Under the pieces are notes generated by a model. The model was given only the letters and a program-made list of their open reading frames with translations, ran no database searches and was not told the DNA's origin. Both the position numbers and the translations under genes were made by a program. A DNA stretch of 43,223 bases from a virus. Positions within the stretch are counted from its first letter, which is position 1; each line of letters opens with the position of its first letter. Shown piece by piece: positions 1-43,223 of the stretch. The stretch is taken from positions 1 to 43,223 of the IMG/VR virus record IMGVR_UViG_3300030329_001222. One strand, 5' to 3'.

Positions 1-974
1 ATTACATTTTCTTCGATAGACCCTTGTTTATCTAATCTTTGGATTACTGAATCAAAACCAGCAAGAGCAACTGGGTTACCACCGCTCCATACATTTCCTC
101 TTGTATTAACTACATAGAAAACTCCTTCAGAACCTTTGTTTCCTTCTGGACCTGTAGTAGCTATAGCACCAGAACCAGCTTCTGCTGGAACCGCTTCTAT
201 CATTGCTGTTTCAAGATAATCCTCAAATCTTAATCTTGTTTCATGCTCAGACTTCATATACCAAAGGTATCCAGAAGCTCCGTTTTCAGTGCTTACTTCA
301 ACCCAACCAATTTGTGCCATATCAGACCCATTTACTTCGTAAGTGTCTTTTATGATAATTGGAGAATTGTCAAAGATGAAATCTTGTGCTTCTAAAGATC
401 CAGCCATTCCGTCTTGACCTTTTTTAAATTCTGAACCATAAATAAATATACTACAATTTACCCCTGCCGCTACTGCTTGACCAGCTGCTTCATAGTAAGC
501 TACAGTTACCGTAAACGGTGCTGCATTTGAAACTGCAGTTACAATCGCTTTATTACTAAGCGTTGAACCAGCTGTTTCATCTGAAATCATAACCGTTTGA
601 CCAACTCTAATTGCCGCAAAACCATTAGCCGGAGCTGATGATGCTGGCGGAGAAGCTGGGTTAACCTGTGCTGTAGGTATAGTCCATACTGCATTGTTTG
701 CTGCTGCTGCTGCTGCAGATGTACATGCTGTATATTTAGTGTGTAACCTTCCTTGTTCAGCCCATTTTATAAGGTCTGAGTTAGAAGGCATTTCAGCGCC
801 TACCATTCTTAAGAATGAGGCTACTGTTCTATTACCATATCTTTCAAACTCCTTTTCGTAAGTATCAGGTAGATACTGGTTAAGGAAATCAAAATTGGTA
901 ATATAGTTTGTCGCTAAGGCTACTTGCTGCGAACTTGGCTGCAAGTCAAAGCCTGGTGTTCCTAATACTGCCAT
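1..974 (-). CDS. Major capsid protein, C-terminus cut by window edge
   Basis: About 324 residues are visible from an ATG at 974; the reading frame is open to position 1, so the C-terminus lies outside. The N-terminus (MAVLGTPGFDLQPSSQQ) and the following NYITNFDFLNQYLPDTYEKE and RYGNRTVASFLRMVGAEMPS segments resemble capsid proteins of marine Bacteroidota phages as I remember them. Position supports the call: terminase, portal, acidic scaffold and this gene follow one another in the usual head-gene order. No signal peptide or membrane segment is seen. The product would form the icosahedral shell. A search or a structure model would settle the fold; capsid is clearly the best reading of the context. 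Confidence 0.72.
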   Translation of the reverse strand, partial: MAVLGTPGFDLQPSSQQVALATNYITNFDFLNQYLPDTYEKEFERYGNRTVASFLRMVGAEMPSNSDLIKWAEQGRLHTKYTACTSAAAAAANNAVWTIPTAQVNPASPPASSAPANGFAAIRVGQTVMISDETAGSTLSNKAIVTAVSNAAPFTVTVAYYEAAGQAVAAGVNCSIFIYGSEFKKGQDGMAGSLEAQDFIFDNSPIIIKDTYEVNGSDMAQIGWVEVSTENGASGYLWYMKSEHETRLRFEDYLETAMIEAVPAEAGSGAIATTGPEGNKGSEGVFYVVNTRGNVWSGGNPVALAGFDSVIQRLDKQGSIEENV

Positions 975-995
975 TTTTTTAAATTTTTTTAATTA

Positions 996-2174
996 CTATA
1001 ATTTTTTAATACTTCTAATTTTGAGGCCTCTACCACTGCTTTTATCACCAACCGAACGAATCTTTAAACCGTCTTTACTGAATGTTTGTGGGGTCTTTCT
1101 CATTTCCATGTTAATGTTTTTAGATTTTTTAGAAACATTATCTACGGCTTGAGTAACACCTTGATTATAAAAAAATTCAGCAAACTTGTCTAAGTTCATC
1201 GCGACCGACATGGCTCTATGATATCCTTGAGCGTCTTTAATCAAACCTGTTTCTTTGTCCATATATTTACCGACAAAATTATTAACGTCTGATTGCTTAC
1301 TTCTCAATTCATCCTTATCACCCGGTTTAAAAGTAAATTTTTTGTCTCCGACTTTAAACTCAAAACCTTTGAACTCGTCGTTAAAAACTTCATTAGTTTT
1401 ATCAACAAAGTAATTATACCTTTTTTTCTGGGCTTCCGCCTTGGTTTGCGATTCCTCTATGTAACTTTTATAGCTATTAATTTTTTCCTTGTCCTCAGTA
1501 GATAATCCACCCCCACTTGACTCAAGAGGAGCTTTATACTTATCACGTTGTTCATTCAAAAACTTTTTAGCTTTTGCAAGTTCTCGCTTTTTGGCTAACT
1601 TTTTCTTCTTGATATCTTTAGGTTCGTCTAACTCTTCATCGTAAGAAAACTTATCCTCAATGATATCTCGAATATCCTCACTATCCAACCCCTCTTCGGT
1701 AGTTGTGTAGTAAGCCGCTAACACTTGGTCACCTTCCATTTCCTCATAGTCTTTTTGTAATTCTACAAAGTCTCTGATTCCACGTCCAGTCTCCTTTTTA
1801 TATTTAAAATACGCTGCCACATCTTCCGGTAAGTCTTCATTTGCATCTTTAGTATCAAATAATTGATCTACCGATTCAATGTCTTTATCGTATCTCGTTT
1901 TAATATAAGAAAGAACGTCTGCATCATTTAACTCTGATGCGGGAGTTTCTTGTGTTTCATTTTTCTGTTGTACTTCTTTTTGTTCCGATGGGGCGCTGGT
2001 ACTTTCAACGCTTGTATCCACTCGCTCCACGTTATTTTCTTCCACTCCAGTTTGCTCGGACTCAAGTTTTTCTTCATGCTTCTGTAATAATTCTCTTTCT
2101 ATTTCTTGAGTGGATTTAGCTTCCGCGTCACCCACAGCTTTTACTGTAAATTTTGGTTGTTCGTTATTTTCCAT
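996..2174 (-). CDS. Head scaffolding protein (candidate)
   Basis: 392 aa, highly charged and acidic in its first 200 residues (many E, D, K, Q), with a predicted coiled-coil character around residues 185-250 and a basic C-terminal end (SSGRGLKIRSIKKL). Low-complexity acidic proteins with a basic tail between portal and capsid genes are typically scaffolds, which template the procapsid and bind the shell through the C-terminus. No catalytic motif is visible, so a fused protease is unlikely. It starts at ATG 2174 behind an A/T-rich TTAAATTAAATAAA leader and a TAACTTTG promoter-like element. The call rests on composition and position, not on sequence recognition. Confidence 0.62.
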   Translation of the reverse strand: MENNEQPKFTVKAVGDAEAKSTQEIERELLQKHEEKLESEQTGVEENNVERVDTSVESTSAPSEQKEVQQKNETQETPASELNDADVLSYIKTRYDKDIESVDQLFDTKDANEDLPEDVAAYFKYKKETGRGIRDFVELQKDYEEMEGDQVLAAYYTTTEEGLDSEDIRDIIEDKFSYDEELDEPKDIKKKKLAKKRELAKAKKFLNEQRDKYKAPLESSGGGLSTEDKEKINSYKSYIEESQTKAEAQKKRYNYFVDKTNEVFNDEFKGFEFKVGDKKFTFKPGDKDELRSKQSDVNNFVGKYMDKETGLIKDAQGYHRAMSVAMNLDKFAEFFYNQGVTQAVDNVSKKSKNINMEMRKTPQTFSKDGLKIRSVGDKSSGRGLKIRSIKKL

Positions 2175-2197
2175 TTTATTTAATTTAATTTAAGTTA

Positions 2198-2205
2198 CAA
2201 AGTTA
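2198..2205 (-). promoter_or_regulatory. Possible leftward promoter for scaffold/capsid
   Basis: The minus strand reads TAACTTTG, matching the Bacteroidota -7 element TAnnTTTG, 24 nt upstream of the scaffold start codon in a 60-nt intergenic gap. No clear upstream TTG is seen at the usual spacing, so strength is uncertain. Confidence 0.4.
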
Positions 2206-2234
2206 ATATTTATTTATTTATTTTTTTTAGCTAA

Positions 2235-4670
2235 TTATCGTGGATCAAATTCCGACAAATCAAAACCGTCTAAACTGTCTTCATTAGATTCAAAATTGAA
2301 AGGAGGTAAGTTTCTTTTTCTTTGCTCAATCATTTTAGACTGTTGAGTGTTACCCATGCTAATTCTATCTGATTTAGCTTTTTCTTTCTTTTCTTCTCTC
2401 TGATCAATTTGAGCCTGTTCCATTCCTCTTAATTGCATATTATAATTAAATTCTGCATCCATCAATCTACGTTTTAAATCGGCCTCAGCTGTTTGTTTTT
2501 CAATTTCAAAAGCAATCTCTGCTTGTTTAATTTGAATTTTAGACTGAAGTTCTGCTTGAGTTTGTTGCATTTTAGATTGAGCAGCTTGTTGTTGTAACTG
2601 CATTTGATTTTTAGCTTGCATTTGTTGCTTCATTAATTCCTGTTGCTGCTGTTCCGCTTGTCGTTGTTTACGTTTTACTTTTAATAATTGATTAGCCATT
2701 TTTAAATTATTAATAGTTCTAATATCAATAGCGTCTTCCAAATCAATTCCTCCTTGCTGTAAAGCCATTTGTATATTAGCTTCTAATTGTGCTTTTTCTT
2801 CTTCATCTGGAGACATCTCGATGAATATCCCGAAATCGTATAAATATAAATTTTTTATTTCTTCTAAAATCCCTAAATTATATTTTCCAATTTGCATTGC
2901 AAACTCATCTCTAAAATCAGCATACTCTAAAATGTCTGCCGTTCTAATAGATAAACATTCTGCCAATCTTTTAGTAATCCATAAACTCGCTTTCAATATA
3001 TGACGGGTAGCTACATTAGAATTTAAAGCAGCTAATTTTTGTATACCTACTAAAGAATTTGGATCTGGTGTCGACGCATCTCTGGCTTCATTTAATCCGG
3101 TTACTTGACGTAACATATTTAAATAATGATTATAATTACCTATTAACATCTGCATTTTACTTTGACCACTGTTAGATGTTAACTGACTAATTGGTTGCCG
3201 TGCATTATTAAATTCCCCATCCTGAGTATAACTTCTACCTACTACACTACCGGTTTGAAAATACAAACGCAAAGCATCCTCAGGATTATAAGCAGCTCCA
3301 GTTCCTAAATCTACTTCACTTAATCCATCAGCATCAATAAATACCCCATCTGGTACTACCTTGGAAACTACTTGTTGTATTTTTAAATGAGTGATTTGAA
3401 TTAAATCTGCAAAAGGAATCATTCTTCTTACTAAAGACTCTAAAGTTCCTTTATATAATTTAGGAGCGCAAGCTACGTAATTAGGGTATGCATGTTGATT
3501 AGCTGAATTAGGACGAACCATGTTCTCCATTAATTCCCACTTTAAAATAATATTAGTTCCCATTACCATTACCCCTTCATACCATACATCTATCTTTTTT
3601 TCTATCTTTTCAAAACCTCCTTCTTCCATCATTTCTTGAGGAGGGTTAAACTGATCATCTTTTTCTACTGTTTTAAAAGTTCCTTCGGATAATTTTTTCT
3701 TTTTATAAACAAATGTATTAGTAGTTCTATAATTAAAATAAAGTAACGTACATGTGTCTCTTGAAAACATACTGTTTTCATACATTGCAGCTACATTATA
3801 ATAATCGTACCAAGCCTGACTATATTTAGATATTTCTTCCATATCGTCGTTGGTAATATCAGGATCAATCTTCACTAACTCTACAATAGGTACGGTCTTA
3901 ATTTCTCCCCAATAAAAACAATCTTTAAAATAAGGGTCTTCAGTGTAACTGTAAACAACATTAGCTGGATCTACATACTCCACTCTTAAACCGTCTCCTT
4001 GTTGAAACATGTGTTTACATATACCAATGCCTAATGTAGTGATATCGTAATCTACACGTTTACGAACTCTTTCATAATCGTTTTCTTGTAACATAGTATC
4101 AATCGCTACTTCATTAGCTATTTCAATACCTGGTTTGTAATTTAACTGCATATACAATTCCATTTCTGTATCACTTTGAGGAAGCGTTTCTGGATTAACT
4201 TCAAATACATCTAACTTAAAATCATTTTCAACTTGTTTAAATAAATCTTGAGCAATTACATTACGCTCTACCATTTCTTGAAATTGATTTCTTTTTTCAG
4301 CCGACATTGCATCAATAGCTACACAGTTAACTTTAAACAATCTATCCGACATTCCGTTTACTACTATATCAACAAACTTAGGTATAATAGGAACCGGTGT
4401 CCAGTCTAAATTTAAATAAGATAAATCTCCATCTACTGATAATTCATCTTTATACTTAGCTACAGACTGTTCTCCTCGAGCATATAATCTTAATTTATGG
4501 AACTCTTGCCACTGACTGTAAAACCTACAATTATATCCGTCTTTACGGAACCATTCATATTGAATTGCTTGTCCGATTTGTAAACCGTACTCTTTAGTTT
4601 TTTTCTGAGAATCTGAAACAAATTGGTCTGGAAAAGCTGCTGACTTTATATCTATCTTAATATCTTTCAT
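2235..4670 (-). CDS. Portal protein
   Basis: 811 aa. The N-terminal third has a portal-like pattern (FHKLRLYARGEQS, then a conserved WTPVPIIPKFVDIVVNGMSD segment) that I associate with portals of crAss-like and marine Bacteroidota phages. The C-terminal 150 residues are a long Gln-rich coiled coil (about 680-790), followed by an acidic tail. Portals form the dodecameric ring at the capsid vertex through which DNA is packaged and ejected. The gene overlaps the 3' end of the terminase gene by 4 nt (ATGA-type), and scaffold and capsid genes follow it. The Gln-rich coiled coil is longer than in classical portals and may lie inside the capsid; that is inference. Confidence 0.82.
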   Translation of the reverse strand: MKDIKIDIKSAAFPDQFVSDSQKKTKEYGLQIGQAIQYEWFRKDGYNCRFYSQWQEFHKLRLYARGEQSVAKYKDELSVDGDLSYLNLDWTPVPIIPKFVDIVVNGMSDRLFKVNCVAIDAMSAEKRNQFQEMVERNVIAQDLFKQVENDFKLDVFEVNPETLPQSDTEMELYMQLNYKPGIEIANEVAIDTMLQENDYERVRKRVDYDITTLGIGICKHMFQQGDGLRVEYVDPANVVYSYTEDPYFKDCFYWGEIKTVPIVELVKIDPDITNDDMEEISKYSQAWYDYYNVAAMYENSMFSRDTCTLLYFNYRTTNTFVYKKKKLSEGTFKTVEKDDQFNPPQEMMEEGGFEKIEKKIDVWYEGVMVMGTNIILKWELMENMVRPNSANQHAYPNYVACAPKLYKGTLESLVRRMIPFADLIQITHLKIQQVVSKVVPDGVFIDADGLSEVDLGTGAAYNPEDALRLYFQTGSVVGRSYTQDGEFNNARQPISQLTSNSGQSKMQMLIGNYNHYLNMLRQVTGLNEARDASTPDPNSLVGIQKLAALNSNVATRHILKASLWITKRLAECLSIRTADILEYADFRDEFAMQIGKYNLGILEEIKNLYLYDFGIFIEMSPDEEEKAQLEANIQMALQQGGIDLEDAIDIRTINNLKMANQLLKVKRKQRQAEQQQQELMKQQMQAKNQMQLQQQAAQSKMQQTQAELQSKIQIKQAEIAFEIEKQTAEADLKRRLMDAEFNYNMQLRGMEQAQIDQREEKKEKAKSDRISMGNTQQSKMIEQRKRNLPPFNFESNEDSLDGFDLSEFDPR

Positions 4671-6913
4671 GTAATTATACGACTATGATTACTGGCATTG
4701 TTATATCTTGCAAAGTTAATACTTATTTTTGATTTTTGTTTAGATGGTGTGTATAAATGTTTTTGATTAGCCATAATAGCTAAACCAGAGCTAATAGCAG
4801 CATCAAACTTAGTTCTATTATTAATATCAAACTTAGCCCAATCTTCTAAAGTTCTACCGAAATACATCGTGCCCATATCACCCGCATCTCTATAATCTCC
4901 TGAAAAATCAATACCTATATATTTTTCGATATAGGATTCAATTGCTGAAGCATGAGATTGTTTTACATCTTCAGAAGTGTTAGGTATTCCTCCTAATTCT
5001 CGTTCAGTTTTAGATAATTTATTATAAGTTTTATCTGGCCTGTTTAATGAAAAACCTCTGTATCCTCTGTTTTTAAAATGATACAACAAACGTGGTTTAT
5101 TATTTTCACATAAAATAGGCATGCCATAAAAAACACATGCCATTAAAACTTCTTCAAAAAATATTTCCGCTGTTTGTGGACGCGCTATATATTCTAAAAA
5201 AAACTCATTACTTGGAGCTTCTTCCATGTTAAACTTAGTTAATCCATGTAAAGCACCGTTGGATCCTTTTCCTACTACTACCCCAGATATATCATAAGAG
5301 TCACAACCGAAAGAACCTATATGTTCATTCCCTGGTTTTTTTTGACCCCGCTCCATAATTACATTGTTTTGAAGATGACCGGGAGGAGTCCATGTTACCA
5401 AAAACCTACCGTTTTTATTAGGTGACCATTTTACTTTACTATCTTTTATTCCGTTTTCCCAATAAAAAGAACCGCGAGTAGTATGATGATCTAAGATTAA
5501 AGAATCATTATAATCTATCTGTTGATATATTTTAGTTAAATTAAATAAAGATTGTTTACTTTCATCTCTAAAAGCATGTGATTCTGTTCGTGGAAATTGA
5601 CGATAAAATTCATTTAAAGCATCAGGGTCATGGGTAAGAGAGTTTACTTCGTTTTCCCAATAATCAATAGCCCCTATATTTATATACTCTCCATCTATAC
5701 CTTCAACAGGGTGGAGAGGTGTTTTTAAAACAGGCATACCATACTTATCAATATATCCTTCAAAATTCCATTCCATTGGAACAAATAAACAATATAAACC
5801 GCTTTTGGTCTGACCATTAGCATTACGATTAGACGGAAAAGAATCTTCGTATAGTTTTTTAAAATTACCCCCTCCTTTATCCAAAGCATTAGAGGTAGAC
5901 CCCATCATACATTTACCAATAATTTTACTACCCAGTCTTAAACAAGTTTTAGTTACCCTCCAGTTATTTAAAATGTTATCAGGTTTTTCCCACTTACCAC
6001 TTTCATCATGTAATAGTAATTGTAATTTTTCTCCATCATAACTATTATCTCCTGTGTTTTTCCAATCAATAGTAGTGTCTAATCCTTCTAACTCTTCTTC
6101 TGAAAGTTTATGCATATTCTTTTTAGTTATTTTTGATGCGGGAACTCTATACGCTAATTCCGTTTTAGGTTTATCCATACCATCTTGTATAGGTTTAAAA
6201 AAGAAAGGATAATTATTAGAAATAGGAACCACCTTGTCAGTAAACATTTTTTTTGCATCTGATCCAGTTTTAGATAATATTCCTACACGAGCATCTTTAG
6301 TGATGGTGGCTTGATTTACACCTTCACACGAACTCATAAAAGAAAAACCTGAACGTCTTATTTTTAAATAACACATTCCAAAACTTCGTTTATCTGCTTT
6401 ACAAGCTTCCCAGAAAATATAAAATATTCTATTTGCTTCTCTAAAATCTGGATGACCTACATCAATTTTTGTCCATTGTAAATACATATAATGTGTACCG
6501 GTAATATAAGTAGGAACACCTTTATTCATAAACCAATGTCCTTGTTCTCTTCGATCAAACTCTTCCTCTATATATTCTACCCATCTGCTTTTGAAATTAT
6601 CCGGAGTTTCATGCCATTGAAAAATAGATTTTATTCTATTTAATTCTTTAGAAATAGGTGTAACCTCCCAATATTGATCTTCTTTTTTTTTAGATTTGTT
6701 ATGGATGTTTTTAGGAATTTTAGGTAAAGCTATTTTTAATCCATTAATATCTATAATCTGTTCTATTTGTCCTGTTTTAGAAATAACTACTACATCATAT
6801 TTTTCATTATATCCATACAGCCAACTCCGCGCCCTATTTTTATTAGACAACACGGCTTTAGGAATATAATTTTTTATTTCCGTATATAAACTATTTTGAA
6901 TTTCTTTCTGCAA
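4667..6913 (-). CDS. terL: Terminase large subunit
   Basis: 748 aa. An N-terminal ATPase region includes a variant P-loop-like KIRRSGFSF at about 184-192 (this family often has a basic RR-x-G instead of a classical Walker A) and a Walker B-like LLLHDE at about 299-304. The C-terminal half carries a nuclease-type acidic cluster: a CDSYDISGV segment, a later CENNK segment and an acidic DAGDMG near the end. The motor packages DNA through the portal, whose gene follows directly. Size and motifs match crAss-like-type TerL. The start overlaps the preceding small gene by 23 nt. Confidence 0.88.
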   Translation of the reverse strand: MQKEIQNSLYTEIKNYIPKAVLSNKNRARSWLYGYNEKYDVVVISKTGQIEQIIDINGLKIALPKIPKNIHNKSKKKEDQYWEVTPISKELNRIKSIFQWHETPDNFKSRWVEYIEEEFDRREQGHWFMNKGVPTYITGTHYMYLQWTKIDVGHPDFREANRIFYIFWEACKADKRSFGMCYLKIRRSGFSFMSSCEGVNQATITKDARVGILSKTGSDAKKMFTDKVVPISNNYPFFFKPIQDGMDKPKTELAYRVPASKITKKNMHKLSEEELEGLDTTIDWKNTGDNSYDGEKLQLLLHDESGKWEKPDNILNNWRVTKTCLRLGSKIIGKCMMGSTSNALDKGGGNFKKLYEDSFPSNRNANGQTKSGLYCLFVPMEWNFEGYIDKYGMPVLKTPLHPVEGIDGEYINIGAIDYWENEVNSLTHDPDALNEFYRQFPRTESHAFRDESKQSLFNLTKIYQQIDYNDSLILDHHTTRGSFYWENGIKDSKVKWSPNKNGRFLVTWTPPGHLQNNVIMERGQKKPGNEHIGSFGCDSYDISGVVVGKGSNGALHGLTKFNMEEAPSNEFFLEYIARPQTAEIFFEEVLMACVFYGMPILCENNKPRLLYHFKNRGYRGFSLNRPDKTYNKLSKTERELGGIPNTSEDVKQSHASAIESYIEKYIGIDFSGDYRDAGDMGTMYFGRTLEDWAKFDINNRTKFDAAISSGLAIMANQKHLYTPSKQKSKISINFARYNNASNHSRIIT
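4711..4718 (-). promoter_or_regulatory. Possible internal promoter before portal gene
   Basis: The minus strand reads TAACTTTG (TAnnTTTG) inside the 3' end of terL, about 40 nt upstream of the portal start. No matching upstream TTG is visible and the site lies in coding sequence, so it may be chance. Confidence 0.25.
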
Positions 6914-7169
6914 ATCCTTTTAATGTATTAGTTTTCTTTTCACTTACTGTTCCTTCTAATAAAGATTTTTCCTCTTCAATTCTTTTTAATATTTCAAACG
7001 CATCCATAATACATAATTTTTTTGTAGCTGCTGCGTTTTTTAATCTGTCAGCTGCTAACTCATCATCTTTATCATATTTAATAATATCTTCTTTAGCAAC
7101 TTTTATAAGTTGCCTTACAGCTTTTTCTCCAGCTTCAATAATTTTTAATTTAATCTCCTTTGTGTTCAT
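6891..7169 (-). CDS. Small terminase subunit candidate
   Basis: 92 aa, mostly helical and charged, ending in a Lys/Asn-rich tail. It lies immediately upstream of terL and overlaps it by 23 nt, the usual place for TerS, which recognises phage DNA. A central IMDAFEILKRIEEE segment looks conserved in my memory of related marine phages. No helix-turn-helix motif can be assigned by eye. It could instead be an unrelated small virion protein; the call depends mainly on position. Confidence 0.42.
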   Translation of the reverse strand: MNTKEIKLKIIEAGEKAVRQLIKVAKEDIIKYDKDDELAADRLKNAAATKKLCIMDAFEILKRIEEEKSLLEGTVSEKKTNTLKGFAERNSK

Positions 7170-7353
7170 TTTTTTCGTAGGTTTTTTTTATGTCCTCAAT
7201 AGCTTTATCATGACCAGGTAGATGTTTTAAAATTTGTAAAGCTCCTAACACCATGTCTCTGGTTTGTTTTTCTTCTAAAATTAAAGTCTGTAAGTTTTTA
7301 GTTAAAGCTTCTACTTTAGCGTTTAATCGTGCAATGTTTTTTTGTACTCCCAT
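7150..7353 (-). CDS. Small coiled-coil protein
   Basis: 67 aa with heptad-like spacing of Leu/Ile through most of its length (NIARLNAKVEALTKNLQTL), no Cys, no membrane segment. Overlaps the next gene by 20 nt, so it is part of the terminase transcription unit. An alternative TerS candidate or an assembly factor; function not recognised. Confidence 0.6.
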   Translation of the reverse strand: MGVQKNIARLNAKVEALTKNLQTLILEEKQTRDMVLGALQILKHLPGHDKAIEDIKKTYEKNEHKGD

Positions 7354-7355
7354 AG

Positions 7356-7679
7356 TTATTTTTTTAATTTATATAAACTGTATTTTAAAGTTAACTCTTC
7401 TCCTTGTTCTATTTTACTAATAGTTTGTAATTGTTTATAATGATAATCTGCATTTACTTCTACTAATTTACAATTAGGGCGTGCGTCATGATTAATAAAA
7501 CCCCCCAAGGGTGTTCTAATAAAATCATGTTCAAAGTTAGGATCATAAATATGCGTAATACCTATCACAATATCTTTAGGAATATCTTCTTTAGCAAAAA
7601 TCCCCACTCCATGAATATCTGAAGGACCTATAGTTAAATACGAAGGTAAAGGTTTATAAGGTTTATTTTTTTTCTTCAT
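7356..7679 (-). CDS. SET-domain protein lysine methyltransferase
   Basis: 107 aa, almost exactly a minimal SET domain. Visible motifs in order: SDIHGVGIFAKEDIP (about 20-34, S-adenosylmethionine-binding start of SET), GGFINHDARPNC (about 69-80, the NHxxxPN core of the SET pseudoknot) and GEELTLKY (about 93-100, including the catalytic-site Tyr). There is no post-SET Cys cluster. SET enzymes methylate lysine side chains of proteins. It overlaps the 2OG-oxygenase gene by 17 nt, so the two are probably co-expressed. The substrate is unknown; candidates are host ribosomal or chromatin proteins, or the phage's own Lys-rich proteins at 16.5-17.75 kb (inference). Confidence 0.85.
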   Translation of the reverse strand: MKKKNKPYKPLPSYLTIGPSDIHGVGIFAKEDIPKDIVIGITHIYDPNFEHDFIRTPLGGFINHDARPNCKLVEVNADYHYKQLQTISKIEQGEELTLKYSLYKLKK

Positions 7680-8253
7680 TGTTTTTATATTTATAAAACA
7701 TCACAAATACCTCTCTTCCTTCTTTCCAAGATTTATTTGGATATTTACTATGAAAATAATTAGCTGGATAAGATATTAATCTATTAGGTTCATATCCTAC
7801 TACCGACACTAATCTCCATTTTTCCAGTTGTTCTGCATCTACTCTAATCATTTCATCATACTCTTCTTCTTTTACATGAGCAGGCAAAGATTTTCCATAA
7901 ATATCATGTTCCCAAAACGCCGTTCCATGCAGCTCTTCTAACTCTCGTTCCGACATATATAAAACTACAGCTCTATCAGGATGTTCTCCTTTAATCTTTA
8001 AGTCGGAATGAATCCTCCATTGCGTGTCTAATTCATCAGTAGAAACTCTAAAAAAACTTAATATATTTTCTAATTCTCTACCTTCAATCATTCCTAATTT
8101 GCGGAGCACATAATTATTAAACGATTCGGGAGACTCTTGAATATAAAAATTTTTTTCTCCTACAGTGTGAGTAATAAACTTTCCATTATTTAAATAATCA
8201 TTAGCTATTTTAAATAAATCTTTATCCACAAAATTATCTACTATATGAATCAT
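7663..8253 (-). CDS. 2-oxoglutarate/Fe(II)-dependent oxygenase
   Basis: 196 aa. The metal triad is visible: HSD (His82, Asp84), distal His168 in NYFHSKYP, and Arg180 in EGREVFVMFY to bind 2-oxoglutarate. Between them lies a double-stranded beta-helix pattern (RAVVLYMSE, then LHGTAFWEH). Such small phage enzymes resemble prolyl-4-hydroxylase-type oxygenases and hydroxylate proteins or nucleic acids. The gene sits between the SET gene and a GroES-like gene with short overlaps on both sides. Substrate not predictable from sequence. Confidence 0.75.
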   Translation of the reverse strand: MIHIVDNFVDKDLFKIANDYLNNGKFITHTVGEKNFYIQESPESFNNYVLRKLGMIEGRELENILSFFRVSTDELDTQWRIHSDLKIKGEHPDRAVVLYMSERELEELHGTAFWEHDIYGKSLPAHVKEEEYDEMIRVDAEQLEKWRLVSVVGYEPNRLISYPANYFHSKYPNKSWKEGREVFVMFYKYKNNEEKK

Positions 8254-8813
8254 ACAATCATTGTTATATTATTGGTAAACATGCGGTATAACTTTTCCCC
8301 ATCTACATAAAACTCATATTCACTGTCAGGGGTAAAAGAAACTTCATCTCCTTCTTTAACGCCTAAATCTATTAATTCTTGATTAATGTATTTCACCACT
8401 CCAAATAACGGCTCTTCATTTCCTCCTTTATAAATAGGAGATTCTTTAAGAGGAATAGGTTTTATAAAACAATATTTACTATGAGCATGCCATTTGTTGT
8501 TTTTTTTGTATAAAAAAAATTGTTCGTTGTCAATTAAAAACAAATCATCTTTTAAAAAACTTCTTCCGCTTTTTTGTCTACCATACATGTCATAATAAAA
8601 TTTAAAAACATTATGATGTACTAATAAAACGTCTCCCTGTTCAATAGGTCCATGATAATTAATAGGGGTAGATATAACATTTGCTAATCTATTAGATGTA
8701 GTATGATCTTCTTGAGAAACACTGGTAATTAAATCTACGTTTCCTATTTCTTTAATATTATCATACCTTCTTAAATTAACCGGGGAAACTATAAAGTTAT
8801 AAGGTGACTTCAT
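8250..8813 (-). CDS. Tandem (two-domain) GroES-like protein
   Basis: 187 aa, about twice the length of a co-chaperonin. The first half contains a GroES-like barrel segment (ANVISTPINYHGPIEQGDVLLVHH has the usual V-x-GDxV pattern) and a SKYCFIKPI end. The second half repeats the pattern: GVVKYINQELIDLGVKEGDE, then an acidic turn and a C-terminal NNITMIV like the DILAIV end of GroES. This suggests two fused Cpn10 folds, as in plastid Cpn20. The mobile loops are not obvious. It is separate from the canonical groES at 18.3 kb. It overlaps its neighbours by 4 nt and 1 nt. The fold assignment is by eye. Confidence 0.55.
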   Translation of the reverse strand: MKSPYNFIVSPVNLRRYDNIKEIGNVDLITSVSQEDHTTSNRLANVISTPINYHGPIEQGDVLLVHHNVFKFYYDMYGRQKSGRSFLKDDLFLIDNEQFFLYKKNNKWHAHSKYCFIKPIPLKESPIYKGGNEEPLFGVVKYINQELIDLGVKEGDEVSFTPDSEYEFYVDGEKLYRMFTNNITMIV

Positions 8814-9031
8814 TAAAAATTTATATTATATTCCAATGAAATAGGAAGAGTCATTAAAAACTCTTTCCACATAAAAATTTCATCTTTTTTTTGAACCCAA
8901 ATTTTATATGAAGTTGAGGTTGCTTGAATTAGATGAATATTATGTGAGCCTCCTAATACTTCTTGGCCTACAATATAATGCATAGCTCCAGACTTATAGT
9001 CTGATCCGATTGAGATTTTTCTGATATCCAT
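8813..9031 (-). CDS. Conserved small phage protein, function unknown
   Basis: 72 aa, beta-rich pattern (SGAMHYIVGQEVLGGSHNIH, then a strand pair and PISLEYNINF). I recall similar proteins in marine Bacteroidota phages but no assigned role. It starts behind an A/T-rich AATTAAATAAA leader and overlaps the next gene by a single base (TAATG), implying translational coupling. Confidence 0.65.
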   Translation of the reverse strand: MDIRKISIGSDYKSGAMHYIVGQEVLGGSHNIHLIQATSTSYKIWVQKKDEIFMWKEFLMTLPISLEYNINF

Positions 9032-9048
9032 TTCATTTTATTTAATTA

Positions 9049-11256
9049 TTATTGAGGTAATAGTTTAAGTGCCATTTTTCCACTAAAGCTACCTTCAAAT
9101 AAAGCGTCTACTCTTAAAGTAAAAAAGAAACCTTCTCCTGGTAGAAGTGTTACATTGGCAGCTATTCCTGATAAGGTAGCGCTACAACATCCTATAACTC
9201 CACCAGCTACTGTTATAGTACAAGAAGCAGCTTGTAAAAAAGCGGTATCTGGATCACATGGGTCTCCTTTAAATAAATCCAAATAAAATGTTCCTGCTAC
9301 ATCAGTAATAATTGTAAAGTCTGTCGCGCAAAGTCTTAATTGGTCAGCATCTGTACCGCAGGCACCCGCATTAGTGTTCCAAAATGTAAATCCAGCTTGA
9401 TGATCAAAAGCTGGTAAAGTAGTAGGCATAACTGCTCCAAGGTCATTGGTTGATCTATTATAAAGGGTGTCAAAACTTGCGTCATTAGCCCCTAAATAGG
9501 TATAATATCTTGAGGCTGTTAAAGACACGGTTGCACCTGTAAAATCTCTATTCCACATTATTACAGAGTTGTCAGCGACCGGTACTTGCCAACTTCCATC
9601 ACCTCTTAAGAAAGTAGTACCTGTTCCTCCAGCTGGTACGTGTCCCACATTAGTTGTTCCAGCATAAGCATTAGAAGCAACCGTAACTGCTCCCGTGGTT
9701 GGGGTAATAGTTAAAGGGTTACCAGTAGAAGTTCCACTTGCTGCTGCAGTCACACTGGTAGCGCCTGTATTAGTAAGTGTAACTAAATAAGGATCTCCTA
9801 AACTCCCTGTTCCACTATCCGCTGCTGAAATTCCAGTTCCTCCAGTTACACCTGCATATTGTCCATTAGATACGGTTAACCATGATCCATCATTAGCTCC
9901 AAATCTCCACGAATAAGCACCTCCTCCTGGCGGAACCCATTGTAATCCTGTTCCTGTAGAACTTAAAACTTCTCCTGCAGCACCCACAGATGATGTTCCA
10001 TCTTCAATGGTTGTAAATTTTCCATTAGGAGCCGCTACCTCTACCCCTAATCCGCTTAATATAATACTGGTAGTACCTGTGTTTCCTGCAGTTAAGGTAT
10101 CTTGTAAATTACAACAAGCAATAGACTGCCAGGTTCCATCTCCTCTTAAAAAATTAGAAGCCGTTCCTCCTGTAGGTACGTGACCTATATTGTTTCCTCC
10201 CGCATAAGCATTAGGTGTTACCACTACCGCTCCTGTTGTTGGAGTAATAGTAGTTACTGTTCCGGTTGAAGTTCCTGGGGCTCCCGCTGTTACAGATGTA
10301 ACTCCACCTGTTGTTGGTTGCCATGAAACTCCCGTGGCTGTAGATGTTAATACATCCCCTACATTTCCGGTACTCACACCGTCCCATAAAGAACCTGTTA
10401 ACGCTATTCCAGCTGTAGTGACTAAAGTACCATTAGCACTAAATGTATTGGTTCCTAACCAAGCATTATCTGCTGATGAAGAAATAGTAGCGGTAGTATC
10501 AAAAGTAGTGGTACTTGGACCGCTAAAAGATATCCCTATAGCAGTAGCTGTATTTCCTACTGTTAAAACTTGTTGTAATGGTGGAGTTGCGGGTGCTGGT
10601 AAAGTACCCCACTCTACTCCTGTTCCCGCTGCATTTACTGTCAATACTTGTCCAATAGCTCCAGTTGATCCACTATAATCATTAATAGTAGCAGTTGCTC
10701 CAAAATTTAATTCCGATGTGTTGCCTAAGAAAATATCTGAATTAGTTCCCATCGTTAAATTAGAACCTGTTCCTGAGATAGTGGCAATAGTTCCATTACT
10801 TAAACTTAATATTTTACCAGCTCCCGTCATATTAATACTACCTGTTGTATTAAAATCTAAAGTAGCAGTATTACCTGCTGTTAAAGTAGATTGTATATTA
10901 CAACATGAAGTAGCTGCTGGAGTTGCCCATATAGCACAAGATCCCGCTCCTTGAGAAGTCAAGACTTGTCCTGCTGCGCCCACACTACCGCCTAATTTTA
11001 CTTGACATAAATCTATAAAACCTACACCAGCTCCCCCTAACAAAGTTACACTACCTGTTAAAGTCATAGTTTGAGTAGCTGTATTACCAGTATCTAATAC
11101 AGACTGTAGACCTTGATTTACTCCTCCTCCTCCTGTAATAGAACTTACTAAAAAAGTAACTGTTTCATTATTATTACTAACATCTGTTGCGATTAATAAA
11201 TCATCAGCTGCAGGGGTGACTGTAGGGTAAACGGTAGTGTTTTCAATTTTTGCCAT
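9049..11256 (-). CDS. Tail fibre/receptor-binding structural protein
   Basis: 735 aa, rich in Thr, Gly, Ala and Ser. The first 33 residues (MAKIENTTVYP...TDVSNNNET) are shared with the next protein. At least four short repeats of the type (L/I)QxxLxxGNTAT are followed by two longer repeats of about 60 residues containing ITPTTGAV, NAYAG, GHVP and FLRGDG(T/S)W, a motif common in phage tail fibres. The last 170 residues are non-repetitive with several Cys and may be the receptor-binding head. No endosialidase-type autoprotease motif is recognised. Probably a trimeric fibre or spike; the exact tail location is not predictable. Confidence 0.75.
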   Translation of the reverse strand: MAKIENTTVYPTVTPAADDLLIATDVSNNNETVTFLVSSITGGGGVNQGLQSVLDTGNTATQTMTLTGSVTLLGGAGVGFIDLCQVKLGGSVGAAGQVLTSQGAGSCAIWATPAATSCCNIQSTLTAGNTATLDFNTTGSINMTGAGKILSLSNGTIATISGTGSNLTMGTNSDIFLGNTSELNFGATATINDYSGSTGAIGQVLTVNAAGTGVEWGTLPAPATPPLQQVLTVGNTATAIGISFSGPSTTTFDTTATISSSADNAWLGTNTFSANGTLVTTAGIALTGSLWDGVSTGNVGDVLTSTATGVSWQPTTGGVTSVTAGAPGTSTGTVTTITPTTGAVVVTPNAYAGGNNIGHVPTGGTASNFLRGDGTWQSIACCNLQDTLTAGNTGTTSIILSGLGVEVAAPNGKFTTIEDGTSSVGAAGEVLSSTGTGLQWVPPGGGAYSWRFGANDGSWLTVSNGQYAGVTGGTGISAADSGTGSLGDPYLVTLTNTGATSVTAAASGTSTGNPLTITPTTGAVTVASNAYAGTTNVGHVPAGGTGTTFLRGDGSWQVPVADNSVIMWNRDFTGATVSLTASRYYTYLGANDASFDTLYNRSTNDLGAVMPTTLPAFDHQAGFTFWNTNAGACGTDADQLRLCATDFTIITDVAGTFYLDLFKGDPCDPDTAFLQAASCTITVAGGVIGCCSATLSGIAANVTLLPGEGFFFTLRVDALFEGSFSGKMALKLLPQ

Positions 11257-11260
11257 ATCT

Positions 11261-11806
11261 TTATATTTGTACTATTCTATATTGTATATTAAAAGTTAAG
11301 GTTCCATCACCTCCTGTAGGATTAGCGGTATCTGCTTGAAACAACAAAGGTCTGTTATCCATTCCTGTTAAAGTAGGTGCAGCTAAAGTATTGTTATCTA
11401 CTGCCGCAAAAGATTGTACTTCTGTAAATCCTTTTTCTAAAAAAGCTTTTTGTATAATAGTCCAAGCCGCTGTATTCACTCCGTCGGTTTGAGTTATAAA
11501 CCCTCCTAATAACGTAAAAGAATAAGGATTAGTTTTGAAATTATTTTTTACCACTATCGTACCAAAAGGAATAATATAATACCCGGCACCTGGTGCTGGA
11601 ATCAATTCCACAGGGTTACTATAAGAACTTAAAATTTGTGTAGAAGTTATAGTTACTTCTTTAGTTAATGTTCCAAAAAACTTTTGAAAATCTGTAACTT
11701 TTGCAGTTTTAGTTTCGTTGTTGTCATTTACGTCTGTTAAAACTAAATAATCATTCGCTGTAGGAATGATATTAGGATAAACGGTAGTATTACTTATTTT
11801 CGCCAT
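11261..11806 (-). CDS. Tail/fibre-associated protein sharing N-terminal domain
   Basis: 181 aa. Residues 1-33 (MAKISNTTVYPNIIPTANDY, then TDVNDNNETKT) are a clear paralogue of the N-terminus of the 735-aa fibre downstream; the remaining 145 residues are beta-rich and unrelated (ends FNIQYRIVQI). The shared domain is probably a docking module so that two different distal domains use the same virion site. It overlaps the preceding coiled-coil gene by 17 nt. Confidence 0.65.
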   Translation of the reverse strand: MAKISNTTVYPNIIPTANDYLVLTDVNDNNETKTAKVTDFQKFFGTLTKEVTITSTQILSSYSNPVELIPAPGAGYYIIPFGTIVVKNNFKTNPYSFTLLGGFITQTDGVNTAAWTIIQKAFLEKGFTEVQSFAAVDNNTLAAPTLTGMDNRPLLFQADTANPTGGDGTLTFNIQYRIVQI

Positions 11807-12038
11807 TTTTTTCTTTTTCTTTTACTTCACCAGTTTCCATGTTTATGACTGCATCTTTACCGTATTTGTCAGCTAAAGATGTTTCTAATACCTGGAACTC
11901 TGATTTAATTTCTTGAACTCTTAAAAGTAATCCATACTTTTGAAGTTCAGTATCTCCTAACTGAGACTTAATTTTGTTAAATTCTACATTTAAGTCTTGA
12001 AGAGACTTTAATTCTTGTTCGTCTATTTTTTTTTGCAT
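11790..12038 (-). CDS. Small coiled-coil protein
   Basis: 82 aa, one long charged helix with heptads (LKSLQDLNVEFNKIKSQL), Lys/Glu-rich C-terminus, no Cys or membrane segment. First gene of a leftward group downstream of a TATCTTTG promoter at 12067-12074; overlaps the tail-protein gene by 17 nt. A fibre-assembly or chaperone role is possible; not recognised. Confidence 0.6.
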   Translation of the reverse strand: MQKKIDEQELKSLQDLNVEFNKIKSQLGDTELQKYGLLLRVQEIKSEFQVLETSLADKYGKDAVINMETGEVKEKEKNGENK

Positions 12039-12066
12039 TTGATTAAAGTTTAATTAATTAATAATG

Positions 12067-12074
12067 CAAAGATA
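12067..12074 (-). promoter_or_regulatory. Leftward promoter for tail-fibre genes
   Basis: Minus strand TATCTTTG, perfect match to TAnnTTTG, in the 57-nt gap between the 44-aa gene and the coiled-coil gene starting at 12038. One of a family of GCAAAGATAA sites in leftward gaps. No TTG at the usual upstream distance. Confidence 0.55.
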
Positions 12075-12095
12075 AGAAAACTTATGGAATGTATT

Positions 12096-12230
12096 TTACT
12101 TTCCTTGTCCTCTATATTTCTTAAAATAGTTTCTGCTGGATTTAAGAGAGCTGGTTTTAGACTTAGCGTGTATGCCTGGTCTTTTTTTACGAGAGTTACC
12201 TTTGAATGTGAATGAATTTAATTTTGCCAT
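12096..12230 (-). CDS. Small basic protein (44 aa)
   Basis: Short gene: MAKLNSFTFKGNSRKKRPG... ending RNYFKKYRGQGK, with about one third Lys/Arg. Its ATG overlaps the TAA of the holin gene (TAATG), which supports translation. I recall similar basic proteins near lysis and structural genes of marine phages. A nucleic-acid-binding or virion-internal role is possible; no fold recognised. Confidence 0.6.
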   Translation of the reverse strand: MAKLNSFTFKGNSRKKRPGIHAKSKTSSLKSSRNYFKKYRGQGK

Positions 12231-12631
12231 TATTTATTTTTTTTATTTATTTTTTCAAATGAACGACCTCCGAAATAGGATCCAATTACAGTTATAAGAA
12301 CAAGTTGTAATAAATCTGTCCATTTTTCTTCTACATGAAAATTAACTGCTCCTGCATCAATAAAAATCATTAACACAGTGCATACAACTAAAAATATTAA
12401 TACCATAGGTCTAACATTTTTACTTAACCAGGAATCGCTGGTCATATCATGCCGCCACCTTTCACTTACTTGTTTTTGAATTTCTGCTTCAGCTTGAATA
12501 AAGATTTTTTCCATTTCCATTTCAAACTCTGCTTTTTCATCTTTAGTCCTAATAAACCTGTCAGCAATTCCTGCTACCTTGTCAGCAACATCAGTTGCGG
12601 TTTTTCCAAATATTTTATCTAATATACTCAT
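12230..12631 (-). CDS. Holin, GTA 3-TM type
   Basis: 133 aa. A charged amphipathic N-terminal half precedes an ERWRHDMTSDSWLSKNVRP segment typical of the GTA_holin_3TM family, then membrane segments at about 70-92 and 101-121 and a basic tail. Holins permeabilise the inner membrane and release endolysin. The amidase gene lies less than 1 kb upstream in the same operon. Only two strong membrane segments are obvious, with a possible re-entrant third. Confidence 0.72.
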   Translation of the reverse strand: MSILDKIFGKTATDVADKVAGIADRFIRTKDEKAEFEMEMEKIFIQAEAEIQKQVSERWRHDMTSDSWLSKNVRPMVLIFLVVCTVLMIFIDAGAVNFHVEEKWTDLLQLVLITVIGSYFGGRSFEKINKKNK

Positions 12632-12837
12632 GATTGTTTTCTAATGTATTCTAATATAATATCTATTTTCTTTTTTATTTCTTCCATGTTATCCGCATTT
12701 TTTTCATGATGTTTGGAGAATGTATTTTTAACCTCTCTAATACTAAAAAAGAAGAAGTTATATAATGCATATAACGCCCCTAACAACAACACTAATGGTA
12801 GGCCATATCCTTCTATTAATTCTAAAATTTCTTTCAT
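12628..12837 (-). CDS. Small single-TM protein, holin-like
   Basis: 69 aa with one N-terminal membrane segment (about 12-32, YGLPLVLLLGALYALYNFFF) and a charged amphipathic C-terminal helix ending ILEYIRKQS. The pattern resembles BhlA/UviB-type bacteriocin/phage holins. Overlaps the 3-TM holin gene by 4 nt. It may be a second holin, pinholin or antiholin; not proven. Confidence 0.55.
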   Translation of the reverse strand: MKEILELIEGYGLPLVLLLGALYALYNFFFFSIREVKNTFSKHHEKNADNMEEIKKKIDIILEYIRKQS

Positions 12838-13127
12838 TAGTATTTACCTCTTTTATTTTTTGGACTGGATTTAGTAGAACCTCCTTTTCCTGCCCATAAA
12901 TGTTTACACGCCCAGTATCGAGCTGTTAGTTTGGATTTAGCCGTTCCACATTTATGTCTTGCTTTAAAAGATCTCCTTGCGGCTGCAGAATAATTGTGAC
13001 CATAACCTTTAGCACCAAAATGAATTAACTTTTCTTTACCGCCTTCGCACGCTTTCACCATCTTCTTTTTACCTGGACGGTCAGAAGCTACAACTCGGTT
13101 ACACTTCATTCTGCTTTTTTCAGCCAT
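12837..13127 (-). CDS. Cationic Cys/His protein, unknown function
   Basis: 96 aa, strongly basic. Contains KLIHFGAKGYGHNYSAAARR and later RHKCGTAKSKLTARYWACKH; four Cys and four His could bind a metal. I associate this G-(A/x)-K-G-Y-G...ARYW...LW pattern with proteins of unknown function in marine phages and large DNA viruses. The gene is coupled to its neighbours by 1-nt overlaps. Possible virion or DNA-binding protein. Confidence 0.6.
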   Translation of the reverse strand: MAEKSRMKCNRVVASDRPGKKKMVKACEGGKEKLIHFGAKGYGHNYSAAARRSFKARHKCGTAKSKLTARYWACKHLWAGKGGSTKSSPKNKRGKY

Positions 13128-13258
13128 TATTTTTTCTTTTTAACTTTAGGCCTCATAGACTTTAACATTTTATCTATTTTTGCCGCTTGACCTTTATGCA
13201 TAGCTGATGCTTTTTTTAATTCAGCAGCTATTTTTTTTAATTTATTTTTATCTATCAT
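13127..13258 (-). CDS. Small Lys-rich protein (43 aa)
   Basis: 43 aa, MIDKNKLKKIAAELKKASAM..., ending in four Lys; predicted helical. Start and stop codons overlap both neighbours (ATGA and TAATG), the strongest evidence that it is translated. No function recognised. Confidence 0.55.
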   Translation of the reverse strand: MIDKNKLKKIAAELKKASAMHKGQAAKIDKMLKSMRPKVKKKK

Positions 13259-13407
13259 TTTTTCTTTGGTAATGATTTAACTTTTCCATTTTCTGTTCGA
13301 GCATAACGATGAGTAGCGGTTTCCATACTTGGAATTAAAATACCACAATACTTTCCTTTACCATACTTCCAACACACTTTTTTTCCTGTTCTTCCTTTTT
13401 TTGCCAT
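13255..13407 (-). CDS. Small basic protein (50 aa)
   Basis: 50 aa: MAKKGRTGKKVCWKYGKGKY..., two Cys, beta-type centre (YCGILIPSMETATHRYART) and a Lys-rich end. Overlaps the 43-aa gene by 4 nt and the amidase stop by 1 nt. No function recognised; one of a series of small basic proteins in this region. Confidence 0.55.
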   Translation of the reverse strand: MAKKGRTGKKVCWKYGKGKYCGILIPSMETATHRYARTENGKVKSLPKKK

Positions 13408-13820
13408 TATATTAAATATTTATATTCATCAGTTGCATCAAACGAAGGACAAGCTTTAGCTGAAAAATCTCTGTGTCCATGAATCAAAGCTCCAGGATGA
13501 AGTAATAATAAAGTTTTTAATAAGAGTTTTAAAGATTGTTTTTGCTCACAAGTGCGAGTATCTTTAGGGGTTTTTCCATCTTTTTCTACTCCTCCTATAT
13601 AACATACTCCTATACTGGATTTATTATAACCTTTAGTGTGAGCCCCTATTTTTTCAACTGGCCGTCCATATTCAATAGTACCATCTAAGCCTATTACAAA
13701 ATGATAGCCAATTCCTGACCACCCTCTTTTTTTGTGCCAACTATCAATAGTAGCAGCTGAAATATCTTGACCTTCGCGGGTAGCTGAACAGTGAACTATA
13801 ATCTTTCTTATTTCTCTCAT
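13407..13820 (-). CDS. Endolysin: N-acetylmuramoyl-L-alanine amidase
   Basis: 137 aa, a single Amidase_2/PGRP domain like T7 lysozyme. Zn ligands His10 (IIVHCSAT), His116 (HGHRDF) and Cys124 (AKACPSFD), plus catalytic Tyr39 and Lys122, have the same spacing as T7 lysozyme His17/Tyr46/His122/Lys128/Cys130. It cleaves the amide bond between MurNAc and the stem peptide. There is no signal peptide, so it needs a holin, supplied by membrane proteins on both sides. The T7 enzyme also inhibits its RNA polymerase; no T7-type RNA polymerase is seen here. Confidence 0.92.
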   Translation of the reverse strand: MREIRKIIVHCSATREGQDISAATIDSWHKKRGWSGIGYHFVIGLDGTIEYGRPVEKIGAHTKGYNKSSIGVCYIGGVEKDGKTPKDTRTCEQKQSLKLLLKTLLLLHPGALIHGHRDFSAKACPSFDATDEYKYLI

Positions 13821-13975
13821 TTCTTTTTTGATTTAGCAAACTTGTAAACCGTAAAGGCAATTGCTAAACAAAGAGAGATGAATTGAAGAATTTCGTTACA
13901 CTGAGAAAGGCTTAATCCCAAAGCTCCCCCGTTTGCTGCTAACACTTCTGCGGTGTCCTTTATTTCTGTTTTCAT
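13817..13975 (-). CDS. Small single-TM protein, holin candidate
   Basis: 52 aa with an N-terminal soluble stretch, one membrane segment (about 29-46, LQFISLCLAIAFTVYKF) and a Lys-rich end. It overlaps the endolysin gene by 4 nt (ATGA), the usual holin-endolysin arrangement. First gene after the promoter at 14045-14052. A third holin-type gene in this cassette. Confidence 0.55.
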   Translation of the reverse strand: MKTEIKDTAEVLAANGGALGLSLSQCNEILQFISLCLAIAFTVYKFAKSKKK

Positions 13976-14044
13976 GTCCAGGTGGTTTTATTAAATAAAC
14001 ATAATTCCCATTCCATGTTGTTGTCGTTGTCCATTTCATAAATG

Positions 14045-14052
14045 CAAAGATA
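14045..14052 (-). promoter_or_regulatory. Leftward promoter for lysis cassette
   Basis: Minus strand TATCTTTG in the 88-nt gap 13976-14063, about 70 nt upstream of the first lysis gene. Perfect TAnnTTTG; no TTG at the expected distance because the upstream gene ends there. Confidence 0.5.
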
Positions 14053-14063
14053 ATAATTTATTA

Positions 14064-14303
14064 TTATTCTTCAGTTACCCATCCATTAATAGGATTTTGA
14101 AGTATTGAACATATTTCACTATGTGTATATTGAGTCTGTCCTTTTAAAAAGCTGGGAGTGTTTCCTGTAAATTTTAGAATTGTTTGAGAACGATCTATAG
14201 AATATCTTAAAGTATCTACCGATGTTTCTATAACTTCAGAAAAATTAATAGAGCCTACATCAGACGCGTCAAATATTACATATGTTATATGATCGTAACT
14301 CAT
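14064..14303 (-). CDS. Hypothetical protein (79 aa)
   Basis: 79 aa, mixed alpha/beta (HITYVIFDASDVGSINFSEV; ends GWVTEE). Follows the LamG gene by 10 nt in the same direction. No motif or family recognised; soluble and mildly acidic. Confidence 0.6.
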   Translation of the reverse strand: MSYDHITYVIFDASDVGSINFSEVIETSVDTLRYSIDRSQTILKFTGNTPSFLKGQTQYTHSEICSILQNPINGWVTEE

Positions 14304-14313
14304 TTTATATTAT

Positions 14314-15126
14314 TTAAGGAACATCGGTTATAATATCACCGCTTTCCATATTAGTCATAGTACCATTGTTAGTGTTTTTACTGTCATCAGTTATGGTAGG
14401 ATAAGATGCAGTTCCGTTTGGATCACCATTTCTCCAATACCCTATTAAGTCGGCACTACTAACATAGTTACCATTATCAGATGTAAGATCAAAAGGTGTT
14501 CCTCCATTATAAATTGCATTTGCTTCCGATGCCGTTAAAGCACTGTTCCAGAAACCTATCTCATCTAACTTTCCATCCATAAGTAAAGTTCCTGCTGTAA
14601 AACGTTTACCAATAAAAGCATTATTAGCCGCATTATATGCATTAACACCCCCGGAGCCGGATGTAAGTGTAGCTACAGATGCTCCATTAATATATATATC
14701 AAAATCTGATGATGACGTGCTTCCCCATACACAAACAATATGATTCCAAGCGTTATCGGTTAATTCATTGTTAACAGTTCTGCAAGTTCTTCTGTCACCT
14801 GATCCTGTTCCTGTTCCGTCTCCCGTGCTCATCGCAACATAACCGTTACTATTTTTATCTATATTTATTCCATAATAAACACCTAATTGGGAATTGTTAG
14901 AAAAAATCGATGATGTAGATCCTGTAGTGCTTACCCATTTAGCCCATACGGAAACACTTGCTCCGGCCGCTATTGAGGGACGTAGACTTGAATTATTTCC
15001 TAAATCAATAAATTCATCTACCCCATCAAAATCTATAGAATATAAGTTAGAATATCCTGGAGGAGTGACTACTCCTGCTACACTGGTGAATAAATTTGCA
15101 TTTCCAATTCCAATTCCTGATCCCAT
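14314..15126 (-). CDS. LamG/concanavalin-like structural protein
   Basis: 270 aa. Residues about 27-215 show a LamG jelly-roll signature: YSIDFDGVDEFIDLGN, SVSVWAKW, NAWNHIVCVW, DIYINGASVATL, and GKLDEIGFWNSALTASEA. Such domains bind carbohydrate and are frequent in tail tips, fibres and decoration proteins of phages of marine Bacteroidota. The preceding gene ends 1 nt away. It probably aids adsorption to host polysaccharide; ligand unknown. Confidence 0.78.
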   Translation of the reverse strand: MGSGIGIGNANLFTSVAGVVTPPGYSNLYSIDFDGVDEFIDLGNNSSLRPSIAAGASVSVWAKWVSTTGSTSSIFSNNSQLGVYYGINIDKNSNGYVAMSTGDGTGTGSGDRRTCRTVNNELTDNAWNHIVCVWGSTSSSDFDIYINGASVATLTSGSGGVNAYNAANNAFIGKRFTAGTLLMDGKLDEIGFWNSALTASEANAIYNGGTPFDLTSDNGNYVSSADLIGYWRNGDPNGTASYPTITDDSKNTNNGTMTNMESGDIITDVP

Positions 15127-15127
15127 A

Positions 15128-15679
15128 CTACCATAAAGCTATAACATCTGCAGCTGATGTTCTGGTTGCATAAACTTGTATTACTTGAATAGGTAAAAAA
15201 GATCCATTGGCAATACCTTTAAATATAGGTGAATAGTTTCCTGGAGTATTAAGTGCAGTTACATTTCCATTGTTCTCCGCCATTGTTACTTCTATATCTC
15301 CTGCTGTTCCTACAAACAAAGTACAGCCTATAGTTGCCCTGTTGTATATATAAATAACATCTGCTCCTGTTCCTGTAGTTGCTACACTTACTGTTAATTG
15401 AGTGTCACTATCTACACTGGTTACATATGCGGCAATACTTGATGTTACATTATAAACAATAGCTCCCGGTTGGATTCCCATTTCAGTAAATTTTGTAGTT
15501 CCTACTGTAGCAGTAATGGTATTAGGTACAGTTTGGTCTACTACTATTTTTGTAACCCCATCTGTTGCAGCTGTAGTTCCATCAATAACATTAACTACTG
15601 ACGATGGGTCTGGGATTTTTACTGTATCGCTTTGAATAACATCTAAAGCCTCTCTTGATTGTAATTTTTGATATGCCAT
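15128..15679 (-). CDS. Structural/decoration protein
   Basis: 183 aa, Thr/Val-rich and beta-rich. The C-terminal part has the pattern GCTLFVGTAGDIEVTMAEN ... NGSFLPIQVIQV ... ADVIALW, which I recognise from small beta proteins encoded in structural regions of many tailed phages. A central insert (VTKIVVDQTVPN to YIYNRAT) looks like an extra beta domain. Likely on the virion surface or tail; exact role unknown. Confidence 0.6.
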   Translation of the reverse strand: MAYQKLQSREALDVIQSDTVKIPDPSSVVNVIDGTTAATDGVTKIVVDQTVPNTITATVGTTKFTEMGIQPGAIVYNVTSSIAAYVTSVDSDTQLTVSVATTGTGADVIYIYNRATIGCTLFVGTAGDIEVTMAENNGNVTALNTPGNYSPIFKGIANGSFLPIQVIQVYATRTSAADVIALW

Positions 15680-15686
15680 TTTTTAT

Positions 15687-15860
15687 TTATTTATCATAAG
15701 GAAACACTCTATTTAAAGTGTCTCTACGTTTATTACATCCGCAGTCGCTATTAGTAGCTTTAGCTACCTTATCAACTACTTTTTTTATACCAGTTGCTTT
15801 GGTGAATTTTTCTATAGTATCACCTAACCCTCTGGATTTATTAAAGACTTGTCTTTTCAT
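15687..15860 (-). CDS. Conserved small CGC-motif phage protein
   Basis: 57 aa from the ATG at 15860 (MKRQVFNKSRGLGDTIEKF). This start overlaps the upstream stop as ATGA, so I prefer it to an upstream in-frame ATG at 15887, which would overlap that gene by 31 nt. The core GLGDTIEKFTKATGIKK and the end CGCNKRRDTLNRVFPY look like a conserved family in Bacteroidota phages. The Cys-x-Cys near an Arg/Lys cluster may bind metal. Function unknown. Confidence 0.65.
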   Translation of the reverse strand: MKRQVFNKSRGLGDTIEKFTKATGIKKVVDKVAKATNSDCGCNKRRDTLNRVFPYDK

Positions 15861-15994
15861 TTGCAAGTACATTGTTTGTGTGGACATGCAGTCACATTAA
15901 ACATCAACTTGTTTATTAACCAGTTCCACTTACATTTTATTTTACAGGTTAAATCAATAATCTTATTACCTAACCATACTAATAATTTTCCCAT
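15857..15994 (-). CDS. Cys-rich small protein (45 aa)
   Basis: 45 aa, MGKLLVWLGNKIIDLTCKIK... ending CPHKQCTCK. Five Cys, the last three in C-x4-C-x-C; the N-terminal half is amphipathic (Trp, Leu, Lys). Its stop overlaps the next start as ATGA. I recall similar ends in marine phage proteins. It may be membrane-associated; function unknown. Confidence 0.55.
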   Translation of the reverse strand: MGKLLVWLGNKIIDLTCKIKCKWNWLINKLMFNVTACPHKQCTCK

Positions 15995-15998
15995 AATT

Positions 15999-16208
15999 TT
16001 ATTTTTTCATTCTGCATCCAAAGTTTTTTGCATAGTTTGCCATCTTTACTACTTTGTCCGAATACTTATCCGTTTTTTTCATAACAGCATTAGCAGCACT
16101 ACACGCGTCTTTGAATCCGTTAGACTTAGCCCACTTTGTAAAAGCTCCCTGACGAGATTCTTTTATTTCTGGAAAGGCACCTTTTTTAGTTCTTCCTCTT
16201 TTTGCCAT
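15999..16208 (-). CDS. Small basic protein (69 aa)
   Basis: 69 aa, MAKRGRTKKGAFPEIKESRQ followed by GAFTKWAKSNGF and VVKMANYAKNFGCRMKK. The pattern of an aromatic/Lys repeat with a C-terminal MANYAKN motif looks conserved among phages. Very basic; candidate DNA-associated virion protein. No catalytic motif. Confidence 0.6.
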   Translation of the reverse strand: MAKRGRTKKGAFPEIKESRQGAFTKWAKSNGFKDACSAANAVMKKTDKYSDKVVKMANYAKNFGCRMKK

Positions 16209-16210
16209 AA

Positions 16211-16420
16211 TTATTTTCTTATTGCAGCACCAATGTGTTTTTTCACATTGTTGATTTTTTCATAAGACATATTGTGATCTCCACCATAAGCATGACCATA
16301 GTCTTTTTTAGACATTGCTTTAGACTCATCTCTTCTGTCTTTTAAAGATTGAGAGTGATGTCCTTTGTGTTTGTTTCCTAAAGACTCATCAAGTCTTGCA
16401 TTGTAACCTTGTTTTTTCAT
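16211..16420 (-). CDS. Conserved small phage protein (GYNARLDES type)
   Basis: 69 aa, charged, with MKKQGYNARLDESLGNKHKG and SLKDRRDESKAMSK segments that I recognise as recurring in small proteins of structural regions of many phages; no function is known to me. His-, Lys- and Arg-rich with little hydrophobic core, so probably disordered or assembled with other proteins. Downstream of the promoter at 16444-16475. Confidence 0.6.
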   Translation of the reverse strand: MKKQGYNARLDESLGNKHKGHHSQSLKDRRDESKAMSKKDYGHAYGGDHNMSYEKINNVKKHIGAAIRK

Positions 16421-16443
16421 AATTTCTAATTTTTAATATTTTA

Positions 16444-16475
16444 CAAAGATAATAATATTTTTTGTTTAATTCCAA
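16444..16475 (-). promoter_or_regulatory. Leftward promoter (TTG-N21-TATCTTTG)
   Basis: Minus strand: TTG (16475-16473), 21 nt, then TATCTTTG (16451-16444), within the flavobacterial consensus TTG-N17-23-TAnnTTTG. It lies 24 nt upstream of the ATG at 16420. The TTG falls within the last codons of the Lys-rich gene. Confidence 0.62.
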
Positions 16476-17353
16476 GTTCCATCCCATCTACGTAAACCTG
16501 TTTGTGCTTGCATACGTTTTTTACGTGCTTGTCTCTTTTTAGCTCTACGCTGAGTAGAAGCCATTTTAGTTTTTAATCTGGTAGTTCTTTTTTCTATTCT
16601 TTCTTTTGATTTATCTGCTATTTTAGCTCTTTTTTTTCTTTGAGCATCTACTTTAGCTAAACCTTTTTCTGCCTTTCTTGTGTTTTTAGCTTTTAAGTTG
16701 TCAACCTTTTTTTGGAGTTTAGCCTTTAATCTTTCAAGTTGCTCTTTTTGTTTAGCCTTTAAAGCTTTTATTTTAGATGAACCCTTATCGCTTTTAGTTT
16801 TAGTTTTAGCGTATGCTTTATCATAATGAGCTTTAGCCTCCTCACGTAACTTTTTTATTTTAACTTTATCTTTTTCAGTTACGCCGCCTTCCTGTAACTT
16901 TTTAATTTTCTTATTAATCTTTCCTTGCTTGTCAGTCCATTTTTTTCTTTTTTTCTCTGACCAAGTTTTTCCCATCTTCTTTCTATTCTTGTCTTGAAGT
17001 TTTTTTATTTCAGCCTTTTGTTTTTCTCTTAATTCTTTTACCTTATTGGTTTTTGTTTCTTGAGCTTTTTTAGTTTGAGCCGTAAGGCTTTGGTTTTTAG
17101 CTAAAGTTTTCTTTAAGGTTTTATCAGTTTTTGCAAGAGATTTTTGGGTTTTCTTTTGTGTCTTCTGTTTTGTTTTTTTAGTAGACTCAGCTATTTTTCT
17201 ATCTGCTGTCTCTTTAGCTTTTTTAATTGTGTCTTTTGTTTTGGTAGCAACTCTTTTATCCTTAACTTTTTGCACAGCTTTTTTATGATCCGAAGCAGAT
17301 TTTATTTTACTAACAGCAACAACATTAGGTCTATGAAATGGTTTATGAGGCAT
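16466..17353 (-). CDS. Long Lys-rich coiled-coil/histone-like protein
   Basis: 295 aa, of which roughly a third are Lys, with Ala, Thr, Gln and Arg and almost no aromatic residues except in the termini (MPHKPFHRPNVVAV; end LRRWDGTWN). Repeats of the KKTKQKTQKK and KAKQKEQLERLKAKLQKKVD kind suggest a long charged helix resembling histone H1/KfrA-like proteins. It could coat DNA or act as an internal virion protein. Second gene after the late promoter at 17794-17821. Function by composition only; a possible substrate of the SET enzyme. Confidence 0.6.
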   Translation of the reverse strand: MPHKPFHRPNVVAVSKIKSASDHKKAVQKVKDKRVATKTKDTIKKAKETADRKIAESTKKTKQKTQKKTQKSLAKTDKTLKKTLAKNQSLTAQTKKAQETKTNKVKELREKQKAEIKKLQDKNRKKMGKTWSEKKRKKWTDKQGKINKKIKKLQEGGVTEKDKVKIKKLREEAKAHYDKAYAKTKTKSDKGSSKIKALKAKQKEQLERLKAKLQKKVDNLKAKNTRKAEKGLAKVDAQRKKRAKIADKSKERIEKRTTRLKTKMASTQRRAKKRQARKKRMQAQTGLRRWDGTWN

Positions 17354-17358
17354 AATAT

Positions 17359-17754
17359 TTATAATTTTCTCGCTTTATTCTTTCTAATAATAGCGTCCTT
17401 CATACTCTTTTTAATTTGTTTTTGGGTTTTAACTTTAGGAGCTTTTTTGAGTTTTTTAGCATACTTTCTGTTCTTCTTAATAATAGCTTTCTCAATTTCT
17501 TTTTTAGCAACTCTTTCAGGTCTTCCTACAGATACTGCAGTTCTAACCGCTTTTCTTGTAGCTTTTTCTTTTCTTTTTAACTTTTTCTTTACCTCCTGGT
17601 AAGCACTTTTAGCGCTTCTTCCGATAGTCTTCATTCCTTTACGTAATGGTTTGGGATAAACTATATCCACATATTTATCCCACGTGGAAGGGGCTAAGGG
17701 TTTAGATAGATCTCTCGTTTTAACTTGTTTTTTATTTTTAGGATCTGTGGGCAT
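17359..17754 (-). CDS. Lys-rich basic protein
   Basis: 131 aa, first gene of the leftward late block. The N-terminus (PLAPSTWDKYVDIVYPKPLR) is the only non-repetitive part; the rest is Lys/Arg/Ala-rich helix (KKKLKRKEKATRKAVRTA). Similar composition to the next protein suggests a pair of nucleic-acid-binding or virion-core proteins. No motif of known function. Confidence 0.6.
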   Translation of the reverse strand: MPTDPKNKKQVKTRDLSKPLAPSTWDKYVDIVYPKPLRKGMKTIGRSAKSAYQEVKKKLKRKEKATRKAVRTAVSVGRPERVAKKEIEKAIIKKNRKYAKKLKKAPKVKTQKQIKKSMKDAIIRKNKARKL

Positions 17755-17779
17755 AGTTTTATGTTTTTTATTTTTTTAA

Positions 17780-17787
17780 TACCTTTG
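17780..17787 (+). promoter_or_regulatory. Rightward promoter for winged-helix gene
   Basis: TACCTTTG matches TAnnTTTG and lies 28 nt upstream of the ATG at 17815. It faces the leftward element at 17801-17794; together CTTTG-N6-CAAAG forms an inverted repeat. No good upstream TTG. Confidence 0.5.
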
Positions 17788-17793
17788 TTCTTG

Positions 17794-17821
17794 CAAAGAT
17801 ACAAATTTAATTTAATGTCAA
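17794..17821 (-). promoter_or_regulatory. Leftward late promoter (TTG-N17-TATCTTTG)
   Basis: Minus strand: TTG (17821-17819), 17 nt, TATCTTTG (17801-17794), a full match to the flavobacterial consensus. Predicted start of transcription near 17787, about 33 nt before the ATG at 17754. It would initiate the late block and overlaps the opposing promoter. Confidence 0.65.
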
Positions 17822-18288
17822 ATATAATACGAAAGAACTACGATAGAGTTCAACCCTCACACGATTACATGAAGTATTGGCGGGTGATAAGGTATTGGGC
17901 TAAAGCCAAATACAAGATCGGAACTCCGGATATAGATATGTTATTTTTCCTCTATAGCGAACAAATATTTAATAAAACAAAGTTTAAAGAGTTTGAAGAG
18001 TGTATGTCTTGGGATGAACCCAGGTTCTATAGGCTTCTAAATCAAGGCTATATACATGTATGGCGTAAACGTAACGGTAATGAAACTACTTTATATGAGT
18101 TATCTTATAAAGGGAAACGCCTTATTAATACTTTATATAAGAAATTAAACGGAGAGGAAATAGGAGAATCCCCTACTATCAATCCTTTATTTAGACATGA
18201 TGCTTCTTATATGGATAAAGTATACAGGAATATGATTATAGAAATGAATAAGTTTATAAAACAACAACGACATCTCTCTCCTGAATAA
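17815..18288 (+). CDS. Winged-helix (MarR-like) DNA-binding protein
   Basis: 157 aa from the ATG at 17815; an in-frame upstream extension to 17725 lies in promoter sequence and overlaps the opposite gene, so is rejected. The pattern PDIDMLFFLYSEQIF, an RFYRLLNQGYIHVWRKRNGN hairpin and then YELSYKGKRLINTLYKKL fits helix-turn-helix plus wing plus helix as in MarR-type regulators. It is the only rightward gene in the left half, and its 3' end overlaps groES antisense by 35 nt. Placement beside face-to-face promoters suggests it controls late transcription (inference). It could also be a virion protein. Confidence 0.6.
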   Translation: MSNIIRKNYDRVQPSHDYMKYWRVIRYWAKAKYKIGTPDIDMLFFLYSEQIFNKTKFKEFEECMSWDEPRFYRLLNQGYIHVWRKRNGNETTLYELSYKGKRLINTLYKKLNGEEIGESPTINPLFRHDASYMDKVYRNMIIEMNKFIKQQRHLSPE

Positions 18289-18511
18289 TAGTATAAGGAT
18301 TATCTTCTATTAACATTTGATGTCCTGCCGCTCCATCATAATAAACAATATCATCTTTATTTATTACTGATACATCAGTACCGGGTTTTACTACTTTTCC
18401 TTTCTTATATCTAAAGTTATTAGCATCTTCATTAGATAATAATAAACCTGATTCTGTTTTAAGCTCTTCTTTAATACTTTTAATTACGATATATTTTCCT
18501 ATTGGTTTCAT
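18254..18511 (-). CDS. groES: Co-chaperonin GroES
   Basis: 85 aa, slightly short for GroES. N-terminal strand MKPIGKYIVIKSIKEE, a mobile-loop-like ESGLLLSNEDANNF, GKVVKPG, DDIVYYDGAAGH and a C-terminal ERDVVVVL follow the family layout. It caps GroEL during folding. Its ATG overlaps the groEL stop by 4 nt (ATGA), giving order groEL-groES, the reverse of bacterial operons. The 3' end overlaps the convergent winged-helix gene. Confidence 0.88.
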   Translation of the reverse strand: MKPIGKYIVIKSIKEELKTESGLLLSNEDANNFRYKKGKVVKPGTDVSVINKDDIVYYDGAAGHQMLIEDNPYTIIQERDVVVVL

Positions 18512-20088
18512 GAGTCTGTATGTATTCTTGCGTGAGTAACAATAGCGTTAGTAGTAAGTATAGTGGTAGCTACACTAATAGCATTAGATAAAGCCTGTGT
18601 GGTAACACGCGCTGGATCAACTACACCCATCTTAAACATATCCCCATATTTACCTGTAACAACATTATATCCGAAGTTCTTTTTAAGGCCTTCCTCGTAT
18701 ATATCTTTTTTATCTAATCCTGCATTTACCAGTATTTGTTGTAATGGAGCTTGTAATGTTTCTTTAATTATCTTATCACTTATAGAAGATCCGTTATATT
18801 GTTGTGCTATATTATATAATAATACTCCTCCACCAGCAACAATTCCTTCTTGTAGTGCGCTACGCACTGCACATACCGAGTCATCGACTCGGTCGAATTT
18901 TTCTTTTTGCTCTATATCTGAGGTAGCTCCTACATATATACACCCTATTCCTCCAACTAAAGACGCTATTCTTTCATTAATAAAATCTTTCTCATGTTTA
19001 GCTGTTAGTCTTTGCTGTTGTTCTTTAAGCTCCTCTACTCTTTCTCGAGTCTCTATAGTAACATCTCCATCTTTAATAATGATAGTAGAATCTTTACCTG
19101 CTATAATTTTATCAGCATGACCCAGATCCTCCATACGAATTAATGATAAATCATCTCCAGTTTTTTCTGAAAAGTATTTAGCTCCTATAGAAAAAGCTAT
19201 ATCCTGCATTAATTCATGTGTCTTATAACCAAATGAAGGTGGTTTTATATTACAGAACTTTAAACCATTACGCTGTACATTAGCGGCTAAGGTATTAATA
19301 ACATTCTGCGAACAGTCTCCAATGATTAATAATTTATCTCCTGAATTAATAATTGGCTTTAATACATTTTCAATCTGAAGTATATTACTAATCTCAGTAT
19401 CACATATAAGAACTTTAACATTTTCATAAATACACTCATCCTTACGCTGATCGTTAATAAACATTGGAGATGTCCATCCTCTATCTACTTTTATACCATT
19501 AGTAACCTCGGCATAGGTCTTATCTGTTTGAGAACGCTCCACTGTTACTATACCATCTCGACCCACTTGATTATAAGCTAAAGCTATAATATCACCAATC
19601 TCTTTATCGTTATTAGCAGAGATAGTGGCTATATCTTCTAACATCTTCTCAGTTACATCAATTGACTCCTTTTTTATTTGTTTAATTATTTTATCGCCTA
19701 TCTCTCTTATTTTCCTAACTACTTGTATAATGTTATCGCCCTCTTGAATGTATTTCTGTCCTGCTTTAACTAAGGCTTCTGTTAAGACAATAGCCGTAGT
19801 TGTCCCATCTCCAGCTGTGCTGGCCGTTTTTTCTGAAGCTTGCTTCATCATACGAACCGCAAGGTTCTCGATTGGATCTAAAAGAAAGATTGATTTAGCT
19901 ACAGTTACTCCGTCTTTAGTTACTGTTAATCCTTGAGTGTGTTCAGCTGACTCTATAAGGACTGTTTGGCCCTGTGGGCCCAGAGTTGATTTAACTGCGT
20001 TAGATATTTTTGAGATTCCCGATATTAGTTTTTCTCTTGCCTCCTCATTAAAAGCAAGCTCTTTTGGAATGTACCCTTGTTCTTTCAT
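18508..20088 (-). CDS. groEL: Chaperonin GroEL
   Basis: 526 aa, near full length for a 60-kDa chaperonin. ATP-binding segments are present: STLGPQGQTV, TKDGVTVAKSI, AGDGTTTAIVL (with the P-loop Asp), RVDDSVCAVRSALQEGIVAG (with the Asp equivalent to E. coli Asp398) and VVDPARVTTQAL. The Gly-Gly-Met tail of bacterial GroEL is absent (ends HARIHTDS). Sequence divergence from host-type GroEL is considerable in the apical domain. It probably folds capsid or other phage proteins. Promoter at 20121-20128. Confidence 0.96.
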   Translation of the reverse strand: MKEQGYIPKELAFNEEAREKLISGISKISNAVKSTLGPQGQTVLIESAEHTQGLTVTKDGVTVAKSIFLLDPIENLAVRMMKQASEKTASTAGDGTTTAIVLTEALVKAGQKYIQEGDNIIQVVRKIREIGDKIIKQIKKESIDVTEKMLEDIATISANNDKEIGDIIALAYNQVGRDGIVTVERSQTDKTYAEVTNGIKVDRGWTSPMFINDQRKDECIYENVKVLICDTEISNILQIENVLKPIINSGDKLLIIGDCSQNVINTLAANVQRNGLKFCNIKPPSFGYKTHELMQDIAFSIGAKYFSEKTGDDLSLIRMEDLGHADKIIAGKDSTIIIKDGDVTIETRERVEELKEQQQRLTAKHEKDFINERIASLVGGIGCIYVGATSDIEQKEKFDRVDDSVCAVRSALQEGIVAGGGVLLYNIAQQYNGSSISDKIIKETLQAPLQQILVNAGLDKKDIYEEGLKKNFGYNVVTGKYGDMFKMGVVDPARVTTQALSNAISVATTILTTNAIVTHARIHTDS

Positions 20089-20120
20089 TTGTTGTGATTT
20101 TAGTTAATTAAATTTAAAAG

Positions 20121-20128
20121 CAAAGATA
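20121..20128 (-). promoter_or_regulatory. Leftward promoter for groEL-groES
   Basis: Minus strand TATCTTTG, perfect TAnnTTTG, 33 nt upstream of the groEL ATG. No TTG at 17-23 nt. Confidence 0.55.
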
Positions 20129-20148
20129 ATAAAAAATATTATATAGTG

Positions 20149-20329
20149 GTGTTAAGGTGTTAATTTAAAAGCTCTCTTTTATATTTATATATTTCTTTAT
20201 ATATATATATTTTATTATTATTAAAAAATTGGTTTCAGTTTAACACTTTAACACTAATGATAGTTAAGTTACTAATAATCAATAAGTTAAGTTAGTGTTG
20301 AGTTTAAAAAAGAATAACACTTTAGTGTT
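20149..20329. repeat. Repeat region A: TTAACAC/GTGTTAA elements
   Basis: Non-coding, AT-rich. GTGTTAAGGTGTTAA (20149-20163) and TTAACACTTTAACAC (20240-20254) are inverted copies with one mismatch, 76 nt apart. TTAAGTTAGTGTTG (20287-20300) and the near-palindrome AACACTTTAGTGTT (20316-20329) follow. The same set occurs at 29146-29314. Candidate origin, operator or replication-initiator site. Confidence 0.65.
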
Positions 20330-20351
20330 GAAGATTAACATATATATAAAA

Positions 20352-20383
20352 AAAAGAGGCAGACTTAAAGTCTAACCTCCTTT
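20352..20383 (-). terminator. Rho-independent terminator, leftward
   Basis: GAGG-x-AGACT (20356-20365), loop TAA, AGTCT-xx-CCTC (20369-20379) forms a hairpin; on the minus strand it is followed by a run of at least seven T. It ends transcription of the two small genes at 20407-20797. Confidence 0.75.
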
Positions 20384-20406
20384 TCACAACAGAACAAATG
20401 GGAATT

Positions 20407-20631
20407 TTAATACTCGTAAATGTCTTTGTCATGATCCATACGCATCTTAGCTCTTTCGATACCATCAGCGATACAATCAATTTTATATTGTTTTTTCATT
20501 TGCTTTCTATACATAGCAGCTTGCTCTATACCTGTCATACCATCTGCTCTTTCATTTATTAGTTGACCATCTTCTACATATAGACCTTCTACATTATTAG
20601 ATCCTTTAAAGTATTCTGTAAATTTTTTCAT
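20407..20631 (-). CDS. Small hypothetical protein (74 aa)
   Basis: 74 aa, charged: MKKFTEYFKGSNNVEGLYVE, then a helical part (EQAAMYRKQMKKQYKIDCIA) and an acidic Tyr-rich end. Follows the 54-aa gene by 1 nt, with a terminator just beyond. No family recognised; its own promoter-terminator unit next to the early region suggests an early or regulatory role. Confidence 0.6.
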   Translation of the reverse strand: MKKFTEYFKGSNNVEGLYVEDGQLINERADGMTGIEQAAMYRKQMKKQYKIDCIADGIERAKMRMDHDKDIYEY

Positions 20632-20632
20632 A

Positions 20633-20797
20633 TCAATAAGTTTTTTTAGTTTCCATCCCGTAACCAGGATTGTTTTTTATTTTACCATTCATTCTTTTTG
20701 CAAACTCTCCAGCCTGTGCTTTACCTACTGCATTGTAAGCAAACGTTTTTTTCTTTGTCTTTCCTGTGTCTCCACATTTATAAGTTACTGTAGGCAT
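20633..20797 (-). CDS. Small basic protein (54 aa)
   Basis: 54 aa: MPTVTYKCGDTGKTKKKTFA..., then KAQAGEFAKRMNGKIKNN, ending ETKKTY. One Cys; basic. Coupled to the next gene by a 1-nt gap. A 20-codon ORF (MKTVRLRKRNKIKKIKLCLQ, 20847-20785) overlaps its start and could be a leader peptide. Function unknown. Confidence 0.5.
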   Translation of the reverse strand: MPTVTYKCGDTGKTKKKTFAYNAVGKAQAGEFAKRMNGKIKNNPGYGMETKKTY

Positions 20798-20864
20798 AGT
20801 TTTATTTTCTTGATTTTGTTTCTCTTTCTAAGTCTAACTGTTTTCATAAGAGTTTTGTTTTTTA

Positions 20865-20872
20865 CAAAGATA
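20865..20872 (-). promoter_or_regulatory. Leftward promoter of two-gene unit
   Basis: Minus strand TATCTTTG (TAnnTTTG) 68 nt upstream of the ATG at 20797. Upstream TTG not clear. Confidence 0.5.
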
Positions 20873-21009
20873 TAAAATTTTTTTAGATGTCTGGAAGTTG
20901 AGGGTTATTATACGTCATACGATGAAAGTCCGTCATAGAAAAACAAATCTAAAAACAACCCCCCCCTGACATTTTCAGAAATTTTGTTCGGATTTTTTCG
21001 GGTTTTTTT

Positions 21010-21040
21010 GGTGGGGTGGTCGGTGGGGTGGTCGGGTGGT
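21010..21040 (+). repeat. G-rich tandem repeat, possible G-quadruplex
   Basis: GGTGGGGTGGTC twice in tandem followed by GGGTGGT. Multiple GG/GGGG runs could form a two-tier quadruplex on the plus strand. Immediately followed by the TATCTGTC array. Confidence 0.6.
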
Positions 21041-21064
21041 TATCTGTCTATCTGTCTATCTGTC
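21041..21064 (+). repeat. Three perfect TATCTGTC tandem repeats
   Basis: Three exact 8-bp copies in tandem. Complementary TGTCTATC-type sequence recurs inverted near 21153-21160. Iteron-like, but could be slippage. Confidence 0.7.
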
Positions 21065-21305
21065 CTTGTGTCCTTGTTCTGTCCTCTGTTCGTTCTTTTT
21101 GTCCTCTGTTTGTCCTTCCCTCGTTCCCTTTATTGAACAAATAAAACTATTGAGATAGACAAAGAAAGAGAATAAAACCCCCACGAATACCCCAAAACAC
21201 AAACAAAAGACCAAGAAAACACAAAAAAATTTCTCTTATAACTCATTGATTAACAACAACTTATAAATTATTTTCACATTGGGACAAAAATAATTGTCAA
21301 AAAGT

Positions 21306-21337
21306 TTGTTTTATTAAAAAGAATTACACTATATTTG
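21306..21337 (+). promoter_or_regulatory. Main rightward early promoter (TTG-N21-TATATTTG)
   Basis: TTG at 21306-21308, 21 nt, TATATTTG at 21330-21337: full flavobacterial consensus, 29 nt upstream of the first early ATG. Confidence 0.75.
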
Positions 21338-21366
21338 TACAATAATTAATAAAAAAATAAACAATT

Positions 21367-21780
21367 ATGAAAACAACAAAGCACATTAAAAATTTAGCTC
21401 AGGGATTAGCAAACGAGGATATTAAAAACTCTAATTACTGGACAGAACAAGACAAACCCCAATTAACAAAATGGAGAATTGAAGAATTAACACGAATAAA
21501 AAACGCTTTAATTAATGGTAAATTTTATGCCGGTGTTGAGAGTGTGAGCAAATCCGGAATGAGCCGAATCATAAAACTGGCTTACATCTATAAAAATAAA
21601 CTTCATAAAATTACAGATAGTGAAATTTTGTCCTTAGCTGGAGTGTCTAAAAATGGGAGAATTTCAGGGTGTGGAATGGATATGCTATTCCAAGCACAAT
21701 ACACACTATTTCAAAACCTACATAGAACGTATAAACAAGCACACTATCAAAAAAGAATGCCTAATTATAACAACCTATAA
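21367..21780 (+). CDS. Conserved early phage protein
   Basis: 137 aa, first gene after the early promoter. Contains a VESVSKSGMSRIIKLAYIY segment (about 57-76) that I recognise from phage proteins of unknown function (xSVSxSGMSRxIK), then GRISGCGMDMLFQAQYTLF. Soluble and basic. First-position early genes often take over host functions; none can be named here. Confidence 0.65.
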   Translation: MKTTKHIKNLAQGLANEDIKNSNYWTEQDKPQLTKWRIEELTRIKNALINGKFYAGVESVSKSGMSRIIKLAYIYKNKLHKITDSEILSLAGVSKNGRISGCGMDMLFQAQYTLFQNLHRTYKQAHYQKRMPNYNNL

Positions 21781-21803
21781 AAACAATTAAAAACAACAAA
21801 CAA

Positions 21804-21932
21804 ATGAAAAATAATAATGAAATAATGTACTGCGTAAATTCAAAAGGACAAAGAATAAAACCTTATACAAGCATGTACACAGAGCCAAAATTAAATAGAA
21901 TACAACGATTGATTAAATTTATATTTGGATAA
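21804..21932 (+). CDS. Small hypothetical protein (42 aa)
   Basis: 42 aa, MKNNNEIMYCVNSKGQRIKP..., ends LIKFIFG. Short gap (23 nt) after the preceding gene and an A-rich start context. Its stop is 5 nt before the hammerhead-like RNA, so self-cleavage would give this message a defined 3' end. Confidence 0.45.
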   Translation: MKNNNEIMYCVNSKGQRIKPYTSMYTEPKLNRIQRLIKFIFG

Positions 21933-21936
21933 AAGA

Positions 21937-21991
21937 GTTATTCTGATGATGGACTAAATGTCCGAAACCGGTAGAAATACCGGTCAATAAC
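21937..21991 (+). ncRNA. Hammerhead ribozyme, type I (candidate)
   Basis: Stem I GTTATT (21937-21942)/AATAAC (21986-21991), 6 bp. Core CTGATGA (21943-21949). Stem II GGAC (21951-21954)/GTCC (21960-21963) with loop TAAAT. Core GAA (21964-21966). Stem III ACCGGTA (21967-21973)/TACCGGT (21978-21984), 7 bp, with a GAAA tetraloop. C17 at 21985 is the predicted cleavage site. All invariant core bases are present, and A15.1-U16.1 pairs as required. One extra U (21950) lies between A9 and stem II. It sits between two small early genes, so cleavage would split the early transcript 31 nt before the ATG at 22017. Confidence 0.82.
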
Positions 21992-22016
21992 AAATACTAA
22001 TATAAATTAAAAAATT

Positions 22017-22280
22017 ATGAAAATTACAGAATTTACAAAAATGGTTAAACACTTAACCGAACTATCATCTACAATAAATTATTACTTGATAGAGGAAGAA
22101 TTAAAACACTTTAACGAGTGGTTATTTACTGAACACAACATTGAGTTAAAAGAGGACTTTGAAAAGCACATTGAAGAGTTAATTGAGAGTGAAACAATAT
22201 ACCAAGAAGACCACATCTATTTAACAATTAGAGAAAGTGAAAAGTATATTGAGAAACTACAAAATAAAATAAATATATAA
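22017..22280 (+). CDS. Small acidic helical protein (87 aa)
   Basis: 87 aa, Glu/Lys-rich with helix pattern throughout (YYLIEEELKHFNEWLF; ESEKYIEKLQNKINI). Downstream product of the predicted ribozyme cleavage. No family recognised; acidic early proteins may mimic DNA or bind host factors, but nothing specific points that way. Confidence 0.6.
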   Translation: MKITEFTKMVKHLTELSSTINYYLIEEELKHFNEWLFTEHNIELKEDFEKHIEELIESETIYQEDHIYLTIRESEKYIEKLQNKINI

Positions 22281-22284
22281 AATT

Positions 22285-22362
22285 ATGAAAAAAAAAGATT
22301 TAATACAAGATTGGGAGATTGTTCAACACAGACACAATACAAGAACTACAAGAAACAATTAA
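22285..22362 (+). pseudogene. 25-codon ORF, possibly frameshifted
   Basis: MKKKDLIQDWEIVQHR... stops after 25 codons. Near 22330 the next frame (DTIQELQETIKHIKKITFKK) continues to 22393 with a convincing helical pattern. Removing one base near 22330 would give a protein of about 36 aa. It may be a decayed gene, a sequencing error or a frameshift. Confidence 0.35.
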
Positions 22363-22398
22363 ACATATTAAAAAAATAACTTTTAAAAAATAATAATA

Positions 22399-22761
22399 AT
22401 GAAATACGCCAGAAAATGTGATTACACAGGTCAAGGAATGAATACAGGATATGTATTTATAGATTATTCCTGTATGATAGATGATAGAGAATTATTTATC
22501 AAAGAAATAAAAAAAGACAAAGAAGCAATACTAAATTTAATACCAAAAGATATCAAAGATATTAAAGGATTTGACAATTCTTGTTATCTAAACGATAAAG
22601 AGTTAGAGGAGTTATCTAACAAAATAGCAAACGCACTTAATAATACTGAAACTGATGAAGAATTATGCGATATAGCATATGCAGTAGATTATTATTATTG
22701 GACTGAATGGGATGAATTTGAGTATGAGGAAATTAACGGAGTATTAACTGAATTAGCATAA
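22399..22761 (+). CDS. Conserved acidic phage protein (CDYTGQGMNTGY type)
   Basis: 120 aa. N-terminal CDYTGQGMNTGYVF and C-terminal DYYYWTEWDEFEYEE resemble a widespread family of small phage proteins (CxxTGxGMNxGY...YYTEW) with unknown function. Strongly acidic. Starts after an A-rich gap. Confidence 0.65.
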   Translation: MKYARKCDYTGQGMNTGYVFIDYSCMIDDRELFIKEIKKDKEAILNLIPKDIKDIKGFDNSCYLNDKELEELSNKIANALNNTETDEELCDIAYAVDYYYWTEWDEFEYEEINGVLTELA

Positions 22762-22779
22762 TAATTAAAATTAAATAAA

Positions 22780-23214
22780 ATGGGATATAATACAGATTGG
22801 AACGGACAATTAAATTTAAGTAGAAAATTAACAGACAAAGAACAAGAAGAATGGGACACTATTCAGAATGAAAGGCACGATAGTGAATATGAGTATGGAA
22901 ATAAAAATAGAGAATACCCAAGTATATGGTGTGGATTTGAGGTGAATGGAGATGTTTTTGAATGGGACACAAACGAAAAAACATACATGGGACAAGAATG
23001 GATAAGATTCTTTGTAAACAAGGTAATAGAATGGAATAAAGAAAAAGAAATTATCGTTGAGGGAGAAATGGAGTGGAGAGGAGAATATATGGGAGATAAC
23101 GGAAAAGTAAAAGTAAAATATAATACTGGATCGAAAATGTATCAAATTGATATATACGAAATAGATTATGTAAGAACAGAAAGAAGAACAGAAAGACAAT
23201 TAATAAATAACTAA
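22780..23214 (+). CDS. Conserved phage protein (MGYNTDWNG type)
   Basis: 144 aa. N-terminal MGYNTDWNGQLNLSRKLTD, central YPSIWCGFEV, EWDTNEK and EWIRFFVNKVIEW, and VEGEMEWRGEYMGDNGKVKV match a family of phage proteins I recognise (MGYdTxFxGxL...LWCqW...WdgxEKFY...GeVeWqGE), function unknown. Start behind AATTAAAATTAAATAAA. Confidence 0.72.
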   Translation: MGYNTDWNGQLNLSRKLTDKEQEEWDTIQNERHDSEYEYGNKNREYPSIWCGFEVNGDVFEWDTNEKTYMGQEWIRFFVNKVIEWNKEKEIIVEGEMEWRGEYMGDNGKVKVKYNTGSKMYQIDIYEIDYVRTERRTERQLINN

Positions 23215-23239
23215 AATTAAATAAATAAAACTATGGAAA
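23208..23239 (+). repeat. Duplicated 32-bp translation leader, copy 1
   Basis: TAACTAAAATTAAATAAATA... through ATGGAAA is identical to 23359-23390. Each copy spans a stop codon, an A/T-rich leader and the start of the next gene. Confidence 0.85.
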
Positions 23240-23361
23240 AAGATATAAATTTTTATAGAGAATGTTTGAAAAGAGAATTAAGAAAACCTTTATACAAAAC
23301 AAATTTTATGTATATGAGGTATTTAGATGAAATGATTAATAAATTAAAAAAAAAGAATTAA
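23233..23361 (+). CDS. Small hypothetical protein (42 aa)
   Basis: 42 aa, MEKDINFYRECLKRELRKPL..., ending in a Lys run. It is flanked by identical 32-bp leader sequences, implying that it arose by insertion or tandem duplication of a leader-gene unit. Basic and helical; function unknown. Confidence 0.5.
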   Translation: MEKDINFYRECLKRELRKPLYKTNFMYMRYLDEMINKLKKKN

Positions 23362-23390
23362 CTAAAATTAAATAAATAAAACTATGGAAA
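23359..23390 (+). repeat. Duplicated 32-bp translation leader, copy 2
   Basis: Exact copy of 23208-23239, 151 bp downstream, leading into the 154-aa gene. Confidence 0.85.
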
Positions 23391-23848
23391 CAAAAACTTA
23401 TGTATGGGAAACTTTTTATGATGTGTATGCTTATATGCAAAACCAAATAGAGTTTTTTCAAAGAGACAAACAAGAATTTCTTGTGAGTATATTATGGGAT
23501 GAAGAAAGAGATGTTTCTTCTGTAACAGATAAGGAGATAGAAAAACATTTTGAAAATGATGTTTGGATAGGACAAGAACACTATGAGGACTTTCTTTATC
23601 AATTAGAAGAAGAATTTACTCAACATATAGGTAAAGATGTATATGTAGAAGGTAGGAATATGGGATGGAGAAACAGGACAGGGCATAAAGAGTTTGAATT
23701 AACAAAAGGAGAAGATATATTTAGAGAGATAGCCCCTGAATGTGATTTAACATATTACATAACAAAAGAAAAAGAGGGGGAGTATGAAGTGAGAATAAGC
23801 CATCACGATAGCCCTATGGGAGAACATTATACAATTAAAATTAAATAA
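23384..23848 (+). CDS. Hypothetical early protein (154 aa)
   Basis: 154 aa, acidic, with a VEGRNMGWRNRTGHKEFEL segment (about 88-106) that looks conserved among phages, and a C-terminal beta part (YEVRISHHDSPMGEHYTIKI). No catalytic motif assigned. Begins after the duplicated leader; the next gene starts 1 nt after its stop. Confidence 0.62.
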   Translation: METKTYVWETFYDVYAYMQNQIEFFQRDKQEFLVSILWDEERDVSSVTDKEIEKHFENDVWIGQEHYEDFLYQLEEEFTQHIGKDVYVEGRNMGWRNRTGHKEFELTKGEDIFREIAPECDLTYYITKEKEGEYEVRISHHDSPMGEHYTIKIK

Positions 23849-23849
23849 A

Positions 23850-24119
23850 ATGAAAACACACTATGATAAACAATTTATGAATGATATTTACAAAAGATTA
23901 GATGAACTAAATAAACTAAATAATGTGAATAAAGAAAAGTCAGATAAAATTGTAAACGAATTAGATTGGACTAAACAAGATCGAAAAGACTGGGAAAAGT
24001 TTAAGAAAAACCTACCCAAACTAATAGCAGAAAGTGTGATATTTGGAGTATTTGCAATAATGTTTATAGGAGCAATAGCTTTTATGTTATTAAAATTACT
24101 GGAAGTAATACACAATTAA
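23850..24119 (+). CDS. Single-pass membrane protein (89 aa)
   Basis: 89 aa: charged helical N-terminal part (RLDELNKLNNVNKEK), then one C-terminal membrane segment (about 60-83, SVIFGVFAIMFIGAIAFMLL). Probably tail-anchored in the inner membrane with the helical part in the cytoplasm. Early expression suggests superinfection exclusion or host-envelope work (inference). Confidence 0.58.
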   Translation: MKTHYDKQFMNDIYKRLDELNKLNNVNKEKSDKIVNELDWTKQDRKDWEKFKKNLPKLIAESVIFGVFAIMFIGAIAFMLLKLLEVIHN

Positions 24120-24140
24120 TTAAAAAAAATTAAACATTTA

Positions 24141-24173
24141 TTGTGATTATATTAAAATTTTTATATACATTTG
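24141..24173 (+). promoter_or_regulatory. Rightward promoter (TTG-N22-TACATTTG)
   Basis: TTG at 24141-24143, 22 nt, TACATTTG at 24166-24173, in an 85-nt gap, 31 nt before the next ATG. Second early promoter. Confidence 0.68.
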
Positions 24174-24204
24174 TCAATAATTAAATAATTAAAATTATAG
24201 AACT

Positions 24205-24345
24205 ATGTGGAAAACAAAATTTTTTAACGATTTAGAAAGTGCAAATAAATTTATAAGTATCAACTCTAACAAATATCAAACTCAACTCATATTTGTTCAT
24301 AATGGATTTGCAGTAGAATATAAAAAACTAAAAACAATTTATTAA
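24205..24345 (+). CDS. Small hypothetical protein (46 aa)
   Basis: 46 aa, MWKTKFFNDLESANKFISIN..., ending EYKKLKTIY. First gene after the promoter at 24141-24173, with an A/T-rich leader. The pattern (KTKFFxDLESANKFI ... FVxNGFAVEYKKL) looks like a compact alpha/beta fold; function unknown. Confidence 0.55.
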   Translation: MWKTKFFNDLESANKFISINSNKYQTQLIFVHNGFAVEYKKLKTIY

Positions 24346-24350
24346 CTTAT

Positions 24351-24488
24351 ATGAAAACAAAAACAACATTAAAACCTATGTCATTGAGAAAGATAGGAGA
24401 GAACACTAACAAGAGTTATACCGAATGGATGAAATACATCCATAAAGAAGTAAGTAAAATAAACAAAAAGAAATTTAACATAAAATAA
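24351..24488 (+). CDS. Small basic protein (45 aa)
   Basis: 45 aa, MKTKTTLKPMSLRKIGENTN..., Lys-rich end. Follows the previous gene by 5 nt. No family recognised. Confidence 0.5.
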   Translation: MKTKTTLKPMSLRKIGENTNKSYTEWMKYIHKEVSKINKKKFNIK

Positions 24489-24494
24489 AATAAA

Positions 24495-24788
24495 ATGAGT
24501 TTATATCATAAATTAAGATTAGATCCTCCAGTATTAAAAATTGAGGGAAAACCAAGAGAAATAAAAATTGATGTAGTGTCTGTCATGTGTGATAATAAAT
24601 ACAGATGGAGTGTTAAAAAAATTGATGGAGATTATAAAATATCTACCTCTCCTCAAGCATTTAGTAATTTTGGAACAAAATACAGAAGAGATGATATTGA
24701 GTGGGAGATGGATGAGGGAAACTGGGAAGAAGTTTGGGAGATGATAAATAGTGGAACAATACAAATAGAAAAAATTAAATATAGATAA
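24495..24788 (+). CDS. Hypothetical early protein (97 aa)
   Basis: 97 aa; N-terminal beta part (PREIKIDVVSVMCDNKYRWS), acidic Trp-rich C-terminal part (DIEWEMDEGNWEEVWEMI). Start after AATAAAATAAA; 1-nt gap to the next gene. Function unknown. Confidence 0.58.
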   Translation: MSLYHKLRLDPPVLKIEGKPREIKIDVVSVMCDNKYRWSVKKIDGDYKISTSPQAFSNFGTKYRRDDIEWEMDEGNWEEVWEMINSGTIQIEKIKYR

Positions 24789-24789
24789 A

Positions 24790-25107
24790 ATGGGATATAG
24801 AAGTGAAGTTATATTAGGAATACCGCCTAAACAAAAAGAAAACATGGATAAGATTCAAAACAAACATGGACAAATTTTTAAGTTAGCTAAAGAACATAAA
24901 GATATGATTATTTACGAGGGCAATTATCTTAAATGGTGTAGTGGGTTTGATGATGTAAATGACATAACAAAATTTATAGAAGAGCTATGGGATAAAGATG
25001 AAGAATGTTGTTTTATAGTAGCAATAGGAGAAGATGGAGTAGTGCATTCTGAATTAGGACATTACTACGATTATGTAGGAATATACACAACACATGAAAT
25101 ATATTAA
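24790..25107 (+). CDS. Conserved phage protein (MGYRSEV type)
   Basis: 105 aa. The start MGYRSEVILGIPP and the pattern YLKWCSGFDDVNDITKFIEE followed by GEDGVVHSELG and a Tyr-rich end match a widespread phage family (MGYRSxV...W...V..F) with no known function. Coupled by a 1-nt gap to the preceding gene. Confidence 0.7.
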   Translation: MGYRSEVILGIPPKQKENMDKIQNKHGQIFKLAKEHKDMIIYEGNYLKWCSGFDDVNDITKFIEELWDKDEECCFIVAIGEDGVVHSELGHYYDYVGIYTTHEIY

Positions 25108-25109
25108 CT

Positions 25110-25331
25110 ATGAATTATGATGACTGGAAATTAAGTAACCCTATTGATGATGGGGGATGTAGTATGGTAAGCGATTGTTGTGGGGGAGAGTTTTGGGATT
25201 CTTCTGAATGGGAAGAAACAGAAGAAAATTATATATGTGATACTTGTGATAAGGGTTGTGAGATAATTGAGGACTATGAATATGAAGCGATCCAAAGAGA
25301 AAACTATTTGGAAGATATGAGAGATGAATAA
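25110..25331 (+). CDS. Zinc-ribbon-like acidic protein
   Basis: 73 aa. SDCCGGEFWDSSEW followed by CDTCDKGCEI gives a possible C-x(n)-C/C-x2-C zinc ribbon; the rest is acidic (EDYEYEAIQREN). May be a small nucleic-acid- or protein-binding factor. 2-nt gap after the MGYRSEV gene; followed directly by the structured RNA region. Confidence 0.6.
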   Translation: MNYDDWKLSNPIDDGGCSMVSDCCGGEFWDSSEWEETEENYICDTCDKGCEIIEDYEYEAIQRENYLEDMRDE

Positions 25332-25334
25332 TAT

Positions 25335-25394
25335 ATAAGGTGTGTACTGGTTGAGGTTATTGCTGTAATAAAGATATCGCCCTCAAACACACTT
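25335..25394 (+). ncRNA. Structured RNA element in early operon
   Basis: Nested helices: AAGGTGTGT (25337-25345)/ACACACTT (25387-25394, one bulged G), TTGAGG (25351-25356)/CCTCAA (25381-25386), inner TTATT (25357-25361)/AATAA (25367-25371), leaving AGATATCGC unpaired. ATAAGG (25335-25340) can instead pair with CCTTAT (25432-25437) of the next hairpin, so alternative folds compete. Not a family I recognise; could be an attenuator or a small RNA. Confidence 0.5.
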
Positions 25395-25443
25395 AATAAG
25401 AGAGAAAATCAGTTGCGATACCACACTCTTGCCTTATTTTTTT
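25395..25443 (+). terminator. Rightward terminator/attenuator hairpin
   Basis: AATAAG-x-GAG (25395-25404) with CTC...CTTATT (25426-25438) and then T-rich TTTTTT. Large loop. It would end or attenuate the upstream early transcript; the next gene starts 20 nt downstream. Confidence 0.5.
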
Positions 25444-25463
25444 AACAATTAAAACTAAATAAA

Positions 25464-25730
25464 ATGAAAGTAAAAATTATCAACAGAAGTGTATATCACA
25501 AAGTAGCAGAAGTAGAGGTAGAAGTACCAGATAACATTAAAAAAGAAGAGGTATTAGATTATCTAAACGAATACTCACAAATGTATGAATACGAAATGGA
25601 TGAAGCTATAAATGAGGCAAAGTATGAATTTGGATTTGGATTAGATAATGATGAAGGATTAGATGAAAAAAATGAAGAAAGCGAATGGAGATATGAGATT
25701 GTAGGGCAAAATTATGGTGGACATTTATAA
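25464..25730 (+). CDS. Acidic hypothetical protein (88 aa)
   Basis: 88 aa: beta start (MKVKIINRSVYHKVAEVEVE), then helical acidic part and an EWRYEIVGQNYGGHL end. Net charge strongly negative. Starts behind AATTAAAACTAAATAAA. Function unknown. Confidence 0.58.
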   Translation: MKVKIINRSVYHKVAEVEVEVPDNIKKEEVLDYLNEYSQMYEYEMDEAINEAKYEFGFGLDNDEGLDEKNEESEWRYEIVGQNYGGHL

Positions 25731-25735
25731 AAGTT

Positions 25736-26044
25736 ATGGAAGAAATAAGAACATTAATACTAAAAGAAAAATTAAAGGAACAACCTAACAAAGAGTATAT
25801 ACAATTTTTACAACAGCTTATGGATAAAAAAGAAATGGCTAATCATGTGATAGCCGAACTAAAAGAAAAAAATTATTTAAAAAAACTACATCAGCAAAAT
25901 TATATAGAAATGGAAGATTGGTTTAGGTATAGTGGAAAAACAGAAGATTATACCAATATCATAGACAAAGTGGTATGGAAAAATAATATGGCTGATCGAC
26001 TAAACGATTATATGAATGAAAAAAAATTACGCAATGAAAGATAA
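25736..26044 (+). CDS. Helical hypothetical protein (102 aa)
   Basis: 102 aa, almost all helix (LKEKLKEQPNKEYIQFLQQL; HVIAELKEKNYLKKLHQQNY). No Cys. Its end overlaps the next ORF. Possible protein-protein interaction role; not recognised. Confidence 0.58.
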   Translation: MEEIRTLILKEKLKEQPNKEYIQFLQQLMDKKEMANHVIAELKEKNYLKKLHQQNYIEMEDWFRYSGKTEDYTNIIDKVVWKNNMADRLNDYMNEKKLRNER

Positions 26045-26225
26045 AAATTTAAAAGACAACTTAATTATACCGGTGTATTACTGGGAAGATGAAGATGGGT
26101 ATAAAGTAATAGATAAAGAAGAGATGAGAAAAACTTTTGAATCGAGATTAAAAACTTTATATTTGGACACTAAATTAGGGAAAAAAGAATTTTATAAAAA
26201 ATTATTTAACAATGGAAAAAAATAA
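26034..26225 (+). CDS. Small hypothetical protein (63 aa)
   Basis: 63 aa from the ATG at 26034 (MKDKNLKDNLIIPVYYWEDE); an in-frame ATG at 26016 would add 6 residues and lengthen the overlap with the previous gene from 11 to 29 nt. Basic C-terminus (KEFYKKLFNNGKK). Overlaps the next gene by 14 nt. Function unknown. Confidence 0.55.
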   Translation: MKDKNLKDNLIIPVYYWEDEDGYKVIDKEEMRKTFESRLKTLYLDTKLGKKEFYKKLFNNGKK

Positions 26226-26487
26226 AACAAGTGAATTAATTAAAGAGGTAGCAAGAGAAGTAGTTATGTTGCTACTGGAAAAGAACAAAGCGTATGGAGA
26301 TACTGCTAATAAACCACCTAAAATCTTCTCTAAACTATCTGCTAAAGAGGGAATACTTGCCCGTATAGATGATAAGTTAAGTAGAATTAAAACCGTAGGG
26401 TTAAATGATCAAACCGAAGACACTTTACTGGATCTAATTGGCTATCTTATATTGTATAAAGTACAATGTAGAAAAGAAAAGAAATAA
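26212..26487 (+). CDS. DUF1599/Nmad1-like (MazG-like) protein
   Basis: 91 aa. The sequence KNKAYGDTANKPPKIFSKLS, then GILARIDDKLSRI and DTLLDLIGYLIL follows the DUF1599 pattern (KNxdYG ... R..DK..R ... D.l.DL.GY), an all-helical fold related to MazG-like nucleotide pyrophosphohydrolases and named after nucleotide-modification loci. The helical acidic residues could bind metal and a dNTP. In phages such enzymes adjust nucleotide pools. Activity not certain. Confidence 0.68.
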   Translation: MEKNKTSELIKEVAREVVMLLLEKNKAYGDTANKPPKIFSKLSAKEGILARIDDKLSRIKTVGLNDQTEDTLLDLIGYLILYKVQCRKEKK

Positions 26488-26504
26488 AAAAAAGTTAAAC
26501 ATTA

Positions 26505-26536
26505 TTTGGTTAAGAATTGAAAAAGAATTATCTTAG
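26505..26536 (+). promoter_or_regulatory. Possible rightward promoter (TTTG-N20-TATCTTAG)
   Basis: TTTG at 26505-26508 and TATCTTAG (one mismatch to TAnnTTTG) at 26529-26536, in the 78-nt gap before the DnaA-like gene. Confidence 0.4.
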
Positions 26537-26565
26537 CCACCGAATTAAATTAAATAAAATATACT

Positions 26566-26859
26566 ATGAAAAAATCTATTTTTGATGCATATGCTACGGC
26601 TATTGCTCAACAATTTCATTTGACTTTAGATCAAATGTTTGATAAAACTAAGCGTAGAGAAATAGTAGATGCTCGACAAATACTATATTATCTATGTATG
26701 GAAAGACCGATTCGTATTTCTTATATACAAAGATTTATGGAAGAAAATGGACACAGCGTTTGTCATTCTACTATTATACACGGATATAAAAAAGCTAAAG
26801 AACTTATAGACAACGATCAAGACTTTAAAGATGTTGTAGAAAAAATACAGAATGTATAA
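26566..26859 (+). CDS. Stand-alone DnaA domain IV-like protein
   Basis: 97 aa. TKRREIVDARQILYYLCMER followed by ISYIQRFMEENGHSVCHSTI and IHGYKKAKEL matches the C-terminal DnaA domain (helix-turn-helix with the DARQ...HST(I/V)xH signature). There is no AAA+ domain. It is a DNA-binding protein that could mark a phage origin or compete with host DnaA for its boxes. Overlaps the next gene by 8 nt and precedes the recombination genes. A second such protein is at 33665. Confidence 0.78.
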   Translation: MKKSIFDAYATAIAQQFHLTLDQMFDKTKRREIVDARQILYYLCMERPIRISYIQRFMEENGHSVCHSTIIHGYKKAKELIDNDQDFKDVVEKIQNV

Positions 26860-27271
26860 TATAGAAGATATTTATTCACAAGCCCTTGATGATGTAAATG
26901 CTATACATAGACAAAAGTCTAATGGATATTGTGTAATAAATAACGGAGTTAAGATACAAAAGTTTCCATCTAAAACAGAAATTTTAAATTGCAGTAGAAG
27001 TGGAGATTTTTTTCAAGAGTGTAATAAAGAAGAATATAATTTATTTTACACTTATGGATGGAAAGAAGGGACAATAAGATTGTCTATGTTAAATTGTAAA
27101 CGTAAGTTAGATTTAATAGAAGACAAGATCAGAACAGAAGTGAATACAAGAAAGAATGATAAACACATACAAAAATTAAAAGTAAGTAGAGAAAACTTAC
27201 TTATTAAATACTCAAATCGTAATAAACAATTAAATCAATTAACAAATGGAAAAAAAGAGAAACATTTTTAA
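26852..27271 (+). CDS. Hypothetical protein (139 aa)
   Basis: 139 aa; N-terminal mixed part with three Cys (NCSRSGDFFQECN), C-terminal basic coiled coil (RENLLIKYSNRNKQLNQL). Lies between the DnaA-like and Sak-type genes with overlaps on both sides (8 and 26 nt), so probably acts in replication/recombination. No family recognised. Confidence 0.58.
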   Translation: MYNIEDIYSQALDDVNAIHRQKSNGYCVINNGVKIQKFPSKTEILNCSRSGDFFQECNKEEYNLFYTYGWKEGTIRLSMLNCKRKLDLIEDKIRTEVNTRKNDKHIQKLKVSRENLLIKYSNRNKQLNQLTNGKKEKHF

Positions 27272-27857
27272 ACAACTATCAGCAATATCAATTAAAGACA
27301 AGACAGATAAAAAAGGTAAGTTTGATTACTTGTCTTGGGCTACAGCTTGGAATATATTAAAATCAGAATATCCTTATGCTCAACGAAAAGTATATGAGTG
27401 TCAAGAAACTGGATTAAACTTTTTTACTGATGGTAAGACAGCTTATGTAAAAGTAGGTATAACTATATATGAGATGGAACATATTGATTACCTGCCAGTT
27501 ATGGATTATAGAAACAACTCTATTCCTATAGAGAAAGTAACATCAATGGATGTGAATACAGCCATACAAAGATCAACAGCTAAAGCTATTGCAATGCATG
27601 GATTGGGGTTAAGTTTATGGATCGGAGAAGATACTATTGAGGTGGTTAAAGCCCCAGTAAAACAAAAGATAAGTAAAACTCCTACTCCAAAAACAACTAC
27701 AATTACTTTAGATATTGGAGACAATAACTGGGCTAAAGTATTAAAGTATATTGGGGCTAATAAAGAATTAGGATTACCTAAAATTGTGAAAAATTTAGAA
27801 ACTAAATATAACATTAAAGCATCAGTTAAAAGAGAATTATCTAAACACATTAAATAA
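27246..27857 (+). CDS. DUF1071/Sak-type ssDNA annealing protein
   Basis: 203 aa. The DUF1071 pattern is visible: FDYLSWATAWNILKSEYP, LPVMDYRNNSIP, MDVNTAIQRSTAKAIAMHGL and SLWIGED. This family belongs to the Rad52-like Sak annealing proteins that pair single strands in phage recombination. The C-terminal 60 residues, after a Thr/Pro/Lys linker, are separate and basic. The exonuclease gene starts at the last base of the stop codon, the classical exonuclease-annealase pair. Confidence 0.8.
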   Translation: MEKKRNIFKQLSAISIKDKTDKKGKFDYLSWATAWNILKSEYPYAQRKVYECQETGLNFFTDGKTAYVKVGITIYEMEHIDYLPVMDYRNNSIPIEKVTSMDVNTAIQRSTAKAIAMHGLGLSLWIGEDTIEVVKAPVKQKISKTPTPKTTTITLDIGDNNWAKVLKYIGANKELGLPKIVKNLETKYNIKASVKRELSKHIK

Positions 27858-28594
27858 TGAAAGAAGAATTACTTAAACTTAAAGAAGATAGTCAATACTA
27901 TGGAAAATTTGGAAGACAATTTTTATCTAATTCTGATATTATAACTTTACTTAAAGATCCTAAAAGTTTTAAACAAGAAAAGCCAATGACTAAAGCTATG
28001 TTAGTAGGTAGATACTTTCATGTAGCTATGTTAGAGCCGGATAAAATGTTAGCTGAAGAATACTCCAGTATAGATGCCTCCAGTAGAAATACTAAAAAAT
28101 ATAAGGAAGAATTGTTAGAATATAAAAGACCTTTAATGATGTTAAAAAAAGAAAAGGATGAAATTAATTTAGCAATAGATACTATGAAAAACAATTTAGA
28201 ATTTTATGAAGCTATCTATGATGATAAAAATGAATATGAAGTGCCGGCTATTCATGAATTGTTTGGGGTAAAATGGAAAGGTAAATCAGATATAGTAGGA
28301 GAGGATATATTAATAGATCTTAAAACAACATCTAATATAAAAGATTTTAAGTATAGTGCAAAGAAATATAATTATGATAGTCAAGCATACTTATATCAGC
28401 AGTTTTTTAACAAACCTTTAGTTTTTTATGTAGTAGATAAATTAACTTTAGAGTTAGGTATATTTTATCCATCAGAAAAGTTTTTAATGGATGGAAAGTA
28501 TAAAGTAGAACAAGCAGTAGAAATATATAATAAATTTTTTAGTAATGAAGCAACTGAAGATATTGAAAACTATATTATTAAAGAAACTCTTTAA
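27857..28594 (+). CDS. PDDEXK (RecB/Cas4-like) exonuclease
   Basis: 245 aa. LVGRYFHVAMLEP (His55), EVP (Glu128), GKSDIV (Asp145), LIDLKTT (Asp154-x-Lys156) and DSQAYLYQQ (Gln176) follow the DUF3799/RecE-like nuclease layout. It would resect double-strand ends to give ssDNA for the annealing protein upstream. Short for the family: no extra N- or C-terminal domains and no iron-sulphur Cys cluster. A 56-codon gene overlaps its 3' end. Confidence 0.82.
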   Translation: MKEELLKLKEDSQYYGKFGRQFLSNSDIITLLKDPKSFKQEKPMTKAMLVGRYFHVAMLEPDKMLAEEYSSIDASSRNTKKYKEELLEYKRPLMMLKKEKDEINLAIDTMKNNLEFYEAIYDDKNEYEVPAIHELFGVKWKGKSDIVGEDILIDLKTTSNIKDFKYSAKKYNYDSQAYLYQQFFNKPLVFYVVDKLTLELGIFYPSEKFLMDGKYKVEQAVEIYNKFFSNEATEDIENYIIKETL

Positions 28595-28715
28595 GAAAAA
28601 AAATAGTGCGGTGTGGTTGAAAGTTCCAACCAATTACACTTCACAAGCTGAACGTGATCAAGTCATGGAAGCTACAATGGATATGTTGGAACAAATAATT
28701 TATAAAAAATTTTAA
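28545..28715 (+). CDS. Small overlapping gene (56 aa)
   Basis: Starts at ATG 28545 inside the exonuclease gene (50-nt overlap) and runs to 28715: MKQLKILKTILLKKLFKKKN, then AVWLKVPTNYTSQAERDQV and DMLEQIIYKKF. The part after the exonuclease stop has normal protein composition and fills a 120-nt gap, so it is probably real. The N-terminal 16 residues are basic and hydrophobic and could be dispensable if a GTG at 28607 is used. Function unknown. Confidence 0.5.
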   Translation: MKQLKILKTILLKKLFKKKNSAVWLKVPTNYTSQAERDQVMEATMDMLEQIIYKKF

Positions 28716-28717
28716 TC

Positions 28718-28984
28718 ATGGCAGAAGAAAAAATCTATGTCGGAAGTGGTACTTCCAAATTTGATGGGAATATGATCTCATGTAGTATTTGTTTATCAGA
28801 CTTACCTCAAGAACACATGTTCGAGTATAATGGTAAAAAGTACATTAAGGTAAATGTATCAGCAAAAAGAGACGGTGCTGATGAGTATGGTAAGACTCAT
28901 TATGTAGCGATCGATACATTTAAACCTGAACCAAAACAAGAAGAAGCTGTTTCTGAAGAAGCAGAAAAAGATTTACCATTCTAA
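28718..28984 (+). CDS. SSB-like protein with acidic DLPF tail
   Basis: 88 aa. Beta-rich N-terminal part (KIYVGSGTSKFDGNMISCSI; GKKYIKVNVSAKRDGADEYG), then a Pro/Glu-rich linker and an acidic end EEAEKDLPF, closely like the DDDIPF tip by which bacterial SSB recruits partners. Position just after the annealing and exonuclease genes and before primase-helicase fits an ssDNA-binding role. The fold is not the typical OB signature, so this is inference. Confidence 0.55.
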   Translation: MAEEKIYVGSGTSKFDGNMISCSICLSDLPQEHMFEYNGKKYIKVNVSAKRDGADEYGKTHYVAIDTFKPEPKQEEAVSEEAEKDLPF

Positions 28985-29006
28985 ATCTTGTTTAGGTAGT
29001 ATTTGT

Positions 29007-29079
29007 AAAAGAGGGTTGTAATCGTTATTAATTATTAACAGTGCGGTTATACTTTGTAAAGATTACCTCTCCCTCTTTT
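29007..29079 (+). ncRNA. Structured RNA element after SSB-like gene
   Basis: AAAAGAGGG (29007-29015)/CCCTCTTTT (29071-29079) and GTAATC (29018-29023)/GATTAC (29061-29066) enclose a small hairpin (29024-29039) and 21 unpaired bases (29040-29060). No recognised riboswitch or ribozyme family. Could be a 3' stabiliser or small RNA. Confidence 0.5.
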
Positions 29080-29082
29080 ATT

Positions 29083-29134
29083 AAAAAGGGGCTTTAGACC
29101 GGGCAGTAAAGAAGAACGGGTATCCCCTTTTTTT
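29083..29134 (+). terminator. Strong terminator hairpin, probably bidirectional
   Basis: AAAAAGGGG (29083-29091)/CCCCTTTTT (29124-29132) with an inner ACCG/CGGGT pairing, and seven T at the 3' end. The A run on the 5' side gives a U tract on the other strand too. Ends the recombination operon before the primase leader. Confidence 0.72.
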
Positions 29135-29145
29135 ACGACCTATTA

Positions 29146-29314
29146 GTGTTACAGTGTTGAGTTGAGCCTGTATTTTTATATACCAACAAAACATTTATAA
29201 ATATATTTTTCTTTTATCTTTTTTTTATATTTATTTGTAACACTTTAACACTAAAAAGAACTATATAAGAAGAAAAGAATAAAAAAAAAGAATAAAAAGA
29301 CAACACTAACTTAA
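29146..29314. repeat. Repeat region B: TTAACAC/GTGTTAA elements
   Basis: GTGTTACAGTGTT (29146-29158) and AACACTTTAACAC (29239-29251) are inverted with one mismatch, 80 nt apart around an AT-rich core; CAACACTAACTTAA (29301-29314) is the exact complement of 20287-20300. Same layout as region A. It forms the leader of the primase-helicase gene. Candidate origin or operator. Confidence 0.65.
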
Positions 29315-29325
29315 CACAACGGAAC

Positions 29326-31737
29326 ATGGAAATAACAATTTTTAAAGATATTAAAGATACCTCTCAACCTTTTTATAGAGATGTATCGATAATAATAGAA
29401 AGAATAAAACAGGGAGCATCACAAGAAATAGTCCGTACAATACGATCAGAAAAAGATAAGTCAAAACGTAATCAATTAAAGCAGTCATTACCGGCAATAT
29501 GTTTTAGTGGTAAATTTACTAAAAGAAATGATGCTTCTTTAACCGAGCATAGCGGATTAATATGTTTAGACTTTGATGGTTACGAAACAGATAAACTATT
29601 ATTAGAAGAAAAAGAAAACCTAACTAAAGATAGATATGTTTATTCAGTATTTATATCTCCAAGTGGATTAGGTTTAAAGGTGTTAATAAAAATACCAGCA
29701 GAGGCAGAAACTCATAAACAGTTTTTTAATTCTTTACAGCATCACTTTAATTCTCCATACTTTGATGAGACTTGTAAAAATTTATCAAGAGTATGTTATG
29801 AAAGTTATGATCCATTGATTTACATAAATGAACAGTCAAGTGTTTTCAATCAAATTAAAGAACAAGAATACCAAGAGGTAGTAAAACATAAAGACATACA
29901 AACTATTCCGATCACAGATGAAAATAAAATTGTAGATATCTTAGTGAAGTGGTGGGAAAGAAAGTACGGATTAAAAAGTGGAGAAAGAAATAACAATGTG
30001 TATATATTAGCATCTGCTTTTAATGATTTTGGAATTAATAAAACTTTAGCAGAATACATCATGAGTAATTTTGTAAGTTCTGATTTCCCTCAAAGTGAAA
30101 TTAAAAGAACCATACACTCTGCTTATCAACAAGTACAAAACTTTGGAACTAAATACTATGAGGATGAGGAAAAGGTAACTCAAGTAAAACAAAAATTAAG
30201 AAAAGGAATATCTAAAAAAGAAATAAAGGAGTCTATAGAAAACGACACGGAAGTTGAAGATACGGTTTTAGATAATGTTATACGTAGATTAGAAGAAGAA
30301 CAAGATAAACAAAAGTTCTGGACAAAATCTGAAAAGGGTGTAGTTAAGATTGTTCACATTTCTTTTAAGAAGTTTTTAGAAGAGAATGGATTTTACAAAT
30401 TCAATCCCGAAGGTAGTAAGAATTATGTCTTTGTAAAGGTAACTAACAATTTAATAGATCATACCTCTGAAAAAGAAATAAAAGATTTTGTTTTAAATTA
30501 TTTATTAGATGTAGATGATATATCGATTTATAATTATTTTGCAGAATGTACACGTTATTTTAGAGAAGAGTTTTTGACTTTATTATCTTCTATTAATGTT
30601 TACTTTATAGCTGATGATAAAGACACTGCTTATTTATATTATAAAAACTGTGCAGTAAAAATAACTAAAGATGAGATTACTCCTATAGATTATTTAGATT
30701 TAGGAGGATATGTGTGGAAGGATCATGTTATTGATAGGGTATTTGATTTATGTACTATTACTAACTGTGATTACAAAACATTCATTAGTAACATTAGTGG
30801 AGGTACGGAAAAAAGAACAATCTCGATGGAGTCCACTATAGGTTACCTATTGCATGGATGGAAAAATTTATCTTATTGTCCAGCCACTATTTTAAATGAT
30901 GAAGTTATATCAGACAATCCAGAGGGAGGAACCGGTAAGGGATTATTTATGACCGGTATTGGGCATATGAAAAAATTAGTAGTAATAGATGGTAAATCTT
31001 TTAACTTTGAAAAATCATTTGCTTATCAGTTGGTATCAGCTGACACTCAGATACTTTGTTTTGATGATGTTAAAAAACATTTTGACTTTGAAAGATTATT
31101 TAGTGTAGTTACAGAAGGATTAACTCTGGAAAAGAAAAATAAAGATGCAATTAAAATACCATTTAGTAAATCTCCAAAGGTTGCTATTACTACTAACTAC
31201 GCAATTAAAGGTAAAGGATCTTCTTTTGAAAGAAGAAAATGGGAGTTAGAACTGAGTCAGTTTTATACCAAAGAGTTTACTCCTCTTGTTGAGTTTGGAA
31301 AACTAATGTTTGGAGAGTGGGATGATAATGACTGGTGTCAATTTGATAATTATATGATCCAATGTTTACAATTATATTTAGACAAAGGATTACTGAAGAG
31401 TGACTTTGTTAATTTAAAAGCAAGAAGGTTCTCGGCTGAAACTTCTCATGAGTTTATAGAGTGGTGTGGTGTAATTGGAGGTAATAAAAACGCTAAACTT
31501 ATCAAGTATAACAAAATAAAAATTAATGATTTATATATTGATTTTACAAATGAATATCCAGACTATGCACCGAAGTCTCGAATGGCTGTTAGTAGAGTTC
31601 GATTTGGTAAATGGCTAATCTCTTATTCTCATTACAGATATGGATGTGAACCTTTACAAGGGAGAGATAATATAGGAAAATGGATTGAGTTTGTAGAGAA
31701 ATCTCATTATGATGTTCAAGGTACGTTAGAAGTATGA
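29326..31737 (+). CDS. Primase-helicase (BT4734-like N-terminus, SF3-like ATPase)
   Basis: 803 aa. N-terminal BT4734-like/prim-pol-type domain: LICLDFDG with Asp82/Asp84, SPSGLGLKVL at 111-120, His130, SRVCYESYDP. A middle PriCT-like helical part follows (about 200-275). The C-terminal ATPase has Walker A GGTGKG at about 535-540, Walker B ILCFDD at about 576-581 and a sensor-like TTN at about 622. It would prime and unwind DNA at the phage origin; no DNA polymerase is visible in the window. The leader contains repeat region B; the SNF2-like gene overlaps by 4 nt. Confidence 0.85.
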   Translation: MEITIFKDIKDTSQPFYRDVSIIIERIKQGASQEIVRTIRSEKDKSKRNQLKQSLPAICFSGKFTKRNDASLTEHSGLICLDFDGYETDKLLLEEKENLTKDRYVYSVFISPSGLGLKVLIKIPAEAETHKQFFNSLQHHFNSPYFDETCKNLSRVCYESYDPLIYINEQSSVFNQIKEQEYQEVVKHKDIQTIPITDENKIVDILVKWWERKYGLKSGERNNNVYILASAFNDFGINKTLAEYIMSNFVSSDFPQSEIKRTIHSAYQQVQNFGTKYYEDEEKVTQVKQKLRKGISKKEIKESIENDTEVEDTVLDNVIRRLEEEQDKQKFWTKSEKGVVKIVHISFKKFLEENGFYKFNPEGSKNYVFVKVTNNLIDHTSEKEIKDFVLNYLLDVDDISIYNYFAECTRYFREEFLTLLSSINVYFIADDKDTAYLYYKNCAVKITKDEITPIDYLDLGGYVWKDHVIDRVFDLCTITNCDYKTFISNISGGTEKRTISMESTIGYLLHGWKNLSYCPATILNDEVISDNPEGGTGKGLFMTGIGHMKKLVVIDGKSFNFEKSFAYQLVSADTQILCFDDVKKHFDFERLFSVVTEGLTLEKKNKDAIKIPFSKSPKVAITTNYAIKGKGSSFERRKWELELSQFYTKEFTPLVEFGKLMFGEWDDNDWCQFDNYMIQCLQLYLDKGLLKSDFVNLKARRFSAETSHEFIEWCGVIGGNKNAKLIKYNKIKINDLYIDFTNEYPDYAPKSRMAVSRVRFGKWLISYSHYRYGCEPLQGRDNIGKWIEFVEKSHYDVQGTLEV

Positions 31738-32966
31738 TAAAGTTTAGAGATTATCAAACTAAAATTATTGCTAAAGGTACTGATATAATAAAGCAATATA
31801 GATTTTTATACTTAGCAATGGAGGTAAGAACTGGGAAAACCTTAACCAGTTTAGGTATATGTAATAACTTAGAAGTAAAAGAAGTTTTATTTATAACCAA
31901 AAAGAAGGCTATCTCCAGTATAGAACATGACTATGATTTATATAAACCTCCTTTTAAATTAACTGTAATTAATTACGAGTCCCTACATAAAGTCCGACAA
32001 ACAAAATGGGATGTAGTTATATGTGATGAGGCTCATAGTATGGGGGCGTTTCCAAAACCTAATGGTAGAAGTAAAAAGGTAGCGCGAATTATATTTAGAT
32101 CTAACCCTTACGTAATTTTATTAAGCGGAACACCTACTCCTGAATCTTATTCACAGATGTATCATCAAGTACATTTTATACCTCAAAATCCTTTTAGGGA
32201 TTTCAGAAACTTCTACAAGTTTTCTGCAGCATATGTAGGGGTAGTGAGAAAAAAGATTGGAGGTATGTATATAAACGACTATTCAAAAGGAAGCAAAACC
32301 ATCTTAACTAAAATGCGTCCATACACTATACAGTTTAGTCAGAAAGACGCAGGATTTAAAGTACAAACCAACGAACATGTCTTAGAGTTAGATCTTCAAC
32401 CAACTACTTTAGAATTGATAAAAAAACTAAAAAAAGATTTAGTAGTAGAGGGGAATGAAGAAGTTATATTAGCTGACTCAGCTGTTAAATTAATGACTAA
32501 AGTACACCAGTTATGTAGCGGAACTATTAAGTTTGAGAGCGGAAACTCTATGGTATTAGATTTAAGTAAAGCACAATTTATTAAAGACCATTTTAAAAAT
32601 AAAAAGATTGGAATCTTTTATAAATTTAAAGAAGAACTTAATGCTTTAAAAGAAGTGTTTGGAGAAGACTTATGCACCACCTTAGAATGTTTTAATACTA
32701 CTGATCAAAACATAGCTTTACAAATAGTAAGTGGTAGAGAGGGTATATCTTTGCGTAAGGCAGATTGTTTAGTGTATTATAACATTGACTTTAGTGCTAC
32801 ATCTTATTGGCAATCAAGAGATAGGATGACTACTAAAGATAGACTTAAGAATGAAGTGTACTGGATTTTTAGTAAAAACGGAATTGAAAAAGATATCTAC
32901 AAAGCGGTGGTGAAAAAGAAAGATTACACCCTCGCACACTTTAGAAGAGATTTTGTAAATTTGTAG
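31734..32966 (+). CDS. SNF2-like SF2 helicase/ATPase
   Basis: 410 aa. Motif I RTGKT (32-36), motif II DEAH (98-101), motif III SGTPTP (131-136), and C-terminal GREGISLRKADCLVYY and QSRDRM motifs V/VI. This is the compact SNF2-type helicase typical of phage replication modules, acting as a dsDNA translocase in replication or recombination. No accessory domains. It overlaps primase-helicase by 4 nt, so the two are co-translated. Confidence 0.88.
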   Translation: MIKFRDYQTKIIAKGTDIIKQYRFLYLAMEVRTGKTLTSLGICNNLEVKEVLFITKKKAISSIEHDYDLYKPPFKLTVINYESLHKVRQTKWDVVICDEAHSMGAFPKPNGRSKKVARIIFRSNPYVILLSGTPTPESYSQMYHQVHFIPQNPFRDFRNFYKFSAAYVGVVRKKIGGMYINDYSKGSKTILTKMRPYTIQFSQKDAGFKVQTNEHVLELDLQPTTLELIKKLKKDLVVEGNEEVILADSAVKLMTKVHQLCSGTIKFESGNSMVLDLSKAQFIKDHFKNKKIGIFYKFKEELNALKEVFGEDLCTTLECFNTTDQNIALQIVSGREGISLRKADCLVYYNIDFSATSYWQSRDRMTTKDRLKNEVYWIFSKNGIEKDIYKAVVKKKDYTLAHFRRDFVNL

Positions 32967-32968
32967 GG

Positions 32969-33178
32969 ATGAAAAGGTTTATCGTTTTTACTTTGATCTG
33001 GATTAGTCAAAACTTAGCTATTCCGTTTTGGGTAGTTGGACACATTCATTTATCCATTCATAATTTTCATGATCTAATAGAAATCCTTTCATCTGTCTCA
33101 ATGAATATAATAGTAGCCATAGGCTTTTATTTAGATTATAAAAATGACAGAACAACAAATACAAAGCAAAAGGATTAA
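32969..33178 (+). CDS. Two-TM small membrane protein
   Basis: 69 aa with two hydrophobic segments (about 3-25 FIVFTLIWISQNLAIPFWVV and 42-57 VSMNIIVAIGFYLDY) joined by a His-rich loop and ending in a charged tail. Two nt after the helicase gene and overlapping VRR-NUC by 35 nt. Could affect the host membrane; unknown. Confidence 0.55.
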   Translation: MKRFIVFTLIWISQNLAIPFWVVGHIHLSIHNFHDLIEILSSVSMNIIVAIGFYLDYKNDRTTNTKQKD

Positions 33179-33392
33179 AGAGCTGGAGGCGGAAGGGTAC
33201 TATGTTCTTAAGCTAATCAAGACTAATAAGAATGGTATCCCGGATCTTCTGGCTATTCCGCCAGGTTGTGATGTTTTATTTTCTGAAATCAAAAAACCTA
33301 ATGGAAAATTAACTAAATTGCAGGAGTATAGATTAAAAGAATTAAAAAAGCATGGATGTAAAACCGAGGTATATAAGGGAGTCGGGTTATGA
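33144..33392 (+). CDS. VRR-NUC domain nuclease
   Basis: 82 aa, a minimal stand-alone VRR-NUC. NGIPDLLAI (Asp34), LFSEIKKPNG (Glu48-x-Lys50) and LTKLQEYRL (Gln60) match the PD-(D/E)xK core. Such phage enzymes cleave branched or structured DNA such as Holliday junctions. Position beside SNF2-like helicase and recombination genes agrees. Confidence 0.85.
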   Translation: MTEQQIQSKRIKELEAEGYYVLKLIKTNKNGIPDLLAIPPGCDVLFSEIKKPNGKLTKLQEYRLKELKKHGCKTEVYKGVGL

Positions 33393-33705
33393 TGTGGCTG
33401 AAGATTTTGTAGAGGAGCTACAAAAGATGGACATCCGTACCGGAATTAAAATCGCTAAGTTCATTGAGAAAAATGTCGATAAAGTTCCGGCTAACAATTT
33501 AGTGTCTACCATTTTAGGAGGAGTGGTTATGGATGATAATAATAATCCTATTACTTTTGCTTTAGAAATGATAAGGACTAACTCTCCTCATATAATTCTT
33601 TCCGATCTAAAATTAGTATCTATGGATGAATACTTAGATCTACTTAACTTAAATCTTAAATCAAATGAAACACGAAAAAGCCAAAGTAATAAAATCCATC
33701 GTTAG
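33352..33705 (+). CDS. Hypothetical protein (117 aa), start uncertain
   Basis: 117 aa if the ATG at 33352 is used, which overlaps VRR-NUC by 41 nt; a GTG at 33397 would shorten it by 15 residues and leave no overlap. Helical with segments FVEELQKMDIRTGIKIAKFI and MDEYLDLLNLNLK. Overlaps the next gene by 41 nt. No family recognised. Confidence 0.5.
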   Translation: MDVKPRYIRESGYDVAEDFVEELQKMDIRTGIKIAKFIEKNVDKVPANNLVSTILGGVVMDDNNNPITFALEMIRTNSPHIILSDLKLVSMDEYLDLLNLNLKSNETRKSQSNKIHR

Positions 33706-34180
33706 TTCTTTCTATGGATTAGACCTGGAAACTTCTCTACGTACTTACGAATATATAAAAGCCAGAACTATTTGCTATAAAATAATGAGAGATGAAGTCA
33801 ATATGACTTATCCTGAAATTGGTAGGCACTTTAAAAAAAGTCATGCTACTGTATTGTGTGCATTAAGAAAATGGGATTCGCTTTTACTTTATGATAAATC
33901 TATGGAGCCTGACTACTTAGAAATACAAAACATTTGGTACCATGAAGCTCATCAATATGAGGAAGTCGAACCCTTTAAATTAAAAAAAGAATTAAAAGAT
34001 TTGCATAATAAAAATAAAATGTTAAATTTGTCATTAATAGATGTTCAAGAACAGTGCGAAGAGTTACTAAAGAGAACAAAGAAATATCAAACAGTAATAG
34101 ATTTAATAGAAGAAAGAGTTCCTGAAAAAAGAATGGCAGATTTAGAAAAAAAATTAAATCATATTTTAAACGGAATGTAA
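33665..34180 (+). CDS. Second DnaA domain IV-like protein with coiled coil
   Basis: 171 aa. YEYIKARTICYKIMRDEVNM then TYPEIGRHFKKSHATVLCAL and RKWDSLL match DnaA domain IV (ART-x-cYlm...sYpEIGr.F.ksHaTV..al.k). The C-terminal 75 residues are a coiled coil. It is probably an oligomeric DNA binder without ATPase. Distinct from the 97-aa version at 26566. Both are candidates for binding the twin repeat regions. Confidence 0.78.
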   Translation: MKHEKAKVIKSIVSSFYGLDLETSLRTYEYIKARTICYKIMRDEVNMTYPEIGRHFKKSHATVLCALRKWDSLLLYDKSMEPDYLEIQNIWYHEAHQYEEVEPFKLKKELKDLHNKNKMLNLSLIDVQEQCEELLKRTKKYQTVIDLIEERVPEKRMADLEKKLNHILNGM

Positions 34181-34183
34181 TAT

Positions 34184-34375
34184 ATGTCAAGAATAGCTCC
34201 TGAAGATAGTCAAGCAATTACTCATATTACCTATATATGTGACAAAATTCATGACTTCGGAGACGAGCTATACGAAGACTTAATGGATAGGCAACACGAA
34301 GAAGCTAAAGAAAAGGCACAAGAATTAATTAAAGAGTTAGCGGATTTAATACAATCACTGTCTGATGAAATTTAA
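34184..34375 (+). CDS. Small acidic helical protein (63 aa)
   Basis: 63 aa, MSRIAPEDSQAITHITYICD..., then a long acidic helix (EKAQELIKELADLIQSLSDE). Starts 3 nt after the DnaA-like gene. Function unknown. Confidence 0.58.
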   Translation: MSRIAPEDSQAITHITYICDKIHDFGDELYEDLMDRQHEEAKEKAQELIKELADLIQSLSDEI

Positions 34376-34404
34376 ATTAATAGTAATTTGGCCTTGTTAA
34401 AAAA

Positions 34405-34773
34405 GTGGCTTACAAAAACAAGAAAGACCAAGCAGCAGCCAGTAAACGTCATTATGAAAAACATAAAGACAAAATAAAAGCACGGAGTAGAAAAAGAAAC
34501 AAACGACAGAAAAGAAAAAACCAAGCTTACGTAAGGTCGTTAAAAGAAAAAGGTTGTTGTGTGGATTGCGGAGAGACTAATAGTATAGTTTTAGATTTTG
34601 ATCATGTCAAAGGAACTAAAGTAAGTAACATATCTGATATGGCAAGAGGAGCATATAGTATTAAATCTATTCAAAGAGAAATAGATAAATGCGAAATAAG
34701 ATGTTCTAACTGTCATAGGATAGCAACACATAATAGAATTAATGAAAAAAGAAATAGCCAAAGAGTTAAATAA
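34405..34773 (+). CDS. HNH endonuclease
   Basis: 122 aa with a GTG start at 34405. Very basic N-terminal half (RSRKRNKRQKRKNQAY), then an HNH zinc module: CVDCGETNSIVLDFDHVKGT, CEIRCSNCHRIATHN. Two CxxC pairs bind zinc and DH...H...N supply catalysis. Free-standing phage HNH enzymes are often homing endonucleases; here it lies in its own short gap, so it may be a recent arrival. Overlaps the next gene by 32 nt. Confidence 0.82.
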   Translation: MAYKNKKDQAAASKRHYEKHKDKIKARSRKRNKRQKRKNQAYVRSLKEKGCCVDCGETNSIVLDFDHVKGTKVSNISDMARGAYSIKSIQREIDKCEIRCSNCHRIATHNRINEKRNSQRVK

Positions 34774-35125
34774 ATTTAGCCAAGTAATAGCAAAAAGATT
34801 TTCTCGACCAGATAGAGAGGGTAATGTAAGTAATGAAACCTTTATCGTAGAAGAAGTTATTCCTACTTCTGATCATACGGCTGTTATTAATTTTAAAAAA
34901 AACACTGGTAAGATAGGTGTGGCTTTTTGCTACTATATAGTTAAAGGAAAATCAAAAGGATGGAAATACTTCTTTCCAACCGACTCCCATGTTAATGGCT
35001 TTCAAGCTTTTCTCTATTATAAATTGGAAGCAGAGAGACGTAACTATAATAAAAATTTTTTAGTAGAACAATACAATAGAAACAGACCGGCTAATGCCCA
35101 TATTAAATTTGAACATGAAATATAA
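34742..35125 (+). CDS. Hypothetical protein (127 aa)
   Basis: 127 aa; N-terminal helix (ELNKFSQVIAKRFSRPDREG), central beta part with IGVAFCYYIVKGKSKGWKYF, FFPTDSHVNGFQAFLYYKLE, and a C-terminal basic part. The FPTDSH-xxG segment looks conserved in my memory of phage proteins but no function is known. Overlaps neighbours on both sides. Confidence 0.6.
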   Translation: MKKEIAKELNKFSQVIAKRFSRPDREGNVSNETFIVEEVIPTSDHTAVINFKKNTGKIGVAFCYYIVKGKSKGWKYFFPTDSHVNGFQAFLYYKLEAERRNYNKNFLVEQYNRNRPANAHIKFEHEI

Positions 35126-35282
35126 TACCATTAAAACCATTTTACGAAATCAAGTGAAGGGAGGTGTAAGAGCACTCTGGACATTTGATGAGCTTAACAA
35201 AGAGTTTACTATGATTTATAATAACTACAATAATAAACTCAGGATCTATACCCCGCAACAATTATTAGATAAGTTAAATTAG
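35115..35282 (+). CDS. Small hypothetical protein (55 aa), end of early operon
   Basis: 55 aa from the ATG at 35115 (MKYNTIKTILRNQVKGGVRA), overlapping the previous stop by 11 nt; an ATG at 35094 would add 7 residues. Contains LWTFDELNKEFTMIYNN and RIYTPQQLLDKL. Last rightward gene; convergent with 35292 with a 9-nt gap and no clear terminator. Confidence 0.5.
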   Translation: MKYNTIKTILRNQVKGGVRALWTFDELNKEFTMIYNNYNNKLRIYTPQQLLDKLN

Positions 35283-35291
35283 GAAAAAATA

Positions 35292-35531
35292 TTATAGACG
35301 AGACTTTGTTTTAGCCTTTAAGAGTTCCGCACATTTTTCATATTCTTCTGTATAAGTAAAGTATTCAATTAGAATATCATATATATCATCTTGCATAGTA
35401 ACTATTTTTTTACCGGGATTAAACATAACATACAAGGTGGTGGTCTCTTCTATTAATTGATCTAATGTTTTTTTACCTAACAGTAAATTATAACTGTGAC
35501 GCATACATAAATCTTCATTAAAATCTTTCAT
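35292..35531 (-). CDS. Small hypothetical protein (79 aa)
   Basis: 79 aa, acidic helical: MKDFNEDLCMRHSYNLLLGK, then DDIYDILIEYFTYTEEYEKC and a basic end. Twelve nt downstream of the giant gene's stop in the same direction. No family recognised; convergent with the early operon. Confidence 0.58.
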   Translation of the reverse strand: MKDFNEDLCMRHSYNLLLGKKTLDQLIEETTTLYVMFNPGKKIVTMQDDIYDILIEYFTYTEEYEKCAELLKAKTKSRL

Positions 35532-35543
35532 ATATTTTATTTA

Positions 35544-38500
35544 TTAGTCCATCGGATTATCACCCTCCATCGGATTGTCGCTCTCCATAGGATTGTTTCC
35601 TATCATTGGATTATCACCACTCATTACATCTAAATCATCTTCCATAGGGTTATCTGTTTTTCTTTTTTTCTTACGCTTAGAACTCTTTTTTCTAATACGT
35701 TTTAAGTCTTTTTTCTTTTTAGCATTTCTTTCTTTCTCACTTTGAATTTGATATTCACTGTAATTAAATAGACGCATAATAACTCTGGCCGGATCCTCTC
35801 CTCCTTCTACTAACTCTTCAGCATTTAAATAAATTTTTCTTAAGTTATTAGCAGGTAGACCCGTGAACTGTGCTCCTTCCATTATTAATTCCATCAAGCG
35901 TTGTTCTTTTTTATCTGGGTCTTTCGTCATTAAATAACGATTGAATTTTTTGTAAAATATTTGAGATTGAGTTAGGATGGTTAAGTTTTTAGCCTCTAAA
36001 AACGACTCCGGTTTTCTTTGCCATAAATCTGCACCATTACTTATTATATCTCCAATAATAAATAACCCATTTATATTACCCAGAATAGCTGCTCTTGCTA
36101 AATCACTTTCATCCTCTTCATCCCAGTCTGCTAAAAACCCAGGTAACCCATTAGCTACCCATTGAAACAACATAGGTAAAACCACATGATAAGTCAAAAA
36201 TACCCGAGTGTGTTGCCACTTAGTTCCTTTACCTTGCTTTCCTCCAGAAGCCAACAACCTATAAAACTCTCTTATAGCATATACCTCTTGCCTTAAATAT
36301 TGCTTAGGCTGAGTAAGGAACATGTTCATAGCTCTACTAAATGCTCCTTTAGTTTGAAAGTAATCTCTGTCTTGTAAGTCAGTAGACTGCTGCGTCCTTT
36401 TAGTATCTCTTTCAAATAATCTAATAGCATGATTAATCGCCTCTTGTTCAGTAGCTTTAGGATTATTCTTTTTAAACTCATTCTTATAATAAACATAATT
36501 AGGAACTCCTCCTAAATAAATAGCTCCTATATCTCCCAGCCTTACATTAAACATCATATAATCTAATAACTTTTGTCTATTAGCTCCCGACAAGTAACTA
36601 ACCATTTTATCTTCGGTATAGGTTTCTAAAGCTTTACTAATGTTTTCTTTTTGACGGTCTTTTAAATAAACAGAGTTCTCTTTTATTTCTTTCCACGCAC
36701 CTTTAATAGACTCTCCTCTTACTCCACGAATAGCAGACGCATTTTTAAACCAGTTTCTGTATCCTATATGGGCAGCGTAAGCTGGTGCTGAGGTTAACTG
36801 TTTTAAAGTAATAACAGGAGAAAGACCTAAACGAGATAAAACAAATGCATCTTGCATGATGTTAACAGCGTTCCCAAACTCTAACGCTTCTTTAGACATA
36901 CCCTTGTTAGCAATTTTTTGTATAGCCGCGTCTATCGTCTTATTAGTGTTTTCCCCGTGAACTCTTTTAATGGTTTTTCTAATGACAGGATTAGTAAAAA
37001 TTTTATTAATGTCACTGATAGGACGAGCGAAAGCTGCAAAGTATTCCATATCTCTTACATAAGTAAACAAAGCATTAGTACCATCAGTAGGTTTAATAGC
37101 TCTCTTATTATCTTGTCTCATCTTAGTAGAGTTAGCTGACACCACATTATGATATTGAGGTTTCATTCCTGCCAATAAATTTATGCCTGGATCTGAATCT
37201 TTTTGATCCACATCTCTATACACCATACCCGCATAGTTTACATTGTAAGGCATATCAATTCTATAGATATCTTTATACGCCTGGTTATAATATTGATATA
37301 AAGATGGATATAATATATCTACTTGCCAATCTGCAAAGGCTTTTAAGTTTTTATATTTTTCTGATTCTAAAGTAGAGGTTATCTCATTCATTATTTTAAC
37401 TAAACCATCTTGATCTGTGTCAAAAGTTGATTGTAAACCAGCGTGATTAAGAGGGTCTTTATATTGGTTATATAAATAATATAATTCATTAGGAGATAAG
37501 GTGTATGTTCTTTTACCTATTTCATCATCTAATTTGTTTTTGTTTTTCTCAGTAGGATTTTGCTCATAAGCCACTTCAGCTTTTTTAATTGCTTCAGTCT
37601 CTGAAATTATATCTATACTTTTTTGGTTGTAATCCGTACTCATTAACTTCTTCCACTTTTTACCAAACAACTCTTTAGCTTTAGTAGTTATAACTGAGTT
37701 TACTATCATAGTACGTTCTTTAAAACTACGACTGGCTTCATCTATTCTCTCGGTAACTTCAGCTTGTGTCTTACCTCCAAAAAGTTCGCCCGGTAATTTA
37801 GATATTTTAGCCATTAATAAAGACATATCGGAGTTTTTAGCCATCATATCTCCCATGCTTTGAAAAATACTATTGACTATTTTTTTAGCACGCCCTCTGG
37901 TTTTGTTCTTCTTGTCTACCAAGCGGTCTAAATCTGGTTGTTCTTTTCTAATATCCTCTATTATATCTGATATCTTATCGTTAATTTGAATATCTGTAGG
38001 TTTTGCTATTCCTTCTTCTTGTAATTCTCTAATAGCTTGGTCTTCAAAACTCTCCTCTCTTCCAACGACATCTCTATATACCTGCTCAAATTGTCTTCTG
38101 TATTCTAAATGAGCTTTTTGTAACTGTTCTTTTAATGCTGTTCTGCCGGTTACCATAATATCTTTTAAAGCAGTAACCACTGTAGATAAAGAACTTACCT
38201 TATTAATATCGTTATCTCCCATTAAATTATTAGCGTTTACCAACTTCATTATAATTTCTAAGTCTGCCATTGCTGTAAAGTCTCCCTCTTTTTTATTAGG
38301 AACTTCGCTTATCTTATTATATTCTGCTTCTAATTCATTTAGATAATCGTTAACCTCGTCTTCAGTTTTAAATGCTTTTTTAGGATATACTTTGTTTCTA
38401 ATGTTCTCAATTCTTTTACGAGTATCGTCATCTATCTTTACTCCTTTTAAGATGTTGTTAATTTTAATTCTATCTTTTGGGTTTAATAATTTTTGAACCT

Positions 38501-41500
38501 CTCCTTCTAATATTTTATTATTTTTTTCTGCGGCAAACTCTATGATTTCGTTTTGAATATTTTGGATATTATCTTTATTAGCTTGCGAAAGTTTTAATAG
38601 TAATTTAGAAACATCACTTTTAGTATATACATCTTTAGGTAAAGTTTTTCTTAAAAAGTTTCTTAAGTCTTGTTGAACTTTTTTAATTTCTCTCTGTCCT
38701 AATTTTTTAGAATTTAAAATTAAACGTGAAGTTTTAAGAGCATTAGCTAAGTCTGAACTTTGCTTACCTCCTAAAGCACGTGCTATATCAATTTCTATTA
38801 ATCTCTGTTGAGAAGATAAAGCTATTTTCTTTTTATCACCCACCTTTTTAAACTCCGGTTGGTTTCTTAAAAACTCCATGGTTTCATCCATGATTTCTTG
38901 TTCTGTTTTCTTAACCTTAGACTGAATGTTAGCCTTACGTAGTTGGTTATATTTTTTAAATACTTTAGTGTATAACTTTATTCCATTGTTCATTCCTCCT
39001 ACTAAATTTCCTAAAGATGGAGGTATGGTTGTTAGTAAATCTGCATTTACTTTCATTAATTCGTTTACCTCTCTTACCGGAAACTTTCTAACTCTGGTTA
39101 AATAATCCTTAATAGCAGGATCGGTAAAGTTTTGATTACGCGCTTTATTAATAATATCAATTGCATTGTCTTCTTTATTAAATACTTCTTGTTGGTTTTC
39201 GTTAACTATTTTTTGTTGTCTCTCTTTGAGCCTTGGGTTAACCATTCTTCCGTTCTTAGTTAAAAAATATCCGGTGGTTCTACCATAATCATAAGCACTC
39301 TTATCTCTTACTTGCGCTCTTCCTACTCCATACCCTAAAGAAGCTGCCCAGTTTTTTAAAGCTGGTAATGAATTGCCAATGTTTGGACCAATAAATCCTT
39401 TAGGATTCATATTATACATTTGTATTAATTTATCTATACCGGCTTTTTGTTGTTTCTCTTTCTGGGTATCCTCTTTCTTTTTAGGTTCTTTCTTTTTAGT
39501 CTCTTTCTTTTTAGTCTCTTTCTTTTTAGTTTCTTTTTTAGGTGTTTGCTTTTTAGTTTCCTTTTTAGGAACTTTAATTTTTTCAATCACCTCTACATCT
39601 GTATCTTTTATTTCTTTTCCTTTTCTTACTTTTTTAGACACCACATTAAAGAACTCTATTATATCAGCATCTTCTTCTGTATATCTCGTTATATTTACAG
39701 GTAAACCAATAGTCTTAGCAATTTTTTGGATCCACCTTTTAACCACATCTTTGGTGCTGTAATCTAACTTAGTATAATTAGAAGCTAACATTCCAAACAA
39801 CTCGGACACTTGTTCTTCGTTTTGTACACCCGCCTCATAATCTTTAGCAAATTTCTGTAGGTCTTGTTTGATCTTAGGATTCTTAATAGATTTTAAGGCA
39901 GCGTTTAACATTCGCTTAGTTATCTTATTAATATTAGGATCAACCCCTAATCTATCTACCACCACGGCATGCATAACTTCATGCGCCACACTTCTGTTAT
40001 TAGCTTTTGGTATACTAATATGAATGGTATTGGTGGTTGGATTATATACTGCCCGTGAACCTTTGCTTTCGGGAGCCACAACAAAATCAAAATCTTGCTG
40101 TGAATTATGCAACACAAAATTTAAATTAGGCATAAGATTTTTAACAGCAGAGGCTGCCTTTTGAGTTACATTGGTAATAAAATCTACCTGTTCTGTTTGT
40201 GTTTCAGTTGGAGACTGCTCCGTTATAGTAACATTGTCTGCTATCTTTCTTCCTTTCATTCTGGTTTTTACACCTTCTGAATTATTTATTTCTACTTCTC
40301 CCTCTGGTAAAGGAGTGGTGTCTACTTCTTCTTGTACAGCGGTTTCTACGTCGGTAGCGGGAGTAGGTTCTACTGTCACATCAGTCTCTACTCCGGTAGC
40401 AGGAGTAGGCTCTACTGTCACATCAGTCTCCTGTTCTGTTACTATCTCCCGCGGTCTACCAGTTTGTTCAGAAATCAAAGCATCTAAATCTTTAACTTCT
40501 TGTTCTATATCTCGTTTTACTTTCTTTTTCCCCTTCGTTTCAATATCGGTTTCACTTTGGATTTGACTCTCAACGGCAGCGGCCCCTTGGGTGTCACTCT
40601 CTCCCACTTGGCGGCCATCTTGGGTTTGTACTTGTACATCCACTTTCTCTGTGCTTGGCTTTTGAATGGCATCTTGTTTAGTTTTATCGGTTAATTCTTC
40701 TTTTGGTGTAGTAACTTCTTCAGTTACTTTTTCTTCTACTACCTCCTCTGGTTTAGGAGTAGTTTCTTTTTTAGCATCTTTTACAACTTTATCAACTGTA
40801 CTGCTTACTGACTTAAGTATTTTCTTTTTAGCATCATCCAACTCCCTCATTCTCATTTCAATTTGTCGAGGTGAAGGGTTTTGTACCCCTTCCTTTTGTA
40901 AAGATTTAATAGCGTAATCTATAAATATTTTTTTAGCTTCCGACTCTTGACGAGCAGCTTCTCCTTCTCTTAATATATTTTCTACATTAGCTTCTAACTC
41001 CTTTAATTCTTTTTGTTGTTTTTTAGTTAACTGTTTATCATATTTATCTACATAATCTTTAAGTTCTTGTTGTCTCAGTAGATTACCTAACAGTTGTTGT
41101 TTTTGTTCTAATGGTAAATTGTCAGGAATTTGATTAGAGACTCCTATTACCTGGTCATATACAGATAAATTTTTATCTGCTTCTTTTTGAGTTAAAGTAC
41201 CTGCTAAAATTTGTTTTTTTAATTCTGCCACATAACCTTGTCTGGTCATCTCTGGCATATTTTCCATACTTCTTATTTCCTCAAACAGTTTAAATGTTTC
41301 TGGAGATACTTGAGAAAAATCTCCATCACTCACAGCGGTTACTATAGCAGAAGGTGTAGACATTATTTTACCACCTACTGATTCAGCCACACCAGCAAAC
41401 ATAAGCTGATCCAACATAGCTCTTACGTTATCGGGATTATTAAAAGCCTCGGAACCTTTAAGAGCATCATATATTTCTTCAATTCCTATTTCTGCTGCCT

Positions 41501-43223
41501 CTTGTAGTAAACCGGTTTCAAACTCAGCAGCACCACCGGCACCTATCACCAATAGTCCTTTGGAGAACATATTGTTTACTTCTTTTCTTACTACTTCTTG
41601 AAATCCTTTTCCACTAACATCAACTCCAGTTTTCCCCAATACTCTCATTAAAACAGAACTCAGTAAACCTTTAGATTCCAGAACATTTCTAAAACCAACT
41701 TCTTCTAAAACCCCCACTGTAATACCAATAGGTACAGAAATTAATTTTTTTTCCAACTCAGATATATCATCAAAGTAAGGGTTCTTAGAAATAGCTTCAT
41801 TAGCACGGGCATAAGCACTACTTACTGTAGTAACTCTGGCACTGGTCTTTCCTGGCCCACGTCCAATAAACATAGGTAAACTTCGAGCCGTACCATATAA
41901 CCCTGTCCATAAAGCATGCTGCATCCATGATCTATCTCCCCTCGACATTTGTTTTTTAGTATACTCATGAGTAGTAGCTTCATCACCTAAAAAATGTACA
42001 TAGCCATCACCTATTCCATCTAACATCCCTCCGCTTTTTCCGCCTAAATACATGTTCACAAAATCTGAATAAATGTTTTCACCTAATTCTACCCCCATAA
42101 GTTCCGCGTTATTGTCCCCCCATTTTATCTCTTTACGCAGTTCATCTAAAGTATCACCTCCTAAAGCTTTACCTCCACTTACTTTGTCTGCTATATAGGT
42201 ACTTGCGTCTATTACCAAATCTGCCCATCCAGCTCCTCTGTCACCCCATCCTCTAAGAAATTCATTATATAAGATACCGCTTACTCTACCCTGTAACGAC
42301 TCCATCATATAATAGGATCCTATCTGTTCGTCTAACTCAGCTCCTATACGGGCTAACTCCTGGTCTTTTAAACTTAAGTCAAAAGCTTGTGTCATTAATT
42401 CTTTTTCTAATTGCCCCGCCGTCATCGCTCGTACATTATTTTCTTCTCCTTCCGGTTGATTCAGAGACAGAACCCCTGTACTATTATCTATATAAATAAC
42501 CTGGTCTGTAGGTAAATCCCTAATACCGCTTTCCAAATACATAGTTTTTAAAGCTAAAAAATCACGCATTTCACCCATGACTTTATCACTTCGGTAATGG
42601 AATTTTTTAATTGTTTTTTCTACTTGCTCTCTGCTTTGAAACTTTTTTTGTTTTTCAATATATCCTTCTTCTATTTGATAAGCTAAACTACTGGCTTCTT
42701 TATTCTTTCTTAAGAAGGCAGCTAAATCTCTTTGGTCACTATCGCGATGTAGGTACATTTCATCTCCATTAGCTGAGGTTACTTTTACTACATTATTTCT
42801 ATCAAACTCTTCTCCAGCTTCTTTCTTTTCTCTATTAGTAGCTTCTTCAAATGTAAAACCATAATCTCCGAAATGATAATTATAAAGAGCCGATACATTT
42901 TGATCCGGCTGGTCAATGTTTTCATCCCATACTTGTTGCATAGAATTTTCAAAAGGATCATCGCTTTCTATATAATCTCTTACAAATCCTCCTTCAGGAG
43001 CGCTTCTTCCAAAATCGGTTTCATAAGTGTACTTTCTTGTGCGATTATCTCGCGTAAAAGCTTCTGATGCGCCCGCTACATCTCCGCTTGCCATTCGGTA
43101 AAGCCCGGTTATTTTATCCCCCAAACCTTTAAATAATATTTTAGCACCTCCAAAACTTTCTGATCTGCTACGTATACCTTGGTCTGCTATAAACTGATCT
43201 TGATCTATTTGTTGTTCCGGGTC
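35544..43223 (-). CDS. Giant polyvalent virion protein with zincin motif, 5' end outside
   Basis: At least 2,559 residues; the frame is open to the right edge, and the only 'start' near it (TTG at 43124) is not needed. Visible parts: N-terminal helical region; putative membrane-active segments; a Glu/Thr/Val repeat region (TPATGVETDVTVEP, about 950); HEVMH zinc-metalloprotease motif at about residue 1080 (near 39970-39984) in SVAHEVMHAVVVDR; Lys-rich (KKET)n tract (39470-39560); long coiled coils; near the C-terminus an NHAIRLFERDTKRTQQSTDL and GAFSRAMNMFLTQP segment typical of large polyvalent phage proteins; and five NPM repeats at the end. Probably an ejected internal virion protein. Confidence 0.75.
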   Translation of the reverse strand, partial: DPEQQIDQDQFIADQGIRSRSESFGGAKILFKGLGDKITGLYRMASGDVAGASEAFTRDNRTRKYTYETDFGRSAPEGGFVRDYIESDDPFENSMQQVWDENIDQPDQNVSALYNYHFGDYGFTFEEATNREKKEAGEEFDRNNVVKVTSANGDEMYLHRDSDQRDLAAFLRKNKEASSLAYQIEEGYIEKQKKFQSREQVEKTIKKFHYRSDKVMGEMRDFLALKTMYLESGIRDLPTDQVIYIDNSTGVLSLNQPEGEENNVRAMTAGQLEKELMTQAFDLSLKDQELARIGAELDEQIGSYYMMESLQGRVSGILYNEFLRGWGDRGAGWADLVIDASTYIADKVSGGKALGGDTLDELRKEIKWGDNNAELMGVELGENIYSDFVNMYLGGKSGGMLDGIGDGYVHFLGDEATTHEYTKKQMSRGDRSWMQHALWTGLYGTARSLPMFIGRGPGKTSARVTTVSSAYARANEAISKNPYFDDISELEKKLISVPIGITVGVLEEVGFRNVLESKGLLSSVLMRVLGKTGVDVSGKGFQEVVRKEVNNMFSKGLLVIGAGGAAEFETGLLQEAAEIGIEEIYDALKGSEAFNNPDNVRAMLDQLMFAGVAESVGGKIMSTPSAIVTAVSDGDFSQVSPETFKLFEEIRSMENMPEMTRQGYVAELKKQILAGTLTQKEADKNLSVYDQVIGVSNQIPDNLPLEQKQQLLGNLLRQQELKDYVDKYDKQLTKKQQKELKELEANVENILREGEAARQESEAKKIFIDYAIKSLQKEGVQNPSPRQIEMRMRELDDAKKKILKSVSSTVDKVVKDAKKETTPKPEEVVEEKVTEEVTTPKEELTDKTKQDAIQKPSTEKVDVQVQTQDGRQVGESDTQGAAAVESQIQSETDIETKGKKKVKRDIEQEVKDLDALISEQTGRPREIVTEQETDVTVEPTPATGVETDVTVEPTPATDVETAVQEEVDTTPLPEGEVEINNSEGVKTRMKGRKIADNVTITEQSPTETQTEQVDFITNVTQKAASAVKNLMPNLNFVLHNSQQDFDFVVAPESKGSRAVYNPTTNTIHISIPKANNRSVAHEVMHAVVVDRLGVDPNINKITKRMLNAALKSIKNPKIKQDLQKFAKDYEAGVQNEEQVSELFGMLASNYTKLDYSTKDVVKRWIQKIAKTIGLPVNITRYTEEDADIIEFFNVVSKKVRKGKEIKDTDVEVIEKIKVPKKETKKQTPKKETKKKETKKKETKKKEPKKKEDTQKEKQQKAGIDKLIQMYNMNPKGFIGPNIGNSLPALKNWAASLGYGVGRAQVRDKSAYDYGRTTGYFLTKNGRMVNPRLKERQQKIVNENQQEVFNKEDNAIDIINKARNQNFTDPAIKDYLTRVRKFPVREVNELMKVNADLLTTIPPSLGNLVGGMNNGIKLYTKVFKKYNQLRKANIQSKVKKTEQEIMDETMEFLRNQPEFKKVGDKKKIALSSQQRLIEIDIARALGGKQSSDLANALKTSRLILNSKKLGQREIKKVQQDLRNFLRKTLPKDVYTKSDVSKLLLKLSQANKDNIQNIQNEIIEFAAEKNNKILEGEVQKLLNPKDRIKINNILKGVKIDDDTRKRIENIRNKVYPKKAFKTEDEVNDYLNELEAEYNKISEVPNKKEGDFTAMADLEIIMKLVNANNLMGDNDINKVSSLSTVVTALKDIMVTGRTALKEQLQKAHLEYRRQFEQVYRDVVGREESFEDQAIRELQEEGIAKPTDIQINDKISDIIEDIRKEQPDLDRLVDKKNKTRGRAKKIVNSIFQSMGDMMAKNSDMSLLMAKISKLPGELFGGKTQAEVTERIDEASRSFKERTMIVNSVITTKAKELFGKKWKKLMSTDYNQKSIDIISETEAIKKAEVAYEQNPTEKNKNKLDDEIGKRTYTLSPNELYYLYNQYKDPLNHAGLQSTFDTDQDGLVKIMNEITSTLESEKYKNLKAFADWQVDILYPSLYQYYNQAYKDIYRIDMPYNVNYAGMVYRDVDQKDSDPGINLLAGMKPQYHNVVSANSTKMRQDNKRAIKPTDGTNALFTYVRDMEYFAAFARPISDINKIFTNPVIRKTIKRVHGENTNKTIDAAIQKIANKGMSKEALEFGNAVNIMQDAFVLSRLGLSPVITLKQLTSAPAYAAHIGYRNWFKNASAIRGVRGESIKGAWKEIKENSVYLKDRQKENISKALETYTEDKMVSYLSGANRQKLLDYMMFNVRLGDIGAIYLGGVPNYVYYKNEFKKNNPKATEQEAINHAIRLFERDTKRTQQSTDLQDRDYFQTKGAFSRAMNMFLTQPKQYLRQEVYAIREFYRLLASGGKQGKGTKWQHTRVFLTYHVVLPMLFQWVANGLPGFLADWDEEDESDLARAAILGNINGLFIIGDIISNGADLWQRKPESFLEAKNLTILTQSQIFYKKFNRYLMTKDPDKKEQRLMELIMEGAQFTGLPANNLRKIYLNAEELVEGGEDPARVIMRLFNYSEYQIQSEKERNAKKKKDLKRIRKKSSKRKKKRKTDNPMEDDLDVMSGDNPMIGNNPMESDNPMEGDNPMD

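Follow-up and report, generated by a model that had tools for sequence, protein, structure and literature searches.

The viral record IMGVR_UViG_3300030329_001222, analysed over its whole 43,223 nucleotides (the window), carries at positions 21937-21991 of the plus strand a complete type I hammerhead motif in which one extra U separates A9 from stem II, as read directly from the letters. Sequence and structure tests support its assignment as a type I hammerhead ribozyme, for which catalysis is predicted. We estimate a probability of about 0.8 that self-cleavage between C21985 and A21986 divides the transcript into an upstream mRNA and a downstream one that starts with a 31-nt leader. Scanning both strands of the window with a structural descriptor and with the covariance model R1 described below returned this copy as the single match. 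The element and its surroundings comprise the following features.

21305-21337, plus strand: site resembling a Bacteroidetes-type promoter (TTTG-N21-TATATTTG), ahead of the rightward gene block; weak
21804-21932, plus strand: upstream small ORF, 42 aa, with its stop 4 nt before stem I
21937-21942, plus strand: 5' strand of stem I, GTTATT, partner of 21986-21991
21943-21949, plus strand: catalytic core CUGAUGA (C3-A9), CTGATGA in the DNA, invariant but for N7 in the family alignment
21950, plus strand: extra U (U9a) between A9 and G10.1, read directly
21951-21963, plus strand: stem II with UAAAU loop (GGAC 21951-21954, TAAAT, GTCC 21960-21963)
21964-21966, plus strand: core GAA (G12 A13 A14), invariant in alignments
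21967-21984, plus strand: stem III, 7 bp, with GAAA tetraloop (ACCGGTA 21967-21973, TACCGGT 21978-21984)
21985, plus strand: C17, cleavage predicted after it by homology to the hammerhead consensus; the 5'-OH would be at 21986
21986-21991, plus strand: 3' strand of stem I, AATAAC, predicted 5' end of the downstream RNA
21986-22016, plus strand: 31-nt leader predicted on the downstream mRNA after cleavage, its length read directly
22017-22280, plus strand: downstream ORF, 87 aa, its start kept after the hammerhead in the ortholog L275

RNA folding of the element yields exactly these three stems (-17.7 kcal/mol, z = -3.6 to -4.1), arranged as a three-way junction in which stem I is open-ended and stems II and III are closed by loops, i.e. 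the type I layout. All core positions C3 U4 G5 A6 N7 G8 A9 and G12 A13 A14 are present, together with the G10.1-C11.1 pair (G21951-C21963) and the A15.1-U16.1 pair at the base of stem III (A21967-U21984). C21985 agrees with the H17 (not G) rule, position 17 being C in 164 of 178 family members. Direct reading and the descriptor scan thus confirm base by base the stems, core, GAAA loop, C17 and extra U given in a preliminary description of this DNA. The loop of stem II is of the UNAAU/UNAUU type common across the phage hammerhead family, and the periphery of the window copy consists of this UNAAU loop and conserved flanking A bases. On inspection, the window copy showed no pseudoknot of Watson-Crick pairs linking loop II to the flanks of stem I, a type of tertiary contact that accelerates cleavage in natural hammerheads; in several other phages a plausible loop II-flank pairing was found by eye (loop AAGC with flank GCT; GGCG with CGC). 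As delimited by sequence, the subfamily is phage-specific and is characterized by a 6-bp open stem I, a short stem II with UNAAU loop, a stem III capped by a GNRA-type loop and often an extra U after A9.

To search for the element with a model independent of it we built R1 from 25 hammerheads of other phages, leaving out the window and a relative, L003, that had been identified at 83% identity in a protein search with gene 22399. R1 detects the window copy with 64.6 bits (E=1e-14) and L003 with 56.8 bits (E=1e-12), with no second match in either; the L003 hammerhead is canonical and lies just upstream of the homologous gene. Rfam 15 reports no hammerhead in the window, whether at the gathering score or with E<=10, and the window copy does not reach the gathering cut-off of RF00163, RF00008, RF02275 or RF03152. 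The snoRNA, rseX and miRNA matches at E<=10, none above its cut-off, were rejected as chance. The covariance-model check proposed at the outset therefore does give a match, with R1 though not with Rfam's own models. Canonical hammerheads in the phage contig L085 also stay below the RF00163 cut-off (31.4 bits; cut-off 34), and we therefore read the Rfam miss as a limit of model sensitivity, which it measures, and not as a statement on function. A gathering search of 11 hammerhead-bearing contigs likewise matched a hammerhead family in 0/11.

Covariation was analysed in 11 hammerheads of the window's clade, comprising relatives by protein homology. In an alignment that was fitted to the model and so leans towards structure, yet stays far above shuffled and slid controls, 99.4% of pair cells are standard and 13 of the 16 pairs change on both sides, stem II being among the covarying stems. 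An initial count was discarded because its sequences had already been chosen for pairing. Two further comparisons are free of model-fitting bias. In L275, the ortholog of the window copy, stem I is identical, the leader is the same bar one base and the start of the downstream gene is the same; stem III differs by two pairs changed on both sides, the tetraloop is GCAA instead of GAAA and the extra U is missing. Flavobacterium elemoviruses A and C differ over an aligned stretch of 106 nt only at four positions, which make up two stem II pairs with the compensatory alternatives GACT/AGTC and GGTT/AACC, while elemovirus D combines GACT with AACC in a hybrid, broken stem II. All three stems hence covary in related phages, as the preliminary description had demanded of a genuine hammerhead. 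Another perfect copy occurs in Cellulophaga phage phi19:3. Small hypothetical ORFs annotated antisense over the elemovirus hammerhead (L284:14105-14212, gp34 of NC_055855.1; gp68 of NC_055852.1; gp68 of NC_062743.1) are probably spurious.

The window copy occupies the 84-nt gap (21933-22016) between two small genes that had been reported for it, both flanking ORFs being on the plus strand. With its intergenic position on a phage's transcribed strand it shares the context of the phage hammerheads of Perreault 2011; portal, terminase, primase/helicase and GroEL of the window match PHROG families. Neither flanking ORF has a PHROG match, and the upstream 42-aa ORF is without homology support. The earlier assignment to an early operon agrees with the gene layout and with the one promoter-like site at 21305-21337, but chance alone would produce about three such patterns per window (4 found, 3.3 expected). 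A promoter directly before the ribozyme was rejected: TATATTTG at 21920-21927 lacks a correctly spaced TTTG, and TANNTTTG is no commoner than chance. Two adjacent small genes of the window phage have leaders that are 86% similar around their start codons (21359-21393 and 21781-21812), another repeated 5' leader.

The placement between stop and start was compared across 178 distinct hammerheads from 108 loci. An ATG-initiated ORF starts within 300 nt of the cleavage site in 168/178 cases (median 27 nt) and within 60 nt in 145/178, the distance in the window being 31 nt. Only 2/178 lie inside a same-strand ORF of at least 100 aa, compared with 33% of control positions. An upstream ORF of at least 40 aa ends near the motif in 162 cases; its stop overlaps or abuts stem I in 45 and falls inside the ribozyme in 68, where the commonest forms are UAA in stem I or UGA in CUGA. 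Ribosomes that terminate here would sit on the motif's 5' part, and translation of the upstream gene could thereby delay folding. This typical stop/start placement, the match to the held-out covariance model and the covariation of the three stems all support the original identification of the element as a hammerhead.

Complete type I hammerheads turned up in many phage contigs when IMG/VR was scanned with patterns. The strict form of the family pattern was matched in 93 phage contigs, compared with a single time in 257 Gb of genome sequence from bacteria and archaea. The sole strict match in GTDB (L130, QYPT01000005.1) is a 5.3-kb contig with three hammerheads in a Streptomycetaceae MAG, probably a mis-binned phage. 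Three records that matched the stem II/core pattern and not the full descriptor were left out (L008, L009 and L011). At L008:6417 and 7124, in L009 and at L011:7698, core and stem II (CTGANGA...CGAAAC) occur with no clear stem III, followed by a ribosome-binding-site-like leader or by unrelated sequence; these are possibly degenerate hammerheads or a related motif.

The distribution among relatives is patchy. Three homologs of gene 22399 (L004-L006) gave no hammerhead in descriptor and R1 searches, and this gene alone is therefore no predictor of the motif. A portal-protein search, which is blind to hammerheads, identified 80 relatives, and 41 records were searched with R1; among those of at least 39 kb, 7/11 have R1 matches and 4/11 have none, indicating that the hammerhead is dispensable. 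No hammerhead match was found in the closest annotated phage, MW202828 (portal 68%), or in Maribacter phage Panino. A close relative (L278:1507-3017, record G040) contains four hammerheads with near-identical stem I, one of which immediately precedes its homolog of window gene 22780-23214; in the window the corresponding gap measures just 18 nt and contains no hammerhead.

Based on these features the following course of events can be envisaged. The motif would fold behind the RNA polymerase, presumably co-transcriptionally, while the rightward early mRNA is made, and would cleave itself at C21985/A21986. The folded ribozyme, bearing a 2',3'-cyclic phosphate, would then form the end of the upstream RNA, and the downstream RNA would start with 5'-OH-AAUAAC and reach the start codon at 22017 after its leader. 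The two cistrons would be converted into separate messages, which may allow their separate expression or decay, and the two RNAs may have different stabilities. In L003, L274 and L276 the cleaved 5' end (AGTATCATAAGATACC) is able to refold as a 5-bp hairpin, which can be expected to compete with stem I and to disfavour religation.

Several other explanations of the element have to be weighed against self-cleavage. Simple hammerhead motifs do arise by chance in large databases, according to the text of PMC3088659. In 80,400 simulated windows of the same dinucleotide composition, we found 27 loose matches (5/4/5 bp) and 1 strict match (6/4/7 bp), i.e. about 1.2e-5 per window or roughly 1 in 80,000 for the strict form, and the very small odds stated beforehand are borne out. 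With orthology and covariation also refuting it, a chance arrangement of bases is vanishingly improbable. A structured intergenic element that merely resembles a hammerhead and does not cleave, such as an mRNA-end hairpin, an RNase site or a translation-coupling device, would account for the strong stem III hairpin and for upstream stops abutting the fold. It would not account for an unpaired core as invariant as the catalytic consensus next to paired bases that vary freely, and a search found no intrinsic terminator or terminator-like site, so that we regard such an element as highly improbable.

The extra U bears on whether the copy is still active. In the usual hammerhead no nucleotide stands between A9 and position 10.1, a spacing that is not strictly defining, and the window copy has U21950 there. 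The copy had been called a variant on account of this one extra U before stem II, rightly so, as U21950 is read in the sequence and is not found in the nearest ortholog. Within the aligned clade U9a is confined to the window copy, and it is therefore probably a recent insertion; it is unusual and could slow catalysis. The extra nucleotide of the CChMVd(+) viroid hammerhead is said to adjoin A9. The window copy might accordingly be a decayed or slow hammerhead with an inherited fold that U9a has rendered inactive or too slow, and elemovirus D shows that phages can carry broken copies. Against such decay, all other core bases and the stems are intact, U9a recurs in 22/66 sibling hammerheads of other phages (counted after removing one U9a match per contig, the contigs having been pre-chosen for one U9a copy), and an additional nucleotide in the core does not stop the CChMVd(+) hammerhead from working (De la Pena and Flores 2001, as cited in passages of PMC3705267 and PMC6155905). 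We thus consider decay unlikely, if less so than a non-cleaving element. The text of Perreault et al. (PMC3088659), figures and dataset aside, describes hammerhead insertions after A6, at A13 and near C3 as well as a U10.1-U11.1 mismatch, and none at A9. The recurrent extra U offers a natural experiment on the tolerance of the catalytic core.

More than one hammerhead is present in 37/108 loci, with each array on one strand and up to 7 copies in one record. Two copies from one contig have the same stem I in 50% of pairs, compared with 3% for copies from different contigs, whereas stem II is on average scarcely more similar within contigs (mean identity 0.66) than between them (0.63). Likewise the 3' flank, the future mRNA leader, is more alike within contigs and the 5' flank is not. 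The simplest reason for a common stem I and 3' flank would be a shared 5' leader. The hammerheads might instead be mainly a spreading element, with cassettes of stem I and leader copied between intergenic sites and processing as a side effect. The shared stem I and 3' flanks favour such copying, as does the gain or loss of hammerheads in orthologous gaps (L278 and the window), but stem II does not show the likeness that recent copying would give and the placement relative to stop and start is precise; spreading as the main role therefore appears very unlikely. Returning to self-cleavage, sets of hammerheads sharing one genome-specific stem I may dice a polycistronic RNA into 5'-OH messages with the same leader, halves of different ribozymes could pair through this common stem I and re-ligate in trans, reshuffling mRNA ends, and U9a may be one device for tuning the rate; this extension is speculative and we consider it doubtful.

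The role of phage hammerheads has been open since the reports of 2011. The architecture found here is tight, with the stop at or in the ribozyme and the cut about 27 nt before the next start, and recurs in a large environmental phage set unseen by Rfam. The family includes cultured phages, namely the Flavobacterium elemoviruses on strain BAL314 and Cellulophaga phage phi19:3, and the role of the ribozyme is testable among existing isolates by comparing elemoviruses A and C, with intact, compensated stems, with elemovirus D and its naturally broken stem II. Among annotated phages whose host is named, the nearest ones infect Flavobacterium, Cellulophaga, Maribacter and Tenacibaculum, so that the host of the window phage is very probably a flavobacterium. 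On the minus strand the window phage encodes GroEL (18508-20088, PHROG match), a GroES-like protein (18254-18511) and a single ORF of 2526 aa (35544-43124) whose layout is like that of the giant structural proteins of elemoviruses.

Among known systems the element shares with the type I hammerhead of Rfam (RF00163; animals, bacteria, phages) the core, the three stems, the open stem I and, as predicted, cleavage after H17, and differs in U9a, in a stem I of only 6 bp and in the UNAAU loop II. RAGATH-1 (RF03152) has a weak, sub-threshold similarity to the canonical L085 copies and does not detect the window copy. As described in the text of PMC3088659, clustered prophage hammerheads and the HF1/HF2 halovirus hammerhead likewise lie between phage genes, with several per genome flanking genes. 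There, HHphage is located 13 nt upstream of an early gene for which a 5' end close to the cleavage site has been mapped, the mapped 5' end of the HF1/HF2 early transcript falls within three nucleotides of the hammerhead site, and three tandem hammerhead arrangements cut in vitro, one of them also in E. coli. In contrast to the set described in that text, the clade reported here belongs to flavobacterial podoviruses and has up to 7 copies per record, often with one stem I; the HHphage insertion is at C3/stem I, that of the window after A9. CChMVd(+) has an extra A and is a viroid, whereas the window has an extra U and is from a DNA phage. The theta ribozymes of gut phages are also self-cleaving phage RNAs but, according to PMC10879173, have an HDV-like fold and are linked to tRNA-based recoding. 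The element is thus a variant of the known type I hammerhead in a phage, bearing an insertion in its core and belonging to a family that escapes Rfam and includes cultured phages.
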